Of a stretch of 23,887 nt of DNA, positions 1 through 23,887 are shown one piece after another. Every line of letters starts with the position of its first letter. Within the stretch, counting starts at the first letter, position 1. This DNA comes from a virus. The notes beneath the pieces were generated by a model. That model was not told where the DNA came from. It saw only the letters and a list, made by a program, of their open reading frames with translations, and made no database searches. Both the position numbers and the translations under genes were made by a program. The DNA lies in the IMG/VR virus record IMGVR_UViG_3300030060_001229, positions 393-24,279 of that record. One strand, given 5' to 3'.

Positions 1-453
1 GGTATGCTTACATTCTCAACATCTGCTCTATCAACTGGTGGTGCAGTAACTTGGGGTGGTGGCGGTGTCGGTGTTAACGAAAGAAGCATCGGCCAATTTG
101 CTGGAATGAATGTTGTTATTGACTCACAAGTTAATACAGTTCAGCCTGGTACAACAGGTCATCAGAAAGAGTTCCGTTGCTACTTAATTAAGTCAGGAAC
201 AATTCTTGAAGGTGAACAATCTCCTCTAGGTATTGAATCAGATAGAAACATCTTATCTAAGCAAGATGTTATGTCTGTTGACTACCACAGTGCTTATCAC
301 GTTATGGGAACTAAGTGGACTAACGCTGCTGACAACCCAACTAACGCTCTGTTAGCTAATGACAACAACTGGGCATTAACATACGATGCGGATTTAATTC
401 CTATAGTCGAACTTATTGTTAATACACCACTTGATACAGGTACTAATCCTTAG
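1..453 (+). CDS. Major capsid protein, C-terminal part (5' end outside window)
   Basis: The reading frame is open from the first base and ends with TAG at 451-453, so only about the last 150 residues are present; the ATG at 4 is probably internal. The visible part reads like the end of an HK97-fold (P2 E / lambda E type) coat protein. It has a Gly-rich loop, then a segment of the type FAGMNVVIDSQ, a strand ending in a loop of the type IKSGTILEGEQSP, a stretch rich in acidic residues and Arg (ESDRNILSKQDV), and a final strand pair ending IVELIVNTPLD. The position directly before connector, closure and neck genes fits the head-to-tail gene order. A terminator follows the stop, as is common after a capsid gene that needs its own high expression. 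Identity as a coat protein is inferred from motif style and gene order. Confidence 0.75.
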   Translation, partial: GMLTFSTSALSTGGAVTWGGGGVGVNERSIGQFAGMNVVIDSQVNTVQPGTTGHQKEFRCYLIKSGTILEGEQSPLGIESDRNILSKQDVMSVDYHSAYHVMGTKWTNAADNPTNALLANDNNWALTYDADLIPIVELIVNTPLDTGTNP

Positions 454-484
454 TACTATTAAGCTGCAAAGCAAAGCAGTAAAG

Positions 485-515
485 AACCTCATCAATTATT
501 GGTGGGGTTTTTTCT
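485..515 (+). terminator. Rho-independent terminator after the capsid gene
   Basis: Bases 485-494 (AACCTCATCA) pair with 500-509 (TGGTGGGGTT), using G-U pairs, around a five-base loop. A run of six T's (508-513) follows. It lies 31 bases after the capsid stop codon and before the connector gene, so it would partly separate capsid from downstream transcription. Confidence 0.8.
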
Positions 516-521
516 TTACGC

Positions 522-527
522 TACAAT
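522..527 (+). promoter_or_regulatory. -10-like hexamer TACAAT before the connector gene
   Basis: TACAAT lies just after the terminator and 30 bases before the GTG start at 552. A weak -35 candidate, TTGGTG (499-504), lies 17 bases upstream but inside the terminator stem. Similar hexamers occur at nearly the same distance before three other genes of the late operon (2454, 3023, 15523). Confidence 0.4.
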
Positions 528-551
528 AAGACTAAATTACTTTATAGGATC

Positions 552-1082
552 GTGGCAGCTACCATAAATGCAACTATAAAAGGAGAAAATGCTAATAGTT
601 ATGTCACATTGGCAGAAGCTAATACTTATTTTGAAACAGTTCCAGATTCTTCAACTTGGACTAATAAAACAGACGATCAGAAAAACAGATCATTAATATC
701 TGCTACTAGATGGATTGATAGCTTTGTATTTTATGGAGATAGATGTGATGACGGACAAGCACTTAAGTTTCCTAGAAATAATTATCAGGTAGATGGAGTT
801 GAGTTAGCTTGTTCTACAATTCCAAATAATATTAAGTATGCAGAATATGAATTAGCTAGAGCTTTGGCGAATGATACTGGAGCTATTACTGGCACTACTG
901 GTAAAGATGGTAATTTTGAAGAGGTTGCTCTTGGTGATCTTAGAGTTAAATATAATACTGAAAGTCAGGGTACAGGATCAATAAATAATATTTTAGATGT
1001 TTACCCGTGGCTACAAAGTTATCTTGGAGCATATATGCTTGGTGGAGCAGGTAGTTTTCAGATGAGAGTGGTTAGAGGATAA
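552..1082 (+). CDS. Head-tail connector (adaptor) protein
   Basis: 176 residues with a GTG start at 552; a short AGGA lies only a few bases upstream. The N-terminus has the pattern SYVTLAEANTYF, then SLISATRWIDSF and a W/F-rich patch with QALKFPRNNY. This is the signature of the family annotated as DnaT-like or head-tail connector in many siphoviruses, a helical protein that docks on the portal under the capsid. The length is typical. The gene follows the capsid gene and its stop overlaps the next start (ATAATG around 1082), so translation is probably coupled. Assignment comes from family pattern plus position. Confidence 0.75.
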   Translation: MAATINATIKGENANSYVTLAEANTYFETVPDSSTWTNKTDDQKNRSLISATRWIDSFVFYGDRCDDGQALKFPRNNYQVDGVELACSTIPNNIKYAEYELARALANDTGAITGTTGKDGNFEEVALGDLRVKYNTESQGTGSINNILDVYPWLQSYLGAYMLGGAGSFQMRVVRG

Positions 1083-1468
1083 TGGCAGGACAATTAGACA
1101 GTTTATTTAAAAGTGTAGCTAAAAGTGTTGTTGCAACTTTAGGAGATTCTTTAGATCACACTATTACTTATACAAAAAAAGGAGTATCTAGTTATAACGT
1201 AGATACAGGAGAACAAATTACTGTAGATACCACATACTCAGATATAAAAGTACCAATATCTTTTGTTAAAGCAGAAGAAGAAACTGGTCAAGAGATGAGA
1301 TTAGCAAAATTATATATAACACCTGATCTTATTGGTAGTAACCAAGTAGATATGGATGATGAAATTACATTAAGTTTTGGCGGATCAAATAGAATTGCAC
1401 AAATAGTAGATATTGATACTAAAAAGGGTGGACAAACTTATCTATTTACTGTTTTGGTGCGATTTTAA
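1082..1468 (+). CDS. Head closure / head-tail joining protein
   Basis: 128 residues, starting at the ATG that shares its first base with the previous stop. The protein is beta-rich, with strands around TITYTKKGVSSYNVDTGEQ, VPISFVKAEEE, KLYITPDL and an end of the type TYLFTVLVRF. Such small beta-barrel proteins seal the connector in SPP1/HK97/lambda-like phages. The call rests on size, predicted strand pattern and position between the connector and the gp10-like neck protein; no unique motif is seen. The stop TAATG overlaps the next start. Confidence 0.6.
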   Translation: MAGQLDSLFKSVAKSVVATLGDSLDHTITYTKKGVSSYNVDTGEQITVDTTYSDIKVPISFVKAEEETGQEMRLAKLYITPDLIGSNQVDMDDEITLSFGGSNRIAQIVDIDTKKGGQTYLFTVLVRF

Positions 1469-2013
1469 TGCCTATTACTAAACGATTACAAGATTTACCT
1501 AAAGACTTAGATCGTAAAATTAGTGCAGATTTTAATGAACTATTACAGGGAATTCATACGGATTTATCATCAGAAGATATTAGTCCTGTATGGACAGGTT
1601 TTTTTGCTTCTAGTTGGAAAATTCAAGGAACTGCAATTATTCCAACAGATAAGGTAGAAAATTACAAACCCTGGGCAACTATCAAAAGAGAACGTAGTTT
1701 AGATTTTTTTGCAAGACGAAAAGCAGGACCTCCTTTTACAAAACAAACACCACCTGAAAATCCTGAAATTAATCCACGATTTCCTATTGGAGAAGAACAA
1801 AGAATTTTTAATTATAAAAAGCCTGTTTATATTGGTAATAAAGCAGTTTATTCTATATATGTTTTAGAAACTGGTAAATTGCAAGAATATGTAGGTGGTT
1901 TAGGACAAAAAGTAAAACAAGTAATGACGGATAAAGGTAAAGTACGATTTGGACAACGATATACTACAAAAGGTTTTGGATCAGTTAAACCAAAAACTAT
2001 TATTGCTTATTAA
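1468..2013 (+). CDS. HK97 gp10-like neck protein
   Basis: 181 residues, with an ATG sharing the final base of the upstream stop. An N-terminal helix region is followed by SPVWTGFFASSWKIQG and later by PVYIGNKAVYSIYVLETGK. These two blocks are hallmarks of the HK97 gp10 / minor tail Z-like neck family, which sits between head and tail. A basic middle segment with many Arg/Lys and a loop-like PPFTKQTPPENPEINPRFP stretch is an insertion compared with the shortest family members. It lies in the conserved slot before the tail terminator gene. Confidence 0.75.
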   Translation: MPITKRLQDLPKDLDRKISADFNELLQGIHTDLSSEDISPVWTGFFASSWKIQGTAIIPTDKVENYKPWATIKRERSLDFFARRKAGPPFTKQTPPENPEINPRFPIGEEQRIFNYKKPVYIGNKAVYSIYVLETGKLQEYVGGLGQKVKQVMTDKGKVRFGQRYTTKGFGSVKPKTIIAY

Positions 2014-2024
2014 GACTTTTTATT

Positions 2025-2453
2025 ATGACTTTAGTAAACACCAGAGCAGCATTTGAAAAAGCAGTGACAGACAAGGTTTCAGACATTGATCCTACTGTTT
2101 CAATGGTTTATGACAATGTTCATTTTACAATTCCTGGTAAAACTAAAAAGTATATATTAATGAGTATAAATTTCAACCAATCAACTTTACAGAATCAGGG
2201 AGCATCTTCAGATTATTATGCTGGTGTTATCCAATGTAATGTTTACGTTCCAAAATCCAAAGGTACTTTAGTTTTATCTGAAATATGTGAAGCGGTTATT
2301 GATGGTTTGACTTCAGTAAATGCTTCTGGATATACAGATACTTTTAGTTGTAAACCTAGAGTATTAGATATTAATGGCCCAACTCCATTGGAAATAGAGG
2401 ATAGAAGTCATTTCATTGGAATAATATCTTGTCAATTCACAGCAAATGCCTAG
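2025..2453 (+). CDS. Tail terminator (tail completion) protein
   Basis: 142 residues, ATG start 11 bases after the neck gene. The pattern is an N-terminal helix (TRAAFEKAVTDKV), a strand-loop with VHFTIPGKTKKYILMSINF, then YYAGVIQCNVYVPKSKG, a helix LSEICEAVIDGL, and closing strands FIGIISCQFTANA. This is the layout of the lambda U / DUF4128-type tail terminators that cap the tail tube and join it to the neck. It is not a tail tube protein. In related phages the tube gene follows directly, but here the next gene is a tail assembly chaperone. Confidence 0.7.
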   Translation: MTLVNTRAAFEKAVTDKVSDIDPTVSMVYDNVHFTIPGKTKKYILMSINFNQSTLQNQGASSDYYAGVIQCNVYVPKSKGTLVLSEICEAVIDGLTSVNASGYTDTFSCKPRVLDINGPTPLEIEDRSHFIGIISCQFTANA

Positions 2454-2459
2454 TATAAT
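2429..2459 (+). promoter_or_regulatory. Possible promoter before the tail chaperone gene
   Basis: TATAAT (2454-2459) is a perfect -10 hexamer located at the stop codon of the tail terminator gene and 28 bases before the next ATG. TTGTCA (2429-2434) is a good -35 match, but the 19-base spacer is longer than ideal. Confidence 0.45.
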
Positions 2460-2481
2460 AGAATAGCAATCTAATAAATTT

Positions 2482-2835
2482 ATGGAAGCAATAGAACTGC
2501 TCAAGAACAAATTTGGTGTTCAACAAAAATATTTGTATGAACTAAAAGATGGAGATGAAACAGTTTTAGAAATATTCTGGAATCCATTAACTATTGCAGA
2601 AAGAGAATCCATCGTTGCAAAGTCTGGAGATTCAGGAACTAATGATGACTTTGCTTTAAATCTTATGATTACAAAAGCACTAGATAAAGATGGTCAAAGA
2701 TTATTTCAAGATGGTCATAAAGCATCTTTACGAAGAGAAGTTAATGCAGGGACTTTACAAGATATTCAACTTGCAATGTTAAATTCTGGTAGTGAATACA
2801 AAGTGGAGGAAGCGAAAGCAGATTTAAAAAGCTAG
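2482..2835 (+). CDS. Tail assembly chaperone, G-like
   Basis: 117 residues, ATG at 2482. The protein is small and mostly helical with alternating charge, a W-P-L-T-I-AERE block (FWNPLTIAERESI) and a helical end. This is the usual form of the first tail assembly chaperone, which coats the tape measure before tube polymerisation. It lies directly before a T-like reading frame and the tape measure gene, the order seen in lambda-like tails. The frame ends at TAG 2833-2835 within an A-rich stretch, where the following frame opens (see the T-like gene). Confidence 0.7.
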   Translation: MEAIELLKNKFGVQQKYLYELKDGDETVLEIFWNPLTIAERESIVAKSGDSGTNDDFALNLMITKALDKDGQRLFQDGHKASLRREVNAGTLQDIQLAMLNSGSEYKVEEAKADLKS

Positions 2836-2851
2836 AAACGATTGGTTTTTT

Positions 2852-3016
2852 ATGTTTTTTTTAGCTACAGAGCTAGGAATGACAATAAAAGAACTTACAA
2901 ATAAATTGACTCAGGAAGAATATATAAATTGGCTTGCTTACTATGAGTTAAAGAAAGAATATGAAGATAAGGCTTATGAAGATGCAAAGAATAAATCACG
3001 AGCAAGAAAACGTTAA
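2852..3016 (+). CDS. Tail assembly chaperone, T-like domain
   Basis: A short frame not in step with the G-like gene. From the ATG at 2852 it gives 54 residues with FLATELGMTIKELTNKL, then EEYINWLAYYELKKEYED and a basic end. The LG-x-T-x-x-EL ... E-(Y/F)-x-x-W-x-(A/F)-(Y/F) pattern is typical of the lambda gpT / DUF4035-like domain. The frame is open from 2828, upstream of the ATG, and lies +1 (or -2) relative to the G-like gene. It could be made as a G-T fusion by slippage at A-rich 2826-2830, or separately from 2852, which has no visible Shine-Dalgarno. Separate translation versus fusion cannot be settled here. Confidence 0.65.
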   Translation: MFFLATELGMTIKELTNKLTQEEYINWLAYYELKKEYEDKAYEDAKNKSRARKR

Positions 3017-3022
3017 AAGCGG

Positions 3023-3028
3023 TACACT
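3023..3028 (+). promoter_or_regulatory. -10-like hexamer TACACT before the tape measure gene
   Basis: TACACT lies in the 34-base gap before the GTG start at 3051, at a distance of 28 bases. No convincing -35 element is visible. It resembles the hexamers at 522 and 15523 (TACAMT followed by A-rich sequence). Confidence 0.3.
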
Positions 3029-3050
3029 AAAGTAAAGTTTTGTTTTTGCT

Positions 3051-4868
3051 GTGGCCGATTACGGTGTAAATATAAATTTAAGAGTAAAAGGTCAATCTGG
3101 TCTTGATAGATTAAATACGAAAGTAAAACAGCTAACAAAAAGTGTAGATGATATTCGACAAATAGATATAATGAATCCTCGAAATACAGGGGGAAAAGCA
3201 GGACAAAGTGCTCGTAATGAATTAAAAAAATATAGACAAGATATGGAAGCTATTACCAAAACTGTTAATAAATCTAAAATGGCTTTTGGTGAAACTGCCA
3301 ATGCTCAAATGGCAACAGCAGATGCTTTAGAAGAATATACAAACAGTTTAAAAATTGGGACTAAAGAACATAAAAATGCTTTAGCAGCAACAAATAAACA
3401 AAATGCAGCTTTAGGTAGAGAAACAATTCAAATTAATGAAAATACAAATGCACAACTTAAAAATAATAAAGCACAAGCTCAAGGAAATAAACTTGATAAA
3501 TTTAATAACAAAAGCAATAAAGCAGCAGCTACAAGTGGACTAATCTCTGGTGCGTTCCCATTATTATTTGGACAAGGCCCATTGGGTGCTATTGCTGGTT
3601 TTACTGGAGGTTTTGCAGGAACTAAGATTGGTGGTCAGATGGGAGGTTTTGCAGGAGGTCTTGTTGCTACTGGTATTCTTCAACAACTTACTACTGCAAT
3701 TAAAGGATTAAGTGATCTTGGAAAAGCATTAGATCCTAAAACTTTAAATATTGATGCGGTTTCAAAATCTTTTGGATTGTTAGGAACTGATACAGAAAGA
3801 TATTTAAAATTAATTGAACAGACCGAAGGCAAACAAGCTGCTTATAATGCTGCTGTTGAAGAGACAACAAAATTAGTTGGACAAGATGGTGTTGAAGCTC
3901 TACAAGCATTTGCAGACAGTAGTCAAAACCTTACAAATGAAATGAGTAAATTCTTTACAAGGCTTGGTACTGAAATAGCAAAATTATTTAATAGAGGTGC
4001 TAATAATGATTTGAGTAAGCCGATATTAGGTTTTGAAAGGTCAAATTTATTAGCACAAGCAAAAAATGTTACTGATGACGCAGCTATTATGGCAAAAGTA
4101 GCACAAATAGAAAAAGAAAGAAATCGAAATAAACGAAAAGACTTAGAAAATGAACTTGTTTTATTAATGAAGGCAAAAAATATTGAAGATGCAAGAGCAA
4201 GAGCAGCAGAATTAGCAAGATTAGAGTATGAACAAATAACTAAATCTTTAAAAGATCAAATAAATTTTCTTAATAATGCAATTACTTTAGGGCAAGGAGA
4301 AGCTGAAATCATAAGAGAAAAAAATAAACTTATAGAAGCTGCTAGAAAAGCTGGAGTTAAATTTGATGAGGAAGAAATAGAAAGACAAGTGCGATTAAAA
4401 CGGGAATTAGAAAAGTTAAATGTTTTATATGCAGGAATCGCTTCGACAATAGAGACAGGGTTGGTTGATGCAATAGAAGGTGCAATAAATGGAACTAAAA
4501 CTCTTGGAGATGTAGCTCGGAGTGTGTTTAGTCAAATTTCTAGATCACTTATTCAATTTGGTGTTAATTCATTACTAACAAGTATATTTCCTGGTTTTCC
4601 TGGCAGAGCAGCAGGTGGCCCTGTTAGTAAAGGTAAGAGTTATATAGTTGGAGAGCGTGGCCCAGAAATGTTTACACCTGCATCTTCTGGAAACATTATT
4701 CCAAATCACGATTTAGGTGGCGGAACAAGTGTTGTTGTAAATGTAGATGCCTCTGGTTCTGCTGTTGAAGGAGATGAAGCACAGGGAAGAGAGCTTGGTC
4801 GTCTTATATCAGTTGCAGTACAATCTGAATTAATACAGCAACAAAGACCTGGAGGGTTACTTGCATAA
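3051..4868 (+). CDS. Tape measure protein
   Basis: 605 residues with a GTG start. A long N-terminal helical region (about 1-155) is rich in Lys, Asn, Gln and Ala. A Gly-rich hydrophobic stretch follows (about 163-220, with PLLFGQGPLGAIAGFTGGFAG), then a second charged coiled-coil region (about 330-460). The C-terminus carries RAAGGPVSKGKSYIVGERGPEMF, the signature end of many siphovirus tape measures. The protein sets tail length; by the usual rule of about 0.15 nm per residue the tail would be near 90 nm. The gene follows the chaperones and its stop TAATG overlaps the M-like gene. Confidence 0.9.
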   Translation: MADYGVNINLRVKGQSGLDRLNTKVKQLTKSVDDIRQIDIMNPRNTGGKAGQSARNELKKYRQDMEAITKTVNKSKMAFGETANAQMATADALEEYTNSLKIGTKEHKNALAATNKQNAALGRETIQINENTNAQLKNNKAQAQGNKLDKFNNKSNKAAATSGLISGAFPLLFGQGPLGAIAGFTGGFAGTKIGGQMGGFAGGLVATGILQQLTTAIKGLSDLGKALDPKTLNIDAVSKSFGLLGTDTERYLKLIEQTEGKQAAYNAAVEETTKLVGQDGVEALQAFADSSQNLTNEMSKFFTRLGTEIAKLFNRGANNDLSKPILGFERSNLLAQAKNVTDDAAIMAKVAQIEKERNRNKRKDLENELVLLMKAKNIEDARARAAELARLEYEQITKSLKDQINFLNNAITLGQGEAEIIREKNKLIEAARKAGVKFDEEEIERQVRLKRELEKLNVLYAGIASTIETGLVDAIEGAINGTKTLGDVARSVFSQISRSLIQFGVNSLLTSIFPGFPGRAAGGPVSKGKSYIVGERGPEMFTPASSGNIIPNHDLGGGTSVVVNVDASGSAVEGDEAQGRELGRLISVAVQSELIQQQRPGGLLA

Positions 4869-5221
4869 TGGCTACATTTCCTTCAATAAAACCTACATAC
4901 GGACAACAGAAAAGATCCGCACCAAATACTAGAACTGTTCGTTTTGCTGATGGTTATGAACACAGAATTTTATTTGGATTAGCACAGCATCAGAACCCCA
5001 AAATATTTAACTTTACCTTTAATGTTTCAGAGGCAGACTCAGATACTATAGAAACTTTCTTAGATACCCGTGCAAACGACTCTGACAGTTTTACATTTAC
5101 TCCTCCAGGGGAAAGTTCATCTTCTGAATTTGTTTGCGAAGCATGGAGCAAGTCGATACCCTATAACAATAGAGCAACTATTCAAGCTACATTTAGAGAA
5201 GTATTTGAACCAGCATCATAA
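4868..5221 (+). CDS. Minor tail protein, lambda M-like
   Basis: 117 residues; the start overlaps the tape measure stop by one base. The pattern YGQQKRSAPNTRTVRFADGYEHRI near the N-terminus, then FNFTFNVSEADSDTIETFLDTR and the end ATIQATFREVFEP match the phage minor tail family (lambda gpM). That protein sits at the base of the tube between tube and tip. Length is near the family norm of about 110 residues. The stop TAATG overlaps the L-like gene. Confidence 0.85.
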   Translation: MATFPSIKPTYGQQKRSAPNTRTVRFADGYEHRILFGLAQHQNPKIFNFTFNVSEADSDTIETFLDTRANDSDSFTFTPPGESSSSEFVCEAWSKSIPYNNRATIQATFREVFEPAS

Positions 5222-5967
5222 TGGCAACTACTTGGACTTCTAACACTAGCGTATCTGTTGGGAACATTATTGCTCCAACGAGTGCAAGTGCTGGATTATT
5301 TTTTAAAGTAACTACTGCTGGTACTACTGGTTCTAGTGAACCAAGTTGGGCAACTTCTATAGGTCAGACAGTTTATGATAATGATGTTAGATATATTTCT
5401 TTAAGTGCTACTTTTAGTGATTTGCAATCTATTAATCCATCAGCAATTATTGAATTGTTTACACTTCAATTATCTAACACATTACATGGTGCGACTACAG
5501 TTTATAGATTTCATGCTGGTAGTAACTTAAATGCAAATGGAAAAATAATTTGGGCTGGTAATGAGTACCTAAGATTTCCAATACAAGCTACAGGTTTTGC
5601 TTTTCAAAAAGGTCAGTTACCTAGACCAAGAATAATTATTAGTAATGCGACAGGACTAATTTCTGCAATATTGTTAAGTGTGAATGAAACTACAACTGGT
5701 AATGATCTTACAGGTGCAACAGTAACTAGAATAAGAACATTAGCCAAGTTTATAGATGCTGCTAATTTTGCTGACGGTAATAATCCTACAGCAGATAATA
5801 CAGCAGAATTTCCGCAAGAAATTTATTCTATAGATAGAAAATCAACAGAAAATAGAGAAATTGTTGAATTTGAACTTGCTGCTCCTACGGATTTAGCTGG
5901 AGTTCGCATCCCAGGCCGTCAATGCACAAGAAGCGATTTTCCTTCTATTGGTACGTTTGTCGCATGA
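5221..5967 (+). CDS. Minor tail protein, lambda L-like, with extra N-terminal domain
   Basis: 248 residues. The first 60 or so form a small domain of the type VGNIIAPTSASAGLFFKVTTAGTTGSSEPSW...IGQTVYDNDVRYISL, a module found on many phage structural proteins. The rest reads like gpL: IELFTLQLSN, a TVYRFHAG loop, IIWAGNEYLRFPIQATGFAF, and a final ELAAPTDLAGVRIPGRQ. Lambda gpL ends in a domain whose cysteines hold an iron-sulfur cluster; this protein stops shortly after RIPGRQC and has only one cysteine in total, so it cannot bind such a cluster. It overlaps the next gene by ATGA at 5964-5967. Confidence 0.8.
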   Translation: MATTWTSNTSVSVGNIIAPTSASAGLFFKVTTAGTTGSSEPSWATSIGQTVYDNDVRYISLSATFSDLQSINPSAIIELFTLQLSNTLHGATTVYRFHAGSNLNANGKIIWAGNEYLRFPIQATGFAFQKGQLPRPRIIISNATGLISAILLSVNETTTGNDLTGATVTRIRTLAKFIDAANFADGNNPTADNTAEFPQEIYSIDRKSTENREIVEFELAAPTDLAGVRIPGRQCTRSDFPSIGTFVA

Positions 5968-6665
5968 CTTGGAAATATAAAGCACTACTTCATGCTCAAT
6001 GTGAAGATCCAAAAGAATCTTGTGGACTTCTTTTAAATGTTAAGGGTAAAGAGAGGTATTATCCATGTCGTAATCTGTCGATAACAGATCATCAGTGTTT
6101 TATTATTGATCCAGAAGATTATGTAAAAGCAGATAATACTGGCGAAATTGTTGGTGTTGTTCATAGCCATCCCATAACACCTCCTACTCCTAGTCAAGCA
6201 GACAAGATTAGTTGTGAAGACAGTAATTTACCTTGGTATATTGTTAATCCAAAGACAGAACAATGGGCATATTTAGAACCATGTGGATACAAACCACCAT
6301 TATTGGGTCGTCAGTGGGTGTGGGGTATCACTGACTGCTGGAGTTTAGTTAGAGATTGGTACAGAGAAGAAAAAAATATACATCTTAAAGATTGGGATAG
6401 ACCTACCACACCGCAAGAATTTTTAGATAATCCATTATTTGAAAGTTGTGCTTGGAGAACAGGTTTTAGGGAACTAAGATATGATGAAAAGCTGCAAAAT
6501 GGTGATGTACTTCTAATGTCCATATTGCACCCAACTTTAAATCATGTGGCATTATTTTTTGATGGTGATGTAATTCATCATTTAACCGATAGACTATCTT
6601 GTAGAGAGCCTTATTCTGAATGGTTGTTAAAATGTACTGGAAAGAGGTATCGGTATGTTTCGTAA
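5964..6665 (+). CDS. Tail assembly protein, lambda K-like (JAMM plus NlpC/P60 peptidase)
   Basis: 233 residues from the ATG at 5964, chosen because it forms a 4-base ATGA overlap with the L-like stop; an upstream in-frame ATG at 5922 would run through the end of that gene. The N-terminal half is a JAB/MPN (JAMM) domain: Glu18, then His67-Ser-His69-Pro with Ser77 and Asp80 completing the HxH-x7-S-xx-D zinc site. The C-terminal half is an NlpC/P60 cysteine peptidase: Cys125 in TDCWSLVRDWY, His194 in LNHVALFF, and a second His pair at 205-206. These enzymes cut peptidoglycan cross-links or help mature the tip. All metal and catalytic residues are present. Confidence 0.9.
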   Translation: MTWKYKALLHAQCEDPKESCGLLLNVKGKERYYPCRNLSITDHQCFIIDPEDYVKADNTGEIVGVVHSHPITPPTPSQADKISCEDSNLPWYIVNPKTEQWAYLEPCGYKPPLLGRQWVWGITDCWSLVRDWYREEKNIHLKDWDRPTTPQEFLDNPLFESCAWRTGFRELRYDEKLQNGDVLLMSILHPTLNHVALFFDGDVIHHLTDRLSCREPYSEWLLKCTGKRYRYVS

Positions 6666-7272
6666 AGTAAAACTATATGGAGAATTAGCAAAATTTGTCG
6701 GACATAAAGAGTTCGAGGTAAAAGCTGAAACAGTAGGTAAAGCTGTAAGTTTTTTAGTTTATAACTTTCCAGGTATAGAGTCTTACATGAACCCAAAATA
6801 TTACCAAATCAAAGTAGGCGATAGTGATATTGGAGAGGAAGAAATACATTATCCTGTGGGTAAACAGGACATACATTTTATTCCTGTAATTAGTGGTGCT
6901 GGTAAAGGGTTTGGAAAAATATTATTAGGAGCAGCGTTGATTGGTGTGTCTTTTTTATCTTTTCCTATGGCAGGTGGAGGTATGACATCAGGTTTAGGTG
7001 TTGGATTTGCTAAAGGATTTGCTAACGTTAGTTTAATTTCTAAAGGATTAGCTAGTGTTGGTCTAGCTTTAGTTTTATCAGGAGTTTCTGATTTATTATT
7101 TCCATTACCTGAACTGGAAAATTCAGAAGAAGATCCACAGTTATCCTTTAATTTTAGTGGGGTGCAAAACACATCAAGGGCTGGCACACCTGTACCAATA
7201 GTGTACGGAGAAATATTTACTGGTTCTGTAGTTATTTCAGCAGCAGTAGACACTAATCAGGTAGAAGCATGA
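6655..7272 (+). CDS. Tail assembly protein, lambda I-like
   Basis: 205 residues, ATG at 6655, overlapping the K-like gene by 11 bases. The N-terminal ~75 residues look like a ubiquitin-type beta-grasp fold (KVKLYGELAKFVGHKEFEVKA ... EEEIHYPVG). They are followed by IHFIPVISGAGKG and a Gly/Ala-rich hydrophobic stretch, then a C-terminal NTSRAGTPVPIVYGEIFTGS block. That layout matches lambda gpI, which acts with K and J in tip assembly. The stop overlaps the J-like start by ATGA (7269-7272). Confidence 0.85.
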   Translation: MFRKVKLYGELAKFVGHKEFEVKAETVGKAVSFLVYNFPGIESYMNPKYYQIKVGDSDIGEEEIHYPVGKQDIHFIPVISGAGKGFGKILLGAALIGVSFLSFPMAGGGMTSGLGVGFAKGFANVSLISKGLASVGLALVLSGVSDLLFPLPELENSEEDPQLSFNFSGVQNTSRAGTPVPIVYGEIFTGSVVISAAVDTNQVEA

Positions 7273-10200
7273 CAGACGAACCCAAACTTATTAAAGGATC
7301 TGGAGGTTTCTTTGCTCCCAAACCACCACCAGCACCTTATCGTGCTCCTGATACTTTACATAGTAGAAGTTTTGCTACTATTCAAGATTTAATATCTGAG
7401 GGAGAGATTGAAGGTTTTGCAACAGCCTCAAAAGAAGGTAGAGCAAAGGGAACTGCTGCTTATTTAGAAGCTGCAAAGAAAGATGTATTTTTAGATGACA
7501 CTCCAGTTTTAGATGCTAGTGCAGATAGTACTAATCCACAAGCAGTAGATTTTAATTTTGCAGATGTCGGGTTCGACACTCGTTTTGGTGTGTCTAGTCA
7601 AACAGCATTACCTGGAATACCAGCAGAAACCAGATCACCAACTGCTGTTGCCGTTACTGTGACCACTTCTGCTTCTGTTACTAGACAAATTACAAATACA
7701 GATGTCGATGCAGTTATTGTTACTTTAACTTGGCCTCAAATTCAAGTGGCTGAAGATGATGGAGATGTTAGAGGAGATACTGTTGAATACAAGATACAGG
7801 TTCAATACAATTCTGGTGGATATTCAGATATTATAAGTACTTCTGTTAGTGGTAGAACAGCAGATGCTTATGCCAGAGATCATAGAATAAATATTACAGG
7901 TTCTTTTCCTGTAGATATAAGAGTAGTTAGAATTACGGCAGACAGTACTGACGCATCAAGAATCAATGCTTTTCAATTTACAAGTATTCAAGAAGTAATA
8001 GATAACAGTTCAACTTATGATAATAGTGCTTATGCTGCTCTTCGATTAGATAGTAAACAATTCAATCGCATCCCAAGAAGAGCGTACAGAATAAGAGGAA
8101 TAAAAGTAAGAATACCAGGGGCAGGGGCATCAAGTTCTGGTACACCTAGTGTTGATAATGCAACTGGCAGAATAGTTTATCCAGATGGTTATATTTTTAA
8201 TGGAACTATGGGTGCTGCTGTTTACACCAACTGCCCTGCAATGTGTTTACTTGATCTCCTTACAAATACTCGTTATGGTTTAGGAAATCATATTGTTGAC
8301 AGTAACCTAGATTTATTTAGTTTTGTTCACGCGAGTAAATACGCTAATACATTAGTTTCTGATCTTTTAAATAATCAGGAAGCTAGATTTAGTTGCAATG
8401 TTAATATTCAAAGTCCTAAAGAAGCATTTGCAGCAATAAATGATTTGGCTGGTGTTATGAGATGTATGCCAATATGGTCTGCTGGAGGCATAACTTTATC
8501 GCAGGATGAATCAAAATCAGCTAGTTATTTATTTAATTTAGCCAATGTAGGAGAATCAGGTTTTAGTTACTCAGGAAGTAGTTTAAAACAACGTCATAAT
8601 GTTATTTCTGTTAGCTACTTCAATATGGATTCAAAAGAAATTGATTTTGAACCTGTAGAAGATTCAACATCTATATCAAATGTTGGAAGGACAGTAAAAC
8701 AAGTCAAAGCATTTGCTTGCACTTCACGGGGTCAGGCAATAAGACTTGGGAGAGCAATACTATTTGCTGAACAAAATGAATCAGAAACAGTTACTTTTTC
8801 AACCTCGATAGATTCTGGTGTAGTGGTCAGACCTGGAGCCGTTATTGAGATAAACGATCCAGTGAGGGCAGGAGCTAGAAGAGGTGGTCGTGTCGTAGCA
8901 GCAACTACTACTACCATTACTATTGATGCAGAGACACAAACAACTTTACCGTCTTTAACTGATAGCCCAACAATAAGCGTAATTCTTTCAGATGGATCGG
9001 TAGAATCTAAATCTATATCTAATATCTCAGGTGCAGTTTTAACTGTAAGTTCTGCATTTACATCAGCACCAAATGTTAATTCTCCTTATTTAATATCCAG
9101 TGCAACATTACAAACTCAGTTATTTAGGGTAATTCAAGTAGAAGAACAGGATGATATTAACTATATAATTACAGCTTTGTCTTATGTTGACGGTAAATAT
9201 GATTTTATTGATGATCCAACTGTTTCTTTACCAACAAGAACTATATCGTTACTAAATCAACGTGCACCATCCCCAAGTTTTTTAAATGTTGCTGAAAAAA
9301 CTGTTGTAATTAATAATATTGCTAGAAGTAAACTTATTATTAGCTGGCAAGCTGTAACTGGTGTCACTCAATACCTTATTACTTACAAATATGAAGATAC
9401 TAATTTTATTTCACAAGTAGTATTTAGTACTGATTTTGAACTTTTAGATAGTAAAAAAGGTACTTACACAATTCAAGTACTTTCATATAATCAAGCCTTA
9501 TTTTTATCCAAAAATCCAGCAGAAACTACTTTTAATGCCGTTGGTAAAACTGCTGTACCAGAAAACGTATCTGGATTAACTATTGAACCTGTTAATGAAC
9601 AACTAGCAAGAATAAGATTCAATCAAGCAACTGCTATTGATGTATTACATGGTGGTCGTGTTTATATAAGACATTCAAATTTAACTGGAGGGTCTGCTGT
9701 ATTCCAAGCAGCCCAAGACATCATTCAAGCTGTACCTGGTAACGCAACTGAAGCCTTAGTTCCAGCATTAGCTGGTACATATCTTGTTAAGTTTCAAGAT
9801 GATGGAGGTAGGTTTAGTGATACGGCAGCAAGTATAACTGTATCTCTTGTTGATGTTATTGATTCTATTACCATAAAAACAGATAGAGAAGATACTGACG
9901 GTACACCATTTAATGGAACAAAATCTAACGTAACTTTTAGCACAGATAAAGGTGGATTGATTCTCACCAATCCAGCCTCTAATTTAACTGGTACTTATGA
10001 CTTTGTTGATACTTTAGATTTAGGTGGTACATTTTCTCTTACTTTGAAAAGACATTTTCAAGGTGTTGGATATTATACAGGAGATTTATTTGACAACAGA
10101 ACGGATCTTATAGATACATGGGAAAATTTTGATGGAACTGTTGCTAATGAAGCAAATGCAAGAATTTCTGTACGCACCACGACTGATGATCCTAGTAGTT

Positions 10201-10616
10201 CGCCTACATATACAGATTTCAACGATTTTGCTAATGGAGTGTTTAAAGGTAGAGGATTTCAGTTCAGAGTTACTTTAGAAACGGTTGACTCAGCACAAAA
10301 TATGAATCTTCAACAAGCAGGGTACACAGCATCAATGCCATCAAGAGTTGAACAATCTGCTGTTATAGCTTCTGGAGCAGGAGCAAAAGCAGTCACATTT
10401 GCAGCACCATTTTTCGTTGGAACGTCTGCATTAGGAAACTTAAATAGTTTTTTACCTTCTGTTAATATCTCTCCACAAAATATGGCAACAGGAGATTACT
10501 TTGTCTTAAGTGGTATATCTGGAACTGGCTTCACAGTTCATTTTAAAAACTCAAGTAATGCTAGTATTGATAGAAATTTTACATACAGTGCTGCTGGTTT
10601 TGGTAAAGGAGGTTAA
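7269..10616 (+). CDS. Tail tip / host attachment protein, lambda J-like
   Basis: 1115 residues. The N-terminal part carries APDTLHSRSFATIQDLISEGEIEGF, KDVFLDDTPV and, near residue 270, RIPRRAYRIRGIKVRIP; the middle has NTRYGLGNHI and DLAGVMRCMPIWSAGGI. These are the standard blocks of gpJ. Fibronectin-like beta domains follow (for example SKLIISWQAVTGVTQYLITY near 690), and the last ~250 residues are beta-rich and probably the variable receptor-binding part. Length is close to lambda J (about 1130). It closes the tip gene cluster M-L-K-I-J and precedes the fibre genes. The stop overlaps a Shine-Dalgarno-like AAGGAGG. Confidence 0.9.
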   Translation: MTDEPKLIKGSGGFFAPKPPPAPYRAPDTLHSRSFATIQDLISEGEIEGFATASKEGRAKGTAAYLEAAKKDVFLDDTPVLDASADSTNPQAVDFNFADVGFDTRFGVSSQTALPGIPAETRSPTAVAVTVTTSASVTRQITNTDVDAVIVTLTWPQIQVAEDDGDVRGDTVEYKIQVQYNSGGYSDIISTSVSGRTADAYARDHRINITGSFPVDIRVVRITADSTDASRINAFQFTSIQEVIDNSSTYDNSAYAALRLDSKQFNRIPRRAYRIRGIKVRIPGAGASSSGTPSVDNATGRIVYPDGYIFNGTMGAAVYTNCPAMCLLDLLTNTRYGLGNHIVDSNLDLFSFVHASKYANTLVSDLLNNQEARFSCNVNIQSPKEAFAAINDLAGVMRCMPIWSAGGITLSQDESKSASYLFNLANVGESGFSYSGSSLKQRHNVISVSYFNMDSKEIDFEPVEDSTSISNVGRTVKQVKAFACTSRGQAIRLGRAILFAEQNESETVTFSTSIDSGVVVRPGAVIEINDPVRAGARRGGRVVAATTTTITIDAETQTTLPSLTDSPTISVILSDGSVESKSISNISGAVLTVSSAFTSAPNVNSPYLISSATLQTQLFRVIQVEEQDDINYIITALSYVDGKYDFIDDPTVSLPTRTISLLNQRAPSPSFLNVAEKTVVINNIARSKLIISWQAVTGVTQYLITYKYEDTNFISQVVFSTDFELLDSKKGTYTIQVLSYNQALFLSKNPAETTFNAVGKTAVPENVSGLTIEPVNEQLARIRFNQATAIDVLHGGRVYIRHSNLTGGSAVFQAAQDIIQAVPGNATEALVPALAGTYLVKFQDDGGRFSDTAASITVSLVDVIDSITIKTDREDTDGTPFNGTKSNVTFSTDKGGLILTNPASNLTGTYDFVDTLDLGGTFSLTLKRHFQGVGYYTGDLFDNRTDLIDTWENFDGTVANEANARISVRTTTDDPSSSPTYTDFNDFANGVFKGRGFQFRVTLETVDSAQNMNLQQAGYTASMPSRVEQSAVIASGAGAKAVTFAAPFFVGTSALGNLNSFLPSVNISPQNMATGDYFVLSGISGTGFTVHFKNSSNASIDRNFTYSAAGFGKGG

Positions 10617-10617
10617 C

Positions 10618-10638
10618 ATGAAAACAACGAGTATTTAA
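10618..10638 (+). CDS. Six-codon leader ORF before the first fibre gene
   Basis: ATG at 10618 follows a near-perfect Shine-Dalgarno AAGGAGG (10606-10612) by five bases and encodes only MKTTSI before TAA. The fibre GTG start at 10641 comes two bases later and has no Shine-Dalgarno of its own at normal spacing. Ribosomes loaded here could reinitiate at the GTG. It could also be a decayed start region. Function is inference. Confidence 0.4.
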   Translation: MKTTSI

Positions 10639-10640
10639 TT

Positions 10641-11657
10641 GTGGCTGACGTAACTAATTACAACATTGAAGATGCTTCAGGAGCAAACGTAAGAATTGAC
10701 CTGAACAATGTTTTTGGGGCGATTCAGTCAAGTAATTCAAAATCATCGGATTTATCATCAAGTCAATGTGTTGCTGGTATGCTTTTTGTTAATACCACTT
10801 CAAATACTTTAAAAATTAGAAATAGTGCAAATAGTGCTTTTACTGATATAGGAAGTATCAATACAGCTAATTTAGGTCTTTTACCTGTTGCTGGTGGTAC
10901 TATGACAGGTCAACTTTTAACTGATGATGGAGGCACTGCTGCTGCACCAGCTATATCTTTTGACGGTGACTCTGATACTGGATTATTTAGAAGTGCTGCT
11001 AATGAAGTCGCTATTTCTACGGCTGGCACAGAAAGATGGACTTTTTTATCTGACGGTAGTTTAACCACTCATGCTAGAGATGTTGCTGACTTTTTAACAA
11101 CTCGTGGTGCTGCATTTTATACAAATGGTGATAATTTTAATGGGTTAGCTCTTGTAAAAAATCAATATAGCTGGGGTACACCTTTATTTGTTAATTTACT
11201 AAATGCTAGTGGCCAAAAAAATATTTTAGAAATTCAGTACAATACTGGGAGTTCTGGAACGGGAACAGCAGTTGGTGGTATTTCCTGTAACGCTTCTTCA
11301 GTAACTTTTGCAACAAGCTCAGATTACAGATTAAAGGAAAATGCTGTTAGTATTTCAGATGGTATTACGAGACTAAAAACATTAAAACCTTATAGATTTA
11401 ATTTTACTGCTGACACTTCAACAACAGTTGATGGTTTTTTTGCACATGAAGTGACCGCAGTACCAGAGGCTATTACAGGCACAAAAGATCAAGTTGAATT
11501 ACAGGATGATAATATGCGTAATGTTAAAAAAGGTGACCCTGTTTATCAATCTATAGATCAATCAAAATTAGTTCCTTTACTTGTAGCTGCATTACAGGAA
11601 GCAGTTGCTAAAATAGAAACATTAGAAACTAAAGTTGCTGCACTTGAGGGAAGCTAA
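10641..11657 (+). CDS. Tail fibre with C-terminal S74 intramolecular chaperone
   Basis: 338 residues, GTG start. The N-terminal half includes a G-G-T-M-T-G-Q-L motif (GGTMTGQLLTDDGG) and PAISFDGDSDTGLFR, blocks seen in many fibre and neck appendage proteins. The C-terminal domain begins at Ser226-Ser227-Asp228 (SSDYRLKENAVSI) and is a peptidase S74 / endosialidase chaperone: it trimerises, helps folding, then cuts itself off before the Ser-Asp junction. A heptad end (AKIETLETKVAALEGS) forms a coiled coil. The stop TAATG overlaps the next gene. The start choice is tied to the six-codon leader just upstream. Confidence 0.8.
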   Translation: MADVTNYNIEDASGANVRIDLNNVFGAIQSSNSKSSDLSSSQCVAGMLFVNTTSNTLKIRNSANSAFTDIGSINTANLGLLPVAGGTMTGQLLTDDGGTAAAPAISFDGDSDTGLFRSAANEVAISTAGTERWTFLSDGSLTTHARDVADFLTTRGAAFYTNGDNFNGLALVKNQYSWGTPLFVNLLNASGQKNILEIQYNTGSSGTGTAVGGISCNASSVTFATSSDYRLKENAVSISDGITRLKTLKPYRFNFTADTSTTVDGFFAHEVTAVPEAITGTKDQVELQDDNMRNVKKGDPVYQSIDQSKLVPLLVAALQEAVAKIETLETKVAALEGS

Positions 11658-12001
11658 TGGCAATCCAACCTGGAACGTATAATTTTACAGTTCAAAGGAG
11701 ATCAGATCATTCGATTCCTTTGTTATTTAAAGATGGAAATAATGCTGCAATAAATTTAACAGGATTTACTGTAGTAGCACAGGTTTGGGAAGAAACACGC
11801 ACCACAAAATATGCCGATTTTACAACAACTTATACAGATAGAGCAGCAGGGTCAGTGAGTATTGGATTAACAGATGTACAGACTGCTACTTTTACTCCAG
11901 ATATTTTAAAATATGATGTTTTATTAGTAGATGGATCGGGTGACAAAGAATATTATTTAGAAGGTACTATATTTGTAAGTGAAGGGTACACAACAACATG
12001 A
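11657..12001 (+). CDS. Small tail/baseplate protein, BppU-like in form
   Basis: 114 residues, overlapping the upstream stop by one base. It starts IQPGTYNFTVQRRSDHSIPLLFKDGNN and continues as short strands (INLTGFTVVAQVWEE, KYDVLLVDGSGDKEYYLEGTIFV). This resembles the N-terminal domains of baseplate upper proteins that clip fibres to the tail tip. The sequence match is from memory and only of moderate strength. It overlaps the next gene by ATGA (11998-12001). Confidence 0.55.
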   Translation: MAIQPGTYNFTVQRRSDHSIPLLFKDGNNAAINLTGFTVVAQVWEETRTTKYADFTTTYTDRAAGSVSIGLTDVQTATFTPDILKYDVLLVDGSGDKEYYLEGTIFVSEGYTTT

Positions 12002-12219
12002 CCTCTGTAAACATAACAACTACTAAAAATACTGTTACTGTTAATGGAGAGACTTCTGTTGTCACTGTAGCTACGCAAGGGCCACAAGGAGCTTCGACTG
12101 CTATTGATTCAAGTAGTGCAGTTGATAACTCTATAGTGTATTATCACCAATCTAGTGGTACATTTAAAGCAGATGATACTACTACCAAACTTACACTCGT
12201 TAATGGGGGAAATTTTTAG
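11998..12219 (+). CDS. Small tail protein of unknown function
   Basis: 73 residues, Thr/Val/Ser-rich and without cysteines. It has a short ATQGPQGAST segment resembling a single collagen-like turn, then a beta-rich end (SIVYYHQSSGTFKADDTT). It overlaps the upstream gene by four bases and the next gene starts four bases after its stop. Position suggests an adaptor or fibre-linked role; no specific family is recognised. Confidence 0.55.
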   Translation: MTSVNITTTKNTVTVNGETSVVTVATQGPQGASTAIDSSSAVDNSIVYYHQSSGTFKADDTTTKLTLVNGGNF

Positions 12220-12222
12220 GTC

Positions 12223-13773
12223 ATGTCAAACACTATAAGAATTAAAAAAAGAGCAGCGAGTGGATCGGCTGGCGCACCTTCTAGTTTATCCCCATCTGAA
12301 TTAGCTTTTAATGAAAATGACCTGAAATTATATTACGGTTTTGGCGATAATGGATCTACTCCACCTTCTGCAAGTTCAATTATTACCGTTGGTGGTTCTG
12401 GAGCTTTTGTAAGTAAGACAGTTACACAGAACGCAAATAAAGTTTTATCTGGACCTACAACAGGAAGTGATGCTGCACCTACATTTAGAGCTTTAGTTGC
12501 TGCTGATATTCCATCTATTGCTCATACAAAAATATCTGACTTTGATGCTGGTGTTCAAGTAAATAGAGTAGATGAATTAGCAAGTGCAACAAATCCAGTA
12601 ACAGGTGTAACTCCTACTGCTGATGCTCATTTTGCGACTAAGGGTTATGTAGATGGAGTCAGTCAGGGATTAGATATTAAAGAAGCTGTAAAAGTAGCAA
12701 CCACAGCGAATATTACTTTATCTGGTACGCAAACTATTGATGGTGTTGCCGTATCTGCTGATGAAAGAGTTCTTGTTAAAGATCAAAGTACAGCAAGTCA
12801 AAATGGACTGTATCTTTGCAAAGCAAGTACTTGGGCAAGAACAGATGATTTAGCTACTGGTGATGATGCTAGTTCTGTATTCGTATTTGTAGATCAAGGA
12901 ACAGTAAATGCTGACAACGGATTTGTTTGTAGTACTAATAAAGGATCTGCGGTTGTTGGTACAAATAACTTAGCTTTTACACAATTTTCTGGTGCTGGTC
13001 AAATTACGGCTGGAGATGGCCTTGATAAATCAGGAAATACATTATCTCTTGACTTAAAATCCAATGGCGGTCTTGTAATTGAATCTACTGAATTAGCTGT
13101 TGATTTAGCTGCAAGTTCTATAACAGGTACTCTTGCTATTAGTGATGGTGGTACAGGTGGAACAAGTGCTTCTGCTGCACGCACAGCCCTTGGATTAGTT
13201 ATTGGCACAAACGTTCAAGCTTTTGATGCACAGTTAACAGATATTGCTGGATTAACACCTTCTGATGGTAATTTCATCGTTGGTGATGGATCAAACTTTG
13301 TTCTTGAAAGCGGATCAACTGCTAGAGCAAGTATAGGTTTAGCAATCGGTTCTAATGTTCAAGCCTATGATGCTGATTTAGATAATTTATCTGGTATGCA
13401 GTCAGGTGCTTCTGCTGCTTTAGCTTTACTGACTTCTGTAGAGGTTGCAATTCTTGATGGTGCGACTGTAACTACTGCTGAGTTGAATATTCTTGATGGT
13501 GTTACTGCTACTGCTTCTGAATTAAATATTTTAGACGGAGTAACTTCTACCGCAGCAGAATTAAATATTTTAGATGGAGTCACAGCAACAGCAACAGAAA
13601 TAAATGCAGCTTGTGATGGAACTACATCCGCATCTGCTACAACTCTTGCAACAGGAGATCGTTTTGTAACTAACGATGCTGGAACGATGAAACAAGTAGC
13701 ATTGTCTGACCTGGTCACATTCTTAGAAGATGGTGCTACATCTGGTTTCAACATTGATGGGGGAACTTACTAA
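12223..13773 (+). CDS. Long repeat-rich tail fibre protein
   Basis: 516 residues. The N-terminus ([38 protein letters not shown]) is shared in outline with the collagen-like fibre downstream and is probably the tail-binding part. The middle has [16 protein letters not shown], a repeated fibre motif, and a domain of the type [19 protein letters not shown]. Two copies of a GLxIGxNVQAxDAxLxxxxG unit follow, then five copies of a 13-residue repeat based on [13 protein letters not shown]. No S74 domain is present. Such modules are common in cyanophage fibres. A stop and a 25-base gap precede the next fibre. Confidence 0.75.
13441..13635 (+). repeat. Five 39-bp tandem repeats in the fibre gene
   Basis: Units start at 13441, 13480, 13519, 13558 and 13597 and encode degenerate copies of [13 protein letters not shown]. 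The middle three are nearly identical in protein but differ at synonymous sites, so the repeat is kept at the protein level. Such arrays can change in copy number by slippage. Confidence 0.85.
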
Positions 13774-13798
13774 AATTAATTTATAAGGAGGTAAGTAA

Positions 13799-14914
13799 AT
13801 GTCGAACCAAATAAGACTTAAAAGAGCAAGTGGAAGCGATCCAAGTGCAAGTGATTTAGTAACAGGTGAAGTAGCTGTAAGAACCGATAATGGGAAATTA
13901 TTTACAAAGAAAGATGATGGAAGTGTAGCTGAAATATCAGGCGGTGGAAGTGCTGGTCCAACTGGTCCGACAGGACCGACAGGACCCACAGGACCGACAG
14001 GACCGCAAGGCCCAGCAGGTGATGACGGAAGCACTGGGCCAACAGGACCGCAAGGACCTCAAGGCAGTCAAGGCTCAACAGGACCAACAGGACCAACAGG
14101 ACCTACAGGTCCGTCTGGAACAGGACCTACAGGCCCACCCGGACCCACTGGACCTACTGGACCATCTGGCACAGGACCCACAGGACCGCCCGGTCCTACA
14201 GGACCTTCGGGAGGAACCGGACCAACCGGACCAACTGGACCAACCGGACCAACCGGATCGACTAACAATAATGCAAGTTTAATTTCATCAGGAACTTTAG
14301 CCAATGCAAGATTACCTTCAACAATAGATGTTTCAACACTAGAAGCTGTAAACTTTCATGATTCCGCTGCCTCTGCTGGAACATTAAATAGTGCTGGCTG
14401 GTCTGCATATCGAAGCGGTAGTGGATTTGAAGCGATAACTATTGTTAAAAGTAGTAGTGGTTATGGAACAGCTTTGTTTATCAAAAGATTAACCAGTTGT
14501 GGCACAGGACATTTAATAACATTTCATTATGGAAGCACTGCTGTAGGAACTATTACTACTGATGGCAGTACATTTTCATTGCATCCTAGTAGTGATTATA
14601 GATTAAAACAAGATGTATCAAATATCACTGATGCAACAACAAAACTAAAGGCATTAAGACCAGTAAATTATAGATGGAAAAGTAATCCGGATCTTGGTTA
14701 TGATACTGGTTTTATCGCACATGAGGTTCAAGAAACAGGTTATTTTAATCGACAAGTTACTGGCGTAAAAGATGGAATGAAAAACAAAGATGACAATCCT
14801 GAAGAACAAGAAGAAGATCTTCAAGGTGTAGATTATAGTAAATTCACTCCAATGCTTGTTGCTGCATTTAAAGAATTAGAAGCTAGAGTCACAGCACTTG
14901 AAGGAGGTAGTTGA
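13799..14914 (+). CDS. Collagen-like tail fibre with S74 chaperone domain
   Basis: 371 residues, with a strong Shine-Dalgarno AAGGAGG at 13785-13791, seven bases before the ATG. Residues 1-50 resemble the start of the previous fibre. Residues 53-153 are collagen-like Gly-X-Y triplets, mostly GPT, with three register breaks (twice SGTG, once SGGT). A short beta region follows. Ser264-Ser265-Asp266 opens the S74 chaperone domain ([13 protein letters not shown]), and the end ([15 protein letters not shown]) is a coiled coil. The design predicts a thin, stiff trimeric fibre folded by its self-cleaving chaperone. The stop TGA overlaps the TTG start of the oxygenase gene. Confidence 0.88.
13955..14257 (+). 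repeat. Collagen-like GPT-repeat DNA
   Basis: This stretch encodes about 100 residues of Gly-X-Y triplets, built largely from variants of GGACCNACN. It is far more GC-rich than the rest of the window and creates long but meaningless frames on the other strand. Proline is mainly at X; GPP triplets with proline at Y occur at two places. Confidence 0.92.
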
Positions 14915-15516
14915 AAGAATTTATACAGGAAATAAAAGTTCTTGATGATAAAGACTTAAAAATTATCAATGACTATATAGATACTCTTGATTTTGCAGTT
15001 AATACTGTATTTAATACAAACGGAACTGTAAGAGAAGATACCAGCATCAGATCAAGCACTGGAACGGCAATGGATGAAAATGACGTTGCCACAAAACTAT
15101 TACATGAAAACATAAATACTGCTTTAATAAAATACAAAAATAGACTGTTTAATTATGATCTTGTTTTAGACTGTTATCCTGTTGTAGGTGCAAAAAATAC
15201 AAGTTCACATAGAGAAGAGATACAAGTTTTACAATACACAGAAGATCAAAAATATAACTGGCACTATGATGCTTGCCCCGACCCAAATAGTAAATTTTAT
15301 CATCGTCAGATTTCTCTTGTTTTGTATTTGAAAGATGACTTTGAGGGAGGAGCTACTAAATTTAAAATGCTTCCGCACCATGAATACAGACCAAAGGCAG
15401 GGTACGGATTATTCTTTCCGTCAAACTGGTGTTTTACACATTGCTCTACACCTTTAGAGTCAGGTGAAAAAAGAGTAGCGGTTACTTGGTATTACTGTAT
15501 GGATAATTTAAATTAA
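14911..15516 (+). CDS. 2-oxoglutarate/Fe(II) oxygenase, prolyl 4-hydroxylase-like
   Basis: 201 residues from a TTG start at 14911 that overlaps the collagen-like fibre stop (TTGA). AAGGAGG (14901-14907) lies just upstream, and no ATG occurs before residue 54, too late for the fold. The double-stranded beta-helix signature is complete: His118-x-Asp120 (NWHYDA), a strand ISLVLYL, GGATKF, then distal His177 (CFTHCS) and Arg188 for 2-oxoglutarate (EKRVAVTW). Family members hydroxylate proline or lysine in proteins, using O2 and 2-oxoglutarate. Being translationally coupled to a collagen-like gene, its likely substrate is that fibre; this is inference. Confidence 0.85.
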
Positions 15517-15522
15517 TCTTGT

Positions 15523-15528
15523 TACACT
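15523..15528 (+). promoter_or_regulatory. -10-like hexamer TACACT before the coiled-coil gene
   Basis: TACACT in the 31-base gap after the oxygenase gene, 25 bases before the ATG at 15548. It is preceded by TTGT, as is the similar TACGAT at 15854. No clear -35 is seen. Confidence 0.3.
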
Positions 15529-15547
15529 TAAAAAAACATCAGAACGA

Positions 15548-15718
15548 ATGGCTCGTAAAACAATAGAACAACTTCAGCAAGAACTTAAGGAACTACAAAA
15601 AAATTATGATCAAGCTGTTCAGGTACAAAAAAATTGTCAAGATAGAGCTATTGCTATTGATGCAATATTAAAAGATAGAGCAGAGGAAGAAACTGAAAAA
15701 AAGTCTATTGCGAAATAA
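15548..15718 (+). CDS. Small coiled-coil protein, possible N-terminal half of a frameshift product
   Basis: 56 residues. Residues 1-25 are a strong heptad helix (TIEQLQQELKELQKNYDQAV), followed by a second charged helix rich in Glu/Lys. The frame ends at TAA 15716-15718. Thirteen bases before the stop lies A AAA AAG (15697-15703), the slippery heptamer used in dnaX, with GAGGA (15683-15687) nine bases upstream acting like the dnaX internal Shine-Dalgarno. The -1 frame leads straight into a zinc ribbon without its own start codon. Two products are therefore predicted: 56 residues, and a 94-residue fusion (52 + 42). Confidence 0.7.
   Translation: MARKTIEQLQQELKELQKNYDQAVQVQKNCQDRAIAIDAILKDRAEEETEKKSIAK
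15683..15703 (+). other. Candidate -1 ribosomal frameshift site
   Basis: A Shine-Dalgarno-like GAGGA (15683-15687), a nine-base spacer and the heptamer A AAA AAG (15697-15703) in the frame of the upstream gene. A -1 stop (TGA, 15694-15696) lies immediately before, so the -1 frame is only reachable by slipping here. A small stem (GCAG 15726-15729 with CTGC 15738-15741) lies 22 bases downstream, farther than usual for a stimulator. Confidence 0.6.
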
Positions 15719-15831
15719 TAGAAAAGCAGTGTAGATGCTGCGGTAAAATATTTTCTACCACAGAACAAAGAAGAAAATATTGTTCTAATGCCTGTAAAAC
15801 TAGATATTATCGCAGAAAAAAAGCTAGTTAG
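15697..15831 (+). CDS. Zinc-ribbon reading frame without a start codon (-1 frame)
   Basis: The frame opens after TGA 15694-15696 and runs to TAG 15829-15831. It contains CRCCGKIFSTTEQRRKYCSNACKTRYYRRKK: a CxxCGK...YCSxxCK zinc ribbon with a very basic end, typical of small nucleic-acid-binding proteins. No ATG, GTG or TTG lies in frame before the cysteines; the first codons are AAA AAA GTC TAT TGC. The best reading is that it forms the C-terminal half of the coiled-coil protein by -1 slippage. A one-base indel in the seven-A run, or an unusual ATA start at 15715 or 15718, would be alternatives. Confidence 0.65.
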   Translation, partial: KKVYCEIIEKQCRCCGKIFSTTEQRRKYCSNACKTRYYRRKKAS

Positions 15832-15851
15832 TTTCAGTTGATACTTGTCTT

Positions 15852-15871
15852 GTTACGATTCCTAGCGTAAC
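15852..15871 (+). other. Small hairpin in the gap 15832-15953
   Basis: GTTACG (15852-15857) can pair with CGTAAC (15866-15871) around an eight-base loop. There is no T run, so it is not a clear terminator. Apart from this and a TACGAT hexamer (15854-15859), the gap holds nothing recognisable. Confidence 0.35.
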
Positions 15872-15953
15872 GTAAAGTGGAGCTAAGGCTAAAATTCCTG
15901 TGAAGGTTATGATAGTAACAGGTACTAAAGCTCTTAAAAACGTTTCTTTAATC

Positions 15954-16193
15954 ATGTTTCAAAAAATTGCTAATGTTTTAAGCATTATTTCTTTCTTAAT
16001 GGTAACTTCTGTTATTGGTGGAGGGTACTTTGGTTATAAGTATGTAACTTCAGAGAATTTCAAGAGCCGTTTGATGAAAGAAGTCATGGGTAATGTTTCT
16101 GGACTTATGCCTAAGGTATTAGATCAAGGCTTACCAAAAATGACAGGTCCATCTGTTGGTGTGCCAAAAGGAAAAGATTGGACTAAATTTTAA
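15954..16193 (+). CDS. Small single-span membrane protein
   Basis: 79 residues from the ATG at 15954; in-frame GTG (15900) and ATG (15909) upstream would add 18 or 15 residues. The later ATG gives the more usual form, a short amphipathic start (FQKIANVL) leading into one membrane span (SIISFLMVTSVIGGGYFGYKYV). After it come a basic helix (FKSRLMKEVMG) and a Pro/Gly-rich end (PKMTGPSVGVPKG). From memory it resembles small proteins seen in marine picocyanobacterial phages, of unknown role. The next ATG starts one base after the stop. Confidence 0.65.
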   Translation: MFQKIANVLSIISFLMVTSVIGGGYFGYKYVTSENFKSRLMKEVMGNVSGLMPKVLDQGLPKMTGPSVGVPKGKDWTKF

Positions 16194-16194
16194 A

Positions 16195-16470
16195 ATGATT
16201 TTTCCAACAACTGGTTTCATACAATTTACAAATATAGGTTATTTGCCGACAGACCTTTCTCATTGGCAAGAAAAACACATAGGTAAAGGATATAAATATG
16301 GTGTCTATTTAAATAAAGATCGTAATATTGCTGAGTGTCATATTGCATCGTATAAACGCTGTTCTGAAGATAAGTTAAAAGAGATTTATGAGAATCAAGG
16401 TAAACCTGATTATTATACTTGTAATTCATATCCAAATGCACCATTTATAGTTTTTAAAGCAAAAAATTAA
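16195..16470 (+). CDS. Hypothetical protein, Tyr/Cys-rich
   Basis: 91 residues; the ATG at 16195 was preferred over an in-frame ATG at 16156 because the latter overlaps the upstream gene by 38 bases. The protein is soluble-looking and rich in Tyr, Lys and His, with three cysteines (in AECHIAS, YKRCSED, YYTCNS). No signal peptide, membrane span or known motif is seen. It sits in a tight run of + strand small genes, suggesting one transcript. Confidence 0.6.
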   Translation: MIFPTTGFIQFTNIGYLPTDLSHWQEKHIGKGYKYGVYLNKDRNIAECHIASYKRCSEDKLKEIYENQGKPDYYTCNSYPNAPFIVFKAKN

Positions 16471-16474
16471 AAGC

Positions 16475-17017
16475 ATGAATAACAATATTATTAAAGGAAT
16501 ATCAGTAGGACTTGGTACTATCTTTGTTGCTTCTAATTTTTATACAATTAGCTTATTAAGTAAGAAATCTAATCTACCTATGTTTGATCTACCTGTTAGT
16601 AAATATTCTACATACGAGATTGAAGCTGATATGCAAGGTTATAGAATCAGACATCGTATGCATGATCCAAGGATTATTGCATCTATGGAAACAAGTAAAA
16701 AACCAGCAGGGTTCTTAGGTGCTAGTAAAGCTTTATCTACAAAAGAAACTCAAAAAATAGCTGGAGAAAAAGATATAACCGTTGTAAATAATGGTGAGTT
16801 AACAGCAAAACAAATAGCTTGTATAAAAGAAAGGGCTAAAGGTGAATCTACAGGACAACTTATTGGAACGTCAGTAGCAACAGGAACAGGACTTGCAACC
16901 TCGTTATCTAATGTTCCTATTGTCGGTTGGTTCTTATCTGGTTTTGCTACTAACACAGCAAGAAGAGAAGGTGGTAAATTAGGAAGAAATATGGCCTCTG
17001 ACTTTAACGACTGTTAA
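16475..17017 (+). CDS. Membrane protein with glycine-zipper-like C-terminus
   Basis: 180 residues. An N-terminal membrane segment (IIKGISVGLGTIFVASNFYTISLL) is followed by a soluble middle with YSTYEIEADMQGYRIRHRMHD. The C-terminal third alternates Gly/Ala/Ser/Thr (STGQLIGTSVATGTGLATSL, then a short hydrophobic stretch around VPIVGWFLSGFA) and ends in basic residues. The small-residue helix resembles a glycine zipper, a form used by some pore-forming or membrane-inserting proteins. Similar proteins are, from memory, common but uncharacterised in cyanophages. Role unknown; a virion or host-membrane role is possible. Confidence 0.65.
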   Translation: MNNNIIKGISVGLGTIFVASNFYTISLLSKKSNLPMFDLPVSKYSTYEIEADMQGYRIRHRMHDPRIIASMETSKKPAGFLGASKALSTKETQKIAGEKDITVVNNGELTAKQIACIKERAKGESTGQLIGTSVATGTGLATSLSNVPIVGWFLSGFATNTARREGGKLGRNMASDFNDC

Positions 17018-17019
17018 TT

Positions 17020-17181
17020 ATGGATTGTTACTGGTGTGGTACAGAATTAATAATAGGTGGTGACATTGACATTGAAGATGGGATGGTTGGTTATCCTGAG
17101 TTTTCGGTGATGACTAACTTATCTTGTCCTAAATGCTCATCGGAAGTAGAGGTATTAAAGAAGAGAGATGCCTACGATTAA
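17020..17181 (+). CDS. Small zinc-ribbon protein
   Basis: 53 residues starting at the ATG two bases after the previous stop. CYWCG (residues 3-7) and CPKC (residues 36-39) make a CxxC...CxxC zinc ribbon, and the part between is acidic. Small zinc ribbons of this form are common in cyanophages. It overlaps the next gene by 14 bases, so the two are probably co-translated. Function unknown. Confidence 0.7.
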   Translation: MDCYWCGTELIIGGDIDIEDGMVGYPEFSVMTNLSCPKCSSEVEVLKKRDAYD

Positions 17182-17836
17182 AGTTCCTGAGATAAAGATA
17201 CCAACTGTAGATATTCCTTCTGTACCTTTTGTTAGTGATAATGTTCTTACAGGTTTACAACCTGCCTGTGATCTTGTTAATAGAGATTTAAAGATAACCC
17301 AGAATCCAACTATTGTATTTTATAACCGTAAACAATATGCAACTTGTCCACAGGGGCCGATAACAACTACAACTCCTGTAGAAGAAGATAAAACAAACGC
17401 GCCAAAAGCAGAAAGGCAAAAGTTTAGGTCTATTGCCTATGATCCCAATGACACTATAGAAACCGAAGGTTCTTCTAGATATACAGAAGGTATCCCACTT
17501 AAAGGTGTGTTCATGTCACAGGGAGAAGAAAAGAAAGAAGAACAAGAATTATCACCATGCCCACCAAAAAGTCCTCCATACAGACCTGGGGATTGGAGAA
17601 ATGAGCTTAGATTGGAAAGGCTGGTAAAATATGAGCGTGGGTTATTGGAGGGTTCTTGTGACGCAATCTGGGAAGAAGTACCGTTTGTGGACCAATACAT
17701 CCCAACGGCTAGCGTGGTTGTCTCTACTGCTGTTATTGCTAGTGTGGCTGCGACTACACCTGTTATTCTCCAGCTTGTAAAACCACTAGTAAAAAATGTG
17801 ATCAAAAAGCTGACAAAGAAGAAAGATAAGGTATAA
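17168..17836 (+). CDS. Membrane-anchored protein, uncharacterised cyanophage-type
   Basis: 222 residues. It opens with a Pro/Ile/Val-rich repeat-like stretch (IKVPEIKIPTVDIPSV), then a soluble region with a CPPKSPPYRPGDWRNELRLE block, then EVPFVDQYIPTASVVVSTAV running into one membrane span (about 180-204). The tail is strongly basic (KPLVKNVIKKLTKKKDK), implying a C-terminus inside the cell. The middle and end blocks recall a family of unknown function in Prochlorococcus/Synechococcus phages. It is the last gene of the + strand run; its stop codon lies inside a TATAAT that may start the downstream RNA. Confidence 0.7.
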   Translation: MPTIKVPEIKIPTVDIPSVPFVSDNVLTGLQPACDLVNRDLKITQNPTIVFYNRKQYATCPQGPITTTTPVEEDKTNAPKAERQKFRSIAYDPNDTIETEGSSRYTEGIPLKGVFMSQGEEKKEEQELSPCPPKSPPYRPGDWRNELRLERLVKYERGLLEGSCDAIWEEVPFVDQYIPTASVVVSTAVIASVAATTPVILQLVKPLVKNVIKKLTKKKDKV

Positions 17837-17837
17837 T
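17810..17837 (+). promoter_or_regulatory. Strong sigma70-type promoter before the structured RNA
   Basis: CTGACA (17810-17815), 16 bases, then TATAAT (17832-17837): five of six and six of six consensus bases. It overlaps the end of the upstream gene and no gene follows on this strand, so any product would be the noncoding RNA region starting near 17844. Confidence 0.55.
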
Positions 17838-17858
17838 GAATATTACCCACCTAGGGTA

Positions 17859-17919
17859 AAGATAATTTGTCTGATCACAAGTTATCTTATTTAGACAAGT
17901 AACTACCCGTAGCTTGTCT
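17859..17919 (+). terminator. Two stacked hairpins at the end of the late operon
   Basis: First hairpin: 17859-17870 pairs with 17877-17888 as an unbroken 12-bp stem (one U-G) with a six-base loop. Second hairpin: AGACAAG (17893-17899) pairs with CTTGTCT (17913-17919), followed by ATTTT. The second could be a terminator for the + strand genes. The U-G pair suits an RNA from the + strand. TTGTCT at 17867-17872 can also pair with AGACAA at 17893-17898, so the two hairpins could switch. Confidence 0.55.
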
Positions 17920-17924
17920 ATTTT

Positions 17925-18051
17925 AAGCATTGCATACTTGGTAGCCCCTACTTGAAAAGGTAGATGTGAGCCCAAGACCGATGCTTTTAAACATCGCTTA
18001 CCTGACAGCCTCTACTCCAACGAGTAGGTAGTGAGCCCAGGACCGATGTTT
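17925..18051 (+). ncRNA. Tandem three-stem structured RNA (two related ~63-nt units)
   Basis: Unit 1 (17925-17986) and unit 2 (17989-18051) align with a single one-base gap and each fold into three nested stems. P1: 17925-17932 with 17979-17986, and 17989-17996 with 18044-18051 (8 bp). P2: 17937-17941 with 17972-17976 (5 bp), and 18001-18004 with 18038-18041 (4 bp). P3: 17948-17953 with 17958-17963, and 18012-18017 with 18022-18027 (6 bp). Loops of conserved sequence join them: AGCC on the 5' side, TGAGCCC on the 3' side, GAC before P1. Differences between units keep pairing in all three stems. G-U pairs and a GAAA loop favour the + strand. I do not recognise a known class. Confidence 0.75.
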
Positions 18052-18658
18052 ATTTTATTTTGTGAGCATGAGGTAATACTTGATTTGGAATCGTGGTTAA
18101 TACAACATTACGGCAAGATATAGCGTCATCTCCAACAAACTTAATACCCTCTTTCAACATAGTTGCACATACCTTTAGACGATTAAGGTTTACCTCTAAA
18201 CGTTTAGCCTCCAACATAAACTCCTGTGTTTTTCTATGAGCCTGTGCAGCTTTCAAACATTCTTGATTAAAACTTTTACCTAAAGGAATTTGAAAACTTA
18301 AAGTCGCTCCATAAGATAAGTTATGGTTCGTTTGATCTATTCGTTCCTGTTCTGCGACATATAAAATACTCCCAGGGTTAAGCAACTGACCTGTATCACT
18401 ATCCGTTGTAGTGTCATATATATTGGTTCGTGATTTATTAATTCTGGGAGTATCAAACCCTTCTCCTTTAGTAATAAAAGGAGTGAAAGCCAATGTTGGT
18501 AACTGACATTGTATTCCATTTGAAAATCTATGAGTTGGGAAGTTTCCTTGAATCGTTTGGAAACCCTGGTTGACCACTGTTCCTTGGCTACTTGAGCTTG
18601 GCGAACTTATTGTGGTGTTTGCATATGTAGGACTTGAAAACAATAAAGCTACTGAAAT
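18050..18658 (-). CDS. Exported protein of unknown function (start uncertain)
   Basis: About 202 residues if started at ATT 18658-18656, ten bases inside the end of the upstream gene. Earlier in-frame ATGs (up to 18817) only read the upstream gene out of frame and would bury the hydrophobic segment RHAISVALLFSSPTYA, which looks like a signal peptide with an Ala cleavage site. No ATG, GTG or TTG lies at the right place. The mature part has CQLPTLAFTPF, NPGSILYVAEQ, LSYGATLSFQIPLGKSF, a coiled helix with AKRLEVNLNRLKVC, and an end CRNVVLTTIPNQVLPHAHKIK. It resembles exported proteins of unknown role in marine cyanobacteria and their phages. Last gene of a four-gene operon; its stop overlaps the structured RNA stem. 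Confidence 0.65.
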   Translation of the reverse strand: MSVALLFSSPTYANTTISSPSSSSQGTVVNQGFQTIQGNFPTHRFSNGIQCQLPTLAFTPFITKGEGFDTPRINKSRTNIYDTTTDSDTGQLLNPGSILYVAEQERIDQTNHNLSYGATLSFQIPLGKSFNQECLKAAQAHRKTQEFMLEAKRLEVNLNRLKVCATMLKEGIKFVGDDAISCRNVVLTTIPNQVLPHAHKIK

Positions 18659-19074
18659 AGCGTGACGGAATCTTGCACAGTTTCTATTGTTTGATTTCTG
18701 GTTATTATTGACACTGCGTCTAAACCTGGTGCTAAAAAGTTTTCCATTATTGAGAAGTCTGAAGAATTTGGAACCATTTCCCATTGAGGTTTGGTTGGTA
18801 GATCTGGTGTTACCCATTGAAAACTAACTTTACCTGTACTTTGACTTGTTGTATATGTTGCATCAGGTGATATGACAGAACCATCTTTAACTTGGATATT
18901 TGTACCAGAAACACTATAGCTATAGCCTGTCCTATAGTTTTCAGTGACGATAGTTTCGTTAATTGTACTGATACTTTTACTTGTTGACTGCATTTGATTG
19001 GCAGCAAATCTTGGAGTTGTAGCTTTTGCATCTGAACTATAAAAAGCGATAAACAAAAGCAATAACCATCTCAT
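18649..19074 (-). CDS. Exported protein of unknown function
   Basis: 141 residues with a clear signal peptide (RWLLLLFIAFYSSDAKA, probable cleavage after AKA). The mature part is Ser/Thr-rich and beta-like, with repeated short strands (YRTGYSYSVSGTNIQVKDGS, VSFQWVTPDLP). No cysteines remain after the signal. Its ATG shares one base with the stop of the upstream gene (TAATG) and its own end overlaps the next gene, so all are translationally coupled. No family recognised; the export signal is what the sequence shows. Confidence 0.75.
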   Translation of the reverse strand: MRWLLLLFIAFYSSDAKATTPRFAANQMQSTSKSISTINETIVTENYRTGYSYSVSGTNIQVKDGSVISPDATYTTSQSTGKVSFQWVTPDLPTKPQWEMVPNSSDFSIMENFLAPGLDAVSIITRNQTIETVQDSVTLFQ

Positions 19075-19601
19075 TAATCCAAGCCAAGAGTAATACTGGT
19101 TTGAAGAGTAGCTGTTGTACCAGCACCCATATCAGCCAAGTTAACAGTGAACGCACCACCACTATCCATTGTGATTGCAACAGAACCTGGATCGCCTCCA
19201 GCTATAACCGTATTTTTGCCCAAAAGAGGTAAGGATGGAACAGCACCATTTGTTACTGTGGCAGATAGTAAACTTGGAACGGCATCTGCTGCGATATAGG
19301 ATTCTGATACAGAGAACGCATCGCCTGTGTTCACAATATTGAAGCTAGTATCATAATCAATAGTAGGAACACCACTAGCAATACCATTGTCAGCTAAATC
19401 AAGAGAACCAATTTGACCAGCTACTGTATTTGCTTTAGGAGTTACGTTTGTACCAGCTACACTAATAGATGCTGCAATCCTTTCTGAAGTTGCACTAGCA
19501 CCCAGAGTAGACACTGAAGCTACTGATTGGATCGAATGAGTGATGTCTGCAAAACTAGCTGTTGGAAATGCTAGTAAAAGCAAGGGTAAAAACTTTTTCA
19601 T
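19074..19601 (-). CDS. Exported Ala/Ser/Thr-rich protein
   Basis: 175 residues with a textbook signal peptide (KKFLPLLLLAFPTASFA, cleavage after SFA). The mature chain is small-residue-rich with many Val/Thr/Ser strands (SVASVSTLGASATSERIAAS, GAFTVNLADMGAGTTATLQT) and no cysteine, a composition typical of extracellular beta-structured proteins. ATGA overlap with the upstream membrane protein gene (19598-19601) and one-base overlap with the downstream gene. Function unknown; it may form a complex with its exported neighbours. Confidence 0.78.
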   Translation of the reverse strand: MKKFLPLLLLAFPTASFADITHSIQSVASVSTLGASATSERIAASISVAGTNVTPKANTVAGQIGSLDLADNGIASGVPTIDYDTSFNIVNTGDAFSVSESYIAADAVPSLLSATVTNGAVPSLPLLGKNTVIAGGDPGSVAITMDSGGAFTVNLADMGAGTTATLQTSITLGLD

Positions 19602-20023
19602 TTCTTAGATGAATTAGGGTCAACTTTGATAACGTCAGGTTTTGTTGTGACGATCTCAAGGGGCTGTTTTATTATTATAGTTTGAACGCTACCATTGGAG
19701 TTACCGATTGTACCGTTTTCACCATCTTTCTTTTTTTTCTTAGATCCTTGTGCTGCGTTAACAGACACACCCATCCCGGCAAGAATGTTTCCCAAAAGCC
19801 CGGCAGCAAACGTGCTATCGACACGAGGTTGGTCTGGTATATCTAAACCAAATAATCTGTTAGGGAGTTTTATGTATCCAAGAGATAAGACTACTAAGCA
19901 CCAAGCAAGAATAAAACCTTGAGCAACAGTAGAAATTAAAAACGTAATTTTTTCTTGATAATCAGGTTTGTCATCTTCTGCTGGAATAACCTGTGAAGGA
20001 GTATTTTTCTTTTCTTCTGCCAT
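19598..20023 (-). CDS. Membrane protein, first gene of the exported-protein operon
   Basis: 141 residues. A hydrophilic N-terminus (about 25 residues) is followed by a membrane span (ITFLISTVAQGFILAWCLVVLSLGYI) and a second hydrophobic stretch (FAAGLLGNILAGMGVSVNAA). Then come a Lys5 run, Gly/Asn-rich linker and a Val/Ile/Lys tail. It has no cleavable signal. It leads a run of four overlapping genes and could anchor or help assemble the three exported products. From memory it resembles small membrane proteins of picocyanobacterial phages; role unknown. Confidence 0.72.
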   Translation of the reverse strand: MAEEKKNTPSQVIPAEDDKPDYQEKITFLISTVAQGFILAWCLVVLSLGYIKLPNRLFGLDIPDQPRVDSTFAAGLLGNILAGMGVSVNAAQGSKKKKKDGENGTIGNSNGSVQTIIIKQPLEIVTTKPDVIKVDPNSSKK

Positions 20024-20069
20024 AAATAGTTTTATTAGTCATACTAGACATAATTAAGGATTTAAGCAA
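20024..20069. promoter_or_regulatory. Divergent promoter region between exported-protein operon and + strand small genes
   Basis: Only 46 bases separate the two divergent starts. On the - strand a TAGTAT hexamer with a TTGCTT about 17 bases upstream is a possible promoter; it would overlap the start of the + strand gene. AAGGA upstream of 20070 may be the ribosome site for the + strand gene. Support is weak. Confidence 0.3.
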
Positions 20070-20231
20070 ATGACAGAAGTACAGGCAGCTTTACTAGGAG
20101 CAGCAGCTACCGCATTTGTCATGGTGTTGTCAAACATGAGTAACCGTAGAGAACGTACCATAATAGATATTTACAACAGATTAAACCAGTTATCGCAAGC
20201 GGTTAGCAGATTAGAAGGCCAAAATCGCTAA
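20070..20231 (+). CDS. Small membrane protein with cytoplasmic helix
   Basis: 53 residues: one membrane span right at the N-terminus (AALLGAAATAFVMVLS) followed by a charged helix (RRERTIIDIYNRLNQLSQAVSRLE). This is the form of small phage membrane proteins such as holin-like or spanin-like accessories, but nothing here proves lysis. Start supported by AAGGA about nine bases upstream. Its stop overlaps an ATG of a seven-codon frame (TAATG, 20231) that leads nowhere. Confidence 0.65.
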   Translation: MTEVQAALLGAAATAFVMVLSNMSNRRERTIIDIYNRLNQLSQAVSRLEGQNR

Positions 20232-20267
20232 TGTTTGGTATGTTTGGAACGTAACACATACCTTTTT

Positions 20268-20423
20268 ATGTATAAAATTTTAAAACCAATTTTGATGACG
20301 TTCTTAACAACAACGGCTGTCAAAAAATTAGTTGTGGACTTATTGAAGTCACTTGCTAAACAAACTACAAATAATTTAGACGATAAAGCAGTAGAGATTT
20401 TAGAACAACAACTCTTTCCTTAA
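20268..20423 (+). CDS. Small hydrophobic/amphipathic protein
   Basis: 51 residues from ATG 20268; an in-frame TTG at 20235 would add eleven unlikely residues. The N-terminal half is a hydrophobic helix (KILKPILMTFLTTTAVKKLVV), the rest an amphipathic helix ending in QQLFP. It may associate with the membrane. It is one base apart from the next gene, and together with 20070 and 20425 forms a short + strand cluster between two - strand operons. Confidence 0.6.
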   Translation: MYKILKPILMTFLTTTAVKKLVVDLLKSLAKQTTNNLDDKAVEILEQQLFP

Positions 20424-20424
20424 A

Positions 20425-20700
20425 ATGAAAATTAACAAATTTCTCAACATAGACATTGAACCAGCACCTTTAGAAATGAAGTTAGATGTTGAAATGCGTT
20501 GTAGAGAAATTATGGCAAGTAATGATATTGATACTATAAAAAGATACTGCACTCATCTTGTAAAACATAAGTTAGAACAAGATATCTTTCTTGCTTCAAT
20601 GTTGGGCCGGTTAGTAGAACTTGAAGCTAATCTCGTTGTTAGTCAGGTAAGAAAAGAAAAGAAAACTAATCCTATAAAAAAGTTTTTTCGTATTCCTTAA
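20425..20700 (+). CDS. Hypothetical helical protein
   Basis: 91 residues, ATG one base after the previous stop. It is predicted to be mostly helical and soluble, with EPAPLEMKLDVEMRCREIMAS and DTIKRYCTHLVKHKLEQD, and a basic end (RKEKKTNPIKKFF). From memory, similar proteins occur in marine cyanobacteria next to phage genes. No catalytic motif. Its 3' end overlaps the 3' end of the opposite gene by 29 bases, so the two transcripts would be antisense there. Confidence 0.65.
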   Translation: MKINKFLNIDIEPAPLEMKLDVEMRCREIMASNDIDTIKRYCTHLVKHKLEQDIFLASMLGRLVELEANLVVSQVRKEKKTNPIKKFFRIP

Positions 20701-20947
20701 GTTCTTCATCAGTAAAATCTCGTACCAATAAAGTTCTTATTTTATCTACCTCATAATTAAATTTTAAAATAGATGTTCTTATGTGTTCAGTGACCCATTG
20801 CCCGTCTTTAAAAACAACTTGAGCTTTTTTTCTGTCATTAATAAAAACATAATGATCTTGCCCTTTTAGTTGAACGTCTAATAAATTTTTTTCTAAGTTT
20901 TTACGTCTAATATCTTTAAGTCTTTGTAGTTTTTTAGAGTCACTCAT
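20672..20947 (-). CDS. Hypothetical charged protein
   Basis: 91 residues, very rich in Lys, Asp, Glu and Arg, with a basic N-terminal helix (KKLQRLKDIRRKNLEKNLL), a short beta part (DHYVFINDRKKAQVVFKDGQW) and a C-terminal acidic helix. Overlaps the ribbon-helix-helix-like gene upstream by eight bases, so probably co-expressed with it. No family recognised. Confidence 0.6.
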   Translation of the reverse strand: MSDSKKLQRLKDIRRKNLEKNLLDVQLKGQDHYVFINDRKKAQVVFKDGQWVTEHIRTSILKFNYEVDKIRTLLVRDFTDEELKEYEKTFL

Positions 20948-21239
20948 TTTGTTTTGTGTTTTTTCTTATAGTGTTAAGGATTTTAGATAGTGCCCTACCT
21001 TGTAATCGGTTTTGAACAGCTTGATTCCAATTCTCTTCATCCTTTTGTAGAGCTTTATCGTACTCATTTTTATCAATATTGTCTTGTAAAAATTTGTAAA
21101 CAATGTCTCTAATCCAAGACGTAGGCTTAAGTTTTAGCTGTTCACGAATGTATTTATCAAATAATTCCCCTCTGTTTATATCTATTAAAACATGATAATA
21201 CTTTTTATTACCATGAGGTTTTTTACCAACTTGAGCCAT
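20940..21239 (-). CDS. Ribbon-helix-helix-like small DNA-binding protein (tentative)
   Basis: 99 residues. After a basic start the pattern is a strand (KYYHVLIDIN), a helix (ELFDKYIREQLK), a turn with KPTSWIRD and a second helix (DIVYKFLQDNI). This is the order of a ribbon-helix-helix (CopG/Arc/MetJ-type) domain, in which paired strands read DNA. The C-terminal part is Arg/Lys-rich. It lies just past the box array on the same strand as the primase gene, so it could be a regulator of replication or of its own operon. The fold is inferred from pattern only. Confidence 0.5.
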   Translation of the reverse strand: MAQVGKKPHGNKKYYHVLIDINRGELFDKYIREQLKLKPTSWIRDIVYKFLQDNIDKNEYDKALQKDEENWNQAVQNRLQGRALSKILNTIRKNTKQNE

Positions 21240-21278
21240 GAATATCTTTTTAATTTATATTATCACATTCTCATTGTA

Positions 21279-21365
21279 TTAACTTTTAGTCTCCCAATCC
21301 TTAATTAATCGTTCCAATTCAGCAATCCTTTGTTTTGCAGCTTCGATTCTTTGTTGTGTTGTCAT
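21279..21365 (-). CDS. Very small coiled-coil protein
   Basis: 28 residues starting at ATG 21365 and ending at TAA 21281-21279. The chain (TTQQRIEAAKQRIAELERL then IKDWETKS) is a clean Ala/Leu/Ile heptad helix, which is unlikely by chance in this AT-rich DNA. No good Shine-Dalgarno. Small proteins of this form are seen in marine picocyanobacteria and their phages. It lies between the box array and the ribbon-helix-helix-like gene. Confidence 0.5.
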   Translation of the reverse strand: MTTQQRIEAAKQRIAELERLIKDWETKS

Positions 21366-21420
21366 ACTTTCAGATTCTAATGATGTTAAATAGTATTTTC
21401 TCTGGGGAGAGTGGCTGAAA

Positions 21421-21590
21421 TTGTCTCATTCCTTGTAATCACGCTCCAGAACATTGATTTGGTATGGGACAAGTGGTTGGGACAAGTATAATTGTCTCAC
21501 GATCCAAAAACAATGGGACAATCTATCTTGTCTCACATAGTTGTCCCACCGAAACTAACTGGTATAACTACGATTCTTCCAATGGGACAA
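21421..21590. repeat. Mirror-symmetric array of eight TGRGACAA boxes (candidate origin or operator)
   Basis: Boxes on the + strand: 21465, 21478, 21514, 21583. On the - strand: 21421, 21492, 21528, 21541. Each is TGGGACAA or TGAGACAA. Start-to-start distances are 44, 13, 14, 22, 14, 13, 42 and strand order is - + + - + - - +, so the whole array is its own mirror image about 21506, to within one base. The last box lies inside the primase-helicase gene. Such clusters next to a replication gene are typical of iteron origins or of repressor sites. Confidence 0.8.
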
Positions 21591-23700
21591 GATATGTACC
21601 CTCTCCACACGCGAGGATAGCTTTATAAGACTTATTAGAAGCTTCATTTTCTATCAGTTCGATAAGACCTTTCTTAATTAATCTTTGGAACGATTTTCTT
21701 ATCGCAGCATCTTTACCATCAACCATTGGATCGTGAATCATCTGATTAATCGTATAAGTTTCTGGATGAATCTTTCTTAACTTCTGTAAAACTTTATCTT
21801 GAACAGTTGTAGGAGATTCACTATCGTTAGAAACTTCTGGAGTGTAATCAGCTATAGAGAATGTAAGGTCATCATTCATCTTCATAACCATCTGAGTTCC
21901 CATTCTTCCAGACCTAGATTTTTCAATCGTAATAAATCTACTGGAGCGACCAACCTTATTTACCTGTTCCTGAGTTGGCTTAGATAGTTTCCAAGTTTCA
22001 TCAACAGCATCTCTGATAGCAGATGTTCCTCTAAATCCACCATTTTTATTAGCGTGATGAATTATAAGGATTGTTGTCTTAGGAAAGAGGACACCATTAT
22101 TTCTGGTTAACCAATATAAAGGTTGAGCAAAATCTGATTTGTTTTCATCAAAAGCTCTACCACCACTACATCCAATAAGAGAGTCGATAACAACTAACTT
22201 AGGAGTATGTTCCTGCATTAATTTAATGAACTGAGCATATCTCTGTAACTGCCAATCAGTTTGAATTTTTACATTGCTAGTAACAGGAAGGTTGACTTCT
22301 TCAAGTTGTTCTTTTAGCTGAGATAAAGGTTGATCTCCATTAAGTAAAAGAACAGTACCCTTATCAACTGGAACTTTGCTGCCTCTAACAAGGAAAGGAT
22401 CTCCAGTAGCAATATGTTTTGCCATAGTCCAAGCACTCATGGATTTACCATCACCACCAGCACCATAAATAAGAACAACTGAAGGAGTAGGAAGAATGTC
22501 AGGTATCAAATATTCTCTTTGAATATCTAAAGCATAAAGGTCAGCCAAATCTAAAATACCTTTTTGGCTTTCATATTGAATTTGATCAACAATAAGTTTC
22601 TCCAAAGATGATTGATCTCTATAGCCAGCTTTCAATGCCAAAGTATTTAACTTGTAGTTCATCTCAGCAGGGTTATCCAACTCAAGAATATTTTTGGCAC
22701 GTTTAATTACATCACCAAAATCAAGAGTAGAAGTTCTAATTTCTTGAACCTGTTTATCTTCAGCTTTACTAACAATCTTTTTGTTCTCAGCAGAAAATCT
22801 ATGTCTTTCAGGATCTTCTCTATCGGCCAACCAGATTAAAGTACCTAAACCAATACCACCACTTTTAAATGAATACCAAGCAGTAGTGCAGGGAGTATCG
22901 TGATCTCCTGCTTCTTCCCATTCTCCTGCAAAGTCAGGATCTTGAGATGACCAGAAAGACCATAATGCTAAACCCATTTCACTAGGAAGGGCAGAATGAA
23001 TTGCCATTCCAACTTTGACCCAATGTTCTCTGCTACCTAAACCCTGATGAGATATAACGGAAAGACATTCATGGATGATCTGAGCAATCTCATCTTCAGT
23101 TCTATCACTAAAATCTAAATCTTTTTTATTTTGTACTGGTTTTGGAGGAGCTTTCATCTCAGCCAATAACCAAGCAGGAGCTACAGGTATATTTGAAAGA
23201 TCACCAGTTAATTCATAGAATCCTTCTTCTGAACTATGTCCACCTGGGTAAGCACCATAGATAACACCTTGTCTTCTTCCCCAAAGTATTTCATAATTAC
23301 CACCTTCTTCTTTACGAAGGCCATGCCCTTTAACATCACCCCATAAAACCTCTGGAACAGTAAAGACATACTTTGCTGCATCTTTTTTAGTAGAAGTGAT
23401 CTTAGGGGCACCTATAAGTGTTTCAGACCATTTTCTTTTTAATACTGAATGGTCTTTATCAATATCAAGAATTACGATACCTTTTCCTCTTATACCTGTA
23501 TAAAGGCCAACAGCTTGCAGGTCAGGATTCTTGTCTATTGCTAGTTCTAAGTCGTGATTATCAAAATCTCTTTCCCATGATTCTTCTAAAGGATTTTTAC
23601 CAGTTGCCTTACGGCCTGATTTCATCGGAGCATCTTTTTTATATATTGGAGCGTAAACTAGGTTCTCAGGTAGAGTCTTGACGAAATTAATAATTGTCAT
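21568..23700 (-). CDS. Prim-pol primase / RepA-type helicase
   Basis: 710 residues. Residues 1-185 are a bifunctional primase-polymerase domain: GLYTGIRGKGIVILDIDKD places metal-binding Asp79 and Asp81, with a later GRRQGVIYGAYPGGHSS and FYEL block. Residues about 202-295 match a PriCT-2 type primase C-terminal domain (SREHWVKVGMAIHSAL, ALWSFWSSQ, WYSFKSGGIGLGTLIWLA). Residues about 400-600 are a RecA-like ATPase: Walker A GAGGDGKS (413-420), Walker B KLVVIDSL (501-508), a sensor strand ILIIHHANK and RGTSAIRDAVD (557-566). A winged-helix-like end follows. It likely primes and unwinds DNA at the phage or episome origin. Its promoter and a 5' hairpin lie upstream and the box array overlaps its 3' end. 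Confidence 0.9.
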   Translation of the reverse strand: MTIINFVKTLPENLVYAPIYKKDAPMKSGRKATGKNPLEESWERDFDNHDLELAIDKNPDLQAVGLYTGIRGKGIVILDIDKDHSVLKRKWSETLIGAPKITSTKKDAAKYVFTVPEVLWGDVKGHGLRKEEGGNYEILWGRRQGVIYGAYPGGHSSEEGFYELTGDLSNIPVAPAWLLAEMKAPPKPVQNKKDLDFSDRTEDEIAQIIHECLSVISHQGLGSREHWVKVGMAIHSALPSEMGLALWSFWSSQDPDFAGEWEEAGDHDTPCTTAWYSFKSGGIGLGTLIWLADREDPERHRFSAENKKIVSKAEDKQVQEIRTSTLDFGDVIKRAKNILELDNPAEMNYKLNTLALKAGYRDQSSLEKLIVDQIQYESQKGILDLADLYALDIQREYLIPDILPTPSVVLIYGAGGDGKSMSAWTMAKHIATGDPFLVRGSKVPVDKGTVLLLNGDQPLSQLKEQLEEVNLPVTSNVKIQTDWQLQRYAQFIKLMQEHTPKLVVIDSLIGCSGGRAFDENKSDFAQPLYWLTRNNGVLFPKTTILIIHHANKNGGFRGTSAIRDAVDETWKLSKPTQEQVNKVGRSSRFITIEKSRSGRMGTQMVMKMNDDLTFSIADYTPEVSNDSESPTTVQDKVLQKLRKIHPETYTINQMIHDPMVDGKDAAIRKSFQRLIKKGLIELIENEASNKSYKAILACGEGTYLVPLEES

Positions 23701-23723
23701 GTATCATTCTATTAGGGTAAGTG

Positions 23724-23769
23724 AAACCTCTGAACTTCTGTTTTGTTATCGAACAGATTTCGGAGGTTT
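23724..23769. other. Two-tier hairpin at the 5' end of the primase transcript
   Basis: AAACCTC (23724-23730) pairs with GAGGTTT (23763-23769) and, inside, TCTGTT (23737-23742) with AACAGA (23752-23757). It lies between the primase promoter and the ATG, within the predicted leader of about 67 bases. Read on the + strand it is followed by a T-rich stretch and could be a terminator for transcription coming the other way; read as DNA, the inner dyad could be an operator. Confidence 0.55.
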
Positions 23770-23773
23770 TCTT

Positions 23774-23802
23774 ATTTTAGGCTATTTACATTTCAAGGTC
23801 AA
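23774..23802 (-). promoter_or_regulatory. Promoter of the primase-helicase gene
   Basis: On the - strand: TTGACC (23802-23797), 17-base spacer, TAAAAT (23779-23774). Both hexamers match the sigma70 consensus at five of six bases and spacing is ideal. Transcription would start near 23767, at the foot of the hairpin. Confidence 0.7.
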
Positions 23803-23821
23803 GCGACTAGAATGAGATTGT

Positions 23822-23836
23822 GCAAATATATTTTGC
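23822..23836. promoter_or_regulatory. Inverted repeat upstream of the primase promoter
   Basis: GCAAA (23822-23826) and TTTGC (23832-23836) flank TATAT. It lies about 20 bases upstream of the -35 element and could bind a regulator, but such AT-rich dyads also arise by chance. Confidence 0.3.
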
Positions 23837-23872
23837 CCATTGATTACAAACGCTATTTAACAATTTCTACTT

Positions 23873-23887
23873 ATGAAATTTTCAGCC
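23873..23887 (+). CDS. Possible start of a divergent gene (cut by window end)
   Basis: ATG at 23873 opens a frame MKFSA that runs off the window. It would be divergent to the primase gene. With only five codons, nothing can be said about its product, and no Shine-Dalgarno is visible. Confidence 0.25.

Follow-up and report, generated by a model that had tools for sequence, protein, structure and literature searches.

The stretch of DNA analyzed here (the window; 23,887 nucleotides, positions 393–24279 of the 29,405-base virus record IMGVR_UViG_3300030060_001229) carries two short, overlapping reading frames on its plus strand. The upstream (0-frame) ORF, at 15548–15718, starts with ATG and encodes a 56-aa coiled-coil protein of the phrog_20003 family, the predicted short isoform. 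Near its end lie a Shine-Dalgarno-like GAGGA (15683–15687) and, nine bases further on, a slippery heptamer, A_AAA_AAG (15697–15703), in the 0-frame phase: the Glu codon GAA (15695–15697) is followed by AAA and AAG, and the A run has seven bases (15696–15702). The 0-frame stop, TAA (15716–15718), follows 12 nt 3' of the heptamer. The second frame (15697–15831), which is −1 relative to the coiled-coil ORF, opens right after a TGA (15694–15696), runs for 44 codons from stop to stop with no ATG, GTG or TTG, and encodes a four-Cys, treble-clef-like putative zinc finger with a basic tail (Cys codons at 15730, 15739, 15781 and 15793). A sequence-only reading had described this ORF, heptamer, GAGGA and start-less −1 frame, and its letters and coordinates proved correct. 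A −1 shift at the heptamer would give a 94-aa fusion of 52 + 42 residues, join(15548..15703,15703..15831), spanning 15548–15831. The other listed plus-strand ORFs of the window have no in-phase A_AAA_AAG in 5698 codon positions, and the listed minus-strand ORFs have one in 1605, this sole other case lying in 19598–20023.

The window encodes a lambda-like siphophage tail, with a tape measure at 3051–4868 and a J-like central fibre at 7269–10616 that is closest, among isolates, to those of MED4-117 and MED4-184/P-HS2 (41% identity); the phage is related to the Prochlorococcus phages MED4-117 and P-HS2. Fibre proteins with collagen and S74 chaperone domains extend to 14914, and the immediate upstream neighbour of the coiled-coil ORF, a plus-strand 2OG-Fe(II) oxygenase gene (14911–15516; PF13640, E 2.8e-15), ends the tail-fibre cassette here. 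Downstream, the plus-strand gene at 15954–16193 belongs to F2/phrog_568, a conserved family that bounds the slot on its right, judged by profile and by the maps of relatives. All genomes examined have the coiled-coil gene between variable tail-fibre genes and the conserved F2–F3 pair. Counted by eye, fibre family F1 lies upstream in 30 of the 33 family-1 representatives and F2 downstream in 26 of the 29 that have downstream sequence, and MK-type loci occupy the same slot as family 1. Frequent immediate upstream neighbours are Phage_tail_APC (PF16778, E 5e-14), a small F7 protein or a 2OG-Fe(II) oxygenase. At 13799–15516 of the window, a collagen-repeat fibre with an S74 chaperone end is directly followed by the oxygenase; such oxygenases adjoin the slot in several relatives, and prolyl hydroxylation of the fibre may be worth a thought.

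Relatives were collected by scans of a viral collection and reduced to 129 distinct marine viral regions from many separate metagenome assemblies, all of them metagenomic contigs and none in an isolate. We counted distinct sequences and, since related sequences are not independent, also clusters (63 at 90% identity, 22 at 80% and 10 at 70%). To enter the set, a region needed an upstream ORF of ≥35 codons starting with ATG, a finger frame in −1 and an in-phase heptamer; left out, from 140 distinct combinations, were twelve finger-only genes, one in-frame fusion (L099), and L100, L121 and L312, which have no callable ATG ORF (L121 starts at a contig end, and L100 and L312 do show the −1 heptamer arrangement). 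All 129 regions carry A_AAA_AAG or A_AAA_AAA, the heptamer being an inclusion criterion of that set. Counted without a heptamer filter, in-phase A_AAA_AA[A/G] was found in 6/6 first relatives, in 71/71 distinct family-1 regions, and in all 132 distinct N-terminal ORFs with a −1 finger when both families are taken together. The slippery site and the −1 relation thus persist while their surroundings drift, as the sequence-only reading had expected of homologues, across 129 distinct regions whose N-terminal proteins are down to 11–18% identical. An indel that entered the A run during sequencing or assembly and split one continuous gene is refuted by these homologues: homopolymers are error-prone, but the same −1 relation recurs in 129 distinct regions from many separate assemblies, among them regions with six-A runs and with stop distances differing by three bases, and we give an artifact of this kind a negligible probability.

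The heptamer is more uniform than the amino acids it encodes would demand. The codon preceding its two lysines is GAA in 79 of the 129 regions, GTA in 21, AAA in 8, ATA in 7, CAA and GCA in 5 each, and ACA and TCA in 2 each, so that eight different amino acids are represented and the wobble base is A in every case. The second Lys codon is AAG in 126/129 regions and 60/63 clusters, and in the majority of members in 21 of the 22 clusters at 80%, against a background of ~15% (48.0/319.7 weighted Lys codons elsewhere in the same ORFs); AAG also makes up 54 of the 310 Lys codons in the window's genes. Among N-terminal ORFs of both families that lack the finger and have room for it downstream (ORFs ending <30 bases from a contig end being skipped), the heptamer is present in 1 of 30; in those with too little room, counted apart, it is present in 0 of 5. 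The eight residues that always end in xxA, the excess of AAG and the absence of the heptamer from 29 of 30 finger-less ORFs indicate, on comparative grounds, that selection is acting on the heptamer itself, beyond the needs of the protein. The finger frame is under protein-level constraint: pN/pS is 0.46 there, whereas reading this DNA in the two alternative frames gives 1.36 and 0.95 (given the high pS, the values serve as contrasts, not as rates).

The proteins in front of the finger are small and helical but diverse. The window short form matches phrog_20003 (E 2.4e-14, residues 1–52 of 60) and is modelled by AlphaFold2 as a single helix (6–55, mean pLDDT 90.9), with a best heptad-register score equalled by 4 of 1000 shuffles. 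Compared with shuffles, heptad periodicity is clear in the window and in L280 and L351 (two further divergent helices with a finger), marginal in L043 and L061, and not above shuffles in L302, L343 and L347, so that the term coiled coil is solid for part of the set only. Of a second N-terminal type, MKxxIEKQILEW..., 11 of 14 members match phrog_580 (best E 1.2e-4), to which the type is related. An hhalign comparison (A6 versus A3) did not connect it with the phrog_20003 type (probability 0.1); the two may be distant relatives, both being small helical proteins at the same slot. A search of solved structures with the helix gave nothing better than E 0.19. Within the MKxxIEKQ group, L347, L339 and L370 have fourteen extra helix residues (two heptads) relative to the rest.

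The sequence-only reading was silent on one feature of the locus, namely that frameshift signal and finger are exchanged together, as a cassette, while the tail-fibre slot stays fixed. The finger is present both behind the phrog_20003 helix and behind the phrog_580-related MKxxIEKQ type, and pairs with finger DNA 86–91% identical have N-terminal proteins only 11–18% identical. In L343 and L351, 21 of 60 bases match before the heptamer, 7 of 7 within it and 84 of 93 after it: the exchange breakpoint falls at the heptamer, with finger DNA ~90% identical behind unrelated N-termini. A like exchange in L005 and L055 has its breakpoint farther upstream, 14 of 15 bases matching just before the heptamer. 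From these alignments, heptamer and finger appear to behave as an exchangeable cassette, acquired by two or more types of helical protein that are unrelated in sequence. We lean, with some reserve, toward a broader statement: A_AAA_AAG plus finger would be a self-contained, recombination-mobile recoding cassette that lets the small helical gene in front of it yield two proteins in a controlled ratio, one with a zinc-binding end and one lacking it, and marine tail-fibre loci would exchange helix, cassette or both while phages swap their receptor-binding genes.

Losses and exceptional architectures are also found at the slot. The ORF of the L025 clade ends in LEKALESTSI, matching the last residues of the L006 finger tail (RLEKNKKSTSIQL), which points to deletion of the finger in this clade and loss of the heptamer along with it. 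Helix-only genes with this ending are L025 1733–1942 and its relatives L026–L040, L048 and L184; the tail also occurs in L346. The one finger-less ORF that retains A_AAA_AAG, L444, holds it inside a longer tail, where by its sequence it looks like a remnant. A finger in frame with the helix, which the sequence-only reading had named as evidence against a frameshift, turned up in one distinct case, L099 (= L261; 1771–2001), where a deletion inside the coiled coil shortened the helix and set the finger in frame, the A run being kept out of phase. The other such sign, a finger with its own ATG, is seen in twelve distinct finger-only genes at the same slot, a different architecture in which none has an upstream helical partner. 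Stand-alone finger genes include L128 2995–3126, L132, L135, L136, L138, L297, L300, L301 and L383, mostly after F14/F10 fibres. The existence of the in-frame fusion and the finger-only genes implies that some phages can do without two isoforms.

The elements around the heptamer recall E. coli dnaX, where A_AAA_AAG has the same phase and a Shine-Dalgarno-like word lies upstream. Most of family 1 has such a word, as does the window; in that family, 81% of 33 clusters use GAG for the Glu codon within GAGG, compared with ~19% in the background (54.8/294.7 cluster-weighted Glu codons, a count that includes the GAGG position itself); taking both families, any Shine-Dalgarno-like word is absent from the scanned stretch in 14.4/63 clusters. 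In contrast to dnaX, with its 3' stem-loop, no conserved 3' structure was detected here. Single-sequence folding gave a mean z of −1.0 over 32 representatives, five of which (the window, L006, L061, L078 and L122) fell below −2.5, and no consensus stem rose above shuffled controls in three groups of 19, 22 and 16 (z −1.46, 0.18 and 0.1). The window itself has a predicted stem (z −2.75) that begins directly 3' of the heptamer. With a stem conserved in neither single-sequence nor consensus folding, we rejected a dnaX-like 3' stem-loop as a general part of the site. A downstream stimulatory structure is not obligatory for all A_AAA_AAG-type sites. The shifted product of E. coli dnaX is the short one, whereas at the finger locus it is longer. 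The dnaX-type frameshift proposed by the sequence-only reading holds for the phase of the heptamer, across 129 homologous regions, and for the upstream GAGGA of the window, and fails for a conserved 3' hairpin and for the relative length of the shifted product. As described in the part of PMC5009743 drawn on here, a 5' Shine-Dalgarno stimulates dnaX −1 shifting, and the dnaX genes of a few other bacteria have a 0-frame stop directly after the slip site. Among the relatives studied here, the 0-frame stop lies 0 to 27 nt after the heptamer, and a TAG or TAA is immediately 3' of it in 29/63 clusters. No tRNA gene was found in the window.

Taken together, the conserved −1 relation, the heptamer, its loss along with the finger, and the exchange of the cassette argue that programmed −1 ribosomal frameshifting at A_AAA_AAG almost certainly operates at these loci. 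On some of their passages through the small coiled-coil gene, ribosomes would move back by one base at A_AAA_AAG, with the upstream GAGG promoting the slip, and would then read a finger domain that cannot be started alone; we infer the slip from sequence comparison. Each phage would thus make two proteins sharing an oligomerising helix, a plain one of 56 aa and a finger-ended one of 94 aa, in proportions that depend on how often the slip occurs, and the cassette of heptamer and finger would have been recombined onto small helical genes, all directly after tail-fibre genes.

Two other routes to the finger were weighed. RNA polymerase could slip on the A run, producing mRNAs minus one A or plus two from which the fusion would be made by normal translation, and runs of seven A (82 of 129 regions) or eight to ten A (10 of 129) would favour this, as would the use of transcriptional slippage by some insertion sequences (PMC5009743, in part). 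However, 37 of the 129 regions have a run of only six, while the efficient bacterial cases described in the same part of that source are runs of 9 A or T; moreover, the conserved phase, the closing G and the xxA codon matter to tRNA re-pairing, not to the polymerase, and the preference of family 1 for GAG at the Shine-Dalgarno position likewise speaks for translation, making slippage by the polymerase very improbable. We regard it as equally improbable that the finger is a separate gene, reached from a non-standard start codon or by re-initiation after the 0-frame stop. The close overlap of that stop with the finger frame does resemble translationally coupled genes, the twelve finger-only genes show that a finger can stand alone at this slot, and a GTG or TTG lies within four codons of the first Cys in 3/129 regions (L323, L359 and L370). 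Yet there is no ATG, GTG or TTG before the first Cys in 126/129, the finger-only relatives all start with ATG, the 0-frame stop varies in position, and separate initiation predicts conservation neither of the heptamer nor of the preceding wobble A. Programmed −1 frameshifting remains our preferred explanation, and the account as a whole (−1 slip, two isoforms and mobile cassette, with a tentatively assigned role at the fibre slot) is in our judgment highly probable on the comparative evidence.

Several known systems share parts of this arrangement. Lambda gpG and gpGT have one binding end in common; as in that pair, a small gene in a lambda-like siphophage would here yield, by −1 frameshifting close to its end, two products with a common N-terminal end, but the proteins are different and the finger locus is found past the fibre genes, some 12.5 kb away from the tape measure. 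A gpG/gpGT tail chaperone was rejected as its identity, since the locus does not stand before the tape measure (3051–4868 versus 15548) and the window has its own G/T-like pair at 2482–3016. That pair, which precedes the tape measure, is likely a G/T-type tail assembly chaperone pair: it matches phrog_20784 and, weakly, the tail chaperone phrog_344, and is followed by a 54-aa ORF matching the tail protein phrog_337. Its two frames, the second being +1/−2 to the first, share no more than AAA AGC TAG, and the window genome may, judging from this arrangement, hold a second, canonical frameshift there. The IS3-family OrfA and OrfAB are a coiled-coil protein without and with an extension gained through a −1 shift; the finger locus differs in having no transposase domain and in not being mobile by itself. 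T4 gp57A, like the helix, is a small protein linked with tail fibres, but no sequence relation was detected by hhalign of the helix against one gp57A sequence (probability 0.2; a distant relation is possible), and we know of no frameshift extension of gp57A. Finally, Ig-like domains are appended by frameshift to various phage proteins (PMC5009743, in the part drawn on here). These too are C-terminal domain cassettes reached by frameshift on different proteins, whereas the finger locus has a putative zinc finger on small helical proteins rather than an Ig domain on capsid or tail subunits, and its heptamer itself appears to travel with the domain.

The finger, as modelled by AlphaFold2 (E8–11, E18–21, H31–43; pLDDT 84.9), is treble-clef-like and putatively zinc-binding. 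Its ligand pattern of CxxC and CxxxC, with a hairpin and then a helix, is that of a treble clef, and C12, C15, C29 and C33 are invariant in 24 aligned members; the zinc ribbon of the sequence-only reading was not borne out by this hairpin-and-helix model and its treble-clef matches. An Ig-like fold was ruled out, since the model combines a beta hairpin and a helix and the four Cys are conserved. The best structural match was an unnamed 43-residue viral protein (E 3.2e-4, TM 0.88), and viral HNH-associated treble clefs were among the best matches. Solved structures gave no decisive match: YacG bound to gyrase was the best likeness (Foldseek prob 0.80, E 1.1; Z 4.1 over 37 residues, in a comparison restricted to listed solved structures that does not exclude families outside that list), FCS fingers also resembled the model, and the sequence profile of the finger retrieved short generic CxxC matches only. 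By sequence, Pfam YacG matched weakly in 7 of 24 members (best E 0.027, below cut-off), NCBIfam PRK01343 reached 13.2 bits against a cut-off of 79, and NinG matched weakly in 10 of 24 (best E 0.0019). Similarity to phrog_1271 (phage HNH endonuclease fingers; E 1.3e-4) was found in a finger that has no catalytic part. As an identity, the YacG gyrase inhibitor was rejected, every score lying under the family cut-off and NinG, DUF2116 and FCS scoring alike. No relative turned up when contigs of bacteria and archaea were scanned, and tblastn of the window finger against isolate phages gave no match at E 0.1; the L343 finger had a sole match among isolate phages, in an HNH-annotated gene of Gordonia phage GAL1 (E 0.07).

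What the two proteins do can be approached through gene position and the basic finger. The place of the gene between the fibre genes and F2–F3 points to a fibre accessory or assembly role, and the basic finger to contact with nucleic acid or a partner. From position, we tentatively propose a two-isoform oligomer serving as a tail-fibre accessory or assembly factor: the plain helix would play this part for the tail-fibre cassette, and mixed oligomers in which finger chains are the minority could, by analogy with lambda gpG/gpGT, link it to nucleic acid or another partner. We infer the oligomeric state, the partner and the role, and the protein may be dimeric and nucleic-acid-binding, as the sequence-only reading labelled it. 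With the same frameshift, the pair might be a nucleic-acid-binding regulator of late or tail-fibre expression rather than an assembly factor; the basic finger and its phrog_1271 and NinG similarities would suit this, but the finger lacks a catalytic part and a position after the fibre genes needs no regulator, which leaves this reading possible but somewhat unlikely. A third reading, which also keeps the frameshift, casts the finger chain as a host-takeover factor (e.g., one that binds gyrase as YacG does), which its partner, the plain chain, would oligomerise or dampen. The YacG–gyrase likeness and the weak Pfam YacG matches favour it, but those scores all fall below family cut-offs and are shared by other treble clefs, and the gene sits among late tail genes, so that we consider it unlikely.

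Small phage genes with frameshifts are already known, as are frameshift-appended C-terminal domains (lambda G/GT and Ig-like domains; PMC5009743), and 2397 of 2476 annotated phage frameshifts in the PRFect training set are tail assembly chaperones (PMC10885494). Our literature search, mostly without subscription papers, returned no frameshift-appended zinc finger, domain-borne heptamer or tail-fibre-slot case, and no description of the finger gene was recognised in it. The locus would give lambda-like marine siphophages a second frameshift gene with wide sampling, in a module other than that of the tail chaperones. Because its frame has no start codon, annotation pipelines miss the finger, and it was not found in any annotated isolate searched. 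With more than a hundred natural variants, among them gains, losses and partner swaps, the locus lends itself to comparison and experiment on three questions: the spread of a recoding signal, the control of its rate where no hairpin is evident, and the need of a fibre locus for two forms of one protein. Elsewhere in the window, a 53-aa protein with two CxxC pairs (17020–17181) is a second small zinc-binding candidate.

Follow-up and report, generated by a model that had tools for sequence, protein, structure and literature searches.

A structured RNA family within a cassette array of a probable Prochlorococcus phage

Two tandem units on the + strand of a viral DNA are identified by sequence comparison as members of a new family of phage RNAs, hereafter family C, of which the fold is conserved. 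The units are located in the window (the whole stretch of 23,887 nucleotides that was analysed) and belong to one array, whose cassettes come from different families and are exchangeable, and in which the copy number varies. The array probably forms its own transcript, and is situated between two convergent genes, here named X and Y. The features of this region are as follows.

17168..17836 (+): gene X, 222 aa, PHROG 570 (phrog_570, E 4.5e-13), function unknown; its 3' end holds the promoter
17810..17837 (+): sigma-70-type promoter CTGACA-N16-TATAAT, 11/12 consensus; the -10 box overlaps the gene X stop codon
17844..17858 (+): small hairpin at the 5' end of the predicted transcript, from the fold of 17842-18056
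17859..17888 (+): 12-bp hairpin AAGATAA...TTATCTT, from the fold
17892..17920 (+): hairpin of cassette family H (TAGACAAG..ACCCGTAG..CTTGTCTA), from the fold; H is found in 11 of 84 spacers
17925..17986 (+): structured RNA unit 1 (family C), fold z -4.1, covariation, covariance model score 82.7 bits (both window copies being part of the model's alignment); helices P1 17925-17932/17979-17986, P2 17937-17940/17973-17976, P2b 17944-17945/17970-17971, P3 17948-17953/17958-17963
17989..18051 (+): structured RNA unit 2 (family C), fold z -3.2, covariation, covariance model score 82.0 bits (same alignment, both copies included); helices P1 17989-17996/18044-18051, P2 18001-18004/18038-18041, P2b 18008-18009/18035-18036, P3 18012-18017/18022-18027
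18050..18817 (-): gene Y, 255 aa, PHROG 848 (phrog_848, E 4.8e-51), function unknown; convergent

The stop codon of gene Y overlaps the final bases of unit 2, and neither X nor Y has a Pfam match. By tblastn against named phages, gene X gave no match at 1e-5 and gene Y gave 411 records at 0.01. The cyanophage origin suggested in the preliminary description, which was made from the letters of the window, agrees with the tail fibre, for which the nearest named phages are MED4-117, MED4-184 and P-HS2 (Prochlorococcus MED4 siphophages; about 41% identity over 93-96% of the length); a marine single-cell virus record shows 69% identity over half of the fibre. The host of the virus is probably Prochlorococcus, as judged from these sequences, and the contigs would be marine, as judged from their relatives. 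Further upstream, the window has a gene for a protein (13799-14914) in which long GPTGPT repeats, collagen-like, are combined with a DYRLK motif at the C terminus, as in phage tail fibres, and a 2OG-Fe(II) oxygenase gene (14911-15516; phrog_61, E 6e-35).

Fold and conservation of family C

On the + strand, both units were folded into the same nested three-helix form, with energies of -19.7 kcal/mol for unit 1 (z -4.1) and -19.4 for unit 2 (z -3.2), and with z -5.0 when the two were folded as a pair. The minus strand was weaker against its own shuffles (z -2.0 for unit 1 and -2.7 for unit 2), even though its raw energy was lower for unit 2 (-22.9). The two units are identical at 47 of 62 aligned positions, and between them the pairs change in P1 (G-C to A-U and U-G to C-G), in P2 (U-A to C-G) and in P3 (U-G to U-A and U-A to C-G). 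Thus, the coordinates and the three-helix form of the preliminary description were reproduced, and its five pair changes, three compensatory and two wobble, proved exact on recheck. The two-pair helix P2b, the promoter at 17810-17837, the hairpins within 17844-17920 and the cassette array in relatives are absent from that description.

At least 29 copies of family C, about 62-68 nt in size, were identified on 19 viral contigs at one to three copies per contig, this count being a lower bound obtained from pattern-based scans and best-80 lists. The search was performed with a covariance model of five copies and later with one of 23, with pattern scans, and on loci fetched via gene X (best 80 of 406, best 80 of 244 and best 80 of 108). 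The contigs are that of the window, L077, L008, L009, L115, L100, L097, L096, L090, L120, L122, L123, L124, L206 and L318-L322; duplicates of counted contigs (L083, L104, L087, L130, L151, L210 and L290) were left out. In one of these searches, which gave 14 matches, those on L106, L084, L101 and L108 (E 0.16 to 3) were discarded as chance, while the other 10 had E <1e-15, four of them on three contigs counted before. No copy beyond the two units was found in the whole record of the window (29,405 bases), and the tandem pair gave no blastn match among named phages. One pattern scan of bacterial genomes (84,980 species with one genome each; contigs of at least 3,000 bases; exact-pattern copies) yielded no true copy, since the four stretches with the pattern (in Comamonas, Ramlibacter, Arthrobacter and a MAG) do not meet the covariance model at E 1 and were taken as chance. 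Family J of contig L096 was considered as a distant cousin of family C and rejected, the second covariance model failing to reach J at E 10.

Covariation was examined on a MAFFT alignment of 23 copies (21 distinct rows) for helices P1, P2, P2b and P3, the six copies on L318-L322 being excluded. Pairing was observed in 98.3% of 420 cells, compared with 88.6% in shuffles (reached in 0 of 500) and 26-43% in slid controls, in which the partner was shifted by 1-3 columns, a comparison biased in favour of the structure because it was partly derived from the same sequences. Both sides have changed in 13 of the 20 pairs (shuffle mean 6.3, 0 of 500; slid controls 1-3), and in 42 cells against 10.6 in shuffles (0 of 500). 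The number of further pair types in the 23-copy alignment was not above that of shuffles (329 of 500); several pairs have three or four types, for instance columns 3/72 (GC, UA, AU) and 28/41 (UG, GU, UA, CG). In P2b, columns 20 and 59 covary from G-C to A-U, and since this joint change is confined to four rows of one subtype, the support for P2b comes from one lineage. As for the strand, the helix cells of the 23 copies contain 34 G-U or U-G against 3 A-C, and therefore the RNA sense is +. The selection on RNA structure and the + sense, both proposed in the preliminary description from the two units, are thus borne out over the larger set.

The unpaired columns 9, 19, 22, 53, 55, 57 and 66 are conserved at 95% or more. 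The mean conservation of unpaired columns (0.80) is, however, not above that of paired columns (0.86), so that a binding surface is argued for by a few columns only. The apical loops differ among copies by eye (GAAA, CAAC, CGTT, GGAA, GAGA and a longer one), and no conserved unpaired run of at least six bases was found in the aligned copies of family C. Copies of different subtypes stand side by side in L120, L122 and L124.

No match of the whole window to Rfam 15 was detected at the gathering threshold, and nothing relevant was detected in 17800-18120 at E<=10. In the Rfam searches as a whole, weak matches to GcvB, ssnA and HOTAIR (E 0.17 to 0.7) were far under the cut-off and were dropped. 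Neither of the two outcomes named in advance as contrary to the preliminary description, homologues that have lost the stems and an exact Rfam match, was encountered, the stems being kept among the copies found. The unit was put forward there as a candidate new RNA class; since one, two or three copies are present per homologous contig, the functional unit is not the pair in tandem. In the open-access literature (titles and beginnings of abstracts; subscription papers and preprints lie outside this scope), no description of the family C RNA or of such an array was found.

The cassette array and its promoter

By tblastn, both X and Y were located around the units in 16 of the 19 contigs, all with the same order X-units-Y. 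In L122, gene Y is a clear open reading frame and the end of X was read by eye. In L097 and L123, another gene is located upstream of the units instead of X; by BLASTP, that of L097 is not similar to gene X (E 0.71), and the convergent gene of L097 resembles Y in short stretches only, as read by eye. The upstream gene of L115 is 40% identical to X. Unit C is thus also found next to neighbours that have diverged or are different.

At the same spot between X and Y, relatives carry different folded-looking elements, and some carry none. The census covered 158 loci with X and Y located, giving 100 distinct spacers, 96 of them 30 nt or longer. Members of 21 seed groups, one or more per spacer, are present in 84 distinct spacers with 50 arrangements; the groups other than C stem from 28 seeds picked by eye, merged to 21 letters and extended with nhmmer, and the letters are working labels, some of which may merge or split. 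The number of elements per spacer is one in 39, two in 23, three in 15, four in 5, five in one and six in one, and the most frequent groups among the 84 spacers are F (32), B (17), C (16), H (11), A (10) and D (9). The spacer of the window reads H-C-C. An identical 63-nt C cassette is present on six contigs, where its left neighbour is of four kinds (L, A, C and N) and its right neighbour of three. At the equivalent position, the isolates MED4-117 and MED4-184, on Prochlorococcus MED4, have a promoter with a TAGAAT box and, as a different cassette, one of group R. The pattern of group D gave 14 stretches, of which 12 are at the X-Y spot (11 in the census and L310 by eye); those in L311 and L313 are surrounded by other DNA and were regarded as chance finds.

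Among 11 representative cassettes, six folded with z <=-2.7 (B -3.4, B3 -3.0, D -2.7, F -4.5, I -4.3 and L -3.9) and M and P with z -1.7 each, while the folds of A (z -0.4), K (z -1.0) and N (z +0.8) do not stand out. By eye, group N (L123 about 265-178 on the minus strand, and L321) has CCCC(CC) in the loop and GGGG(GG) after the stem, a possible pseudoknot that would account for the poor result of nested folding. A simple terminator hairpin is what group T (6 of 84 spacers) looks like. In the loci searched, none of the folded cassettes matches Rfam in place. In L008, a large folded-looking stretch (3303-3600) between cassettes D and C consists of seed groups U and P, two P parts being separated by an insert. 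Protein genes are located at the X-Y spot in L067, L174, L023, L045, L079, L063, L120, L138, L200 and L301; of four such proteins compared with Pfam, that of L067 is an MT-A70 methyltransferase and the other three gave no match over the cut-off.

The promoter at the end of gene X is not significant by itself, as a mean of 0.8 such sites is obtained when the region is shuffled, and the evidence for it is therefore comparative. Promoters at the X stop with 9/12 or more were counted in 129 distinct contexts, those without a spacer being scanned with the sequence beyond the X stop, which left the counts unchanged. The promoter is present in 53 of the 67 contexts with a unit within 40 nt, in 7 of 19 with a unit further off, in 2 of 13 with a spacer lacking a recognised unit, and in 0 of 30 without a spacer. 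Fisher's test for promoter against array gives p 1e-14, a value overstated by the relatedness of the contexts by descent; in most contexts without a spacer, X and Y overlap and the tail of X is itself different. Of the 14 close contexts without a promoter at the X stop, seven have one of at least 10/12 in the spacer before the first unit; in the other seven (L073, L312, L179, L180, L181, L192 and L274) no promoter was found by the criteria used. It is from the difference between 53 of 67 and 0 of 30 that the array is considered to be probably its own transcript, with the promoter of its own that is expected of an independent phage sRNA gene. The position 'after the operon' given in the preliminary description is thus better read as a separate transcription unit, and a promoter whose presence follows that of the array speaks for its transcription. 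Transcription would start at about 17843-17846, and the predicted transcript (17842-18056) folds with z -7.0.

One cassette, S, carries an exact copy of the Yfr1 11-mer, ACTCCTCACAC, in the X-Y spacers of L189, L195 and L207. This undecanucleotide is described as ultraconserved in cyanobacterial Yfr1 in the available part of PMC2190773. It occurs three times in 26,481 bases of spacer, and the three S cassettes are near-identical, so that they may represent one event. The 11-mer ACUCCUCACAC is partly paired in the predicted fold of cassette S, unlike in Yfr1, where it forms an unpaired stretch between two stem-loops, and cmscan against Rfam did not call the cassette a Yfr1 RNA; its sequence suggests a phage-borne Yfr1/Yfr10-like sRNA. 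The sole Rfam match over the further loci is a Cyano-1 RNA (RF01701) at 5300-5366 on the minus strand of L075, outside the array, with 42.9 bits against a cut-off of 41; no Cyano-1 RNA was found in the record of the window. Just upstream of the Cyano-1 RNA and on its strand is GUGUGUAGGAGU, by eye nearly complementary to the Yfr1 motif. Because of the Yfr1 motif in cassette S and the Cyano-1 RNA in L075, phages of this group are considered, at the level of sequence, to carry host-type sRNA parts, of which unit C itself carries none. A kinship of unit C with Yfr1 was considered and rejected, the exact 11-mer being absent from the spacer of the window.

Possible roles of the array

Altogether, these observations are best accommodated by an accessory spot of transcribed non-coding RNA cassettes acting in trans, a reading which we regard as reasonably probable. 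Within it, the conserved RNA fold on the + strand is established by covariation, and the array of swappable cassettes of different families between convergent genes by comparison among relatives; the sigma-70-type promoter at the end of gene X is predicted to drive an independent non-coding transcript, about 210 nt in the window, and this transcript would act in trans during infection. Action in trans is suggested because the transcribed strand has no gene behind the array and relatives differ freely in their cassettes, and the Yfr1 undecanucleotide in cassette S is in support of it. As to unit C in particular, we propose with some reserve, as a possibility rather than an expectation, that it binds a host protein via its conserved internal joints (AGCC, GUGAGCCC and ACC), either as a decoy or by imitating an RNA that keeps a defence enzyme of the host in check, in which case copies of different subtype would meet different host variants. 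Binding of a protein (or a small molecule) is favoured over pairing with RNA because the apical loop varies, no run of antisense length is present, and the conserved unpaired letters are located in the internal joints. Freely varying cassettes, with subtypes side by side, are as expected if hosts differ in the targets, as they do in their defence proteins. Neither a host target nor a toxin or defence partner of unit C was found. An extension of this proposal, speculative and doubtful at present, is a new kind of phage locus, a promoter-driven cartridge of about 20 RNA families, every one of which would have its own target among host proteins or RNAs, with family C serving as protein-binding decoys; such a locus would be to RNA what an anti-defence island is to proteins.

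Base pairing, as by Yfr1/Yfr10, offers another mode of action, in which the cassettes would be antisense sRNAs and unit C, too, would use a single-stranded segment to pair with mRNAs or sRNAs of the host. The Yfr1 motif of cassette S in three distinct spacers, the Cyano-1 RNA elsewhere in a related phage contig and the presence of such an sRNA network in the host (PMC6778093, in its available part) speak for it, but family C has no conserved unpaired run of at least six bases and its apical loop varies in both sequence and length, so that we consider it rather unlikely. The site between convergent genes would also suit terminators or insulators, where a stem followed by a T-run stops polymerase from one or both sides, and T-rich tails do follow the last unit in several contigs (for instance TTATTTTTTT in L120, L124 and L320). 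A scan of 17700-18150 for intrinsic terminators (G+C-rich stem, short loop, T-run), however, gave no site at either unit, with hairpin loops of 3-8 counted and P1, with its large interior, outside that range; P1 is rich in A and U, and in the window its T-run is broken. For terminators, conserved joints, 21 seed groups and a promoter in front would all be unnecessary, and 30 of the 129 contexts have no spacer at all; this explanation is judged unlikely.

Protection of late phage mRNA by a 3' UTR, for which any tight fold would suffice against host RNases, would fit with the array lying at the end of a + strand run of genes that includes tail genes, and with the upregulation of RNase E in phage-infected MED4, as given in the available part of PMC2518516. 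Yet the promoter is tied to the presence of the array, single joints are conserved within family C, and some seed groups fold no better than chance, all of which make such a role quite improbable. The preliminary description had likened the units to double-aptamer riboswitches or tandem ribozymes, a likeness for which being tandem is the sole support. Self-cleaving ribozymes or tandem ligand-binding aptamers could be compact and tandem with conserved joints, as these units are, but no family of Rfam 15, which includes the known ribozymes and riboswitches, was matched, the small self-cleaving ribozyme cores among them. The aptamer of an ordinary riboswitch precedes a gene on its own strand, within the 5' UTR; here no gene follows on the + strand and the next gene, Y, is convergent, in agreement with the preliminary description, and this class of explanation is considered very unlikely. 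The modular exchange of cassettes at one spot could also be that of a DNA element, serving recombination or replication, in which the hairpins would function as DNA and not as RNA, and the AAGC/GCTT ends common to several cassette types could be recombination substrates. The excess of G-U over A-C in the helix cells and the promoter in front point instead to RNA, and a DNA element is regarded as extremely improbable.

Exchangeable accessory inserts with protein genes are well known in phages; at the present spot it is apparently folded non-coding RNAs that are inserted, with many RNA families in one place and their swapping visible between relatives. If the cassettes act in trans, such a natural set of RNAs, manipulating one of the most abundant photosynthetic cells, would be a place to seek RNA-based counter-defence.

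Comparison with known RNA systems

ToxI takes the form of a short pseudoknot repeat. Type III RNA antitoxins of this kind are tandem repeats of one RNA with a toxin gene beside them or a host toxin to bind; here one to three copies are present per contig, single copies being common, and the neighbours X and Y lack Pfam matches and belong to PHROGs of unknown function. To our knowledge, the nearest demonstrated case would be pseudo-ToxI of phage PhiTE, a phage RNA mimic described in the available part of PMC3475682 as having evolved by repeat expansion and recombination. As in pseudo-ToxI and the type III antitoxins of the same source, tandem repeats of a phage non-coding RNA vary in number and are spread by recombination, and action in trans is proposed here. 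Unit C differs in its length of about 62-68 nt, in its nested helices, in the lack of an Rfam match, and in that many unrelated families stand side by side.

Yfr1/Yfr10 and Yfr2 of Prochlorococcus (PMC2190773, PMC6778093; available parts) and Cyano-1 (RF01701) are likewise small non-coding RNAs, of the host group. The 11-nt Yfr1 motif is shared by cassette S, and one phage contig carries Cyano-1 outside the array; unit C, in contrast, has neither the motif nor an Rfam match. The cis-regulatory RNAs manA, wcaG, PhotoRC-II and glnA are also structured RNAs of marine cyanophages; in the available parts of the sources, manA is located in potential 5' UTRs, and wcaG and PhotoRC-II are found with metabolic or photosynthesis genes (PMC2864571, PMC9964418). 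Unit C matches none of them, and is located behind a gene and before a convergent gene, in arrays.

Phage tRNA arrays are comparable accessory inserts. Phage morons are transcriptionally autonomous genes, according to the available part of PMC2784084, and similarly the present inserts are apparently transcribed autonomously at one spot, where some relatives have protein genes. Unlike morons and tRNA arrays, the inserts at this spot are non-coding RNA cassettes of many sequence families, which are shuffled as modules.

Follow-up and report, generated by a model that had tools for sequence, protein, structure and literature searches.

The window analysed here, a stretch of 23,887 nucleotides, is part of a virus record of 29,405 bases in which tail genes lie on the plus strand. 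The features of interest lie in and beside a primase-helicase gene on the minus strand (Table 1). The 710-residue product matches PriCT_2 and AAA_25 in Pfam and primases in PHROGs, and its sequence includes a GIVILDID stretch, which we take to be as expected of an archaeo-eukaryotic primase. The ATPase part has a RecA-type fold and is nearest to RSF1010 RepA, the closest solved structure, and to the DnaB-type helicases. The C-terminus (residues 633-694) is predicted to form three helices and a two-stranded wing, with a predicted recognition helix at residues 664-676 that contains R668. Modelled alone, this part resembles winged-helix domains with modest confidence (pLDDT 65.6), and confidence in the full-length model is moderate (pTM 0.47).

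Table 1. Features of the box array and the primase-helicase gene (positions in the window)
Feature	Position	Strand	Evidence
Flanking GGAGAG, mirror partner of 21601-21606	21406-21411	+	Sequence; flank conserved
Outer box TGAGACAA	21421-21428	-	Exact match; position conserved in relatives
Second conserved element CTGGAGCGTGATTA in outer arm	21436-21449	-	Sequence, conservation
Inner box TGGGACAA	21465-21472	+	Exact match; position conserved in relatives
Inner box TGGGACAA	21478-21485	+	Exact match; position conserved in relatives
Inner box TGAGACAA	21492-21499	-	Exact match; position conserved in relatives
Inner box TGGGACAA	21514-21521	+	Exact match; position conserved in relatives
Inner box TGAGACAA	21528-21535	-	Exact match; position conserved in relatives
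Inner box TGGGACAA	21541-21548	-	Exact match; position conserved in relatives
Primase-helicase gene, 710 aa: primase part, PriCT_2, RecA-type AAA_25 ATPase, C-terminal winged helix	21568-23700	-	
Outer box TGGGACAA, within last primase-gene codons	21583-21590	+	Exact match; position conserved in relatives
Flanking GGAGAG	21601-21606	-	Sequence; 5' flank conserved in most relatives
Predicted winged helix, residues 633-694	21619-21804	-	AlphaFold2 model; winged-helix structure matches
R668 codon, residue changing with boxes	21697-21699	-	

At the 3' end of this gene lies an array of eight TGRGACAA boxes, all of them exact, which the first-pass annotation had described as a mirror image; its positions, strands, spacings and centres were all reproduced exactly. 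The strand order is - + + - + - - + with spacings of 44, 13, 14, 22, 14, 13 and 42 bases from box to box, the inner six boxes being centred on 21506.5 and the outer pair on 21505.5. The mirror extends outward past the boxes to a pair of GGAGAG motifs centred on 21506. As in iteron origins, there are several copies of a short box beside the putative initiator gene; however, the boxes are not the direct repeats of such origins, as they follow this mixed order in steps of 13-16 and about 44 bases. Beyond these eight the window holds no exact copy of TGRGACAA, whilst a first-order Markov model expects 2.1 per window and gave at most two within 170 bases in 300 simulations.

Relatives were gathered by searching viral contigs with the primase, yielding well over 150 loci; about 160 distinct viral loci share the layout, placed as here at the 3' end of this primase-helicase gene. 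The eight-box layout follows the primase in nearly all relatives in which the 3' end is present; it runs outer box, 41-46 bases, plus box, 12-14 bases, plus box, 13-16 bases, minus box, and is then mirrored across a central gap of 20 to 109 bases. The distant relatives have six boxes (minus, 43-45 bases, plus, 26-29 bases, minus, a gap of 19-52 bases, mirrored), a form equivalent to the eight-box layout with one box removed from each half. As one or other of these mirrors the layout persists down to about 44-60% primase identity. At four loci with the recognition-helix motif (L043, L136, L145 and L146) the full layout was not found at the threshold used. In a geometry search blind to box sequence, which scored eight self-similar 7-mers, the eight-box relatives mostly reached 46-56 of 56, against at most 31 in 40 shuffles. 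Box order in related phages had been proposed as a check at the outset; the relatives kept the same order, where missing or randomly ordered boxes beside the same primase would have spoken against the first-pass interpretation.

The boxes are better conserved (98%) than the spacers between them (89%). A second conserved element, TGGARCGNGATYW, lies between the outer and inner boxes in the arrays of most lineages. One locus (L224) carries a 56-base insertion in the central spacer in comparison with its sister arrays, and all eight of its boxes are intact. The distance from the start of the array to the primase stop codon ranges from 19 to 319 bases according to lineage, such that most of the array is non-coding in certain lineages and all of it lies inside the primase frame in distant relatives, with the layout intact either way. 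A stop codon 19 bases from the array start and one more than 250 bases from it leave the array equally in place, and it is therefore selected as DNA.

Within one locus the boxes share nearly one sequence, whereas lineages differ, with TGGGACA, TAGGACA, GGGGACA, CTGGACA and TGCGACA among the forms found. Between lineages the box letters thus shift in concert on an unchanged geometry, which is the pattern a single sequence-reading protein would impose. Among 691 primase columns, R668 ranked first for association with box class. In a tree from which the last 110 primase residues were left out, the first box letters change on four branches, these being the only independent box changes, one of them assigned by grouping the mixed-box row L155 with L157. 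R668 is the only one of 684 columns that changes on all four, three times to K (with GGGGACA) and once to Q (with CTGGACA), out of a total of seven changes (p 1.5e-5, against 0.02 for the next best column; with 684 columns corrected for, p is about 0.01). N652, the column ranked second, falls within the same winged-helix domain. An independent-pairs test on the tree did not reach significance, the pairs being too few.

The pairing of residue and box is such that R is found with TGGGACA or TAGGACA, K with GGGGACA, and Q or H with CTGGACA. It can be followed between close relatives, as L157 has K and GGGGACA whereas L158 and L159 have R and TGGGACA, and the one clade that carries Q672E, likewise in the predicted recognition helix, has boxes of the form TGYGACA. 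Three loci break the rule: in L154 and L155 K goes with TGGGACA or with mixed boxes, and in L235 it goes with TGCGACA. Because every one of the four box-change branches also sees a change at R668, a residue of the predicted recognition helix, this comparison of sequences indicates that the primase-helicase very probably reads the boxes.

We therefore consider it likely, with a probability of about 0.8, that the array is the replication origin of a tailed phage, recognised by two facing complexes of the primase-helicase that the phage itself encodes; that the protein physically binds the boxes, that the site acts as an origin, that rings are loaded and that initiation takes place on both sides is what we infer from the arrangement. 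Each box would be one site for the C-terminal winged helix, and two equivalent half-arrays (outer box, about 44 bases, plus box, 13, plus box, 14-16, minus box) would face each other. Given that the half-arrays face one another, two enzyme assemblies would be loaded head to head around the central spacer, where they would open the DNA and then prime synthesis. Rigid halves about a variable centre likewise suggest two facing assemblies. The first-pass annotation had thought an origin likely next to the primase, and had raised the idea of facing protein complexes; an origin-like site does lie beside the primase and is inherited together with it, and the palindromic layout suits such complexes. 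Its remark that neighbouring boxes would face different sides of the helix is arithmetically correct for steps of 13-14 bases.

GC skew had been named as a further check on an origin and gave no support here, as in two 41-42 kb relatives, G004 and G005, the skew runs in one direction genome-wide with no sign switch at the array, unlike purely bidirectional replication. Unidirectional or later rolling-circle replication is therefore possible. In both genomes (L249-L251, L253-L255) the sign of the skew is constant over nearly the whole genome whatever the direction of the genes, which suggests strand-asymmetric replication. The record ends overlap by 127 bases in G005 (L249-L251) and by 55 bases in another relative, G001 (L246-L248), which makes it probable that both genomes, of about 41-42 kb, are complete. 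Among the products of G001 is an ArdC-like anti-restriction protein.

A self-binding initiator acting at an iteron-like origin is a known principle, of which the mirror array would be a fresh form. The alpha protein of phage P4 joins several activities, primase and helicase among them, and binds the repeats of its own origin through its winged helix (PMC4234260). The protein described here resembles it in having, by predicted structure, a C-terminal winged helix on a primase-helicase. However, P4 has a Toprim-type primase, whereas here the Pfam (PriCT_2, AAA_25) and PHROG matches point to a PriCT_2-linked primase with a RecA-type helicase, and the boxes form a strict mirror; the comparison carries no claim of common descent. 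Another primase-helicase with a C-terminal winged helix is ORF904 of pRN1, a plasmid whose origin follows the gene immediately and has yielded no binding motif, and the phage BIP-1 primase-helicase has PriCT_2 (PMC4234260). The C-terminal winged helix is common to ORF904, BIP-1 and, by predicted structure, the present family, which also shares PriCT_2 with BIP-1, and the position of the array fits that of the pRN1 origin. However, pRN1 combines an SF3 helicase with a stem-loop, whereas here a box array is combined with a helicase of RecA-type fold (Pfam AAA_25).

In RSF1010, RepA, RepB' and RepC are separate proteins, of which RepC binds the oriV iterons (PMC4234260). RepA is a RecA-type hexameric helicase, and the helicase of our family is RepA-like and RecA-type; in both cases helicase, primase and origin would work together; RSF1010, however, uses three proteins and RepC-bound iterons in place of one protein and inverted boxes. 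No separate RepC-like binder is indicated here, as the winged helix that covaries with the boxes forms part of the helicase polypeptide, and one chain would combine the tasks of RepC (binding), RepA (unwinding) and RepB' (priming). The core origin of SV40 is a palindrome of boxes read by large T antigen as two facing hexamers (PMC3493471). In both systems the helicase itself would read short boxes set in a palindrome; the resemblance is confined to layout, as the proteins are unrelated and SV40 has four boxes in a 64-base core.

Fusions of primases to RepA-family helicases are already known as InversePrim (PMC5862659), which share this combination but differ in domain order. CyRepA1 plasmid replication proteins match the primase part of the family weakly (about 27% identity), and CyRepA differs in the type of helicase (PMC10079941); a simple repeat scan of pANS CyRepA1, S-CBS4, S-EIV1 and MW202711 revealed no such array. 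The PrimPol of cyanophage S-2L was discarded as a relative, having neither a profile match nor such an array. No paper describing the array or its boxes was found in the open-access literature searched, and the box strings themselves gave unrelated papers only.

The boxes could instead be an operator at which the primase-helicase or another phage protein regulates transcription, either of the primase or of the small genes downstream of it, an explanation we regard as improbable. The array sits between co-directional genes and is usually followed by a small ribbon-helix-helix-like gene, mostly 350-1400 bases past the recognition-helix codons. However, 22 array-bearing loci with 1.5 kb or more of downstream sequence lack this gene, the best column of its product ranks 23rd where R668 ranks first, a promoter scan found no sigma-70-like promoter at the array, and the array is placed at the 3' end of the primase gene, or wholly inside it in the distant relatives. 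The ribbon-helix-helix-like protein was consequently rejected as the box binder in spite of its presence near the array in most loci, and with it the earlier suggestion of an operator for the small minus-strand genes. Primase autoregulation may be an additional role of the array.

Less probable again is that 21465-21548 acts as structured DNA or RNA in the form of a large hairpin, as has been proposed for pRN1-type origins. The three-tier hairpin of the first-pass annotation can indeed be drawn, the strand folds better than shuffled sequences (DNA fold z -2.4), and in pRN1 a stem-loop of 100 bases, situated immediately after the primase-helicase gene, is required (PMC4234260). However, the would-be paired boxes show no covariation and are no more alike than unpaired ones (identical in 0.46 of cases in comparison with 0.51 expected, p 0.92), and a mismatch in both local stems is kept by nearly all of the close clade. 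On the strength of the box-pair comparison the hairpin was set aside as the conserved unit. Searches of the array against Rfam and for tRNAs, promoters and terminators gave nothing.

A packaging site (pac or cos) recognised by the small subunit of the terminase is the least likely of the alternatives. The TGGGACAT boxes of an enterobacterial prophage set do lie directly upstream of a Nu1-like small terminase gene, but covariation singles out the primase and in G001 (42.5 kb) the large terminase gene is about 12 kb from the array. A DNA-pattern search blind to protein placed the half-array, among the matches listed, at this primase family or in two other contexts, namely upstream of the small terminase gene in enterobacterial prophages and in the contig L283. 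The former comprise at least about 34 lambda-like prophage contigs among the matches listed (L256:3600-3830, L258-L265, L271-L273 and others), with TGGGACAT boxes in both orientations, directly upstream of the Nu1-like gene in L256; this is probably a packaging-site array of independent origin. The latter (L283:769-930), a high-GC contig, has TGGGACA boxes in part of the array geometry after a different RecA-like ATPase gene.

Returning to an origin read by facing primase-helicases, the lengths of the central gaps tend to fall close to multiples of about 11 bases (R 0.76; p 0.003 with a free period, p 0.02 at 10.5), a periodicity that should be considered as a lead only, because the independent values were chosen by hand and gaps of 36-37 and 45 do not fit. 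It is a tentative proposal, and one that may well prove wrong, that a phage primase-helicase of RepA/DnaB (RecA) type assembles by itself on a mirror origin, as two rings that face each other, in the manner of SV40 T antigen and without a separate binder or loader, the halves being spaced near whole helical turns.

A large group of uncultured phages thus gains a defined candidate origin together with its candidate initiator, and a one-residue recognition code that is open to in vitro testing. The geometry of the array, with two rigid halves about a variable centre, directly predicts facing complexes. The system offers a compact model in which a RecA-type helicase is perhaps loaded at an origin without the need for a separate binder or loader.
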